Shown here in pieces: positions 1 to 40,939 of a DNA stretch of 40,939 bases. The notes under the pieces were generated by a model. That model did not search any database, had not been told where the DNA came from, and saw only the letters and a program-made list of their open reading frames with translations. The stretch comes from Clostridia bacterium (GTDB lineage Bacteria > Bacillota > Clostridia > Christensenellales > Aristaeellaceae): contig JAFUTW010000015.1 of the NCBI GenBank assembly GCA_017484085.1, positions 1 to 40,939 of the forward strand. The letters run 5' to 3'. Both the position numbers and the translations under genes were made by a program. Position 1 is the first letter of the stretch. Each line of letters begins with the position of its first letter.

Positions 1-1
1 G

Positions 2-130
2 CGTGTTCAGGAGAAGTGCGGTTTTCATTATCATCATACGGCCTATAATGTGCCCTGTGCCATAGAGGGCGTTCTCCGAACGGAACACATAACATGCCTT
101 TCCAAAGAGGAATGGCAGTCTGTCAGATAA
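2..130 (+). CDS. GNAT N-acetyltransferase, C-terminal fragment cut by the window edge
   Basis: An open frame enters from the left edge and ends at TAA. It encodes 42 residues starting RVQEKCGF and ending KEEWQSVR. The R-V-Q-E-K-C-G-F stretch is typical of the last helix/strand of GNAT acetyltransferases (asn/arg-x-x-x-E-K-x-G-F), and the following R-T-E-H then K-E-E-W tail is common in clostridial RimJ/RimL-like members. These enzymes transfer acetyl from acetyl-CoA to an amine. The N-terminal acetyl-CoA binding part is outside the window, so substrate cannot be inferred. Family call moderately sure; only the tail is visible. Confidence 0.65.
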   Translation, partial: RVQEKCGFHYHHTAYNVPCAIEGVLRTEHITCLSKEEWQSVR

Positions 131-437
131 CTTCCAGCTTGCCGATATGTTCCTTCTTGAGCATTCTGTGGAGACGGTACTATTGATTTCAAGGGAAGAA
201 ACATAAGGTTTGAAAAAGCGCCGTATTTGCTGGCTTTTCGGGCACTTTGCCGTCAGCGGCAGAGAGCAGATCAGACCGTAAAATCGCTCTGTCAGAGCAG
301 ATCAATCGCTCCGTTCGGAGGGCTGAGCAGGCCATTTGGATGTCAGAGGGTTGAGTTAGTGATTTGGATAACGGCAGATTGTGACTGTAACTTGGTTGTC
401 TGCGTGACAACTCGGGATTTGGGAAGGAGATAATCAT
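131..437. other. Intergenic region with two adjacent hairpins, no convincing gene
   Basis: About 300 bases between the GNAT tail and the CPBP gene. Two short perfect inverted repeats follow each other: GCTCTG-T-CAGAGC at 286-298 and CTCCG-TT-CGGAG at 309-320. Neither is followed by a run of T, so they are not classical terminators; they may be a 5' leader structure of the downstream gene or remnants of a repeat. A 68-codon open frame across it (227-433) has no ribosome binding site and is biased by the hairpins. Confidence 0.4.
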
Positions 438-1109
438 ATGCTTGATGCATCGAAAAAAGACAACGTAAAGACCATTACGCTCATCGGAATGGCTGCAATG
501 ATCATCGCAGTCGCAGTTAAAGCAGCAACGTCCTCCGTGATTGCCGCCGCTTTGGTCCACATCGCGGGACTGGCGTGTTTCTTCATCATAGAGGGCATTG
601 AAAAAACGCCTGATTCTGAATCCGGTCTTAGTTTTAAGCGTTTCTTTTCCGACCTGAAGAAGCCGGGTGTTATTCCCCTGATCCTTTTCATGCTTGTTTT
701 GTCTCCTGCAGAAATGCTTCTGAGCAGGGCTGTGTTCGGCCGCGCCTTCATAGATCATGTACTCGGACGGATAAATGTGCCGGGTCTTGATCAGCTTCCG
801 CTGCTGCTGTTTACTCAGACTGTTTCAGCTCTCGGGGAAGAGATCGAATTCCGTGCGTTCTTTGTGGGAAAGGGCATGAAGCACTTTCCGTTCTGGCCGT
901 TGGCTGTAGCCGGCGCTGTACTCTTTGCCGCAGCGCATTTTGTCACGGGTGCGGCGGGGATCGTTGCGTGGGATATGGGCGGCATATTGATCGACGCGAT
1001 CCTTTTTGCGATCCTATACCGCAAGACCGGAAACTGCCTGATCAGCTTCATTCCGCATTTCCTGAGTAATATGATTGGATTCTTCCTCGTGCCGATTCTT
1101 TTCGGGTAA
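438..1109 (+). CDS. CPBP family intramembrane glutamic endopeptidase
   Basis: A 223-residue, very hydrophobic protein with several membrane segments (about 15-50, 77-98, 120-132, 152-170, 180-195, 200-222). It carries the three signatures of the CPBP/Abi (Rce1-like) proteases: EExxxR at E134-E135-R139, FxxxH at F163-H167, and HxxxN at H207-N211. These residues form the active site in Rce1, so it is probably an active membrane protease. The start ATG has a strong site, GGAAGGAGA, seven bases upstream. CPBP proteins act in CAAX-like processing, bacteriocin self-immunity or membrane signalling; no bacteriocin precursor is visible next to it, so the role is open. Family call is firm. Confidence 0.88.
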   Translation: MLDASKKDNVKTITLIGMAAMIIAVAVKAATSSVIAAALVHIAGLACFFIIEGIEKTPDSESGLSFKRFFSDLKKPGVIPLILFMLVLSPAEMLLSRAVFGRAFIDHVLGRINVPGLDQLPLLLFTQTVSALGEEIEFRAFFVGKGMKHFPFWPLAVAGAVLFAAAHFVTGAAGIVAWDMGGILIDAILFAILYRKTGNCLISFIPHFLSNMIGFFLVPILFG

Positions 1110-1215
1110 AGAATCGATTATCAGTCAAGCCGAAATGGTCTCATTTGTAAGAGAAACGGTTTGATAAATACCGCTGTGCTGATTTTTCAAGATTCCATTG
1201 GGAAGGATCAGGGAA

Positions 1216-1782
1216 ATGGTTTGCATTGATGCGAAGAAAGTCATAGAGACCCGTATTGCCGAGAGCATGGGGTTTGAAAAATATAAGCTGATCATGGAAA
1301 TGGTCCGGAAGACGGACGTTTCCTCAGACCCGGATTTCCAGCGGAACTTCAATGCGTTTTACAGGGTACGCAGGAACGCCGAGTGGCGGAAAGCGTACTA
1401 TGACCTGTTTGAAAAAGTAAAGGGCAGCAGCCCTTCCTTTGAGTCCATTATCAGAACGATGTATGAAGCTACCGGTAATATCGAAGCATCGTTTTCAAGT
1501 AAGATGCTGGCGACCGTTAATGCTGATATGCCGATTTGGGATCGCTATGTCGTCCAGAATCTCTGCTTGGATATGAAGGAGAAGACAAAGGAGGATCAGC
1601 TGGAATGCGCAGTCGATCTCTATGATCGGATGGTCAGCTGGTATGACGGTTTTCTCCAGACCGAGAACGGCAGGGACTGCATCGAGGAATTTGACCGGAC
1701 ATTGCCGGGATATGTCTGGATGAGTGACGTGAAGAAGATAGACTTCTTCCTTTGGAGTATTCGTTTGCGGAGTGCAGGTTGA
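1216..1782 (+). CDS. Conserved hypothetical protein, about 188 residues
   Basis: I chose the ATG at 1216 ([13 protein letters not shown]...) because GGAAGGA sits nine bases upstream; a TTG at 1198 is in frame but lacks a site. The protein is soluble, mixed charge and probably helical, with a conserved-looking segment [20 protein letters not shown] near its middle and a C-terminal [10 protein letters not shown]. The middle segment loosely recalls the all-helical HhH-GPD glycosylase fold, but I see no helix-hairpin-helix or catalytic Asp that I could defend. No signal peptide or membrane segment. It precedes a small open frame and a DUF1905 gene on the same strand. Function unknown. Confidence 0.7.
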
Positions 1783-1801
1783 AACCATAGAAGACCCGTT
1801 A

Positions 1802-1879
1802 ATGCAGAAAGTCCGCTGGCTGGATAAGCTGGCAGACGAATTGGCAAAGGGAAGACCGATGGAGAAGGTGCTGCGATGA
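1802..1879 (+). CDS. Small open frame (25 residues or more) overlapping DUF1905 gene
   Basis: The frame reads [25 protein letters not shown] and stops with the TGA of an ATGA overlap at 1876-1879, where the next gene starts. It continues upstream without a stop (…VETIEDPL before the ATG), so a GTG at 1772 is a possible earlier start and the true start is uncertain. The amphipathic, well-formed sequence and the start/stop overlap argue for translational coupling to the DUF1905 gene. It may also be the in-frame tail of a decayed larger gene. No function can be assigned. Confidence 0.4.
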
Positions 1880-2160
1880 GTGACGGGAAGCGATACGAAT
1901 ATGACACCGTTCTCCATGAGATGAAAGATAACGGCGGGGCTTACGTGGCCTTTCCGTGGGATATACGGGAAGAATTCGGAAAGGGCCGCGTGAAGGTCCA
2001 TGCTCTGTTTGACGGCATCCCCTATGACGGCAGCATCGTCAATATGGGCGTGAGGAATGCAGACGGTTCCATCTGCTACATCATCGGCGTCCTGAAGGCG
2101 ATCCGGACTGCATTGAAAAAACAGGACGGCGACAGGATCCACGTGGTGATTGAAGCGTAG
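1876..2160 (+). CDS. DUF1905 domain protein
   Basis: A 94-residue protein matching the DUF1905 pattern throughout: an opening beta strand ([10 protein letters not shown]), [29 protein letters not shown], and a closing [24 protein letters not shown]1905 proteins have a small AbrB/SpoVT-like barrel and are often fused to or beside YdeI-type (DUF1801/OmdA) domains; their biochemical role is not established. The start ATG overlaps the stop of the small upstream frame by four bases, indicating coupled translation. Length fits a single-domain family member. Confidence 0.8.
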
Positions 2161-2267
2161 GACAGTTTTCCGGGCCGGGTCGTTGTGATACGTGGTACGA
2201 AGTGCTATACTGCTTCTGTTAGTGGTAAACCGTCACAGAATCCGGGAAACGAAAGGGAGGAAGACAA

Positions 2268-2723
2268 ATGTTCTGCACACAAAACGGACTGGAATACAAA
2301 TATGATTTCAGGGAGAAGAAGTTCGCCCTGGCCTTTGAGTTCCTCAAACGGAAGGACCTGGCCGATCTCCCCGAGTGCTCGATCGAGCTGGGCGAGGGCG
2401 TCGTGGCGCACATTCAGCATTATGACTCGATCAAATGGGAAGACGGCCTGTTTGAGACGCATGAGAAGTATTTCGATGTGCAGTACGTCATTGAGGGCGC
2501 CGAGTACTGCGGCGTCTGCAGCAGGGCAGTGCTGGGCAAGGCCGTACAAGAGTACGATCCGCAGAAGGACATCACGTTCTATGAGGAGCCGGCATGCAGC
2601 GGAAAGGTATTGCTGTGCAGCGGAGACTATGTGGTCCTGGCACCGGAAGACGCGCACAAGCCCCGCTGCGAAGTGGGCGGCTGCAAACCGGTCAAGAAAG
2701 TGGTCATCAAGGTGCCCGTCTGA
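2268..2723 (+). CDS. YhcH/YjgK/YiaL family protein (DUF386)
   Basis: 151 residues, preceded by AAAGGGAGGAAG at a good distance. The pattern E-T-H-E-K-Y-F-D-V-Q-Y-V-I-E-G (residues about 64-78), the D-I-T-F-Y segment and the D-Y-V-V-L-A-P-E-D-A-H-K-P region with its metal-binding His are the hallmarks of the YhcH/YjgK/YiaL cupin-like family, which includes the EbgC subunit of evolved beta-galactosidase. Members act as sugar-handling (possibly sugar isomerase or anomerase) proteins, often next to sialic acid or sugar-acid genes. No such genes are adjacent here. A strong terminator follows directly. Confidence 0.88.
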   Translation: MFCTQNGLEYKYDFREKKFALAFEFLKRKDLADLPECSIELGEGVVAHIQHYDSIKWEDGLFETHEKYFDVQYVIEGAEYCGVCSRAVLGKAVQEYDPQKDITFYEEPACSGKVLLCSGDYVVLAPEDAHKPRCEVGGCKPVKKVVIKVPV

Positions 2724-2741
2724 GGCGGGCGGTAGCAACAG

Positions 2742-2766
2742 AGCTGTCCGGCCGGGCAGCTTTTTT
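2742..2766 (+). terminator. Rho-independent terminator after the YhcH-type gene
   Basis: Eight-pair stem AGCTGTCC / GGGCAGCT with a GGCC loop (one G-T pair), then TTTTTT. It lies 18 bases after the stop codon. Confidence 0.85.
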
Positions 2767-2874
2767 CTGATGCTTTCGGATATCATTGCAGAAGATTGGC
2801 GTTGAAAGTTGCAGGGTGAAGTGATAAGCTTAAGCAGGATCAAATGAAGCTGCAAACGGTAAGACGGAGGATTT

Positions 2875-3957
2875 ATGCCGAACGATTTTCATCGGGAAAT
2901 GCAGACGGAACGGGCTAAACGCCTGCGGGAACTCCAGGCGCAGCTGCCGCCCGTATGCGCCGATTATTTTATGGCGGTCGAGCAGGTGACCAGCCCGCTG
3001 ACCCGCCTTTCCTATGCGCGGGATCTGGGCATCTTTTTTCAGTACCTCTGCGAGGAGGTGCCGGCCTGCCGCGGGAAGACGCCGCGTGATGTGACACCGG
3101 AGGACATCGGAAAGGTGACCAAGAAGGATCTGGAACGCTATGGGCGTTACCTGTCCTACTATGTGAAAAACGAGGAGACGGAGGACCCGGACGCCCCTGT
3201 GACGCGCGAGGTGACCAACAACGAGTACGGCATCAAGCGCAAGTTCGCCTCGCTGCGCTCCTTCTACAAATACCTGTATTCGGAAGGGCTGATCCCGGGG
3301 AATACCGCGGAGCTCGTCTCCCTGCCCAAGCTGCACGAGCGCGCCATCATCCGCCTGGACGTGGATGAGGTGGCCCGCATCCTGGACGAGGCGGAGACGG
3401 GGCGCGACCTGCCCAAGAGCAGCAAGCGCTTCCACAACGCCACGGGCAAGCGCGATCTGGCGCTGCTGTCCATCTTCCTGGGGACGGGCATCCGCATCAG
3501 CGAGTGCGTGGGCCTCAACATCGACGACTTCGATTTTGAGCAGAATGCCTTCGTGGTGACGCGCAAGGGCGGCAAGGACGTCATCCTCTATCTCTCCGAC
3601 GAGGTAGCGGATGCCCTCAAGGCCTATCTGGAGGAGCGCAAACAGATCGAAGCGCTGCCCGGGCATGAGGACGCTTTCTTCCTTTCCCTGCAGCGCAGGC
3701 GCATCACGCAGCGCGCGGTGGAGAACATGGTAAAGAAGTACGCTGCCGTCGCGGCGCCCCTCAAGAAGAAGATCAGCCCGCACAAGCTGCGCAGCACCTT
3801 CGGCACCAACCTCTACCGGGAGACGGGGGATATCTACCTCGTGGCGGATGTGCTGGGCCACAGCGACGTCAACACGACGCGCCGGCATTACGCGGCCATT
3901 GCGGAGGATAACCGCAGGATCGCGGCGCAGAAAACCGTGCTGCGCGATGATTCGTAA
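2875..3957 (+). CDS. Tyrosine recombinase, XerS-like
   Basis: 360 residues with GGAGGATTT before the ATG. An N-terminal SAM-like core-binding domain (about 20-140) is followed by the catalytic domain (about 160-345). The full active set is visible: R207 (GTGIRISE), K231 (TRKGGKD), H303 and R306 (PHKLRSTFG), H329 (LGHS) and nucleophile Y339 (RRHYAA). Length and the insertion before the first catalytic Arg (SSKRFHNATGKRDLALL) resemble XerS, the single Xer of streptococci, rather than XerC/XerD. It would resolve chromosome dimers at a dif site. It starts a co-directional group with rluB/rsuA-type and methyltransferase genes, a housekeeping setting, so I do not read it as a phage integrase. No dif-like site was identified nearby. 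Confidence 0.85.
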   Translation: MPNDFHREMQTERAKRLRELQAQLPPVCADYFMAVEQVTSPLTRLSYARDLGIFFQYLCEEVPACRGKTPRDVTPEDIGKVTKKDLERYGRYLSYYVKNEETEDPDAPVTREVTNNEYGIKRKFASLRSFYKYLYSEGLIPGNTAELVSLPKLHERAIIRLDVDEVARILDEAETGRDLPKSSKRFHNATGKRDLALLSIFLGTGIRISECVGLNIDDFDFEQNAFVVTRKGGKDVILYLSDEVADALKAYLEERKQIEALPGHEDAFFLSLQRRRITQRAVENMVKKYAAVAAPLKKKISPHKLRSTFGTNLYRETGDIYLVADVLGHSDVNTTRRHYAAIAEDNRRIAAQKTVLRDDS

Positions 3958-3974
3958 CGAAGGAGGCGGATGCC

Positions 3975-4739
3975 ATGGCGCGCATGCGGCTGGATAAGCT
4001 GCTCTCCATGCTGGCGGTGTGCCCGCGCAGCGGAGTTCAGGCGCTCCTGCGCGCCGGCCGCGTTCAGGTGGACGGCGTAGCCGCAAGGAACACGGGCATG
4101 GCGGTCGATCCGGAGAAAAGCGCCGTGACCCTGGACGGGCAGGCGCTGGTGTGGAAGGCGCAGCGGACGGTGATGCTGAACAAACCGCGCGGCGTTTTGA
4201 CGGCGGCGAGGGACCCAAAGCAGCCTACGGTGATGGACCTGCTGCCGCCGCTGTACCGCGCGATGAACTGCATGCCGGCCGGCAGGCTGGACAAGGATAC
4301 GGAAGGATTGCTGATCCTGACCACGGACGGACAGCTGGCCCACCGGCTCATCTCGCCCAGGAAAGAAGTGGGCAAGCTCTATGAGGCGACGGTTGACGGC
4401 CCGCTGGACGAAAAAGACGTCTCCGCTTTTGCGGCGGGGCTGCAGATCGATGATGCGGACGGCGCCTTTCGGGCCAGGCCTGCGGCGCTGCGCATCCTCT
4501 CTTCCGCTCCGGAGGAGAGCACGGCGCAGGTGCGGGTGGCGGAGGGAAAGTATCATCAGGTGCGCCGGATGTTTGCCGCGAGAGGGCGAACGGTGACGGC
4601 GCTGCGGCGCCTGGCCATCGGCAGCCTGCGGCTGGATGCGGCATTGGCGCCGGGTGAATGGAGAGAACTGACGAAAGAAGAAGAGCGCCTGCTGGAGGAA
4701 CCGGCAGCGCAGCCGGACGGCACCCCCGCGGGGGAGTGA
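3975..4739 (+). CDS. RsuA/RluB-family rRNA pseudouridine synthase
   Basis: 254 residues. An N-terminal S4 RNA-binding domain (about 1-60) is followed by the synthase domain. The catalytic motif GRLDKDTEGLL carries the essential Asp at D106, preceded by the LNKPRG motif near residue 68, and a late G-K-Y-H-Q-V-R-R-M-F motif is present. The enzyme isomerises one uridine in ribosomal RNA. The YEATVDGPL segment is more like RsuA (16S U516) than RluB (23S), but I would not fix the target from motifs alone. It starts 17 bases after the recombinase stop with AAGGAGG, so the two are probably co-transcribed. Confidence 0.9.
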   Translation: MARMRLDKLLSMLAVCPRSGVQALLRAGRVQVDGVAARNTGMAVDPEKSAVTLDGQALVWKAQRTVMLNKPRGVLTAARDPKQPTVMDLLPPLYRAMNCMPAGRLDKDTEGLLILTTDGQLAHRLISPRKEVGKLYEATVDGPLDEKDVSAFAAGLQIDDADGAFRARPAALRILSSAPEESTAQVRVAEGKYHQVRRMFAARGRTVTALRRLAIGSLRLDAALAPGEWRELTKEEERLLEEPAAQPDGTPAGE

Positions 4740-4748
4740 GAGGGGTTT

Positions 4749-5339
4749 ATGGCGGATCACTATTTTACGCAAAATCCGCAAAGCGCGCATGAGGACCGGC
4801 ATTTTTCCTTTGAATTCGCCGGAAAAACGCTGCGCTTTCAGACAGACGCGGGCGTGTTTTCCAAGCAGCATGTCGATCCGGGCAGCGAGTTGCTGTGCCG
4901 CTGTCTGCCGGAAGATCTTTCGGGCGAGGTGCTGGATATGGGCTGCGGCTGGGGCGCGATGACGGCGATGACGCTGGCGGCGCACCCGTCCGTGCGCATG
5001 ACGATGGCGGACGTGAACGAGCGCGCGCTGGAGCTGGCAAAGGCAAACCTCGCGCTGAACGGCATGGAGGCGGCCGCAGTGCTCTCCGACGGCTTCTCAG
5101 CCGTCAGCGGCAGCTTTGACGCGGTGATCACAAACCCGCCCATCCGCGCGGGCAAGCAGGTGGTATACGGCATTTTTGAAGGAGCCAAAGCGCACCTGAA
5201 AGCAGGCGGCGCGCTGTACACCGTCGTGCGCAAGCAGCAGGGCGCGCCCAGCGCGCTGGCCTTTCTGAAAGGACTGTACCGCGATGCGGAGGTCATCGAA
5301 AAGGACGGCGGGTACTGGATATTGAGAGCGAAGGCTTAA
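4749..5339 (+). CDS. Class I SAM-dependent methyltransferase, small RsmC-like (YbxB type)
   Basis: 196 residues, corresponding to the C-terminal MTS half of RsmC, as in the single-domain Gram-positive YbxB proteins. SAM-binding motif I is VLDMGCGWG at 61-69, the acidic residue after the second strand is D88 in MADVNERA, and the catalytic NPPI motif lies at 129-132. NPPF/NPPI proteins methylate exocyclic amines, in RsmC the N2 of 16S G1207; the precise target here is inferred. It begins nine bases after the pseudouridine synthase stop, with GAGAGGGG as ribosome binding site, so the two form an rRNA-modification pair. Confidence 0.88.
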   Translation: MADHYFTQNPQSAHEDRHFSFEFAGKTLRFQTDAGVFSKQHVDPGSELLCRCLPEDLSGEVLDMGCGWGAMTAMTLAAHPSVRMTMADVNERALELAKANLALNGMEAAAVLSDGFSAVSGSFDAVITNPPIRAGKQVVYGIFEGAKAHLKAGGALYTVVRKQQGAPSALAFLKGLYRDAEVIEKDGGYWILRAKA

Positions 5340-5359
5340 AAAAAGAAAAAGACTGGCCG

Positions 5360-5626
5360 GGCTCCCCTGAAAGGGGAGCTTTCACCGGAGGTGACTGAGG
5401 GGTTACGGAACCCTTCCACCATGCTGACGCATGGTCCCAATACGTCAACGGCAGAGCCGTTGATCCCGGCCCCGCCTGCGGGAGCAGACGGGGCCGGGAT
5501 TGACTGCTTCGCAGTCAACCAATCCTCCCCTGTGAAGGAGAGGCAAGAGAAAGCGCAGCAAAGCTACTTAGCCTTGCTTCCCCCTATGGGGAAGGTGACA
5601 CGGCGAAAGCCGTGACGGATGAGGAT
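5360..5626. repeat. Dispersed palindromic intergenic element, copy 1
   Basis: This gap between two genes is filled by nested short hairpins: GCTCCCCT/AGGGGAGC, CATGCTGACGCATG, AACGGC.. GCCGTT, CCCGGCCCCG/CGGGGCCGGG, GACTGCTTCGCAGTC, and the CACGGCGAAAGCCGTG near the end, finishing in GGATGAGG. The same vocabulary (GGGGAGCT, GAGGGGTT, GGAACCCTTCCACC, GAGGCAAG, TTCCCC, GGATGAGG) recurs at 20017-20253 and partly at 37040-37183 and 11717-11809. I read it as a non-coding miniature palindromic repeat, not a gene. Confidence 0.8.
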
Positions 5627-5675
5627 AAACGGCAGACGCTGATAAACAATGGATCAAGGATAAAGGAGAAGCAGG

Positions 5676-6851
5676 ATGAACACATTTGACGAAGCCTATT
5701 TTGATGCGGGCATCAACCGCATCGGCACCAACTGCGCCAAGTGGGACGAGATGCGCAGGGAGACGGGCGACCCGGACATGATCCCCATGTGGGTGGCGGA
5801 TATGGACTTCCCCTCTCCGCCGGCGGTGCAGCAGGCGCTCGCCGGTGCCGCGGCGCAGGGCACCTGGGGCTATACGCACCCGTGCGACGAGGACTTTGAG
5901 GCGCTGTGCGGCTACTGGGCCAGGCGGCATCAGACGGTGTTTGACCCGGAGGACGCGCTGCTGAGCCCCTGCGTGGTGACCAGCCTGCGCATCAGCGTGC
6001 GGGCCCTGACGGCCGAGGGAGACGGCCTGCTCATCAATCCGCCCATCTACGGCCCCTTCTTCGCTTCCATCAAGGAGAGCGGGCGCCGGGTGGTGGAAAG
6101 CCCGCTCGTTCAGGATGAGGACGGGCGCTGGAACCTGAATTTTGCGGAGATGGAAGAAAAGCTTGCATCCGGCGAGGCGAAGGCGGTCCTCTTCTGCTCC
6201 CCACACAACCCCTGCGGACGCGTGTGGACGAAGGAGGAGCTTTCGGCGCTGGCCGCGCTCTGCTCAAAGTATCATGCGCCGCTCATCTGCGATGAGATCC
6301 ACGCGGATTTCGTCTATGCGCCGGCGGTGCATCACAGCATCCTGACGGTACCGGGCGCGGACAGCGCGGTGATGCTGTGCGCGGCGAGCAAGACCTTCAA
6401 CATCGCCGGGCTGCAGCAGAGCGCCGTCGTCTGCAGGGATGCGGAAGTCCGCGGGAAAATCGGAAAGGAGATGATCGCCTGCGGGGCTGTCAGCGGCAAC
6501 ATCTTCGCCCTGGCGGCGACCCGCGCGGCTTACCGCGACTGCGATGCCTGGCTGGACGGCCTGCTAACCTATCTGAGGGGGAACCGGGAGACCGCAGCGG
6601 AGCATGCGGCGCAGAGGTGGCCGAAAGTCCGCGTGACGCCGCTGGACGCCACCTACCTCATGTGGCTCGACTGCCGTGCGCTGGGGCTTGGACAGGAAGA
6701 GCTGATGAACCGGATCCTGCAGGCTCACGTGAAGGTGAACGACGGCCTGTTCTTCGGGGAACGGGGCCGCGGGTTCATCCGGCTCAACATCGGCTGCCCG
6801 CGCGCGCAGCTGCGGGAGGCGCTGAAACGACTGGATGCCGTGCTGGGCTGA
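5676..6851 (+). CDS. PatB/MalY-type PLP aminotransferase, putative cystathionine beta-lyase
   Basis: 391 residues, fold-type I PLP enzyme. GAGAAGCAGG precedes the ATG. Typical PatB/MalY features: the N-terminal W-D-E-M and P-M-W-V-A-D-M-D-F segments (residues 23-45), H-N-P-C-G-R at 177-182, D-E-I-H-A-D at 206-211 and the Schiff-base lysine K239 in SKTFNIAG. The C-terminal F-I-R-L-N-I-G-C-P segment binds the substrate carboxylate. Members cleave C-S bonds of cystathionine or cysteine conjugates, giving a thiol, pyruvate and ammonia, and some also repress the maltose regulon. It stands alone between a repeat element and a bidirectional terminator. Confidence 0.9.
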   Translation: MNTFDEAYFDAGINRIGTNCAKWDEMRRETGDPDMIPMWVADMDFPSPPAVQQALAGAAAQGTWGYTHPCDEDFEALCGYWARRHQTVFDPEDALLSPCVVTSLRISVRALTAEGDGLLINPPIYGPFFASIKESGRRVVESPLVQDEDGRWNLNFAEMEEKLASGEAKAVLFCSPHNPCGRVWTKEELSALAALCSKYHAPLICDEIHADFVYAPAVHHSILTVPGADSAVMLCAASKTFNIAGLQQSAVVCRDAEVRGKIGKEMIACGAVSGNIFALAATRAAYRDCDAWLDGLLTYLRGNRETAAEHAAQRWPKVRVTPLDATYLMWLDCRALGLGQEELMNRILQAHVKVNDGLFFGERGRGFIRLNIGCPRAQLREALKRLDAVLG

Positions 6852-6870
6852 GCCGGATGGTTTGAAACAT

Positions 6871-6920
6871 AAAAAAGGACTGCCTCATCACCGTTTCGTA
6901 CGGCGTGAGGCAGCCTTTTT
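6871..6920. terminator. Bidirectional terminator between converging genes
   Basis: A-run AAAAAAGG at the left, stem CTGCCTCA…TGAGGCAG with an inner CCG/CGG pairing, then CCTTTTT. It can end both the plus-strand C-S lyase gene and the minus-strand ABC operon. Confidence 0.88.
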
Positions 6921-6948
6921 GCTGTGAATCTGATGATGCCGGAGGCGC

Positions 6949-7812
6949 TTATCCCTTTACCGCGCCTGCGATGAAGCTGTCCTGGATGCGCTTCGAGAGG
7001 AAGACGTAAACCAGCAGCGTGGGGATGGTGGCGATGGAGAGGGCGGCGCCGATGGGACCCCACTCCGTCGTATACTGCCCGGAGAGGGACTGGATGCCGA
7101 CCGGCAGGGTCTTCAGCGCGTCCTTGCTGATGAAGACGTTGGCGAACATCAGCTCGTTCCAGCACTGCAGGAAGGTGTAGATGCCGACCGTCGCCACAGC
7201 CGGCGTCATGAGCGGCGCGATCACGCGGAAGAAGATGCCCCAGACGCCGCAGCCGTCGATGAAAGCCGCCTCATCCAGATCATAGGGGATATCTCCCATG
7301 AAACCGGTGCAGATGAGGATGGCCATCGCCAGGGAGAAGGCGGAGTAGGGGATGATCAGCGCCCAGTAGGAGTTCAGCATCTTCATGCGGGACAGCGTGG
7401 TATACAGCGGCACGATGGAAGCGTGGATCGGGATGGTGAGGCCCAGCATGAAGAACTTGTTCATGGTCTTGCGGCCCTTCCAGTGCAGCCGCGTCATCGC
7501 GTAGGTCGCCATGACGGCGGCGAGCAGGGTGATGAGGATCGTGGATACCGCCACGATGACGCTGTTGATGAAGTACCGGGGCATGTTGCCCGTGTTCATC
7601 GCGCGGGTGTAGTTTTCCCACACCCAGTACCGGGGCACGCCGATGACGTTCTCGCCGAAGATCTCCTGATTGTTTTTGAGGGAGAAGGTCAGCATCCAGT
7701 ACACCGGGAAGATACTGATGATCGTCCACAGGATCATGATGACGGCGCCGGCGACGGAAGACGCGGTGACCTTCCTGGGCGCGTCAGGAGCGCGGTAAGC
7801 TTTTTGTTTCAT
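6949..7812 (-). CDS. Carbohydrate ABC transporter permease, MalG/LacG type
   Basis: 287 residues, six predicted membrane segments, the first at about 15-40. The EAA loop that docks the ATPase is present: DEAAFIDGCGVWGIFFRVIAPLMTP, with conserved E-A-A and the G eight residues on. The C-terminal Q-D-S-F-I-A-G-A-V-K-G is typical of MalG-like CUT1 permeases. It starts one base after the stop of the companion permease, with GGAGGAAAAG. The operon lacks an ATPase gene, so it probably shares an MsmK/MalK-type ATPase encoded elsewhere, as is usual for CUT1 systems in Firmicutes. Confidence 0.93.
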   Translation of the reverse strand: MKQKAYRAPDAPRKVTASSVAGAVIMILWTIISIFPVYWMLTFSLKNNQEIFGENVIGVPRYWVWENYTRAMNTGNMPRYFINSVIVAVSTILITLLAAVMATYAMTRLHWKGRKTMNKFFMLGLTIPIHASIVPLYTTLSRMKMLNSYWALIIPYSAFSLAMAILICTGFMGDIPYDLDEAAFIDGCGVWGIFFRVIAPLMTPAVATVGIYTFLQCWNELMFANVFISKDALKTLPVGIQSLSGQYTTEWGPIGAALSIATIPTLLVYVFLSKRIQDSFIAGAVKG

Positions 7813-7813
7813 C

Positions 7814-8692
7814 TTACTTTTCCTCCTTGAACGCCATATTGATCAGCAGCGCGAAGGCAAAGCACAGAACGATCAGCATCACGGCGATCGTGCTGCCCAT
7901 GCCGTAGCGGTTGCGCAGGAAGAGCATGCTGATCATCAGCGTGCTGGGCACCTCGGTCGCATGGTTCGGACCGCCGTTGGTCAGCACGTAGATGAGGTCG
8001 AAGGATTTAAGGGAGCCGGTGACGGCGAAGATCACGCTGACCCTGAGGATCGGCCGGATGTACGGGATGATGATATAGCGGTTGACCTGGCCTTCCGTGC
8101 AACCGTCCAGCATGGCCGCCTCGTTGAGCTCCGGCGGCACGCCCTTGATGCCCGCGTACATGAGCAGCATGTGATAGCCCACATACTGCCACAGGATGGG
8201 CACGAAGCAGGCGCCCAGGGCGGTCGCTTTGTTGCCCAGCCAGATCCGGGTCCAGCTTTCCAGGCCCAGCCCCCGCAGCACCATGTTCAGCACGCCGTAA
8301 TCGGGGTTGTAGATCTTGAGCCACAGCTGGCCGATAACCACCGTGGAGATCAGCACGGGCATGAAGAAGACGGACAGGAACACCCGCTCCCCGCGGATGT
8401 GCTTGGAGAGCTTGAGGGCGAGCCACAGGGCAAAGGGCAGCTGGATGAAGCAGGAAAAAACGGCGAGCAGCATGGCGTTCTTCAGCGCCCGCATGATGTT
8501 GATGGACTTGCTGCTGAACAGCTCCCTGTAGTTGGCAAGGCCGATAAACACGGGCGTCTTGAGGCCGTTCCACTCGGTAAGGCTGTAATAGCCGGACAGG
8601 ATGATTGGCGCGATCAATACCCCGATAAACAGAATCAGCGCAGGCAACAGAAACAGAAAGATATTCAGCTTGTAGCTAAACGGTCTTTTCAT
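7814..8692 (-). CDS. Carbohydrate ABC transporter permease, MalF/UgpA type
   Basis: 292 residues with six membrane segments; the first, about 12-34, follows a short basic N-terminus. The EAA loop reads NEAAMLDGCTEGQVNRYIIIPYIRP. The N-terminal L-F-L-L-P-A-L-I and the Y-Y-S-L-T-E-W-N-G segments are typical of CUT1 permeases of the MalF/LacF branch. It is paired with the MalG-type permease and lies downstream of the binding-protein gene, separated from it by a strong hairpin. AAAGGAG precedes the ATG. Confidence 0.93.
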   Translation of the reverse strand: MKRPFSYKLNIFLFLLPALILFIGVLIAPIILSGYYSLTEWNGLKTPVFIGLANYRELFSSKSINIMRALKNAMLLAVFSCFIQLPFALWLALKLSKHIRGERVFLSVFFMPVLISTVVIGQLWLKIYNPDYGVLNMVLRGLGLESWTRIWLGNKATALGACFVPILWQYVGYHMLLMYAGIKGVPPELNEAAMLDGCTEGQVNRYIIIPYIRPILRVSVIFAVTGSLKSFDLIYVLTNGGPNHATEVPSTLMISMLFLRNRYGMGSTIAVMLIVLCFAFALLINMAFKEEK

Positions 8693-8716
8693 CGTTTCGG
8701 CTCCTTTACCGCAAAA

Positions 8717-8764
8717 GAGAGGGAAGGCCCTTGCGGGTTACCCCCGGCCAAGGGCCATCCTCTC
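8717..8764 (-). terminator. Intercistronic hairpin between binding-protein and permease genes
   Basis: On the minus strand, GAGAGGAT-GGCCCTTG pairs with CAAGGGCC-TTCCCTCTC around a 15-base loop, followed by TTTTGC. It probably acts as a leaky terminator or mRNA 3' stabiliser giving more binding protein than permease. Confidence 0.7.
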
Positions 8765-8801
8765 ATTTACATGAGATTAACGGATCAACTCGGTGCGATG
8801 A

Positions 8802-10034
8802 TTATTTGAGGTCAGCGTCGAGGCCCTCGGCATACTCTTCGGGGGTGACTTCCAGAGCATAGGCGAGGCCGATGTAATCGAGGTAGGTGTTGGCAGCGTC
8901 GGCGCTCAGGAAGTTGTCGCCGAACAGAACCATGTTGTCGGCCTTGGCAGCCATGTCAGCAGCGGAGACGATGAGCGGACCAACCTCAGCCTTGGGGTCG
9001 GCAGCCCAGCAGGGCAGGTTCGCGCCGCTCTTGTAGTCGGCGTCGGAGAAGTACTTCGCGAGGTAGAAGGCGGCCTCGATGGCTTCTTCCTTATGCTCGC
9101 AGGTCTCGGTCACGGCCAGGGTGTTGTTCGGGCCGCCGATCATCTGATACAGGGTGACGTCGGGGTTCAGGACCGGGAAGGTGCCGGCCTGGACAGCGAA
9201 CTTGGCCTGCTCGCCGATGTCCTTGTTGTTCCAGGAGCCGTTCTGATAGAAAGCGTACTTGCCGGCGATGAAGTTGTTCTTCACTTCGTCGTTGCCCAGA
9301 GCAGCGGCGCTGGGATCGAAGTATTCCTTGGTGACCATCTCCTGGAAGGCCGCGATGGCTTTGATGACGCCCTCGTCGTTCCAGGAAGCGACGCCGTTGT
9401 ACATGTCGCGCAGTTTGTCGCCGCCGACGGACTTGATGACCAGCGGCTCAACATACTCGGAGAGGCACCAGAGTTCCTTGCCGGAGACGCCGAAGGGGAT
9501 GATGCCCGCGCCCTTCAGGGCTTCGCAGCACGCCTGCATCTCTTCGTATGAAGCGGGGATGTGATCGTAGCCGACCTGGGCCAGCAGGTCCATGTTGGCA
9601 TACAGGGTGACCAGGGACATGGTGTAAGGCACGCCGTACATCTTGTTGTCATAGCGTACGTTCACGGTCATGGCCTCGGGCAGCTCGTCAGCATAGGCGG
9701 GATAGTAGTCGTCCAGGCAGACAACGCGGCCGGCGTCCACAAACTCGCCCAGGAAGCCCATGCCCCAGGTAAAGAAAATGTCGGGGAGCTCGGTCCCGCT
9801 GGACATCGCGGCTTTGATCTTGGTCTTGTAAGCTTCGTTCTCGGTGGGGCTGTGCTCGATCTTGATGTCGGGATGCTCAGCCTCGAATGCGGCGATAGCG
9901 TCGACGAACGCCTGATGGCTGGAGTCGCTCTCGGTCGCGATGGACCACAGCTGCAGGGTGATCGGCTCCGCCAGCGCGAGGGAAGCTGCGCACAGCATCG
10001 TCAGCGCAAGCGCCAGTGCAAGGATCTTCTTCAT
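8802..10034 (-). CDS. Extracellular sugar-binding protein of an ABC importer (family 1)
   Basis: 410 residues. The N-terminus MKKILALALALTMLCAASLA is a type I signal peptide with a likely cut after A-L-A; the cysteine at position 15 is not in a lipobox, so the protein seems secreted without a lipid anchor unless it is retained otherwise. The mature part begins P-I-T-L-Q-L-W-S and has the family 1 features F-E-A-E-H-P-D-I-K-I-E and D-I-F-F-T-W-G. It should capture an oligosaccharide for the two downstream permeases; the GH30 and GH120 genes upstream suggest xylo-oligosaccharides. AGGAGGAACC is the ribosome binding site. Confidence 0.92.
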   Translation of the reverse strand: MKKILALALALTMLCAASLALAEPITLQLWSIATESDSSHQAFVDAIAAFEAEHPDIKIEHSPTENEAYKTKIKAAMSSGTELPDIFFTWGMGFLGEFVDAGRVVCLDDYYPAYADELPEAMTVNVRYDNKMYGVPYTMSLVTLYANMDLLAQVGYDHIPASYEEMQACCEALKGAGIIPFGVSGKELWCLSEYVEPLVIKSVGGDKLRDMYNGVASWNDEGVIKAIAAFQEMVTKEYFDPSAAALGNDEVKNNFIAGKYAFYQNGSWNNKDIGEQAKFAVQAGTFPVLNPDVTLYQMIGGPNNTLAVTETCEHKEEAIEAAFYLAKYFSDADYKSGANLPCWAADPKAEVGPLIVSAADMAAKADNMVLFGDNFLSADAANTYLDYIGLAYALEVTPEEYAEGLDADLK

Positions 10035-10069
10035 AATGGTTCCTCCTTATAAGATTTTCGTTCTTCAGG

Positions 10070-10102
10070 CCAGTGTTTTGAAAGAGAGTTATGAAACACT
10101 GG
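10070..10102. promoter_or_regulatory. Inverted repeat in the 5' leader of the sugar ABC operon
   Basis: Perfect nine-base arms CCAGTGTTT and AAACACTGG separated by 15 bases, just downstream of the predicted promoter. A candidate repressor operator; the regulator is not encoded nearby. Confidence 0.5.
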
Positions 10103-10115
10103 TTCATCTGGGAAT

Positions 10116-10144
10116 AGAATAGCACATTCTTTTTCGCTTGGCAA
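10116..10144 (-). promoter_or_regulatory. Sigma-A type promoter of the sugar ABC operon
   Basis: Minus strand TTGCCA, 17-base spacer, TATTCT with an extended TG upstream. It lies about 80 bases before the binding-protein ATG. Confidence 0.6.
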
Positions 10145-10289
10145 GCCCCTTTTTAGATATTCTTTTCAGAATCCCGTCAAAAAAATTGAAGCAAAAACGA
10201 TTTCGGTTATATAGCGCCCACTGCTCATGCAGAGTAAACTGCGCATTCTGTCCAGTTTTGAGAAGCCTCCTTTGGCGGCAAATGACGTG

Positions 10290-10322
10290 AAAATGCAGCC
10301 GGATCGCACAGGAGCCGGCTGC
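10290..10322 (-). terminator. Probable terminator after the GH30 gene, within a 361-bp gap
   Basis: On the minus strand GCAGCCGG / CCGGCTGC pair around 12 bases and are followed by ATTTTC. Between here and the ABC promoter I see no gene. Confidence 0.55.
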
Positions 10323-10395
10323 AGCTTTGATTTGATTACAGAGTATCGTAAGACAGTTTTATTCTTCCGCCGCACCGATTTGCGCGCACAGGCGG

Positions 10396-11703
10396 TCAAA
10401 GGATGAGCAGCGTCACAAGGGAGCGGGCCGGCAGGGTGATTTCCGCAAGCTCGCCGCCGAGGCTGACTGCCGCCTTGCGCCGGGCGCCGCGGTTCAGGAG
10501 CACCAGCGCGACGGCGCCGTCCGGGCGGGCAAAGGCCGTGGTCTCCACCTCGCTGGTAAAGCTGCTCGTGAGGATCCTGCGGGAGCCGGGGACGATAAAC
10601 CTTGCGAAGTGCCACAGCGAGTCGTAGGTGCTCTGGCGGCGCAGGACACCTTCCGATTCATTGTAGAGCAGGGGGGCATGGCAGTAGTTCTTCACGTAAT
10701 TGGGGCCGCCCCGGCTGTCGAGCACCATGTTCCAGTCGAAGAAGGCATTCGTCCCGCACTCCAGGTCTCCCAGGATCTCATGGGCGATGGCGTTCCGCGG
10801 CAGGACGGGATCCTTCAGGTCGAACTTGCTGTATTCGATGCAGTTCTCGCTGAGCAGCAGCTTCTTTTCCGGGAAAAGCGCATGCGTGCGGCGCAGGGCA
10901 TCGAAGTGGTCGCCGCTGTACCAGTGGAAGGCGATGCCGTCCGCCGCCCTGCGGCCCTCATCGTCCAGCACTTCCAGCGCGCGCTCCAGCACCCGTTCCT
11001 TGTTGTGATCCCAGATATACACCTGCACACCGGAAAAACCGTTTCGGACGAGAGCGGGCTTCATGGCGCCGACGAGGAAAGCGCGCTCCTCCTCCGCGGT
11101 CCAGAGGCAGCTGTCCCAGGTCTGCGAGGCATGCGGCTCGTTCTGCAGGGAGATGCGGCTGACAGGGAAACCCCTGTCTTCGAATTCCCGGATGTAGCGG
11201 CAGATGTATTCGGCCCAGGCTGCGTAGTGCTCCGGTTTGCATTTGCCGCCGCCGTGCCGCTTTCCGTTGGTCTTGAAGCATTTGGGCGGCGACCAGGGGG
11301 AGAGCATCAGCGTGATGCCCGGCGCCCGCTTCCGGATGGCCTCCAGCATGGGCAGGATGTAGCGCAGGGGCCGCTCCATATCGAAGCGGTCCGGGTCGCC
11401 GTCCGGCGCGGCTTCATATTGCTCAAGGGAGAAGTCGCAGCTGTCGATGGGCACGCGCAGCAGCGTGTAGCCCAGGCCGTCCGCGCCGAAATACGCGTCC
11501 AGCAGCTCCTGCTGCTGCTCCGGCTGCATGAGGGAAAAGACGTAGGCCGCGCTGTCGGTCACCGCGCCGCCGAAGCCCTCCCAGACCTGGTCGGTCTGAG
11601 AAGGATAGAGGCGGATGAGGCCGTTTTCCCGCTCTGTGCTGTCAGGACGGAAAACGCCGCCGGATTGGGCTTCTCCGTTGATGAAAAGATGATACTGGCG
11701 CAT
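10396..11703 (-). CDS. Glycoside hydrolase family 30 enzyme
   Basis: 435 residues from the ATG at 11703 (MRQYHLFING…), which has CGGGAGG just upstream; longer in-frame starts run into the repeat upstream. No signal peptide, so it acts in the cytoplasm. GH30 features: the opening W-E-G-F-G-G-A-V-T-D-S-A segment (41-52), L-M-L-S-P-W-S-P-P (132-140), the acid/base E189 in LQNEPHASQTW and the nucleophile E286 in LLLSENC. A C-terminal beta domain carries R-P-D-G-A-V-A-L-V-L-L-N-R. The family includes glucosylceramidases, beta-xylosidases, beta-1,6-glucanases and glucuronoxylanases; the GH120 neighbour favours a beta-xylosidase or xylo-oligosaccharide role, which is inference. Same strand as GH120, separated from it by a palindromic repeat. 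Confidence 0.9.
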   Translation of the reverse strand: MRQYHLFINGEAQSGGVFRPDSTERENGLIRLYPSQTDQVWEGFGGAVTDSAAYVFSLMQPEQQQELLDAYFGADGLGYTLLRVPIDSCDFSLEQYEAAPDGDPDRFDMERPLRYILPMLEAIRKRAPGITLMLSPWSPPKCFKTNGKRHGGGKCKPEHYAAWAEYICRYIREFEDRGFPVSRISLQNEPHASQTWDSCLWTAEEERAFLVGAMKPALVRNGFSGVQVYIWDHNKERVLERALEVLDDEGRRAADGIAFHWYSGDHFDALRRTHALFPEKKLLLSENCIEYSKFDLKDPVLPRNAIAHEILGDLECGTNAFFDWNMVLDSRGGPNYVKNYCHAPLLYNESEGVLRRQSTYDSLWHFARFIVPGSRRILTSSFTSEVETTAFARPDGAVALVLLNRGARRKAAVSLGGELAEITLPARSLVTLLIL

Positions 11704-11716
11704 GATGCCTCCCGAT

Positions 11717-11809
11717 AACCTCATCAAGCCCTCTCTGCGGTGCATGGCCGCGCACATCCCGTCAGGGAGAGGCAAGGCTGTCAGAACACAGGCTCTGCCT
11801 TGATGAGGT
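11717..11809. repeat. Short palindromic element, copy 2 of the GATGAGG family
   Basis: Perfect 12-base terminal inverted repeats AACCTCATCAAG (11717-11728) and CTTGATGAGGTT (11798-11809) enclose CCCTCTCTGC…GGGAGAGGCAAGGC. The AACCTCATC/GATGAGGTT ends match those of the element at 37040-37183. It sits between GH120 and GH30 and could interrupt or attenuate their co-transcription. Confidence 0.75.
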
Positions 11810-11844
11810 TTAAAAAGTCCATTTATTTGGCCGTTTTAAGAAAG

Positions 11845-13863
11845 TCAGAACACGATCTCGCCTGCGCAGTGCTCCAGCGGGCCGGGTGTCGGCTCTTCGC
11901 TGCGCGCGGCGCCGGCAAGGTCTCGGTCCATGACGATGGGGCTGCCGTCCGGGTTTTCAAAGGCCTGTTCCGGCTCGAAAGCGGGCGCCAGCGTGCCGGT
12001 GGTGCACAGCGCGGTCTTTGCGCGGGGGAGATCCTCATACAGGTCGGTCTTCACGACAAAGTGCCCGTCCCGCTCCTCCAGGCGGATCGCCGGTACGCGC
12101 GCGCCGCAGGCGAAGTCCTGCTCCTTTTTGGAGGGACGCGCGCTGCCCAGGAAGACGTTGCCGCCCGTCCAGACGGGCAGGGGGCTGTAATAGCGGTCGC
12201 TCTTTTCGCTGCCCATGCCGCAGTAGCCTTCGAACTGGCGCTCCCACTCCTCCTGCGTCGGGTAATCGTCGTAGGGGAAGGTGCCGGGGGTGAGGTTCAG
12301 GTCGTTCCACTCGTCCTCCTCGGGCGGCAGGGAGACGTCCTTCCAGCCGGCGCGGAGCGCGCGGCCTGCGAAGATGTTGTTGTAAAAGCGCATATCGCCG
12401 TGCAGGATGGTCATAAAGCCCGCGACCTCGGTGCGGTGCGGCATGTGATAGGGCGTATAGCGCGGGGAGGGGTAGAGGATGGAGTTGTTGTTCACGCCCC
12501 GGCCGACGGCGTTGATCGCCCCGGCGATCAGGTTGTGGCACACGGCCACGCCCTGCGTGGGCAGCTTCAGCGCGCGGTCGCTCAGCAGCACGTTGTGGTC
12601 CACCAGCGTGGGCCCGTGGCTGATCTCGATGAAGATGTCCTCGCCGATGCCGACCAGCGCTTCCCGGCACAGCAGATGATCGTGCGGCAGCGTGTTGTCA
12701 AAGAAGAGGTTGCCCGTGACGCGCGTGCCCTGCGCCTGCCAGTCCAGCCAGAGGCCGCGGGTGCAGTGGTGGAACACGTTGCCCCGGATGATGACGTCGA
12801 TGGCTGCGTGCATCTTGATGCCGCCGATCTCCGCCCCGGCCAGGTTCTGCCGGATGTTGATGTGATGGATGCGGTTCCCCTCGATGAGGGAGAAGATGCC
12901 GCCCAGGTGGCCTACGATGCCCGTCTGGCCGCAGTCGTGGATGTCGCAGCCGCGGATGACGTGGCTGCCGATGCGCTCCTTCGTCCAGCCCTCGGCCTGC
13001 GCCTGGCAGATGCACTCGCGCTCCGTCTGGGTGCCGTCCTTGTACTTCGTCTTCAGCCACTTGTTGTCGTTTTCGGGCTGCAGGTACTTGCCCAGCGAAA
13101 TGCCGGAGCACTTGGCGTCGAAGACCTCGCAGTCCTCGATGATCCAGCCGCGCGACCAGTGCGGGCCGATCATGCCCTCCTGGTAAGCGGTGGGCGGGGC
13201 CCACTGGCAGGCCGCCCGGCAGACCTTAAAGCCGGAGAGCGTGATATAGCCGACGCCCTCCGCCTTCGGGTAGAAGCAGGCTTCCCGAACACTCATCTCC
13301 ACCGTTTCCCGGTTTGGGTCCGCCGTCCCGAAGTTGCACAGCAGCACCGTCTCGTCCGTCTCCTCGTCCTGGGAAGCGTACCAGGTGAGAAGGGAGTCGT
13401 CCGGGTTCCAGGAGATCTTCGACGGCACGGGGGCATAGACGCCCTCCGGAGAGGTCACCTCATAGAGCGTGCGGTCGTTCAGGTAAACCTCTCCCAGGTG
13501 GGCCGGGAAGTAGGCGTTGAACCAGTCGCCGCTGACCTTCGTCGTGTAGGGGTTGCGGCCTGTAAAGAGCGCGTTGGGCACGCGGGCTTCCCAGCAGCCC
13601 GGATGGCCCTGAACCGGCACCCAGCCCGTCACGGGCTCTGCGCCGGTGATGACGGCCGCGCGCGGCTCGGCGGAGCGGTAGGTGATACGCGCCTCTTCGG
13701 TGCCGGCGTTGGCCGGGCTTACCCATTCCCGGTAGATGCCGGGCAGGACGAGCACCTCGTCGCCGGGGCGGGCGATGGCCGCGGCCTCGCTGATGGTCCT
13801 GAAGGGCAGCTGCTTGCTGCCGTCGCCGCCGGGGGCGGCTTTGCAGTCGACAATATATTGCAT
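11845..13863 (-). CDS. GH120 beta-xylosidase (right-handed beta-helix fold)
   Basis: 672 residues from the ATG at 13863, fixed by AGGAGGTAC. The sequence follows the GH120 beta-xylosidase of Thermoanaerobacterium (XylC) as I remember it: Y-R-E-W-V, G-D-W-F-N, L-G-E-V-Y-L-N, A-C-F-Y-P, W-A-P-P-T-A-Y-Q, I-G-P-H-W-S-R-G-W-I-I-E-D, D-C-G-Q-T-G-I-V-G-H-L-G-G and G-L-W-L-D-W-Q-A-Q-G-T-R. By that alignment the nucleophile is D374 and the acid/base E413 (F-I-E-I-S-H-G-P). These enzymes release xylose from the ends of short xylo-oligosaccharides. No signal peptide: cytoplasmic, consistent with oligosaccharide import by the downstream ABC system. An insertion of about 16 residues separates the two catalytic residues. 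Confidence 0.9.
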   Translation of the reverse strand: MQYIVDCKAAPGGDGSKQLPFRTISEAAAIARPGDEVLVLPGIYREWVSPANAGTEEARITYRSAEPRAAVITGAEPVTGWVPVQGHPGCWEARVPNALFTGRNPYTTKVSGDWFNAYFPAHLGEVYLNDRTLYEVTSPEGVYAPVPSKISWNPDDSLLTWYASQDEETDETVLLCNFGTADPNRETVEMSVREACFYPKAEGVGYITLSGFKVCRAACQWAPPTAYQEGMIGPHWSRGWIIEDCEVFDAKCSGISLGKYLQPENDNKWLKTKYKDGTQTERECICQAQAEGWTKERIGSHVIRGCDIHDCGQTGIVGHLGGIFSLIEGNRIHHINIRQNLAGAEIGGIKMHAAIDVIIRGNVFHHCTRGLWLDWQAQGTRVTGNLFFDNTLPHDHLLCREALVGIGEDIFIEISHGPTLVDHNVLLSDRALKLPTQGVAVCHNLIAGAINAVGRGVNNNSILYPSPRYTPYHMPHRTEVAGFMTILHGDMRFYNNIFAGRALRAGWKDVSLPPEEDEWNDLNLTPGTFPYDDYPTQEEWERQFEGYCGMGSEKSDRYYSPLPVWTGGNVFLGSARPSKKEQDFACGARVPAIRLEERDGHFVVKTDLYEDLPRAKTALCTTGTLAPAFEPEQAFENPDGSPIVMDRDLAGAARSEEPTPGPLEHCAGEIVF

Positions 13864-13914
13864 ATGTACCTCCTGACCCGGGCGTCTGCGCCGGATGGTG
13901 ATGATTCCAGAGCT

Positions 13915-13943
13915 ATTGTAGCGGGAACAGAAACCGTTTTCAA
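13915..13943 (-). promoter_or_regulatory. Promoter of the GH120 gene
   Basis: Minus strand TTGAAA, 17-base spacer, TACAAT, about 50 bases before the ATG. A perfect 10-base palindrome GCAACGTTGC lies just upstream at 13967-13976 and resembles a LacI-family half-site pair, a candidate operator. Confidence 0.65.
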
Positions 13944-13975
13944 GTGGCGCGGCACACTCCGGCAAAGCAACGTTG

Positions 13976-14008
13976 CAAAATCAATCCCTCCGGCTGTCCG
14001 GAGGGATT
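13976..14008 (-). terminator. Terminator of the hydrogenase-phosphatase operon
   Basis: Minus strand AATCCCTCCGG / CCGGAGGGATT around a four-base loop, followed by GATTTTGC, 12 bases after the phosphatase stop. Confidence 0.85.
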
Positions 14009-14020
14009 GCTATAGCATTT

Positions 14021-15187
14021 TCAGCAGTACCGCAGGGAGACGGGCTTGCCCAGCTTTTCCAGGCAATCGGCTATGTCCTTGACCAGCCTCAGCTTGATGG
14101 AGAGGGAGATGGGCATGTCCGGATTCTGGTGGGCGGGGTTGAGCGCGCGGCCCACGAGGAAGCGCACGGAGGTGCATTCCTCCACGAGCATGGCAGCCAG
14201 CAGGGAGGCGCCGCTGCTGTCGCAGTGCAGTACGGCGGGGTCCTGCGCGGCGCTGTAGCGCTCCAGCAGCTCCAGCACCTTGCCGATGGTGACGACGCCC
14301 TCCGTAATGAGGTCCACGCCCTCCATGTGGGCGATGGGCGGCACATCCGGAGAGATGTAGTCGAGGTCGATCGTGACCTCGCGCCCCAGGTAGGCGGAGA
14401 CGATCTGCGAGGTGGTGCCGCCGCAGATGACACGCCGCCCTTCGCAGCTCATCAGGTCGTTAACGACGCTCTCGTCGTCTGCGGGGCTGACGGGCGGGCC
14501 GACCATCACGCAGCACGGCACAGGCCGGATGACGTGCAGGGCGGCGACGGTGCAGTCGTCCCCGGGCTCCCCGTCGTAGAGCTCAAAGGTCTTTTCCAGC
14601 AGGCGGTGCTGCACGTCGGCGGCACGGGAGAGAGAGCTCCAGTTTGCCTCCAGATAGTCGATGACGTTCTCCTGCTGCCAGCCCATGTCGATCTTGTGGC
14701 CGATGCCCGCGTGGATGATGCCGTCCGAGAAGGTGACGGCCATATCCCCGAGGCTGAGCTTCATGCGGGCCTCGCGGATCTGCTTGCCCGCGATGTCCAG
14801 ATTGTGCCAGGGCAGGCCGATGTGCCGCCCTTCGCGCAGCAGGATGAGGGAAGGGTTGTCGAATTCCACGAAGTAGGCGTTGCCCTCGCCGTCCACCTGC
14901 ATGAGGGTGAAGGTGGAGTAGGCGACGCCGCGCTCCCTGTCCACGGGCAGGGTGGAGGCCACCGTCTCGATGACGTCGCGGATGTCGGTGCCCGCGGCGA
15001 CCATGGTGGAGAGGATCTTGCAGGTGAGGGTGGCCAGGATGTTGGCTTTGACGCCGCTGCCCAGGCCGTCGGAGAGCACCAGCAGGATGCCGTTTTCATC
15101 CTGCTTGACGATCTCCACCTTGTCGCCGCAGAGCTCCTCGCCCACGTGGTTGAGGCTGGCCCAGCTGGTTTCCATGAAGTAGCTCAC
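14021..15187 (-). CDS. SpoIIE-type PP2C phosphatase paired with a sensory hydrogenase
   Basis: 388 residues. The PP2C core (about 1-222) shows the Mn/Mg-binding signatures L-S-D-G-L-G-S-G (D40), T-F-S-D-G-I (D155) and G-D-D-C-T-V-A (D210, D211), so it should dephosphorylate Ser/Thr phosphoproteins, possibly anti-sigma antagonists. A further ~165 residues (225-388) have no domain I recognise, with R-R-V-I-C-G-G-T-T-S-Q-I-V and L-H-C-D-S-S-G-A-S-L-L segments. Its start overlaps the stop of the PAS-containing hydrogenase gene by four bases, so the two are translationally coupled. Such phosphatases are known companions of group C hydrogenases, and it is the likely output of H2 sensing. It is not the sporulation SpoIIE, since it lacks the N-terminal membrane domain. 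Confidence 0.88.
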   Translation of the reverse strand: MSYFMETSWASLNHVGEELCGDKVEIVKQDENGILLVLSDGLGSGVKANILATLTCKILSTMVAAGTDIRDVIETVASTLPVDRERGVAYSTFTLMQVDGEGNAYFVEFDNPSLILLREGRHIGLPWHNLDIAGKQIREARMKLSLGDMAVTFSDGIIHAGIGHKIDMGWQQENVIDYLEANWSSLSRAADVQHRLLEKTFELYDGEPGDDCTVAALHVIRPVPCCVMVGPPVSPADDESVVNDLMSCEGRRVICGGTTSQIVSAYLGREVTIDLDYISPDVPPIAHMEGVDLITEGVVTIGKVLELLERYSAAQDPAVLHCDSSGASLLAAMLVEECTSVRFLVGRALNPAHQNPDMPISLSIKLRLVKDIADCLEKLGKPVSLRYC

Positions 15188-16887
15188 AGGCGTTCACCGC
15201 CGTTCAGGCTGGCCTTGAGGTGCAGCAGCGCGGCCTTGGTCTCGCCGGTCGTCTCGCCCAGCAGGCTGGCGATCTCCTGCGCGACGCGCATCTGCTTGTC
15301 GATGACGGCCTGCGCGGTCTCCAGCGTCTCCCGGCGCATCTTCTCCATGGCCTGCAGGCTCTCCTCCTCGACGGAGATGTCCTTGACGATGACGAGATAC
15401 TCGTGGTTGGGCATGGGGATGATGCTCTGCTCCACCATGAGATCGTAGATGGCGGTGCGGCAGCGCTCGTTCATCACGTTTTCACCGGTCTCAAGGATCG
15501 TGGAGAGCTTGTCCATGTTGAGGAAGAGGGAAGCCTCCATGCCGATGCAGTCGTGGTTCAGGTTGAACAGGCGGACGGCGGAGGGGTTGAAGTCCAGGAT
15601 GCGCAGATCGTGATCCAGGCTGATCAGCGCATTGGGCGTGTTGTCCAGGATGGAGTTGGCCGTGGATTCCGCGCGCTGGCGCATATAGGGCAGGCACATG
15701 CGCACGTTGGCCTTGCCGCGGTAGACGGCGATGGCCTTTTCCCGGCAGGTGTCGTAGCCGCAGCCGCCGCAGTTCAGCATATCGGAAGGGCTGACCTTGC
15801 CGATGGAGCGCAGGATGGCCGCGATCTCCTCCTCGGTGGGCATGGGCTCCTCGCTGTGCAGCGAAGGATACTCCACCCTCATGGGAACGTGCAGCGGCTC
15901 GCTCTCGGGCTCCGCGCCCGTCTCCGTGCGGCGGGAGAAGCCGTACACGGCTTCCTTGCTGAGCAGGAAGGAGGGCGCGCGGTCGTACTCGTGCATGGCA
16001 GGGCCGCCCACACAAGAATCCACGCAGGAGGAGAGTTCCAGCAGGTAGCCGGAAATGCGGCTGTCGCGGATGTCCTGCAGCACGCGGATGCAGCGGTCGA
16101 GCCCGTCGATGGCGATGGCGGTATAGCCGGTGCGCTGCTCCGGCGGGATGGTCTTGATGATGCCGCCGGGCACGGGGTAGAGGCGGCTGATCGTGCGGTG
16201 CATGGGGCGGGCGTCTTTGCCGGACTGGCGCTCCACGTCGATGCCCTCGCGGCGGAGCCAGTCGTGCAGCTCGCCGAACATCAGCACGGCGTCGATCTCG
16301 CCGGAATCCTTCGCTTCCTGTTTTTTCGAGATGCAGGGCCCGATGAAGCAGACCTTCACGTCCTTCCCGTACGCCTCGCGCAGCAGCCTTGCGTGCGCGA
16401 CGGCCGGAGAGGCGACGTGCGCCAGCTGGGGCAGCAGCTCGGGGAAGTACTTCTGCACCAGGCGCACGACGGTCGGGCAGCAGGTGGTGATGAGATTGTC
16501 CTGCGTGTGGTTCTGCAGGATCTCGGCGTACGCTTCCGATACGCGGGTGGCGCCGATGGCCGTCTCCTCCACGGCGGCAAAGCCGAGGCGCCCCAGCGCG
16601 CCGGAAACCTGCTCGAAGGTGCAGCCGGGGAAGGCGGCGATGAAGGAAGGAGCGAGGGAGACGACGACGCGCTCCCGGCGCTCCAGCATCGCGCGGACGC
16701 TGTCCAGATCGGAGGCGATCTGCTTGGCGTTCTGCGGGCAGATCAGGGTGCACTTGCCGCACAGCACGCACTCCTCCTCGAGGATGCGCGCCTGATCGTC
16801 GTGAAAGGTGATGGATTTGACGGGGCAGCTGCGGATGCACTTATAGCAGTTCCGGCAGTCTGCCTCCTTCAGCTGGATGATGCTCAT
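15184..16887 (-). CDS. Group C sensory [FeFe] hydrogenase with PAS domain (HydS-like)
   Basis: 567 residues from ATG 16887, chosen because GGAGG lies five bases upstream; a GTG at 16902 would lack a site. Order: two [4Fe-4S] ferredoxin motifs (C11-C14-C17-C21 and C40-C43-C46-C50); H-cluster domain with T-T-C136-C137-P, G-P-C185-I-S-K-K and S-S-C288-V-D-S-C292-V-G-G; a further four-Cys iron-sulphur motif (C373, C376, C381, C398, in CGGCGYDTC); a PAS domain (about 405-510); and a helical tail. Departures from catalytic enzymes (G for M before C185, S-S for M-A before C288) fit the sensory group. C136, the usual proton-relay cysteine, is retained. Predicted to sense H2 or redox state and signal through the overlapping phosphatase gene. 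Confidence 0.9.
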   Translation of the reverse strand: MSIIQLKEADCRNCYKCIRSCPVKSITFHDDQARILEEECVLCGKCTLICPQNAKQIASDLDSVRAMLERRERVVVSLAPSFIAAFPGCTFEQVSGALGRLGFAAVEETAIGATRVSEAYAEILQNHTQDNLITTCCPTVVRLVQKYFPELLPQLAHVASPAVAHARLLREAYGKDVKVCFIGPCISKKQEAKDSGEIDAVLMFGELHDWLRREGIDVERQSGKDARPMHRTISRLYPVPGGIIKTIPPEQRTGYTAIAIDGLDRCIRVLQDIRDSRISGYLLELSSCVDSCVGGPAMHEYDRAPSFLLSKEAVYGFSRRTETGAEPESEPLHVPMRVEYPSLHSEEPMPTEEEIAAILRSIGKVSPSDMLNCGGCGYDTCREKAIAVYRGKANVRMCLPYMRQRAESTANSILDNTPNALISLDHDLRILDFNPSAVRLFNLNHDCIGMEASLFLNMDKLSTILETGENVMNERCRTAIYDLMVEQSIIPMPNHEYLVIVKDISVEEESLQAMEKMRRETLETAQAVIDKQMRVAQEIASLLGETTGETKAALLHLKASLNGGERL

Positions 16888-16898
16888 CGCCGCCTCCG

Positions 16899-17150
16899 TC
16901 ACGCGCGCGTCAGGGGCACGATCTCCTCAGCGATGAGGGAAGGGACCCGCTCGGCGTCCACGTGGTGGAAGAGGGTGTCGTTGACCTTGGCGCATGGGCC
17001 GTCCTTGCAGTTGCCCATGCAGAAGCTGGCCGTGAGGTGGACCTTGTCCGCGATGCCGGCCTTCTCCAGCTCCTCGCGGAACAGCTTGGTGGTGGCGTAG
17101 GCGCCTTTCATGTGGCAGGCGGAGCCGACGCAGATGCTGACATTGACCAT
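16899..17150 (-). CDS. Thioredoxin-like [2Fe-2S] ferredoxin (NuoE/HydC-like)
   Basis: 83 residues, the size of a lone thioredoxin-fold ferredoxin. Four ligands are visible in the expected spacing: C7 and C12 (ICVGSACH) and C44 and C48 (SFCMGNC); C53 is extra. Proteins like this serve as electron carriers or as the NuoE-like small subunit of NAD(P)-linked hydrogenases. No NuoF-like flavin subunit is encoded here, so it more likely shuttles electrons to or from the group B or group C enzyme than forms a bifurcating complex. It sits between the two hydrogenase genes with short gaps, in one operon. Confidence 0.9.
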   Translation of the reverse strand: MVNVSICVGSACHMKGAYATTKLFREELEKAGIADKVHLTASFCMGNCKDGPCAKVNDTLFHHVDAERVPSLIAEEIVPLTRA

Positions 17151-17183
17151 GATAATCCTCCCTTATATTCCGCAGGCAGCCGC

Positions 17184-18632
17184 TTATTCGGCCGGCATGC
17201 CCAAGAGTTCACAGATGTAGAGCGAGTCTTCGATGCTCTTTTCCAGCGCCAGCCGGCCGTACTTGTCCACGTTGCTGGCTTCCTTCGCGCCGTGCGTCAG
17301 GCAGCCCGGGCCGCCGATGCAGCCCTGCTCGCAGGCCATGCCTTCGATGAAGTTCTCCGGCAGCTTGCCCAGCTGGGCCTTGAGCAGCGCCGTCTTGCAC
17401 TCCTCCAGGCCGCTGCAGGCGACGGGGTTCAGATGGAATTCCTCGTCGGTCACCTTCTGCTCCTTCAGCGCTTCCGCCACGGCGTCGCGCAGGCCGCCGC
17501 TGCGGGCGAAGATGCGCCCGAAGTAGGAGGCGTTGTCCAGCACGCCCTCCTCCATGGCCGCGGGGTCGATCTCATAGGCGTCGAACAGCGCCTGGAGCTC
17601 TTCGAAGGTCATGGCCGCGTCGATGATGTCCCGCACCCGCTCCTGCTTGATCTCGCCCTTCTTGGCGACACAGGGCCCGATGAACACGATGGAAGCGTTC
17701 GGATGGGCCTTCTTGATCAGCTGGCCGATAGCGGCCATCGGGGAGAGGTTGGAGGAAATGTGCTCCGCCATCTTGGGGTAGAACTTGCGGATGTAGCTGA
17801 CGAAGGCGGGGCAGCAGCTGGAGGTGAGGAAGCCCTTCTCCTTCAGCTCCTTCGCCTCGCGGTAGGCGACGATGTCCGCGCCCAGCGCGGCCTCGATGAC
17901 GTCCGAGAAGCCGAGGGCCTTGAGGGCGTTCACGATCTGCCCGGTCTTGACGCCGCCGAACTGGCCGGCGATGGACGGGGCGATGACCGCATACAGCGGG
18001 CCGGCGCCTTCGCTGGCGGCTTCCTTCAGCAGGCGCACGACGGAGAGGATGTAGCTCTTGTCCACGATGGCGCCGAAGGGGCACTGGTAGACGCAGGCGC
18101 CGCAGCTGACGCACTTCTCCTCGTCGATCTCCGCCTTGTGGTTTTCATCCATATGGATGGCGCCCGGCTTGCAGGCGCGCTCGCAGGGACGCACGTTTTT
18201 GGTGATGGCGCCGTAGGGGCAGGCGCTGGCGCACTTGCCGCAGGCGATGCACTTCTTGGGGTCGATGACGGCGGTATGGTGGGGATGGGAGATCGCGTCC
18301 TTGGGACACACGTGCTCGCAGCGCCTCGCGATGCAGCCGCGGCAGGCGTCGCCCACCGTCATGCGGCTGACGGGGCACTCGTCGCAGGCGATGGTCAGCA
18401 CCTCGACCTCGTTTTTCTTCTCCGGATGGCCGCCCAGCGCCATCTGGATGCGCTGGCCGATGATGGCGCGCTCCTTGTAAATGCAGCAGCGGGTCGTGGG
18501 CTCCGGGCCGGGGATGATGGTCTCCGGGATGGAGAGCAGGTTTTCCTGCAGCCGGTCCTCCTTGGCCAGGCGGGCCACTTCTTTCAGGACCTTGTATTTC
18601 AGTTCCTGTACACTGGTATCGAATTTCGGCAA
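17184..18632 (-). CDS. Group B [FeFe] hydrogenase
   Basis: 482 residues. The start is a TTG, supported by AAAGGG eight bases upstream and by the lack of any nearby in-frame ATG. The N-terminal part has a Cys-rich segment (C83, C86, C97, C100, C105, C109) and ferredoxin motifs (C128-C131-C134-C138; C174-C177-C180-C184, plus C150 and C154). The H-cluster domain has S-S-C273-C274-P-A-F, G-P-C321-V-A-K-K and G-M-A-C434-E-Q-G-C438-I-G-G. These are the three H-cluster loops with all ligands and the relay cysteine C273, so it should be able to evolve or oxidise H2. The layout matches the poorly characterised group B (M2/M3-like) enzymes of Clostridia. First gene of the operon, behind a strong promoter with a Rex-like site. 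Confidence 0.9.
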   Translation of the reverse strand: MPKFDTSVQELKYKVLKEVARLAKEDRLQENLLSIPETIIPGPEPTTRCCIYKERAIIGQRIQMALGGHPEKKNEVEVLTIACDECPVSRMTVGDACRGCIARRCEHVCPKDAISHPHHTAVIDPKKCIACGKCASACPYGAITKNVRPCERACKPGAIHMDENHKAEIDEEKCVSCGACVYQCPFGAIVDKSYILSVVRLLKEAASEGAGPLYAVIAPSIAGQFGGVKTGQIVNALKALGFSDVIEAALGADIVAYREAKELKEKGFLTSSCCPAFVSYIRKFYPKMAEHISSNLSPMAAIGQLIKKAHPNASIVFIGPCVAKKGEIKQERVRDIIDAAMTFEELQALFDAYEIDPAAMEEGVLDNASYFGRIFARSGGLRDAVAEALKEQKVTDEEFHLNPVACSGLEECKTALLKAQLGKLPENFIEGMACEQGCIGGPGCLTHGAKEASNVDKYGRLALEKSIEDSLYICELLGMPAE

Positions 18633-18710
18633 ACGTTACACCCTTTCTGAATGGTTTCTTCATCACAGTGGAAGCGTACAGAGACAGATCGTCTGCACAC
18701 ATCCCCTTTC

Positions 18711-18739
18711 AGTGTAACGCTGCAGCACAAATTTGTCAA
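18711..18739 (-). promoter_or_regulatory. Promoter of the hydrogenase operon
   Basis: Minus strand TTGACA, 17-base spacer, TACACT. It is about 80 bases before the TTG start of the group B hydrogenase. Confidence 0.75.
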
Positions 18740-18750
18740 TTAATTAACAG
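18733..18750. promoter_or_regulatory. Candidate Rex (NADH-responsive repressor) operator
   Basis: TTGTCAATTAATTAACAG matches the clostridial Rex pattern TTGTTAA-N4-TTAACAA at 12 of 14 defined positions and covers the -35 box of the hydrogenase promoter. Rex is known to control hydrogenase and fermentation genes in Clostridia. No rex gene is in the window. Confidence 0.6.
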
Positions 18751-18791
18751 AAATTAGCCATGTAAAACCCGTCAGAAGTCTGGATGCGTAT

Positions 18792-18820
18792 TTGACACGG
18801 ATGACAGAGGGATTTATAAT
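18792..18820 (+). promoter_or_regulatory. Promoter of the yqhQ-type gene
   Basis: Perfect TTGACA and TATAAT with a 17-base spacer, 75 bases before the ATG. Confidence 0.8.
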
Positions 18821-18895
18821 ATCCGGAACGGCATCGGCCGTTTCAAAGCGTCCAGAGAGAGCGCAGGAGCCAAGGCTCCGGAAAGCGAGGCATAT

Positions 18896-19939
18896 ATGGC
18901 CAAAAAGAGTTGTCCTTATAAGGATATCGGCGGACAGGCCGTCATGGAGGGCGTGATGATGCAGAGCCCCGGCGACGAGAGCATCGCGATCGCGGTGCGC
19001 CGGCCGGACGGCAAGATCTACGTCACCTGCGACCACAGGGAGCCGATTTCGAAGAAACACCCGTGGATGGGCAAGCCCATCATCCGCGGCTGCGTCAACA
19101 TGGTGCTCATGCTCAAGATGGGCATGGAGACCCTGGACAAGAGCACGAAGATGCTGGGCATCATGGAGGAGGAGCCCAGCCGCTTCGAAAAATGGCTGGC
19201 GAAGAAGTTCGGCGCGGACATCGACAAGGTCGTGATGGCGGTCGCCATGGTTCTGGCCGTCGTGATGAGCCTCGGGCTGTTCATGGCGATCCCTTCCGCG
19301 GTCGCCACGGCGCTGTCTCACGTCATCGCAAGCCGCCTGCTGGTCAACCTCGTGGCCGGCATTGTGCGCATCGGCATCCTCGTGGGGTACATGGTGGCGA
19401 TCTCCTTCGTGCCGGACATCAAGCGCGTGTTCCAGTACCACGGCGCGGAGCACAAGACGGTTTACTGCAACGAGGCGGATCTCCCACTGACGCCGGCAAA
19501 CGCCCGGACCTTCTCCAGGCTGCACCCGCGCTGCGGTACGGCGTTCCTGTTCCTCGTCATGTTCATCTCCATCCTCATCGGGTCCGTGGCCGATCAGCTG
19601 CTGTTCCTCCTCTTCGGTATCGAGCGGCTGACCTTCCTGGGGAGGCTGCTGCGCAGCCTGCTCATCCTGCCGGTCATCTCGGGCGTCTCCTACGAGGTGC
19701 TCAAGGGGCTGGCCCACGCGGGCGACGCGTGGTATGTGCGGGCGCTGCGCTGGCCGGGCCTCATGATGCAGTACCTCACGACGAGGGAACCGGAAGACGA
19801 GATGCTGGAGGTGGCCATCGCCTCCATGAAGGCCGCCAAGGCCGGCCCGCTCGCCTACGCGGAGCAGCTGGATGACGGCGTCGTCAAATGGGAGGGTGAG
19901 GACGCCGCCCCCGCCGAGGCCGCACAGGAAAAGGTCTGA
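18896..19939 (+). CDS. yqhQ: DUF1385 family membrane protein YqhQ
   Basis: 347 residues. The N-terminal I-G-G-Q-A-V-M-E-G-V-M-M segment and the central Y-H-G-A-E-H-K-T-V-Y motif with C-G-T-A-F-L are diagnostic of DUF1385. Membrane segments are at about 114-133, 148-170, 212-240 and 250-265. The family is widespread in Clostridia and Bacilli and often lies upstream of prmC/prfA; its biochemical role is not established. Here that neighbour is absent: a repeat element and a minus-strand gene follow. GCGAGG precedes the ATG. The C-terminal tail is Ala/Glu-rich. Confidence 0.92.
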   Translation: MAKKSCPYKDIGGQAVMEGVMMQSPGDESIAIAVRRPDGKIYVTCDHREPISKKHPWMGKPIIRGCVNMVLMLKMGMETLDKSTKMLGIMEEEPSRFEKWLAKKFGADIDKVVMAVAMVLAVVMSLGLFMAIPSAVATALSHVIASRLLVNLVAGIVRIGILVGYMVAISFVPDIKRVFQYHGAEHKTVYCNEADLPLTPANARTFSRLHPRCGTAFLFLVMFISILIGSVADQLLFLLFGIERLTFLGRLLRSLLILPVISGVSYEVLKGLAHAGDAWYVRALRWPGLMMQYLTTREPEDEMLEVAIASMKAAKAGPLAYAEQLDDGVVKWEGEDAAPAEAAQEKV

Positions 19940-20016
19940 TCCAACTGAATACAAACGGGTCTGTCACGATAACCAGAAACTGAACAGTTGCAGGAAAGCA
20001 GTTTCCTATAGCTCTC

Positions 20017-20253
20017 GGCTCCCCTTCACAGGGGAGCTGCCGAGCAAAGCGAGGCTGAGGGGTTTCCCGTTCACCGGGAGGAACCCTTCCACCGCCTAAC
20101 GGCGGTCCCCCTCCCCTATTCAGGGGAGGCAAGGCTTAAAGAAGCAGCTTTGTTTTCATCTTGCCTTCCCCTTTAGGGTTGATCCCGTTCTGAAAGAACG
20201 AGGATGCCTCCCGGCGAGGGGAAGGTGGCTCGCGAAGCGAGACGGATGAGGTT
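20017..20253. repeat. Dispersed palindromic intergenic element, copy 3
   Basis: Most of the 374-bp gap after yqhQ. It has the same parts as copy 1: GGCTCCCCTTCACAGGGGAG, CGAGGCTGAGGGGTTTCCC, GGAACCCTTCCACCGC, CTCCCC…GGGGAGGCAAGGC, a second hairpin around GTTCTGAAAGAACGAGG, then GCTCGCGAAGCGAGACGGATGAGGTT. No coding potential. After it, AAGGCAT…ATGCCTT (20259-20281) is a weak hairpin that may end the minus-strand oxidoreductase gene. Confidence 0.8.
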
Positions 20254-20313
20254 AATATAAGGCATTTGTCCGCTATGCCTTCAATTGCTGGTTATTTAGA
20301 CAGACCCGCTTTT

Positions 20314-21474
20314 TTATTTTTGGTACGACTTGGAGAGATCCATCACGATGGGCTTTGCGGTCTTCTCCGGGCTTTTCGCGGCGTGCTCCGCAAGCAGGGC
20401 GGCGTAGCGCTTGCCGTCGATGGGCAGGGAAACGGTCTCGCCCGTCCACGCGGAGAGCACCATGCCGTTGGCCAGCTGCAGGGAGGCCATGCCCTCGCGC
20501 CCGTCGGCGATGAGCGGAGCGCCGCGCAGGATATGCGCGGTGAAGGCGCGGATGACGCCGCCGTGCATCTCCGGCTTTCCGGTGACGGCGATCTCCTCCG
20601 TTTCCGCCTCCGGCTGGCCGTATCCGGAGGGATAATTGCGGATGAAGTCCGTGCAGCCCCGGCTGAGGCGGGTGACGCTCAGCCGGCCGTTCTCGGCCAG
20701 GATGCGCCCGCCGTCCAGCGCGATCTCCATGCGGTTCGTGCCCGGGGTTTCGCCGGTCGTCGAGATGAAGGTGCCCGTCGCGCCGTTTGCGTACTCCATG
20801 TAGCAGGTGACGTCGTCCTCTACCTCTATGTCGTGCCAGCGGCCGAACCCGCAGAATGCGCGCAGGCGCACGGGCATGCCGCAGATCCACTGGAAGATGT
20901 CCAGGCTGTGGGGTGCCTGGTTGAGCAGCACGCCGCCGCCGTCCCGCTTCCACGTCGCGCGCCAGGCTGCGGAATCGTAGTAGCTCTGCGCGCGGAACCA
21001 GTCGGTGACGATGTAGCTCGTGCGGCGCACTTCGCCCAGCTCGCCGGAGGAGACGATGCGCTTCACCTCGCGCCACAGGGGATAGGTGCGCACGTTGAAC
21101 ATGACGGCGTAGGTGAGGCCGGTGCGCTCCGCCTCCGCTGCGATGGCCTCCGCTTCCAGGGTGGTGACGCCCACGGGCTTCTCCAGCAGCACGTGCAGCC
21201 CCGCGCGGAAGGCCGCTATGGCCTGGGCTGCGTGCAGGCGGTGCACGGAGGAGATGATCACCGCATCCGCGGCGCCGGAGGCGAAAAGCTCCTCTGCGGT
21301 GGAAAAGACGCGCACGTCCCCGCCGCCGGGCATGGCGCGGAGGTTGGCGACGGCGTCCTCGTGGGCCGTTACGACGGCGGAGAGCCGGGCTTCCGGCACC
21401 TCGGTCAGGATGGTGCGCGCGTGGCCCTGACCCATCGCGCCGAAGCCGATGATGGCGATGCGGAGTCTGTCCAT
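20314..21474 (-). CDS. Gfo/Idh/MocA family NAD(P)-dependent oxidoreductase
   Basis: 386 residues. The Rossmann fingerprint I-I-G-F-G-A-M-G-Q-G-H-A is at 8-19, and the family motif E-K-P-V-G at 98-102 carries the conserved Lys. The catalytic-helix region G-G-G-V-L-L-N-Q-A-P-H-S-L-D (about 190-203) has the conserved H in place. Members oxidise or reduce hydroxyl groups of sugars, inositols and sugar acids. It is a single gene with AAAGGAG and its own promoter, and no transporter beside it, so the substrate is unknown. Confidence 0.9.
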   Translation of the reverse strand: MDRLRIAIIGFGAMGQGHARTILTEVPEARLSAVVTAHEDAVANLRAMPGGGDVRVFSTAEELFASGAADAVIISSVHRLHAAQAIAAFRAGLHVLLEKPVGVTTLEAEAIAAEAERTGLTYAVMFNVRTYPLWREVKRIVSSGELGEVRRTSYIVTDWFRAQSYYDSAAWRATWKRDGGGVLLNQAPHSLDIFQWICGMPVRLRAFCGFGRWHDIEVEDDVTCYMEYANGATGTFISTTGETPGTNRMEIALDGGRILAENGRLSVTRLSRGCTDFIRNYPSGYGQPEAETEEIAVTGKPEMHGGVIRAFTAHILRGAPLIADGREGMASLQLANGMVLSAWTGETVSLPIDGKRYAALLAEHAAKSPEKTAKPIVMDLSKSYQK

Positions 21475-21518
21475 GGCTGTCTCCTTTGAATCTGTCGGTT
21501 TGTTATCTGAATGAGAGA

Positions 21519-21548
21519 ATTATAAAGCATGGATCCCTTTGAGCGCAA
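21519..21548 (-). promoter_or_regulatory. Promoter of the Gfo/Idh/MocA gene
   Basis: Minus strand TTGCGC, 18-base spacer, TATAAT, about 45 bases before the ATG. Confidence 0.6.
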
Positions 21549-21576
21549 TGCGGCGGGGATTTGTTTGTTTTTTCGC

Positions 21577-21604
21577 TTGTTTTCTCCGGGAAAAGGATTA
21601 TACT
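21577..21604 (+). promoter_or_regulatory. Promoter of the ATC-hydrolase-like pair
   Basis: TTGTTT, 16-base spacer, TATACT, about 95 bases before the first ATG; divergent from the oxidoreductase promoter. Confidence 0.5.
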
Positions 21605-21699
21605 GTTTCTGTTTTGTGATCCTAACACCTGCCGGTCACCGGTTTCAGGACGGCGGCAGGCAAGCGCGGTTTAATGGATAAAAAGGAGTTTCATCGGCA

Positions 21700-22344
21700 A
21701 TGAAGTACAGCGGTATGCCCGCAGGCATGTGGCTCCTGTTCGGGCGGTCTTTTCGAAGCAATCTCACGGCCGTGCTGCGTCTTGATCCCGCGGCGGCGCG
21801 GCAGACGGCAGCGCGGGCCAAAGCAAAGTACACGGAGATCATCGCCGCGCTCCCTGTATTTGAAAAAGGCGACCGCTTCCGGATGAACATCGTGAGCTGC
21901 GCTTTGTTTTCTGCTTTCCTTCTCAGCCTGCCGGAAAAGCCGGGCGTGGAGCAGGCGACAGAATACTACCGCGGCGCGATGATGACAAAGCCGATGCTCC
22001 TGTTTTGCCGCCTTAGCGGGAAACGGAAGTTCACGGACGGAGATCTTGAGGGGATGCGGCAGACAGCGGCATTCCGCGCCGCCGACCGCAACTCGTATTC
22101 CTGGAACATGGATTTCCTGCCGTATGCCGACGGCAGCGGGTACGAGGCGCGGTTCACGAAGTGCGGGATCTGCACGCTGATGCGGGAGCTGGGGCTTTAC
22201 GATCTGGTCCCGGCGATGTGCAGGCTGGATTACACAATGAGCGAGGCCGGCGGGGTCAGCGATTTTGTGCGGCAGTACACTTTGGCCTCCGGCGGGCCCT
22301 ACTGCGACTGCGGATACAAGCGCAAGGGACGGGGCGCGGCGTAA
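21700..22344 (+). CDS. L-2-amino-thiazoline-4-carboxylic acid hydrolase-like protein, first copy
   Basis: 214 residues with AAAAAGGAG upstream of the ATG. The C-terminal half carries the family signature: F-T-K-C-G-I-C-T-L-M-R-E-L-G (about 151-164), then P-A-M-C-R-L-D-Y, and a final cysteine-containing G-G-P-Y-C-D-C-G-Y. The family is named from the Pseudomonas AtcB/AtcC cysteine-synthesis enzymes, but most clostridial members are of unknown substrate. The N-terminal half is helical with a hydrophobic stretch around 64-76 and no signal peptide. It is followed 47 bases on by a second, diverged member, suggesting an old tandem duplication and possibly a heteromer. Confidence 0.72.
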   Translation: MKYSGMPAGMWLLFGRSFRSNLTAVLRLDPAAARQTAARAKAKYTEIIAALPVFEKGDRFRMNIVSCALFSAFLLSLPEKPGVEQATEYYRGAMMTKPMLLFCRLSGKRKFTDGDLEGMRQTAAFRAADRNSYSWNMDFLPYADGSGYEARFTKCGICTLMRELGLYDLVPAMCRLDYTMSEAGGVSDFVRQYTLASGGPYCDCGYKRKGRGAA

Positions 22345-22391
22345 CGCCTGCAGCAGGGGGAGAAAACAGGAGACGACCAGGGGAACGAAGC

Positions 22392-23027
22392 ATGAAATAC
22401 AGAGGAATCTACTGGGCGGTGTTTGCGCCCATCATAAAGAAAAGCATTGCCGCGCGGTTTGGCAAAGAGCTGGCCGCGCAGTCTATCCGGCAAGGAAAAG
22501 CGGAGTACCGGCGGCTCCTTGCCCGGGCGGATGACCTGGGGCCCGGCAATCCGATGGCGATGAATGCTTATTTTGCCTTCGTCTTTGCCGCCGCGTGGCT
22601 GGGCAGCGGAAAGAAGATCACGCCGGACGGGATGGCGCAGGTCATGACGGACGTACTGGAAAGCAGGCTGCTTCGCACCGTTTTCGGCCTTACCGATCTC
22701 AACCGGACCCCGAAAAAGTGGGAACGGTCCATGCGGCGCTATGAAGCGTGGTATACGAAGAACGGCGCCGCCTATCCGGTCAACTGGGTGGTGCAGTTTG
22801 ATGAAGACAAACACCGGGACGGGAGCTATTACTGCTTTACCCGCTGCCCGATCTGCGAGTTTTGCCGGCGAGAGGGGATCGACGAGCTGATGCCGGCGCT
22901 CTGCTCAACAGACGAGGTCATGTTCCGGCTGCAGCACGGGCGGCTTTTCCGGGAGCACACCCTTGCCAGAGGGGAAGGTATGTGCGATTACTGGATCGTT
23001 GGGGACAGAGTGAAGGATCCGCGGTGA
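22392..23027 (+). CDS. L-2-amino-thiazoline-4-carboxylic acid hydrolase-like protein, second copy
   Basis: 211 residues from ATG 22392, which has AGGGGAAC upstream and gives an N-terminus (MKYRGIYWAVFAP) parallel to the first copy (MKYSGMPAGMWLLF). A longer frame starting inside the previous gene is not supported. The C-terminal signature is F-T-R-C-P-I-C-E-F-C-R-R-E-G with P-A-L-C-S-T-D and a closing G-E-G-M-C-D-Y-W. Both copies keep the paired Cys and the Asp, so both may be active. A strong terminator follows. Confidence 0.72.
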   Translation: MKYRGIYWAVFAPIIKKSIAARFGKELAAQSIRQGKAEYRRLLARADDLGPGNPMAMNAYFAFVFAAAWLGSGKKITPDGMAQVMTDVLESRLLRTVFGLTDLNRTPKKWERSMRRYEAWYTKNGAAYPVNWVVQFDEDKHRDGSYYCFTRCPICEFCRREGIDELMPALCSTDEVMFRLQHGRLFREHTLARGEGMCDYWIVGDRVKDPR

Positions 23028-23060
23028 AGGGCGGATCCCGGTACTGTGCATATAAAAACG

Positions 23061-23091
23061 GCCCGCCTGACAGGGATGCTGTCAGGCGGGC
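23061..23091. terminator. Bidirectional terminator between ATC-hydrolase-like and XRE genes
   Basis: Perfect 13-pair stem GCCCGCCTGACAG / CTGTCAGGCGGGC with a five-base loop, AAAAA on the left and TATTTGTT on the right. Its right end overlaps the stop codon of the XRE gene. Confidence 0.85.
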
Positions 23092-23321
23092 TATTTGTTA
23101 TTCTCATGTTTTTTTTGTTTTTCAGGGACAAGACCTAAGAGGTAATCAGCAGAGACTTTATAGTACCGGCAGAGAGTGACCAAGTGGTGGATCGGCATTT
23201 CATTTGCGCCGCGCTCGTAGCGGGCGTACATGGTTTGAGAGGTGCCGAGTACATCCGCAACCTGCTGCTGGGTGAGATCGGCATCTTCACGAAGATCCCG
23301 CATGATTTTGCAGTAGTCCAT
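23091..23321 (-). CDS. XRE-family helix-turn-helix regulator
   Basis: 76 residues, one Cro/C1-type HTH domain: L-T-Q-Q-Q-V-A-D-V-L-G-T-S-Q-T-M-Y-A-R-Y-E-R-G (helices 2-3 at about 16-38), then the typical V-S-A-D-Y-L-L-G closing helix. The remaining tail is a Lys/Asn-rich stub. GAAAGGGGGCGAT precedes the ATG. It probably represses itself through a long inverted repeat just upstream. It marks the left edge of an AT-richer region and may be the regulator of that segment. Confidence 0.9.
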   Translation of the reverse strand: MDYCKIMRDLREDADLTQQQVADVLGTSQTMYARYERGANEMPIHHLVTLCRYYKVSADYLLGLVPEKQKKHENNK

Positions 23322-23354
23322 GCCGATCGCCCCCTTTCGGGGACATTATATAAA

Positions 23355-23393
23355 GTACAGATGTTTACTATTGAAATAAGTAAATATCTGTAC
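23355..23393. promoter_or_regulatory. Long inverted repeat, probable operator of the XRE regulator
   Basis: GTACAGATGTTTACT (23355-23369) pairs with AGTAAATATCTGTAC (23379-23393), 14 of 15 bases matching, nine bases apart. A TATAAT on the minus strand lies next to it at 23345-23350, so binding would block the XRE promoter. Confidence 0.7.
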
Positions 23394-23540
23394 TAAATTG
23401 TGCTTTAATAATATGGCATGAGGAGAAAGGCTGATATATGAGACTTTGTTTATAATCTGTTAGCTATAGAGTACATTACAGGATTAAAAATGAAGTACAC
23501 TTATACGACAATTAGAAGATTAAGATAGAATTAAATATCG

Positions 23541-23569
23541 TTGCATTCAATACCATACGTAGTTATAAT
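23541..23569 (+). promoter_or_regulatory. Promoter of the Ig-like secreted protein gene
   Basis: TTGCAT, 17-base spacer, TATAAT, 35 bases before the ATG. Confidence 0.65.
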
Positions 23570-23603
23570 TAATAAGAATAATACGAAGAAAGGGGAATAC
23601 GAT

Positions 23604-24671
23604 ATGAAAATCAGAATACTTGCTTTGTTGCTGTTGGTATTTACGGCAATGTCTTTCAATACACTTGCAGAGATCAATCTCGATTTTTCGACTGCAACAG
23701 ATGATGAACTGGTACAGGCATTGGATGCCATAAAAGCAGAGCAACGCTCCAGACTGAAGACAAAAATCGTCCTGAGTGAAACTGAAATTCTGCTGGCAAA
23801 AGGAAAAACTAAGAAGCTGTCACCTTCTGTCATTGATATGGAAGAAGGGGTTAAAGCTGGCAAGTTTACATGGAGTACTTCTGACAAGACAATTGCAAGC
23901 TGTTCAAATGGAACTGTTACCGCTGTGAAACCGGGAACGGCAGTGATAACCTGCTTTGTGACGCTTTCGGATGGGACAGAACTGGAAGAGGATTGCACAG
24001 TAGAAGTATATGTACCGGTAGCCTCTGTAAAAATGAGTACCAAACGATACAAGTTAAAAGCAGGTGATGCAATCACACCGGAGTTCACAATTAGCCCGAA
24101 GGATGCGACAAACCCTGAACTGGAGATGACCAGTAAGAATCCTGAAATTGCTTATATCGATAGTGACGGGGATGTCGTGGCACTTGGTGCAGGCGAAACT
24201 ACCATAACAGCGATGACGATAGACGGCAGTGAAAAAAGCGTGAGCTTTACTGTTGTCGTTGAAACTGCCGATGAACAAATGGCTGCAGCATCGAGTAATA
24301 CAAAAAAAGAAGCGATCTCTAAAAAACTGCGGGATGGAAAGTATATCATCGGAAAAGACATACCTGCAGGAAAGTATTTGATTACCTGCCTTGAAACAGA
24401 AGGAGAGCGAATTGGCGGTGCGTATAGTTCACTGGGAAGCGCATATGACGCTCTGGATGACAGCTCGGACGGGAACTGGTCTTCCTTGTTTTCTTCATTA
24501 GGAAATATGATGGGAGATCTGAGTGAAATGGAAGTTGAGATATTGGGTGACTATGGAGATGTTCTGCGCTCGGTTTCGATGAAGGCTGGCGACACTGTAG
24601 AATTGAAACTGGAGGAAAAAACTGCTCTCCAGATTTCTGAAGGTTCTTGCACGATTGAATCCATTGATTAA
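23604..24671 (+). CDS. Secreted protein with two bacterial Ig-like (Big_2) domains
   Basis: 355 residues from the ATG at 23604, preceded by AAAGGGG. A signal peptide covers about 1-22 (MKIRILALLLLVFTAMSFNT, cut after LA). A short helical stretch follows, then two Big_2-type domains (about 55-138 and 140-220) with their marks: S-x-S-D-K-T-I-A, G-T-V-T-A-V-K-P-G-T-A-V-I-T, and I-D-S-D-G-D-V-V-A-L-G-A-G-E-T-T-I-T. The C-terminal part (about 240-355) starts with G-K-Y-I-I-G-K-D-I-P-A-G-K-Y-L-I, a motif seen in many Firmicute surface proteins. No sortase motif or lipobox. Codon use is AT-richer than in flanking genes. Likely an extracellular binding or adhesion protein; partner unknown. Confidence 0.85.
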   Translation: MKIRILALLLLVFTAMSFNTLAEINLDFSTATDDELVQALDAIKAEQRSRLKTKIVLSETEILLAKGKTKKLSPSVIDMEEGVKAGKFTWSTSDKTIASCSNGTVTAVKPGTAVITCFVTLSDGTELEEDCTVEVYVPVASVKMSTKRYKLKAGDAITPEFTISPKDATNPELEMTSKNPEIAYIDSDGDVVALGAGETTITAMTIDGSEKSVSFTVVVETADEQMAAASSNTKKEAISKKLRDGKYIIGKDIPAGKYLITCLETEGERIGGAYSSLGSAYDALDDSSDGNWSSLFSSLGNMMGDLSEMEVEILGDYGDVLRSVSMKAGDTVELKLEEKTALQISEGSCTIESID

Positions 24672-24691
24672 ATATAAAGGTGATGACAAAG

Positions 24692-25324
24692 ATGAACAAT
24701 AAGTATGGGTATTCCGGAGAACCACAATTCAAGCCGATTTCTTCATGGGGATATTTTTGGTATACCGTGCTGTTCTGTATTCCTGTAATCGGTTTTTTAA
24801 TGCTGATTATATTTGCCCTCAGTAAAAAGAATATCAATCGAAGAAACTTTGCACGCTCTTTCTTTTGCGCGTTGCTGATGTGCATCATCGTTTTTGCTGC
24901 GACCATGGTTCTTGGCACAGTAAACAACGGAAAGCTGCTTAAAGATTTTTTTGCAAGCGGAAATCCGGTTATCTCACAGATCAATTCAATCGTTGATAAC
25001 GTGATTCCTGGCAGAGGAACAAGGGTTCTGACAGATTGGGCTGCAGGTGAAACAGTAACAGTGGAACTTGGCGGGAAAAGTGTTGTTGTTCACCAGCAAT
25101 TCAAGAAAACAATGGATGAGTATAAGTCTGCCTATGATGAATACATTAAGGTAATAGAGAATCCGAGTTCAGCGCAGTATCTTAAGGTGCTCGCACGCTT
25201 TAACTCGGTATCCCAATCTATTGATGCAATAGATGAGAGCAAGTTGACCGATGGAGACTATGCATACTATGTATATATTATGAGCCAAATAAACCATAAT
25301 CTCATTCAAGCTGCGGGAAAATGA
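24692..25324 (+). CDS. Membrane protein of unknown function, two N-terminal helices
   Basis: 210 residues from ATG 24692; the earlier in-frame GTG and ATG at 24680 and 24683 are too near the AAAGG site. Two membrane segments (about 23-43 and 57-76) are followed by an outward or cytosolic soluble part with an amphipathic helical stretch (about 125-205: F-K-K-T-M-D-E-Y-K-S-A-Y-D-E-Y). The Asn/Lys-rich start and AT-rich codons match the preceding Ig-like gene, which ends 20 bases upstream, so the two are probably co-transcribed and may act together at the envelope. I do not recognise a family. Confidence 0.75.
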   Translation: MNNKYGYSGEPQFKPISSWGYFWYTVLFCIPVIGFLMLIIFALSKKNINRRNFARSFFCALLMCIIVFAATMVLGTVNNGKLLKDFFASGNPVISQINSIVDNVIPGRGTRVLTDWAAGETVTVELGGKSVVVHQQFKKTMDEYKSAYDEYIKVIENPSSAQYLKVLARFNSVSQSIDAIDESKLTDGDYAYYVYIMSQINHNLIQAAGK

Positions 25325-25391
25325 TAGAATAGCTTCAGTACTGAAAAAAGAAGCATCAGAGTTTGTTCGGAAAGGTGCTGTTATAGCAGAC

Positions 25392-25427
25392 CCGGGCTGC
25401 CCCACATTTGTGAGACAGCCCGGTTTT
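25392..25427 (+). terminator. Terminator after the membrane protein gene
   Basis: CCGGGCTG and CAGCCCGG pair around a 16-base loop, then TTTTATT. Its right arm runs into the duplicated hydrogenase 3' region, which starts at about 25416. Confidence 0.75.
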
Positions 25428-25442
25428 ATTCTGCCTGTGAGA

Positions 25443-25607
25443 TCATTCTTCCAGTTGCGGCAGGATGCTTTCGTAGGAGCTTTCGTAGGCGTGCGCCTTT
25501 TCGGAAAGCTTTTTCACCTTTTCGACTTCCTGCGCGGCTTTCGGGATCAGCTCCACCGTGCCCGCGATGACGATGCACCCGCCGGGGCAGGCCATGCCTT
25601 CCAGCAG
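25443..25607 (-). pseudogene. Duplicated 3' end of a group B [FeFe] hydrogenase gene
   Basis: This fragment encodes the last 54 residues of the hydrogenase at 27197-28717, from L-L-E-G-M-A-C-P-G-G-C to the stop, and nothing upstream. The similarity begins outside the gene at about 25416 and ends abruptly at 25607, matching 27170-27361 with about seven differences in 192 bases. One change turns the Gly-Gly after the last H-cluster cysteine into Val-Ile, so the copy is not under hydrogenase selection. It has no start and no ribosome binding site. It marks the left border of the ATPase cassette. Confidence 0.93.
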
Positions 25608-25628
25608 TTTTTTATTGTCACGGGATTC

Positions 25629-25668
25629 TAAAATAGAAAAAGCGAAAAAATAACAAAAATCTATTATA
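25629..25668. repeat. Cassette repeat, copy A
   Basis: TAAAATAGA and TCTATTATA ends around GAAAAAGCG…ACAAAAATC. First of three ~40-base copies around the ATPase gene. Confidence 0.85.
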
Positions 25669-25701
25669 AGACACTTGAAATTATTCCGGAATTTGCTATT
25701 C

Positions 25702-25741
25702 TATAATAGAAAAAGCGTAAAATATACAAAAATCTATTATA
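25702..25741. repeat. Cassette repeat, copy B, next to the ATPase start
   Basis: Perfect nine-base inverted ends TATAATAGA (25702-25710) and TCTATTATA (25733-25741). The left end contains a TATAAT and the right end runs into the AAGGGG ribosome binding site of the ATPase, so the repeat itself seems to supply expression signals. Confidence 0.85.
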
Positions 25742-25752
25742 AGGGGATTGTC

Positions 25753-27054
25753 ATGGAAATCAAGCGGGATCAATATCTGAATCAATTGATTGCAAGACAG
25801 AATAACGGCCTTGTCAAAGTGATCACGGGGATCAGGAGATGCGGTAAATCCTATCTGCTGAATACCCTCTTTTATCGGTATCTGCTGAACTGCGGTGTAG
25901 CGGAAGACCATATCATCCGTTTTGCATTTGACTCAGCTGATGATTTGTCACTGATTGGCGAAAACCTTCTGGTAGCACAGAAAAAAGGCGGTGCGGATCC
26001 CGAATACTTTGTGAAGTACATTCGCAGCAGGGTCACAGATCAGGAAATGTATTATCTGCTGCTGGATGAAGTTCAGCTGCTGGATTCCTTTGAAACGGTT
26101 CTGAACGGTTACATGCGCAGAGACAATATGGATGTGTATGTGACCGGGAGCAACGCAAAATTCCTGTCCAGCGATATTATTACGGAGTTTGCCGGAAGAG
26201 GCGATGAAATCCGTATGTATCCGCTCAGTTTCTCTGAATTCATGACGGTTTATACTGGTGATAAATATGAAGGCCTGACACAGTATATGCTTTATGGCGG
26301 CATCCCGATGGTTGTGCTCCGCGATCACGCAGAGGATAAGGCGAGAACGCTGGAAGGATTGTTCAGAGAGATTTATATCAGCGATATTGTCATGAGACAC
26401 CGGATCCGGAAACCGGGTGAACTGGAAGATCTGTTAAATGTGCTCTCCTCTTCGATTGGCTCGTTAACGAACCCGGAAAAACTGAAAAACACATTCCGAA
26501 GCGTAAAGAATTCAAAAATCACGGCACCGACCATAAAGAGATATCTGGATTATTTTGAGGATTCTTTCCTGCTGGAAAGCGCGGTGCGTTATGATATTAA
26601 AGGCAAGGCTTATATTGAAACGCCGAAGAAATACTATTTCACGGATCTGGGACTTCGTAATGCCCGGCTTGGTTTCCGGCAGTTTGAACAGACGCACACC
26701 TTGGAAAATGTTATCTACAATGAACTGCGTAGGCGCGGCTATCATGTTGATGTCGGTATTGTGCCAACCTTGGAAAAGGGAGACGATGGCAGGCTGGTAC
26801 ACAAGCAGCTGGAAATAGATTTCGTCTGCAATCTCGGATCGCAGAAGATTTATATCCAATCCGCTTATTCACTGCCGGATGAGCAAAAAAGAAGGCAGGA
26901 AACCCGGCCTTTTAAAAAGATCGACGATTCATTCAAAAGAATAGTCATTACGCGCGACATCGTGCCGACGTTTTATGATGATGACGGAATCCTGACTATG
27001 AGTGCTTATGAATTTCTGCTGGATCCGGAATCGCTGGAAGCAAAGGCCATCTGA
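25753..27054 (+). CDS. AAA_14/DUF4143 family ATPase
   Basis: 433 residues from ATG 25753, with AAGGGG six bases upstream. Walker A is G-I-R-R-C-G-K-S (26-33), Walker B Y-L-L-L-D-E (101-106), sensor 1 V-T-G-S-N-A-K (130-136), then the family-typical E-F-A-G-R-G-D-E-I…P-L-S-F-S-E-F. A C-terminal DUF4143 region (about 215-380) has the winged-helix part (P-T-I-K-R-Y-L-D-Y-F-E-D) and a PD-(D/E)XK-like core around L-E-I-D-F-V. These proteins are widespread, often in many copies, with no established function. Here the gene is AT-rich, flanked by ~40-base repeats, and lies between duplicated hydrogenase 3' ends, which suggests that it travels as a unit. Confidence 0.92.
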   Translation: MEIKRDQYLNQLIARQNNGLVKVITGIRRCGKSYLLNTLFYRYLLNCGVAEDHIIRFAFDSADDLSLIGENLLVAQKKGGADPEYFVKYIRSRVTDQEMYYLLLDEVQLLDSFETVLNGYMRRDNMDVYVTGSNAKFLSSDIITEFAGRGDEIRMYPLSFSEFMTVYTGDKYEGLTQYMLYGGIPMVVLRDHAEDKARTLEGLFREIYISDIVMRHRIRKPGELEDLLNVLSSSIGSLTNPEKLKNTFRSVKNSKITAPTIKRYLDYFEDSFLLESAVRYDIKGKAYIETPKKYYFTDLGLRNARLGFRQFEQTHTLENVIYNELRRRGYHVDVGIVPTLEKGDDGRLVHKQLEIDFVCNLGSQKIYIQSAYSLPDEQKRRQETRPFKKIDDSFKRIVITRDIVPTFYDDDGILTMSAYEFLLDPESLEAKAI

Positions 27055-27075
27055 GTGATGCGTTTTTCAGTGTTA

Positions 27076-27113
27076 GGATAGAAAAAGCGTAAAAATTACA
27101 AAAATCTATTATA
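27076..27113. repeat. Cassette repeat, copy C, after the ATPase gene
   Basis: GGATAGAAAAAGCG…ACAAAAATCTATTATA, same orientation as copies A and B. It starts 22 bases after the ATPase stop. Confidence 0.85.
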
Positions 27114-27122
27114 GATGGCCGA

Positions 27123-27151
27123 GGGCTGCTGCAGAGTTTCTGCAGCAGCCC
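27123..27151. other. Strong hairpin between cassette and hydrogenase gene
   Basis: Perfect 12-pair stem GGGCTGCTGCAG / CTGCAGCAGCCC with a five-base loop. No T run on either side, so terminator activity is uncertain; it may have ended the minus-strand hydrogenase transcript. Confidence 0.55.
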
Positions 27152-27196
27152 CTATCGTCTGGATGTAGGCAGCCCTGTTTTATTCTGCCTGTGAGA

Positions 27197-28717
27197 TCAT
27201 TCTTCCAGCTGCGGCAGGATGCTCTCGTAGGAGCTTTCGTAGGCGTGCGCCTTTTCGGAAAGCTTTTTCACCTTTTCGACTTCCTGCGCCGCTTTCGGGA
27301 TCAGCTCCACCGTGCCCGCGCCGCCGATGCACCCGCCGGGGCAGGCCATGCCTTCCAGCAGGTAGCCATTCAGCTTGCCGGCCTTGGCCCGCATCAGCAT
27401 CTTGCGGCACTCGTCCAGCCCTTCCGCGTGCTCGACCAGCACCTCGCGCTCCGGTGCCAGCTCCCGGATGCAGTTGACGACGGCCTGCGCGACGCCGCCG
27501 CTGACGGAGAAGCCGCGCCCGTCCGCGCTGGCGGAGCTGGGCACCTGCATCGCTTCCAGCGCGGTGAAGTCGACCTCCCGCGCCTCGAACATGCCCATCA
27601 CGTCCTCGAAGGTGAGCACGAAATCGACGTCGCTGCGGATGGTGCGGCGGCTGGCTTCCAGCTTCTTGGCCGCACAGGGGCCGATGAAGGCGACCTTGCA
27701 GCCGGGGTGCTCCTTTTTGATGAGGCGGCCGGTGAGCACCATGGGCGTCAGCGCCATGCTGATGCACTCGGCGTGCTTGGGGAATTCCCGCTTGGCCATG
27801 ACGGACCATGCGGGGCAGCAGGAGGTGCCCATGAAGGGCAGCTTTTCCGGGACCTCCGAGAGGAAGTCCTTGGCTTCCTCCAGGGTGCAGAGGTCGGCGC
27901 CGATGGCGACCTCCACCACGTCCTTGAAGCCCAGCGCCATGAAGGCGGCGCGCATCTTCTCCGGGCTGAGGTCGCGGCCGAACTGGCCGGCGATGGCGGG
28001 GGCAATGGCGGCGTAGACGGGCGTATCGCTGCGCAGCGCCTGGATGCACTGGAAGATCTGCGCCTTGTCGGCGATGGCGCCGAAGGGGCAGTTGGCCAGG
28101 CACATGCCGCAGCTGACGCACTTCTCCTGGTCGATGTCGGCCCGGCCGTACTCGTCGCTGCGGATGGCTTTCATGCCGCAGGCGACGGCGCACGGGCGCT
28201 GCATGCGAAGGATGACGCCGTACTGGCAGACGCTCATGCACTTGCCGCACTTCACGCACTTGTCCGGGTCGATGTGCGCCTGCCCGCGCTTTATGTAGAT
28301 GGCGTCCTTCGGGCAGACCTGCCGGCACGGCTGGGCGAGACAGCCCTGGCACTGGTCGGTGATGACGACCTGGTTGTCCGGGCAGGCGTGGCACGCAAAC
28401 TTGATGATGTTGATGAGGGGCGGCTGATAGTACTTTTCGGGGTGCACGCACTCCTCGGCGCCGGTCGATACGGGCGCGTGCTCCGTTACGTCGCGCAGCG
28501 GCAGGCCCATGGCCAGGCGCATGCGCTCCTTGACGATGGCGCGCTCCAGGAAGACGCTCTCCCGGTAGGTGGACACCTCGCCGGGGATGATGCGGTAGGG
28601 GATGCGCTCCATTTCGGAGAGATCGCCTTCTTTATAATTGTAGGAGAGACGCGCAACTTCGGCGAAGACCTTTTTGCGGATATCGTTGATCGAGGTGTGG
28701 ATGCCTCTCATGCCCAT
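27197..28717 (-). CDS. Group B [FeFe] hydrogenase, second copy
   Basis: 506 residues from ATG 28717, set by AAAAGGAG nine bases upstream; a frame extending 26 codons further lacks a site. Architecture is as for the enzyme at 17184-18632: a Cys-rich start (C109, C112, C123, C126, C131, C135), ferredoxin motifs (C154-C157-C160-C164; C200-C203-C206-C210, plus C176 and C180), then T-S-C300-C301-P-A-W, G-P-C348-A-A-K-K and G-M-A-C459-P-G-G-C463. All H-cluster ligands and the relay cysteine are kept. It differs from its paralogue by an insertion near 78-100 (with C90) and a charged helical tail. It is a lone gene; the last 54 codons exist a second time at 25443-25607. Confidence 0.9.
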   Translation of the reverse strand: MGMRGIHTSINDIRKKVFAEVARLSYNYKEGDLSEMERIPYRIIPGEVSTYRESVFLERAIVKERMRLAMGLPLRDVTEHAPVSTGAEECVHPEKYYQPPLINIIKFACHACPDNQVVITDQCQGCLAQPCRQVCPKDAIYIKRGQAHIDPDKCVKCGKCMSVCQYGVILRMQRPCAVACGMKAIRSDEYGRADIDQEKCVSCGMCLANCPFGAIADKAQIFQCIQALRSDTPVYAAIAPAIAGQFGRDLSPEKMRAAFMALGFKDVVEVAIGADLCTLEEAKDFLSEVPEKLPFMGTSCCPAWSVMAKREFPKHAECISMALTPMVLTGRLIKKEHPGCKVAFIGPCAAKKLEASRRTIRSDVDFVLTFEDVMGMFEAREVDFTALEAMQVPSSASADGRGFSVSGGVAQAVVNCIRELAPEREVLVEHAEGLDECRKMLMRAKAGKLNGYLLEGMACPGGCIGGAGTVELIPKAAQEVEKVKKLSEKAHAYESSYESILPQLEE

Positions 28718-28801
28718 ACAGTCCAGCTCCTTTTCAAAGAGTAATAATATAGTTTTCGATATGCCGGGGCCGAACTCCTTTTTCCGGCGCTGCAAAAGCG
28801 C

Positions 28802-28830
28802 TTGCCCTCCCTCCCCAAATAGCGTACAAT
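28802..28830 (+). promoter_or_regulatory. Promoter of the M20 peptidase gene
   Basis: TTGCCC, 17-base spacer, TACAAT, 33 bases before the ATG. Confidence 0.6.
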
Positions 28831-28863
28831 AAGGCGCAAAGAGTCTGACAGGAGGGAAAAATC

Positions 28864-30240
28864 ATGAGCTTTACCGCAAATGAAAAACTGGATGCCGCGC
28901 TTCGCGCGCTGGAGCCGGATATGATCGAGACGCTGCAGCGCTGGATCCGCGTGCCCAGCGTCCGGGCAGAGGCGCAGGAAGGCGCGCCGTTCGGCGCGGA
29001 CGTGCGCCGCGCGCTGGATACGGCCCTTGCGGATGTGCGCCGCCTGGGGATGAATCCCCGGGACATCGACGGCTACTGCATGGATGCCGAGATCGGCGAG
29101 GGGGAGGAGACCATCGCCGTGCTGGCGCATCTGGACGTGGTGCCGGAAGGCGACGGATGGGATCACGACCCGTACGGCGCCGAGATCGTGGACGGACGCC
29201 TGATCGGCCGCGGCACGGCGGACGACAAGGGCCCCGGCGTGGCCGCGCTGTTTGCCATGAAGGCGATCGTGGACGCGGGCATCCCGCTGCGCCGCAAGTG
29301 CCGCCTCATCCTCGGGTGCGACGAGGAGTGCGGCATGGAGGACCTGACCTATTACGAGAAGAAGATCGGCCTGCCCGCCATGGGCTTTTCGCCGGATGCC
29401 AACTTCCCGCTGATCAACACGGAAAAGGGCATCACCGCGATGGAGCTCGTGGCGCCGGTGCAGGATGCGCGCCTTATGGAGCTCGTCTCCGGCACGCGCT
29501 GCAATGTGGTGCCCGGCAGGGCCTCGGCGCTGGTCGCGGGGGACGTGCGCGCGGAGGCCGCGGAGGTCTTCCGTCCGCTGTCCGACGACTGCGAGATCGA
29601 GACCTCGCTGGAGGACGGCAACACGCGCATCGTCGTCACCGGCGTGCCGGCGCACGCCTCCATGCCTGAAAAGGGCTGCAATGCGGCCAAGATGCTGCTC
29701 TGCGTCCTGCATGAGCTGGAGATCGGCGGCGCTCAGGTGGATCTGCTGGTCGAGGCTTCCTGCGAGGGCGACCGCGGCGTGAACCTCGGCATCTCCGGCG
29801 AGGACGCCGTCTCCGGCCCGCTGACCATCAACCTGGGGCTGCTGAGCCTGTCAGGCGGAAAGCTGAGTGTGACCTACGACTGCCGCTATCCCGTGATGTT
29901 CGACGGCGAGACGGTGCGCAGGACGGTGGCCAAGCGTCTGGCGCCCGCGGGCTACGTGCTGCAGCCGGGCCGCAACAGCGTGCCGCACCACGTCGCGGAG
30001 AGCTCCGAACTCGTGCAGAAGCTGATGGCGGTGTACAACGGCATCTGCGGCGTGGAGGAAAAGCCCTTTGCCATCGGCGGCGGCACCTACGCGCGGCATC
30101 TGGAAGAGGGCGTGGCCTTCGGCATGCTCTTCCCGGGCGAGCCGGAGCTGGAGCACCAGGCCAACGAGAGCATCGACATCGAAAACTTCAAGCGCGCCGC
30201 CCGGATCTACGCTTACGCGATCCTCGCGATGTGCGGCTGA
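28864..30240 (+). CDS. M20 family dipeptidase, PepV/Sapep-like
   Basis: 458 residues, the usual size for PepV. Metal ligands and catalytic residues of the co-catalytic zinc centre are visible: H89 and D91 (A-H-L-D-V-V-P), D120 (G-T-A-D-D-K-G-P), E154 and E155 (C-D-E-E-C-G-M-E-D), D178 (S-P-D-A-N-F-P) and a C-terminal His in E-L-E-H-Q-A-N-E. The R-G-T-A-D-D-K-G-P and P-D-A-N-F-P-L-I-N-T-E-K-G motifs separate PepV-type dipeptidases from ArgE/DapE. It cleaves dipeptides in the cytoplasm. CAGGAGGG precedes the ATG. Divergent from the hydrogenase gene. Confidence 0.92.
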   Translation: MSFTANEKLDAALRALEPDMIETLQRWIRVPSVRAEAQEGAPFGADVRRALDTALADVRRLGMNPRDIDGYCMDAEIGEGEETIAVLAHLDVVPEGDGWDHDPYGAEIVDGRLIGRGTADDKGPGVAALFAMKAIVDAGIPLRRKCRLILGCDEECGMEDLTYYEKKIGLPAMGFSPDANFPLINTEKGITAMELVAPVQDARLMELVSGTRCNVVPGRASALVAGDVRAEAAEVFRPLSDDCEIETSLEDGNTRIVVTGVPAHASMPEKGCNAAKMLLCVLHELEIGGAQVDLLVEASCEGDRGVNLGISGEDAVSGPLTINLGLLSLSGGKLSVTYDCRYPVMFDGETVRRTVAKRLAPAGYVLQPGRNSVPHHVAESSELVQKLMAVYNGICGVEEKPFAIGGGTYARHLEEGVAFGMLFPGEPELEHQANESIDIENFKRAARIYAYAILAMCG

Positions 30241-30415
30241 AACGATTCGGACAAGTAAAGAACCAGGGCCACGACTGGCACAACCCGCTGTGGCGGGATA
30301 AGGATGGTACGGTCGCAGAGTGGTGAGGGTGCGGCTGCTGCAGTGGGATGGCTGCACAGATATTTTGTAGGATGAACAACGGCAAAGAGACTGGAACACG
30401 CTGCCCGGTTTGTGA

Positions 30416-30439
30416 TACAATCAGTCATCATACGTATGA
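30416..30439 (+). promoter_or_regulatory. GntR autoregulatory site: -10 box and palindromic operator
   Basis: TACAAT at 30416-30421 is followed seven bases later by the perfect palindrome TCATACGTATGA (30428-30439). A related site occurs in the promoter of the next operon, so this regulator probably represses both. Confidence 0.7.
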
Positions 30440-30453
30440 CGGGTGGGAAAGCA

Positions 30454-31170
30454 ATGGCAACGACGATTCAACTGGACGCAATGCGGGAGACAGGGCGCTC
30501 GCTGCTCGCGGAGCAAGTGGCGGAACGCATCAATCAGTACATCCTGGATCATAACCTCGCCTCGGGCGATAAGCTGCCCAACGAATTCGAACTGTGCGAA
30601 CAGCTGGGAGTCGGGCGGGGAACCATACGCGAAGCAGAGAAGATCCTCGTCGCCAGAAACATCCTTTCCGTGCAGCGGGGGCGGGGCACCTTCGTGGCGG
30701 AAAAGACGGGGGAGATCGACGATCCGCTGGGCCTTTCGTACCGTCACGATCATGCGGCGCTGGCCAGAGATCTGCTGGAGATCCGCATCCAGATGGAGCC
30801 CTGGATCGCCTCGCTGGCTGCGCAGCGCGCGGATGAAGCGGACCTGGAGCGGATGATGGCGCAGTGCATGAAGGTGGAAGAGCTCATCCGCCGGGGGATC
30901 GATCACCTGGAAGAGGATAAAAAATTCCATCAGTGCATCGCGGAATGCACGCACAATGCGGTGGTGCCCAAGCTGATCCCCATCATCACTTTCAGCGTGA
31001 CGCTGTTTGGAAGACTGAGCCGCAACAGCCTCGTGGATGAAACCGTGCGGCAGCACCGCAGGATCGCCGAGGCGATCTGTGCCGGAAATGCGGAAGGGGC
31101 GCGTGCCGCGATGCTGGAACATCTGTACGCCAACAAAGCGCGTATTGAGGCCATGAAGGACGAAAAGTAA
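30454..31170 (+). CDS. GntR/FadR-family transcriptional regulator (FCD domain)
   Basis: 238 residues from ATG 30454 (MATTIQLDAM); the upstream in-frame ATG at 30436 lies inside the operator, and neither has a strong ribosome binding site, so the start is not certain. A GntR winged helix (about 17-83) shows G-D-K-L-P-N-E-F-E-L-C-E-Q-L-G-V-G-R-G-T-I-R-E-A and R-G-R-G-T-F-V. The FCD ligand-binding domain (about 100-225) has the expected D/H metal-type residues, including F-H-Q-C-I-A. FadR-subfamily repressors with FCD domains commonly bind sugar acids or organic acids. The matching operator in the following transporter operon fits that role. Confidence 0.88.
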   Translation: MATTIQLDAMRETGRSLLAEQVAERINQYILDHNLASGDKLPNEFELCEQLGVGRGTIREAEKILVARNILSVQRGRGTFVAEKTGEIDDPLGLSYRHDHAALARDLLEIRIQMEPWIASLAAQRADEADLERMMAQCMKVEELIRRGIDHLEEDKKFHQCIAECTHNAVVPKLIPIITFSVTLFGRLSRNSLVDETVRQHRRIAEAICAGNAEGARAAMLEHLYANKARIEAMKDEK

Positions 31171-31191
31171 GGATAGCTGTACAAAACGATT

Positions 31192-31218
31192 GAAAGCCGT
31201 GCCGGAGGCACGGCTTTC
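31192..31218 (+). terminator. Terminator after the GntR gene
   Basis: GAAAGCCGTGCC / GGCACGGCTTTC around a three-base loop; the T run is weak and partly within the stem. Confidence 0.65.
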
Positions 31219-31285
31219 AATTATAAATGATATATAAATTGCATACAATATAAATATAAAAACCGACGAAACAAAATTCATCCCA

Positions 31286-31313
31286 TTGACAAACCCATAA
31301 TAAGATGTAAAAT
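31286..31313 (+). promoter_or_regulatory. Promoter of the MBL-TctCBA-dehydratase operon
   Basis: TTGACA, 16-base spacer, TAAAAT, about 60 bases before the first ATG. The surrounding 100 bases are AT-rich. Confidence 0.7.
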
Positions 31314-31326
31314 GAGCACATAAAAC

Positions 31327-31350
31327 ATCATACGTATTACGTATTATGAT
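31327..31350. promoter_or_regulatory. GntR operator in the TTT operon promoter
   Basis: ATCATA…TATGAT ends around a core with two ACGTA steps. It shares CATCATACGTAT with the site at the GntR gene and starts 13 bases after the -10 box, a typical repressor position. Confidence 0.7.
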
Positions 31351-31372
31351 AAAAGCAGAGAGGGGAGCACAG

Positions 31373-32185
31373 ATGAAGACGAACGGCTTACGCATCCGCT
31401 GGTTCAACGACGCATGCTATGAGATCCACCTGCCCGGAGGGAAGGGGATCCTCGTCGATCCGTACATCGACGAAAGCCGCTACAGTACGCTGTCCTACAG
31501 CGACGTCGAAAAAGCGGATTACATCCTGATCTCCCATACGCACTTTGACCACGTGCTCGGCCTCTCCCGGGTCTCGGAGCGCTTTGATTCCAAAATCTTT
31601 GCGGGAGAGGTGTCCGGGATCGAGCTGGCCTCCTGCTGCGATATCCCCGGCTACCGCCTTTTCCTCACGGCTCCGGGAGACGTGATCGAAAACGAAGACT
31701 TCCGGTTGACCTGCTACCGCGGCAAACACACGAAGCTCGGTGATTTTGACAGACCTTCCCGCTGGCCGGAAAACATCAGAAAGGAAGGGCTCGTGCCTGA
31801 AACGCAGCGGCTCAACATGCTGGGCAGCTACGAGTACATGATCTATCTGCTGGAGCTTCCGGATCACACACGGCTGCTCATCTGGGGCGGCGGCGCAACG
31901 GAGGAGGCGATCCGCCAGGCGGCGCTCTTCCGCCCGCATGTGACGATCGCGCAGCTCCCGCGTGAAAGCACGGATGATATTGCAAGGCTGTATGCGGCCA
32001 TCGGCGGCCAGTTCATCTTCCCGCACCACCATGACTTCTTCACGGAGCAGGGGGAAGAGGGAATGAAGGTCATCCGGGAAACGGTGGAAAAGACGGCCGC
32101 CCTTGCGCCGCAGACCGCTGTGGTCTGCCCGCAGAAGGGGAAATGGTACACGGTTCAAACCAGCGTCCAGCTGGAAGATGAATAA
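31373..32185 (+). CDS. UlaG-like metallo-beta-lactamase-fold hydrolase
   Basis: 270 residues from ATG 31373, with GAGGGGAG upstream. The metal-binding motif H-T-H-F-D-H is at 55-60, with further His in Y-R-G-K-H-T and F-P-H-H-H-D-F. The N-terminal strand pattern and D-P-Y-I resemble the UlaG branch of the family, which opens L-ascorbate-6-phosphate lactone. As first gene of an operon with a TTT transporter and a sugar-acid dehydratase, a lactonase feeding the dehydratase is plausible. That role is inferred from context; the fold call is firm. Confidence 0.82.
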   Translation: MKTNGLRIRWFNDACYEIHLPGGKGILVDPYIDESRYSTLSYSDVEKADYILISHTHFDHVLGLSRVSERFDSKIFAGEVSGIELASCCDIPGYRLFLTAPGDVIENEDFRLTCYRGKHTKLGDFDRPSRWPENIRKEGLVPETQRLNMLGSYEYMIYLLELPDHTRLLIWGGGATEEAIRQAALFRPHVTIAQLPRESTDDIARLYAAIGGQFIFPHHHDFFTEQGEEGMKVIRETVEKTAALAPQTAVVCPQKGKWYTVQTSVQLEDE

Positions 32186-32204
32186 AACAAAAGGAGAGAA
32201 AACC

Positions 32205-33179
32205 ATGAAGAAGATTCTCGTCGCGCTCCTCGCTCTGGCTCTGCTGAGCCTCGCTGCCTGCAGCCTCGCGGAAGTGAACTGGCCGACAGGCACCGTAACC
32301 TTTAAAGTCGCCGCAAACGCCGGCGGCGGAACGGATAACTTTGCCCGTATCCTGACTGCGTGCCTGCAGAAGGCTACGGGTGAGGCCTTCACCGTCGTCA
32401 ACGACTCCACCGGCAACGGCACCGTTGCCTTCGAATCCGTACGCAACGCCCAGCCGGACGGCAACACCCTGCTCTTCTACCACAGCACCATGGGCATCCA
32501 GTACTACCAGGGTGCATATGACTTTAACCCGGCGGACGAGGCCAACTTCACGGTCATCGCTAACGTCCCCAACGGCGGCACCGGCGACGTGCTGTGTGTG
32601 CCTGCAAAGGCGCCTTATAAGACACTGGATGAGTTCGTAGCTTACTGCAAGGAGCATCCCGGCGTATTCTTCGGCAACCAGAACGGTGGCTTCGGCCAGC
32701 TGGAGTTCCTGCTGTTCAATGAGCGCGCCGAGCTGAATGCCCGCTTTGTGGATGCCGGCGGCCAGGCGGACACCATCATCTCTCTGCTGGGCGGCAACAT
32801 CGATGCCTGCTTCATTGGTGCGGACGCGGCAGCTCAGTACGCTGAATCCGGCGACATGATCTGCCTGGCGCTGTGCGACAGCGAGCGCAGCAGCTTTGTG
32901 CCCGACGTTCCCACCTTCACCGAGCTCGGCTACGACGTCGTCTTCAAGCCCACGATGATCGTCCTTGGGCCTGCGGGCATGGATCCCGAACTCGTGACGA
33001 AGGTCAACGAAGTATTCGGAAAGATCGCCGAGGATCAGGAGACCCTCGATGCGCTGGCCAAGATGAACATGGGCTATACGCATTACAATGCTGAGGAAGC
33101 AAAGGAAATCTGGGTCAATCACTGCGCGACCATCAAGGAAGTCTGCGGCCTCGCCGGATACGACGTGGAGAACCGCTGA
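32205..33179 (+). CDS. TctC-type substrate-binding lipoprotein of a TTT transporter
   Basis: 324 residues with AAGGAGAG upstream. A signal peptide MKKILVALLALALLSLAAC ends in a proper lipobox L-A-A-C19, so it is an anchored lipoprotein. The Bug/TctC family marks are V-T-F-K-V-A-A-N-A-G-G-G-T-D-N-F-A-R near the N-terminus (the carboxylate-binding loop), P-D-G-N-T-L-L and the F-x-D-A-G-G-Q-A-D-T region. TTT binding proteins capture carboxylates such as citrate, or sugar acids. It is followed by TctB and TctA genes; a hairpin after it suggests higher expression than the membrane parts. Confidence 0.9.
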   Translation: MKKILVALLALALLSLAACSLAEVNWPTGTVTFKVAANAGGGTDNFARILTACLQKATGEAFTVVNDSTGNGTVAFESVRNAQPDGNTLLFYHSTMGIQYYQGAYDFNPADEANFTVIANVPNGGTGDVLCVPAKAPYKTLDEFVAYCKEHPGVFFGNQNGGFGQLEFLLFNERAELNARFVDAGGQADTIISLLGGNIDACFIGADAAAQYAESGDMICLALCDSERSSFVPDVPTFTELGYDVVFKPTMIVLGPAGMDPELVTKVNEVFGKIAEDQETLDALAKMNMGYTHYNAEEAKEIWVNHCATIKEVCGLAGYDVENR

Positions 33180-33199
33180 GCAAAGTAAGTCAACTGATC

Positions 33200-33222
33200 G
33201 GGGTGCTGGTGCACAGCACCCC
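33200..33222 (+). terminator. Intercistronic hairpin after the TctC-type gene
   Basis: GGGGTGCTG / CAGCACCCC with a five-base loop, followed by CTTCTTTC. Likely partial terminator. Confidence 0.65.
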
Positions 33223-33245
33223 CTTCTTTCAAAGAGGGAGAAAGC

Positions 33246-33701
33246 ATGAGCAAGGATAGGATTATCGGCCTCGTATCGCTCGTCCTGGGGGCGCTTACGC
33301 TGGTTGGAACATTTTACATCAAGGTTGCAAAAATGGCAGTCTCCATGGGCGACCCGGGTCCGCGCGTCTTTCCGGCTGTCGCCGGCGGCCTGCTCGTGCT
33401 GTGCGGGCTGGGTCTGCTTCTGAAGAAGGATGAGCCCCAGGAGCTGTTTATGACGAAGCAGCAGTGGATGCGGGTGCTCCGGCTGTTTTTGGCCTTTGTC
33501 GGCTATGTACTGCTGCTTTACCTGTTCGGTTTCGTGGTGGCTACCCCCGTTCTTCTCTTTGTCATGATGACGATGTTTTCCGGGGAGAATCCTGTTTCCA
33601 TCCCCGTGCGGGTGATTTATGCCGTTGCGGTCACTGCGGTCGTCTACGTTCTGTTTGCCGTGATGCTCAAGACCAACGTGCCCAAGGGCATCCTGCTGTA
33701 A
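33246..33701 (+). CDS. TctB-family small membrane subunit of the TTT transporter
   Basis: 151 residues and four membrane segments (about 8-25, 38-57, 80-100, 125-148), the usual TctB build. The D-P-G-P-R-V-F-P-x-V-A segment between helices 1 and 2 is characteristic. GAGGGAGAAAG precedes the ATG. It pairs with TctA to form the secondary, ion-driven importer for the substrate bound by TctC. Confidence 0.88.
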   Translation: MSKDRIIGLVSLVLGALTLVGTFYIKVAKMAVSMGDPGPRVFPAVAGGLLVLCGLGLLLKKDEPQELFMTKQQWMRVLRLFLAFVGYVLLLYLFGFVVATPVLLFVMMTMFSGENPVSIPVRVIYAVAVTAVVYVLFAVMLKTNVPKGILL

Positions 33702-33716
33702 GGGAGGAGACTGTTT

Positions 33717-35210
33717 ATGAATTACGTTCTCGGCGCACTCGCGTCCCTGGCGTCGCCGCTGTGCATGGCGCTGATGTTCGCGGGCGTCATCTCCGGCATC
33801 ATCTTCGGTGCGATCCCCGGGCTCGGCGGCGGCATCCTCACGGTGCTCGTGCTGCCGCTGACCTACAAGCTGGATCCCGTCATCTCCATCGCCTTCCTGT
33901 GCGCGATTTACATCGGCGGCACGTCGGGCTCCTATATCGGCTCCGTACTCATGGGCATACCGGGCGATGTCGCTTCGGTTTCCACCGTCTATGACGGCTA
34001 TGAGTTCACCAAGAAGGGCGATCCCGTCCGGGCGCTTTCCGCCTGTACGGTCGCCAACTTCATCGGAACGGTCCCGTCCATGCTGGTGTGCATGGTGGCC
34101 TGCCCGGTCATCTCTGCCATCGCCATCAAGATGGGCCCCTGGGAATTCTTCGCGCTCAGCTTCTGTGCGATTTCCCTCATTGTCGCCCTGTCCAGGGAAA
34201 ACATCTTCAAGGGCCTCATGGCAGCCGGCATCGCGCTGCTTATCAAGTGCATGGGCCTGGCGCCCGTGTGCGGCACGCCGCGCTTCACCTTCGGCAGTTA
34301 TTATCTGTCCGGCGGCATCCCGCTGACCAGCATGTTCCTCGGCGTCTTCGCGGGCAGCACCATCCTGCTGGAGTACGGCAAAAACGCGAAGGCGGATACC
34401 TCCAAGATCGTGAAGGTCAGCCGCTTCCGCTGGCCGGGCAAGGATCTGGCCGGCAATGTCTTCAACATCATCCGCTCCTGGGCGATCGGCCTTCTCATCG
34501 GCATCCTCCCCGGCATGGGCTCCGGTCTTTCCAACGTCGTGGCTTACGCAGCGGCCAAGAGTTCGTCCAAGCATCCGGAGGAGTTCGGCAAGGGCTGTAT
34601 TGACGGCGTCATTGCGCCTGAGGTCGCCAACAATGCTTCCGTCGGCGGCGCGCTGATCCCCTTCATCTCCCTGGGCATCCCGGGTGACGGCTCCACGGCG
34701 CTGCTCCTCGGCGCGCTGACGGTGCAGGGCGTCATCACGGGCCCGCTGATGATCCGCAATTATCCGTCCGTCGTTTACATGATCTACCTGGCGTGCATGG
34801 TCGGTGCGCTGATGGTGCTGATCTTTGAAGTCATCGGCATGCCGATCTTCCCCAGCATCCTGAAAATCCCGTATCATTATCTGTATCCGATCATCACGGT
34901 TCTGGTCTTCCTGGGCGCCTATGTCAGCTCCGGCAACCTGTTTGCGATCATCCTGACCCTCGCGATGATGGGCATCGGTGTGTTTATGGCCTGGGCGGGC
35001 CTGCCGACGACGCCGTTCATCCTGACATACGTGCTGGGTGAGCTGCTGGAGACGAACTTCCGCCGCGCTATGAGCTATTCACGGAACGGCTTTGCGAGCT
35101 TCTTTACCAGGCCGGCTTCCTGCGTACTGCTGGTGGTGGCGTTTGCCTTCATCTTCTATAACCTGTTCGGCGGAAAGATCAAAGCGGCGCTGGGCAAAAA
35201 GAAAGGATAA
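33717..35210 (+). CDS. TctA-family large permease of the TTT transporter
   Basis: 497 residues, about twelve membrane segments. The two pseudo-symmetric TctA signatures are visible: G-A-I-P-G-L-G-G-G near 26-34 followed by Y-I-G-G-T-S-G-S-Y, and the second G-I-L-P-G-M-G-S-G-L-S-N-V in the middle with E-V-A-N-N-A-S-V-G-G-A-L-I-P and G-I-P-G-D-G-S-T-A. Length is normal. It starts 15 bases after the TctB stop with GGGAGGAG. Together these genes encode a complete TTT system. Confidence 0.93.
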   Translation: MNYVLGALASLASPLCMALMFAGVISGIIFGAIPGLGGGILTVLVLPLTYKLDPVISIAFLCAIYIGGTSGSYIGSVLMGIPGDVASVSTVYDGYEFTKKGDPVRALSACTVANFIGTVPSMLVCMVACPVISAIAIKMGPWEFFALSFCAISLIVALSRENIFKGLMAAGIALLIKCMGLAPVCGTPRFTFGSYYLSGGIPLTSMFLGVFAGSTILLEYGKNAKADTSKIVKVSRFRWPGKDLAGNVFNIIRSWAIGLLIGILPGMGSGLSNVVAYAAAKSSSKHPEEFGKGCIDGVIAPEVANNASVGGALIPFISLGIPGDGSTALLLGALTVQGVITGPLMIRNYPSVVYMIYLACMVGALMVLIFEVIGMPIFPSILKIPYHYLYPIITVLVFLGAYVSSGNLFAIILTLAMMGIGVFMAWAGLPTTPFILTYVLGELLETNFRRAMSYSRNGFASFFTRPASCVLLVVAFAFIFYNLFGGKIKAALGKKKG

Positions 35211-35222
35211 GGAGAGTTGACG

Positions 35223-36968
35223 ATGCTTCCGAGTCAGAAACTGAGAGAGCTTGCCCCCGAGGTCGATCCGCTGCGGATCGGAACGGGGTGGAAGCCGGAG
35301 GACCTTGGCAAGGTGCAGGTGATGATCGAGAGCACCTTCGGCGACAGCCATCCGGGCTCCGGCCATCTGGACAAACTGGTGGAACAGGCCCGCCGCGGCG
35401 TGGCGGATGCAGGCGGATTCGGTGCGCGGTACTTCTGCACGGATATCTGCGACGGCGAGAGCCAGGGCCACGACGGCATCAACTTCTCGCTGGCAAGCCG
35501 CGAGATGATCGCGAACATGATCGAGATCCACGGCAACGCGACGCCGTTTGACGCGGGCGTCTTCATCGCCAGCTGCGACAAGGGCATGCCGGGCAACCTG
35601 ATCGGCCTGGCGCGCCTTAACATGCCTTCCGTCGTCATGACGGGCGGCACGATGGCGGCCGGCCCCGATCTGCTGACGCTGGAGCAGCTGGGCATGTACA
35701 GCGCCCAGTATGAGCGCGGCGAGATCGGCAAGGACAAGCTGGAATGGGCCAAGCACAACGCCTGTCCCTCCTGCGGCGCCTGCAGCTTCATCGGCACGGC
35801 GTCGACCATGCAGATCATGGCGGAGGCGCTGGGCCTGGCGCTGCCGGGCAGCGCGCTGCTGCCGGCAAACAGCCCGGACCTCATGGAGTACGCGTACCGC
35901 GCGGGGCAGCAGGCTGTGCGCCTGGCCCGGATGGAGCACATGTCCCCCAGGGACATCGTAACGCGGGAGAGCTTCGAAAACGCCATCCTCGTGCATGCCG
36001 CGATCTCCGGCTCCAGCAACGCGCTGCTGCACATCCCCGCCATCGCGCGCGAATTCGGCATCGAGATCACGGGCGAGACCTTCGACCGCCTGCACAGGGG
36101 CGCGCACTACCTCCTGGACGTGCGCCCGGCAGGGCGCTGGCCGGCGGAGTTCTTCTACTACGCGGGCGGTGTTCCGGCGATCATGGAGGAGATCCGGCCG
36201 CATCTGCATCTGGACGCCATGACGGTGACGGGCAAAACGCTGGGCGAGAACCTGGACGAGCTGAAAAAGAACGGCTTTTACGAGCGCTGCGCGGGCTGGC
36301 TGGAGGCGGCAAACCGCCGCTGTGGCACGCACATCACCCGGGAGGACGTCATCCGCCCTTATGACAGGGCCATCGGCACGGAGGGCTCCATCGCGGTGCT
36401 GCGCGGGAACCTCGCGCCGGAGGGGGCGGTCATCAAGCACACCGCCTGTCCGAAGGAGATGTTTGAGGCCGTGCTGCGCGCCCGCCCCTTCGACAGCGAG
36501 GAGGCGTGCATCGATGCGGTGCTGCATCACAGGGTGCAGCCGGGGGACGCGGTCTTCATCCGCTACGAGGGCCCGAAGGGCAGCGGCATGCCGGAGATGT
36601 TCTACACCTCCGAGGCGATCTCTTCGGACAAGGAGCTGGGGCGGAGCATCGCGCTCATCACGGACGGCCGGTTCTCCGGCGCTTCCACGGGGCCTGTGAT
36701 TGGGCACTGCAGCCCGGAAGCCCAGGCCGGAGGACCCATCGCGCTGGTGGAGGAGGGGGACCTCATCTACCTGAACGTGCGGGAGCGGAAGCTGGAGATC
36801 GTCGGCATCCGTGGCGAAAGAAAGACGCCGGAGGAGGTCGCTGCCGTGCTGGCAGAGCGCCGTAAGGCATGGAAGCCGAAGCCGCCCAAGTATACGCGGG
36901 GCGTGCTGGGGCTGTTCACCCGGCTGGCGGCTTCCCCGATGAAGGGCGCCTACCTCGAAACGGATTAA
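35223..36968 (+). CDS. IlvD/Edd-family dehydratase, probably sugar-acid specific
   Basis: 581 residues from ATG 35223 (GGAG eight bases upstream). Family motifs: I-C76-D-G-E-S-Q-G-H-D-G-I, S-L-A-S-R-E-M-I-A, A-S-C118-D-K-G-M-P-G and H-N-A-C-P-S-C184-G-A-C187-S-F-I-G-T-A; the C-terminal D-G-R-F-S-G-A-S is also present. The first iron-sulphur cysteine of classical IlvD (in P-C-N-x-H-L) is replaced: here P-G-S-G-H-L at 44-49, and an Edd-like C76 is present instead. This is like the YjhG/YagF sugar-acid dehydratases as I recall them. It would convert an aldonate to a 2-keto-3-deoxy acid. No other branched-chain synthesis genes are nearby. Last gene of the TTT operon. Confidence 0.88.
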   Translation: MLPSQKLRELAPEVDPLRIGTGWKPEDLGKVQVMIESTFGDSHPGSGHLDKLVEQARRGVADAGGFGARYFCTDICDGESQGHDGINFSLASREMIANMIEIHGNATPFDAGVFIASCDKGMPGNLIGLARLNMPSVVMTGGTMAAGPDLLTLEQLGMYSAQYERGEIGKDKLEWAKHNACPSCGACSFIGTASTMQIMAEALGLALPGSALLPANSPDLMEYAYRAGQQAVRLARMEHMSPRDIVTRESFENAILVHAAISGSSNALLHIPAIAREFGIEITGETFDRLHRGAHYLLDVRPAGRWPAEFFYYAGGVPAIMEEIRPHLHLDAMTVTGKTLGENLDELKKNGFYERCAGWLEAANRRCGTHITREDVIRPYDRAIGTEGSIAVLRGNLAPEGAVIKHTACPKEMFEAVLRARPFDSEEACIDAVLHHRVQPGDAVFIRYEGPKGSGMPEMFYTSEAISSDKELGRSIALITDGRFSGASTGPVIGHCSPEAQAGGPIALVEEGDLIYLNVRERKLEIVGIRGERKTPEEVAAVLAERRKAWKPKPPKYTRGVLGLFTRLAASPMKGAYLETD

Positions 36969-36986
36969 ACAGGATTCAATAAAAAC

Positions 36987-37226
36987 AGGCTGTCTCTTAA
37001 CCGATAGGCAGCATAATTCAGAGAAAGACGCACAGCGTCAACCTCATCCGGCCCGCTTCGCGAGCCACCTTCCCCTAAAGGGGAAGGCAAGATTTCCTTG
37101 TAAGCCTTGGCTTCCCCTTTACACCCTCAGGGCGTCCCTTGGGAGGGGAAGCTGTCAGGGCGGAAGCCCTGACTGATGAGGTTTACTCGGAATGAATTGT
37201 GCTTTCTATGGGTTGTGAGACAGCCT
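36987..37226. repeat. Outer inverted repeat with an element nested in its loop
   Basis: AGGCTGTCTC…ATAATTCA (36987-37020) pairs with TGAATTGT…GAGACAGCCT (37193-37226), 28 of 34 bases matching, A-run before and T-rich sequence after. It is probably the terminator hairpin of the dehydratase operon, now opened by the 144-base element at 37040-37183. Confidence 0.75.
37040..37183. repeat. Palindromic element, copy 4 of the GATGAGG family
   Basis: Ends AACCTCATC and GATGAGGTT are inverted repeats. The interior has CGCTTCGCGAG, CTTCCCCTAAAGGGGAAG, GGCAAG…CTTGGC and CAGGGCGGAAGCCCTG hairpins, as in copies 1 and 3. Confidence 0.82.
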
Positions 37227-37253
37227 TATCGTTTTGAGGTGAAAACTTAAAAG

Positions 37254-37895
37254 TTAATGCGTATGCCCCATCACGTGGTTTGCGTCCTCTTCATTGGCGA
37301 GGATCGCGCCGATCGCGGCTTCGATGCCGCGCACGATGTCCTCGGTGGAGAGGCTGGGCGTGTTGGGCCTGGCCATCACCTGCTCGTGCAGGAAGGGCAC
37401 GTGCATGAAGCCGCCCCGCGTGCCGGGGAAGGACTTGGCGATGTGGTAGAGCACGCCGTACATCAGGTGGTTGCACACAAAGGTGCCGGCCGTGTAGGAA
37501 AGGCTGGAGGGCACGCCGGCCTCGCGGATGGCGGCGACCATGGCCTTGACGGGCAGGCTGGTGAAGTAAGCCGGGGCGCCGTCCTCAAAGATCGGTTTGT
37601 CCAGCGGCTGGTTGCCCTCGTTGTCGGGGATGCGCGCGTCGTCGATGTTGATAGCCACGCGCTCCGGGGTGAGGCCGAAGCGGCCGCCGGCCTGGCCGAT
37701 GCACAGAACGACATCCGGGCGCTCGGCTTCCATCGTCCGGCGGACGACCTCAACGGACTTTCCGAAGACGACGGGCACGGAGAGCTTGACGATCTCGGCG
37801 TCGCCGATTTGGTCCGCTACCTGGGCCACGGCCTCCTGGGCGGGGTTGATCGCGTCGCCGCCGAAGGGCTCAAAGGCGGTAAGCAGGATTTTCAT
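37254..37895 (-). CDS. pcp: Pyroglutamyl-peptidase I
   Basis: 213 residues, normal for the C15 family. The catalytic triad is complete: E78 (L-T-P-E-R-V-A-I-N), C141 ([10 protein letters not shown]) and H165 (M-H-V-P-F-L-H). The N-terminal [10 protein letters not shown] is diagnostic. It removes 5-oxoproline from peptide N-termini in the cytoplasm. It is the last gene of an operon with DUF979 and DUF969 membrane proteins, a conserved association in Firmicutes that suggests they carry 5-oxoproline or its peptides. Confidence 0.95.
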
Positions 37896-37915
37896 GGTAT
37901 TCCTCCTGTATAAAT

Positions 37916-37940
37916 GCCCGCCTCCGCAGGGGAGACGGGC
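37916..37940 (-). other. Intercistronic hairpin before pcp
   Basis: GCCCG-CCTCC / GGGAG-A-CGGGC type stem between the DUF979 stop and the pcp ribosome binding site; no T run, so it is more likely an mRNA-stability element than a terminator. Confidence 0.45.
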
Positions 37941-37956
37941 AGGGGTGAATGCGGGA

Positions 37957-38904
37957 TCAGAAAGCGAAGAAGTACATGAGCGCGATGTGGATGACCAGCA
38001 TGATGATGGCCACCGGCAGCTGGCTCTTGATGATGGCGTACTTGTTCTTCACTTCCAGCAGAGCGGCCGGCATGATGTTGAAGTTGGCCGCCATGGGCGT
38101 GCACAGCGTGCCGCAGTAGCCCGCGGTGAGGCCCAGCGCGCCGACGACCACGGGGTTGGCACCCTGCGCGATGAGGAAGGGGATGCCGATGCCCACGGTG
38201 ATGACGGAGAAGGCCGCGAAGCCGTTGCCCATGATGATGGTGAACAGCGCCATGGCGATGCAGTAGACGGCGCAGGCGATGAGCTTGCTGCCCTCGGGGA
38301 TGATGGCGCTGACGCCGTTGGCGATGACCGTGCCGACGCCGGCGGCGGTGAACAGAGCACCCAGAGCAGAGAGCAGCTGCGGCAGGATGCCGATGGGGCC
38401 GACGTTGTCCATGAGGCGCGTTCCGTCCTTGACGGCATAGGCGGGATTCGCCTTGAAGAGGATGATCGCCACGATGAGGGCGATGACGCCGGAAACGCCG
38501 ATGGCGTTGTTGGCGGTCAGCCAGTTGAGGCTGGGAACGGAGCCGCCCAGGGTAGCCGCCACGACGGCGACGAGCGCCAGGCACAGCGCCGGGATGAAGA
38601 CCTTGTAGCCCAGCTTGTCAGCGGAAGCGCGGACAGCCTTGGGATCGGGCACGTCGTTCGCGCTCTGGCGGACGCCGTTGATCGCGGTCAGCACAGCCAG
38701 GGCGATGACGCACAGGCCGGTGATCCACTTGGGCAGGTAGTTGCCCAGGATGAAGGTGAAGGCCAGCACGAACCAGAAGGCCGCGGTGGTTTCCTTCTTC
38801 TGCGCGCCGGGATCGCGGAGGGCCTTGACGCCCACAAGCACGAAGACCAGGCCGATGAGGGTATAGAAGAATTCAGCAACAATCTGTGCAGGTGTCATAC
38901 TCAT
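37957..38904 (-). CDS. DUF979 family membrane protein
   Basis: 315 residues with about nine membrane segments. The opening [16 protein letters not shown] segment, the [17 protein letters not shown] region and the late [15 protein letters not shown] stretch are typical of DUF979. The family is transporter-like and always accompanied by DUF969. Its start overlaps the DUF969 stop by four bases. Predicted half of a two-part permease, inferred substrate 5-oxoproline or pyroglutamyl peptides. Confidence 0.9.
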
Positions 38905-39578
38905 TTGCCTCCCTTCGCCATTTTTTCAAGCTTCGCATCCAGCGTCAGGTTGCGCCAGGCGCCGACGATCACGCTGATGACAGCGATCGGGATGGACCAC
39001 TGCGCGATCTGCAGCGCGGTGACATCCAGGCCCTGCTGGGTCAGGGTGGAGACGATCAGCAGGGTGCCGGAAGCGCCCATGAAGCAGTTCTGCGCGTAGA
39101 AGTTGCCGTAGTTCTCGGCAGCCGCGCTCGCGCCGCGGATGACGTCGCTGGTGGCGTCGTCGATCTCGCCGTACTTGGCCATGGCAGCGCCCTCAGCCAT
39201 GGGCACCACGACAGGACGGACGAACTGCGGATGGCCGCCCAGGCGGACGGAGAAGGCCGCAGCCAGCGTACGGATGGCCTGGTAGATGAGAATGACACGG
39301 CCGGTCGTCGCGTTCTTGATGGAACGGATGAAGTCGATCGCCTTCTCCTTGAGGCCGAAGCGTTCGCAGATACCGATGCAGGGCAGCGTCAGCACGAACA
39401 GCGTCGCCGTGCGGTTGGTAATAAAGGATGCGCCGAGGGTTTCCAGGATGGCCAGCGGCGTCATGCCGGCGACGAGACCGGTAACCACGCCCGCAACGAC
39501 CACCGTCGCGATCGTGTCAAGCTTCAGCGCGAAGCCGATGACGACGATCAGGACGCCGATGAGTTTCAGGATTTCCAT
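38901..39578 (-). CDS. DUF969 family membrane protein
   Basis: 225 residues, about six membrane segments. Features of DUF969: the start L-K-L-I-G-V-L-I-V-V-I-G-F-A-L-K, L-P-C-I-G-I-C-E-R-F-G-L-K-E, R-L-G-G-H-P-Q-F-V-R-P and E-N-Y-G-N-F-Y-A-Q-N-C-F-M-G. It is the partner of DUF979 downstream. GGAGGGAAAG precedes the ATG. Confidence 0.9.
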   Translation of the reverse strand: MEILKLIGVLIVVIGFALKLDTIATVVVAGVVTGLVAGMTPLAILETLGASFITNRTATLFVLTLPCIGICERFGLKEKAIDFIRSIKNATTGRVILIYQAIRTLAAAFSVRLGGHPQFVRPVVVPMAEGAAMAKYGEIDDATSDVIRGASAAAENYGNFYAQNCFMGASGTLLIVSTLTQQGLDVTALQIAQWSIPIAVISVIVGAWRNLTLDAKLEKMAKGGK

Positions 39579-39604
39579 ATCTTTCCCTCCTCATGATATT
39601 TGAT

Positions 39605-39997
39605 TCAAACCTGCTTTACGCAGGATGGATCCACGACAAATGCGCTCTCCAGCACGCGCGTCATGATGCGGCGGGTCTCCTTCTCGTCCTTGCCCGTCAT
39701 GCGCATCAGCTCTTCCAGCGTCCACTGGGGCTGTTTCGCCAGCTTCGGCGGGTAGACGCGCAGCTCGCGCAGCAGCTGCAGGGGGAGCAGGACCAGCAGG
39801 ATCAGCGGGATGCTGACGAGGACGCGCCAGAGATCGAAGTAGACGCCGAACACGCCGCCTTTGAAGCACAGGATGATGAGGATCGCCGCGAGCAGGACGC
39901 TGGCGAGCATCGTGTAGAACATGATGTCCAGTCCGTTCGCCTTGGGGCGGACGATGCGGATGGGCGAGCTGAAATCATATTCTGCAGGCTTGCGCAT
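39605..39997 (-). CDS. Small membrane protein, first gene of the pcp operon
   Basis: 130 residues from ATG 39997, which has GGAGGGGG seven bases upstream; an earlier in-frame ATG at 40030 lacks a site. Two membrane helices (about 22-45 and 54-76) are followed by a cytosolic helical part with W-T-L-E-E-L-M-R-M-T-G-K-D-E-K-E-T-R-R-I-M. That segment looks like a small winged-helix or helical hairpin, so DNA or protein contact cannot be excluded. It lies 26 bases before DUF969 and shares its promoter. I do not recognise a family. Confidence 0.75.
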   Translation of the reverse strand: MRKPAEYDFSSPIRIVRPKANGLDIMFYTMLASVLLAAILIILCFKGGVFGVYFDLWRVLVSIPLILLVLLPLQLLRELRVYPPKLAKQPQWTLEELMRMTGKDEKETRRIMTRVLESAFVVDPSCVKQV

Positions 39998-40030
39998 GGG
40001 TCTTCCCCCTCCATTGGCGATAGTGCCCAA

Positions 40031-40059
40031 ATTCTAGCACGATTGTGCAAAACCGTCAA
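40031..40059 (-). promoter_or_regulatory. Promoter of the DUF969-DUF979-pcp operon
   Basis: Minus strand TTGACG, 17-base spacer, TAGAAT, about 35 bases before the ATG. Confidence 0.7.
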
Positions 40060-40074
40060 GTTATGCGGCAATTG

Positions 40075-40103
40075 TTGAATTTAACGCAGAGTTAGCATAT
40101 AAT
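40075..40103 (+). promoter_or_regulatory. Promoter of the M29-like gene
   Basis: TTGAAT, 17-base spacer, TATAAT, divergent from the pcp operon promoter 16 bases away. Confidence 0.7.
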
Positions 40104-40129
40104 AACCGTCATGGAAGGGGCGCATGCAT

Positions 40130-40939
40130 ATGGATATACAGACAGGGGTTTCCATCATCCTGAACCGGTGGCTGGGCGTCAAACGGGACGACCTCATCCT
40201 GCTGATCACCGACGAGACCCATTTGCGGGAGGCGGAAGCCTTCGAGCGCTGGGCCCTGGGGGCGGACGCGGTGCTGAAGACGGTGATGCTGCCGCATGGC
40301 GCCGTGCAGAACGGCGCGGTCATCGAGGAGCAGGCGCCGCTGATGAAGCGGGCCAACGCCATCATCGGGGCGACGGATTACTCCTTTATCACCACGCGCG
40401 CGGTGACGGACGCCGTGCACGCCGGCGCGCGCTTTGTCTCGCTGCCGCTCTCCTGCTCGGACGGGACCAGCCTGCTGGAGAACGAGTTCATCGGCATGGA
40501 CCCGGCGTGGACGAGGCACACGGGCGCACGCATCCTGCGCGTGCTGAATCCGGCGCAGGAGATCCGCGTTACGACGCAGCTGGGCACGGACCTGCTCTTC
40601 CGCAAGCGGGGCAGGACGGGCGGCTGCTACTGCGGCCAGGCGGAGCGCCGCGGCTTCGTCAGCTCCGCGAGCTTCGAGGTCTACATCCCCATCGAGGAGC
40701 ATGAGACGGAGGGCCGGCTGGTGCTCGACGGTTCGCTGGGTTACCTGGGGCTCGTGTCCCGGCCGGTTGACATCACCTTTTCGGGCGGGCGCCTGCAGGC
40801 GGACGTGTACTCGCCGGACGGCAGGATGCTGATGGACTACATCGAGAGCTTTGAAAGCGGCAACATGTATTACGCGGCGGAATTCGGCATCGGGCTCAAC
40901 ACGATTTCCCGCTGCCGCGGCGTTTCCTATATCGAAGAC
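40130..40939 (+). CDS. Aminopeptidase M29 / NicX-like metalloenzyme, 3' end outside window
   Basis: The frame opens at ATG 40130 (AAGGGG nine bases upstream) and stays open for 270 codons to the window edge. The protein reads MDIQTGVSIILNRWLGVKRD at its start. Later segments D-Y-S-F-I-T-T-R-A-V-T-D-A, S-F-E-V-Y-I-P-I-E-E-H-E-T-E-G and A-E-F-G-I-G-L-N are typical of the leucyl aminopeptidase (M29) and 2,5-dihydroxypyridine dioxygenase (NicX) superfamily; the Glu in the P-I-E-E-T/H and E-F-G-I-G-L-N motifs are metal-site positions. Peptide cleavage would suit the pyroglutamyl-peptide genes next to it, but the enzyme class is not settled by sequence. Metal His/Asp at the C-terminus lie beyond the edge. 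Confidence 0.78.
   Translation, partial: MDIQTGVSIILNRWLGVKRDDLILLITDETHLREAEAFERWALGADAVLKTVMLPHGAVQNGAVIEEQAPLMKRANAIIGATDYSFITTRAVTDAVHAGARFVSLPLSCSDGTSLLENEFIGMDPAWTRHTGARILRVLNPAQEIRVTTQLGTDLLFRKRGRTGGCYCGQAERRGFVSSASFEVYIPIEEHETEGRLVLDGSLGYLGLVSRPVDITFSGGRLQADVYSPDGRMLMDYIESFESGNMYYAAEFGIGLNTISRCRGVSYIED

Follow-up and report, generated by a model that had tools for sequence, protein, structure and literature searches.

The window analysed here is a stretch of 40,939 nucleotides, positions 1 to 40,939 of contig JAFUTW010000015.1 from a draft genome of an uncultured Clostridia bacterium. On its minus strand, from 18632 to 14021, it carries four open reading frames in the order HydB, TRX, HydC, and SPP (Table 1). 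The original prediction of a group B hydrogenase beside a group C-like sensor and a phosphatase agrees with the profile matches (TIGR04105, PF02906, PAS, and PF07228), and the expected head-to-tail arrangement with tiny gaps or overlaps was also found: HydB and TRX are spaced by 33 nt, while TRX/HydC and HydC/SPP each overlap by 4 bases, GTGA both times. GTG starts underlie both overlaps, and the predicted four-base overlap of HydC with SPP holds given the GTG start of SPP. An alternative ATG four codons into SPP would leave an 8-nt gap and no overlap, and HydC, too, could begin at a later ATG, five codons in. GC3 is 0.92–0.93 across the four genes.

Table 1. Features of the putative HydB–TRX–HydC–SPP operon and its flanks (positions in the window).
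Feature	Positions	Strand	Basis or remark
Rex-operator-like palindrome TTGTCAATTAATTAACAG	18733..18750	.	overlaps the -35 box
Sigma-70-like promoter TTGACA-17-TACACT	18711..18739	-	10/12 consensus match only
HydB, group B monomeric [FeFe]-hydrogenase, HfsD-like	17184..18632	-	482 aa, TTG start
TRX, thioredoxin-like [2Fe-2S] protein	16899..17150	-	83 aa; PF01257 41.8 bits, cut-off 24.8
HydC, PAS-bearing putative sensory [FeFe]-hydrogenase, HydS/HfsB-like	15184..16902	-	572 aa; PF02906 156 bits
HydC H-cluster domain, residues 78-301	16000..16671	-	PF02906; alignment to CpI and HydA1 chains
HydC extra FeS domain, residues 376-405	15688..15777	-	PF04060 38.7 bits
HydC PAS domain, about residues 416-508	15379..15657	-	PF00989 22.2 bits, just under the cut-off of 22.6
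HydC C-terminal helix, residues 510-567	15202..15375	-	predicted model; sequence conservation
SPP, SpoIIE-type PP2C phosphatase, HfsC-like	14021..15187	-	388 aa; PF07228 64.1 bits
SPP C-terminal domain, residues 224-388	14024..14518	-	conserved in 22 aligned sequences
Terminator-like hairpin, 12-bp stem	13982..14009	-	-24.6 kcal/mol, z -4.67

The promoter scan gave no further minus-strand match within the operon. Behind SPP, the GC-rich hairpin (14009–13982) is followed by GATTTTGC; it is absent from the list of the consensus terminator scan, which contains one site, on the plus strand within HydB, and none behind SPP. The palindrome at the promoter matches 12 of the 14 specified bases of the Rex operator consensus TTGTTAANNNNTTAACAA quoted in PMC8457756, and one of its half-sites includes the -35 hexamer. 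It is the single match in the window at up to three mismatches, where chance expects 0.35 and 30 of 100 shuffles of the window yield at least one, a level at which a lone hit is no rarity. Similar sites occur in other genomes (12/14 in G011 and 13/14 in G030). Such sites are enriched upstream of HydC–SPP operons relative to shuffles that preserve composition but not promoter elements, for a motif chosen after the site had been spotted by eye; the regions were of 300 nt, except one (L060) set at 5572 nt and counted as a miss, and 37 of the 46 contain no site at 12/14. A Rex-type N-terminal domain is encoded elsewhere in the window genome (C24, 81.4 bits).

HydB is assigned from its score against TIGR04105 (FeFe_hydrog_B1), which at 571 bits exceeds the curated cut-off of 450, and from 218.5 bits against PF02906. 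Its place in the cluster is variable: it lies upstream in five loci, the window included, and downstream in 28. Of the 41 loci that allowed a judgement, 8 have no HydB in the cluster, so that HydB is not obligatory. TRX, with its cysteine pattern C-x4-C ... C-x3-C, had been proposed as the electron carrier of HydB. However, 36 of 46 loci have it upstream of HydC at a distance of no more than 400 bp, and in none of the 28 loci having HydB downstream is it a neighbour of HydB; in the five loci with HydB upstream it sits between the two hydrogenases. As TRX follows HydC, we rejected the carrier role for HydB as the default reading. The remaining 10 of 46 loci have no TRX adjoining HydC, and a search by cysteine spacing was also empty there.

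HydC retains the H-cluster cysteines (Cys142, 190, 293, and 297), which are kept in 28 of 28 aligned HydC sequences, and the HydF maturase is found in the genome (519 bits). Two positions around the cluster are changed: the one corresponding to M353 of CpI is Gly in all 28, the window included, and that of M497 is Ser in 19, among them the window, and Asn in nine; replacement of both methionines is described as typical of sensory enzymes. The predicted HydC model shows a mixed strand-helix domain at the expected PAS position, followed by a single C-terminal helix with the conserved segment EIASLLGET..ETK. Along this helix pLDDT drops from 85 to about 53, so that its conserved end is of low model confidence. 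Across 200 genomes the helix profile matched HydC frames, of which two are truncated at a contig end. Among the phylum-level loci the profile was weak in L171, L173, L175, L177, and L180 and missed the helix in L181. In trees built by a quick method with long branches flagged, the window clade joins a Calditrichales sequence, a link that is unsure.

The position of the proton-relay cysteine (C299 in CpI) is conservative: it is C141 in the window and Cys in 26 of 28 HydC sequences (Ala in L056, Ser in L064), whereas Cys is reported for 17% of the sensory sequences in HydDB and is replaced in most. HydC may therefore serve in catalysis instead of sensing, as a catalytic or electron-transferring subunit acting with its neighbour TRX and perhaps with HydB, and SPP would then regulate HydC by dephosphorylation without any H2 sensing. 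The frequent adjacency of TRX and HydC would suit this arrangement, as would the published suggestion that HfsABC could be a functional hydrogenase without HfsD (PMC13277313). Nevertheless, we consider it unlikely, as the sensory-style replacement of M353 and M497 argues against it, the PAS domain and the output helix are hard to account for in a plain catalyst, and deletion of hfsB, the counterpart in Thermoanaerobacterium, is reported to have increased hydrogenase activity, together with adhE transcripts (PMC5707799), instead of decreasing it.

HydC and SPP consistently occur as a pair. Matches above 400 bits, a limit of our own choice, occurred for HydC and for SPP in the same 31 of 60 genomes, the genome of the window included. 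Among 200 genomes of the order, the C-terminal domain of SPP was found in 68 and the HydC helix in 67, with the contigs of the two sets compared by eye; the lone difference is G097, in which the locus is split between contigs. At the phylum level HydC stands directly upstream of all 58 full-length SPP genes examined (in L194 it is split into two frames), and all 47 loci measured have a tight HydC–SPP junction, between -17 and +20 nt, with an overlap in 42 and the window counted as +8. Four genomes appeared as exceptions: SPP of G034 is represented by no more than a fragment with which contig C66 begins, that of G054 is truncated by a contig end, the two genes are on separate contigs in G019, and an additional HydC-like match in G024 (409 bits, residues 8-450) reaches the end of a 3751-base contig. 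None of these represents HydC without SPP in uncut sequence. These data confirm the expectation that sensor and phosphatase co-occur in related genomes.

SPP has a PP2C fold according to both Pfam and structure matches, and its aspartates 22, 40, 155, 210, and 211, which we take to be the PP2C metal-binding residues, are kept in 26 of 26 sequences. For its C-terminal domain, Pfam gave nothing with the window sequence and a few scattered, weak matches with other members (best E 0.0021), and the profile of the domain against the PDB returned phosphoheptose isomerase alone, at a non-significant E of 0.098; the Foldseek and VIA-align rows for SPP were taken up by the PP2C domain, which means that the C-terminal fold was barely probed. 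Of 147 listed phylum-level places with this domain, 61 were fetched in 60 regions, the first two fetches favouring weak, second-copy, and stand-alone matches and the third a spread; short or cut matches were left out (G524, G263, G348, G626, G621, G483, G507, G574, and G578). In 58 of the 61 the domain belongs to an SPP behind HydC, and in three it forms a gene of its own that follows a group A hydrogenase. The stand-alone cases (L143–L145) are possibly one event because all come from a single genus (g227), and the same genomes also carry an ordinary HydC–SPP pair (L146–L148). We tentatively suggest, as a possibility that is far from likely, that these 165 residues are an undescribed hydrogenase-associated module, which would anchor the phosphatase on a hydrogenase and let SPP dephosphorylate the hydrogenase or the sensor itself. 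If so, the operon would represent an H2-controlled switch that works post-translationally on the enzyme and involves no sigma-factor cascade.

The original prediction placed the target of SPP among anti-sigma antagonists or kinase partners outside the window. In classical partner switching SPP would dephosphorylate a STAS protein encoded elsewhere in the genome, and three STAS domains are indeed present. They reside, however, at two loci, each equipped with its own PP2C and RsbW-type kinase, and STAS/RsbW homologues are linked to HydC in 1 of 107 fetched loci (L070, at about 3 kb), by which this assignment is weakened. Since 56 of 60 genomes contain STAS domains whether SPP is present or not, their co-occurrence is uninformative on the target; moreover, no STAS was found in three of the 31 genomes that have both HydC and SPP (G016, G024, and G054; drafts 77–90% complete). 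Partner switching thus appears improbable. Still more doubtful is the idea that SPP undoes the action of the APH-type kinase of many related operons, with AdhE or another fermentation enzyme as the target. Of 48 related loci, 16 have kinase-cluster ORFs (upstream in 15, downstream in L045) and 16 have AdhE-family ORFs on the operon strand; some of the latter are cut by contig ends, that of L045 lies downstream, and that of L052 has 373 aa only. Examples of both kinds were checked by profile. Yet AdhE, kinase, and Rex genes, which accompany the operon in many relatives, are missing from that of the window, and the window genome has no close kinase (the best match, E 1.7e-5, is a STAS–kinase fusion) and no match spanning both AdhE halves. 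Kinase and AdhE are likewise absent from G011 and G033, in which HydC and SPP remain; the window genome (G000) and G011 are incomplete drafts.

We consider an hfs-type H2/redox-sensing operon, in which HydC signals via its PAS domain and C-terminal helix to SPP, the most probable reading, with a probability of roughly two in three. Judging by its family, HydB would be the catalytic, ferredoxin-linked hydrogenase, and H2 would be bound by HydC at an intact but re-tuned H-cluster. Electrons would run through the FeS clusters of HydC, for which TRX may be the partner, and the resulting redox state would be read by the PAS domain. The signal would leave through the C-terminal helix, which may dock on SPP, a phosphatase starting directly at its catalytic core, and switch it in the manner proposed for the PAS-helix linker of RsbP within one chain. 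In turn, SPP would remove phosphate from a target by which hydrogenase amount or activity is set. Probably, Rex also gates transcription, so that high NADH would open the operon and H2 would trim it.

Sensing of H2 by [FeFe]-hydrogenases of anaerobes is still labelled putative in print. Since group B hydrogenases are reported as drivers of gut H2 production (PMC12578642), the control of HydB-type enzymes is relevant to gas formation in gut and rumen. That the operon is short, in drafts having neither a full AdhE nor the kinase, suggests that neither is required for the core circuit. The data provide a testable unit composed of a sensor and phosphatase that remain paired, an output helix that is conserved, and a phosphatase domain in need of explanation. 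The new leads are the Rex-like operator on the promoter, the conserved helix ending HydC, and the conserved C-terminal domain of SPP.

The operon belongs to the known hfs-type kind, with a less common gene order. In the published descriptions of hfsABCD from Thermoanaerobacterium saccharolyticum and T. thermosaccharolyticum, on which this likeness rests rather than on sequence alignment, HfsB is a PAS [FeFe]-hydrogenase, HfsC a serine-phosphatase homologue, and HfsD a ferredoxin-linked hydrogenase (PMC11837493) classed in group B (PMC8924675), so that three of the four gene kinds are shared with the window. If TRX corresponds to HfsA, the order is D-A-B-C in the window versus A-B-C-D in hfs; HfsA is reported as poorly alignable with known proteins, whereas the small protein of the window is TRX-like (PF01257). 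Deletion of hfsC or hfsD gives a phenotype different from that of hfsB in Thermoanaerobacterium (PMC5707799).

With the HydDB group C3 (putative), which is described as linked to serine/threonine phosphatases and whose role is listed there as undetermined, HydC shares the four [4Fe-4S]H cysteines, the C-terminal PAS domain, and the adjacent phosphatase, features that are the basis of this comparison in place of the HydDB classifier. TmHydS of Thermotoga maritima also combines the H-cluster with PAS and has Gly at M353 and Ser at M497, as in HydC, but is described as having Ala at the C299 position where HydC has Cys; the main text of the TmHydS paper mentions no phosphatase. In RsbP and RsbU, a sensor, a helical linker, and a PPM domain form one chain, with switching proposed through linker-driven dimerisation, whereas in the window the sensor with its helix and the phosphatase are on two chains. 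The window system further differs from RsbP/RsbU in its hydrogenase sensor, in the additional C-terminal domain of SPP, and in having no linked STAS/RsbW pair.

The hydA2–hydS cluster of Ruminococcus albus 7 reportedly also includes a kinase and Rex, according to a 2014 study. As described in print, it shares with the window a ferredoxin-only hydrogenase, a PAS sensory hydrogenase, and a Ser/Thr phosphatase; these are jointly regulated with H2, and the cluster was found to be lower by 111-fold when an H2 consumer was present in co-culture (PMC6776011). It differs in comprising eight genes, among them a bifunctional aldehyde/alcohol dehydrogenase, versus four in the window, whose draft genome has neither a full AdhE nor a close kinase, and in a catalytic enzyme named group A1, where HydB is group B. 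The coupling of H2 turnover to H2 signalling that had been predicted for the window is in line with published proposals for both R. albus and Thermoanaerobacterium.

The four-gene group HydB-TRX-HydC-SPP, for which the original prediction proposed an H2-sensing and signalling operon, is real: a group B [FeFe]-hydrogenase, a thioredoxin-like [2Fe-2S] protein, a PAS-bearing sensory hydrogenase and a SpoIIE/PP2C phosphatase lie head to tail on the minus strand, and profile matches confirm their families. Provided that GTG starts are used for HydC and SPP, the successive spacings are 33, -4 and -4 nt, including the expected 4-base HydC/SPP overlap, and GC3 is 0.92-0.93 in all four genes alike. The promoter and terminator are both predicted: there is a sigma-70-like promoter and, after SPP, a 12-bp hairpin (z -4.67), which is not among the sites given by the consensus terminator scan.

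Coordinates of the operon, its candidate control sites and nearby features in the window
Feature	Position	Strand	Evidence
HydB	18632-17184	minus	TIGR04105, 571 bits (cut-off 450)
TRX	17150-16899	minus	thioredoxin-like [2Fe-2S] family match; four cysteines with the usual spacing
HydC	16902-15184	minus	N-terminal FeS motifs, H-cluster domain, extra FeS domain; PAS just below the Pfam cut-off
SPP	15187-14021	minus	SpoIIE-type PP2C
Sigma-70-like promoter (predicted)	18739-18711	minus	consensus match
Rex-like site TTGTCAATTAATTAACAG	18733-18750		covers the -35 box; 12/14 bases of the clostridial Rex consensus
Promoter facing the DUF1385 gene	18792-18820	plus	perfect 12/12 sigma-70 consensus, TTGACA-17-TATAAT
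Gene with GH120 insertion domain and beta helix	11845-13965	minus	domain content
Second group B [FeFe]-hydrogenase	27197-28795	minus	TIGR04105, 599.8 bits

The DUF1385 gene is divergent from the hydrogenase operon; downstream, the GH120-domain gene is followed by GH30 and ABC-transport genes on the same strand. The window is one entire contig (C12) of a 2.43 Mb draft genome, 80.75% complete, which encodes the HydF maturase and three [FeFe]-hydrogenase domains, all within the window: HydC, HydB and the second group B enzyme, with no sensor or phosphatase recognised adjoining the latter. The closest named relative found is uncultured Clostridiales bacterium RUG12645, with 96% identity in HydC; G011 shows the same identity.

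Systems of this kind have been described. Group C3 of HydDB is phosphatase-linked, its role being listed as undetermined in the portion of PMC5037454 drawn on here. According to excerpts of PMC6776011, an eight-gene cluster of Ruminococcus albus was down 111-fold in co-culture, and phosphatase-mediated feedback was proposed. Besides a sensory hydrogenase, this cluster encodes a bifunctional alcohol/aldehyde dehydrogenase and a ferredoxin-only hydrogenase that is called group A1 there. In passages of PMC11837493, the hfsABCD operon combines a PAS hydrogenase with a homologue of serine phosphatases and with a ferredoxin-linked hydrogenase, which a section of PMC8924675 terms group B; when hfsB was deleted, both hydrogenase activity and adhE transcripts rose (PMC5707799, in part). 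Given the R. albus and hfs literature, the proposal that one operon couples H2 turnover to sensing is already in print, and the window operon belongs to a known kind, in a shortened form and with a less common gene order. What may interest specialists is how HydC pairs with SPP, together with the output helix, the Rex-like site and, most of all, the extra domain of SPP.

The linkage of sensor and phosphatase is borne out among relatives. Of 60 genomes, 31, the window genome among them, have a HydC match above 400 bits, and exactly these also have an SPP match above that score. The loose ends come from cut contigs: SPP is a fragment at the start of a contig in G034 and is cut at a contig end in G054, the two genes lie on separate contigs in G019, and a second HydC-like copy in G024 runs off a 3751-base contig. 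Within the order, 68 of 200 genomes have the SPP C-terminal domain (residues 224-388) and 67 have the HydC helix; G097, whose HydC and SPP lie on different contigs, accounts for the difference. At phylum level the domain was found in 122 of 398 genomes, at 147 places; among the 61 places examined, HydC stands directly upstream of all 58 full-length SPP genes. The HydC-SPP junction measures -17 to +20 nt in 47/47 loci, with overlap in 42, when the ATG nearest the homologous start is used (the window SPP thus enters as +8). Taken together, these counts establish that sensor and phosphatase co-occur in related genomes. In addition, three genomes from a single genus (loci L143, L144, L145) encode the SPP C-terminal domain as a stand-alone gene that follows a group A [FeFe]-hydrogenase.

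The rest of the predicted order is less constant. HydB lies downstream of SPP in 28 of the 47 loci, upstream of TRX in five (the window, G011, G030, L059 and L060), is absent in eight and undetermined in six. The original prediction cast TRX as the electron carrier for HydB. Of the 46 loci that offer 450 bp or more of upstream sequence, 36 have TRX no further than 400 bp upstream of HydC, and in the 28 loci having HydB downstream TRX is never beside HydB; in the five HydB-upstream loci it stands between HydB and HydC. Judged by position, a partnership of TRX with the sensor is likelier than the role of HydB carrier, which these counts speak against. On both the HydC and HydB trees, made by a quick method and with some long branches, the HydB-upstream order needs two changes; starred branches force two on the former and only one on the latter. 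In both, the window genes group with G011 and G030, apart from the remaining sequences of their genus, a pattern suggestive of transfer or differential loss.

By counts in which examples were checked, 16 of 48 related loci have APH-type kinase ORFs, which precede the unit in 15 of them and follow it in L045. AdhE-family ORFs share the operon strand in 16 loci, where some are truncated at contig ends, the one in L045 lies downstream and the one in L052 has just 373 aa; a Rex gene occurs in seven loci. The window genome, G011 and G033 have no close APH-type kinase and no match spanning both AdhE halves, so the core unit persists without either, with the caveat that the first two genomes are incomplete. 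In G030 both genes are on another contig.

Chance alone would give 0.35 Rex hits with up to three mismatches in the window; therefore, it is the position of the putative operator that counts. Similar sites precede HydB in G011 (12/14) and G030 (13/14), and at least 12/14 bases match upstream of 9/46 such operons, where 200 shuffles gave 0.25 on average and never more than 2. The consensus is as quoted in part of PMC8457756, and the window genome has, at another place, a gene for a Rex-type DNA-binding domain.

Classical partner switching by SPP, with an anti-sigma antagonist as target, is possible but not favoured: the three STAS domains of the window genome fall in two loci, both of which have a SpoIIE-type phosphatase and an RsbW-type kinase of their own, and STAS/RsbW homologues appear in one of 107 fetched loci (L070, about 3 kb from HydC), a set including the three stand-alone-domain loci and one place counted twice (L035 and L055). 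On contig C26 of this genome, a STAS domain is fused to an APH/TIGR02172-type kinase (L087:5093-6271), whose neighbours are a HAMP-SpoIIE phosphatase, an RsbW-type kinase and a further, separate STAS gene; on C11, a 978-residue protein (L088:579-3515) joins a 5TM membrane sensor domain, SpoIIE phosphatase and RsbW-type kinase, and a STAS gene lies close to it.

All 28 aligned HydC sequences keep the H-cluster cysteines 142, 190, 293 and 297. Aligned to the CpI and HydA1 chains, they have Gly at M353 (CpI numbering) in 28/28 and Ser (19, the window included) or Asn (9) at M497; the window HydC thus shares Gly and Ser with the Thermotoga maritima sensor TmHydS. Cys is kept at C299 in 26/28 (Ala in L056, Ser in L064), a residue retained in merely 17% of HydDB sensory sequences. 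In the predicted model (mean pLDDT 80.9), a terminal helix, residues 510-567, extends beyond the PAS domain, its pLDDT dropping from 85 to about 53 along its length, and contains the highly conserved stretch EIASLLGET..ETK. In the 200 genomes the helix profile matched only frames that also matched the HydC profile (two cut by contig ends); in distant members the match is weak, and L181 was missed. SPP starts straight at the phosphatase core. RsbP carries PAS, helical linker and PPM in one chain, the linker being proposed to switch the phosphatase; HydC, with its PAS and helix, and SPP together resemble a split RsbP, a likeness of possible working and not of membership.
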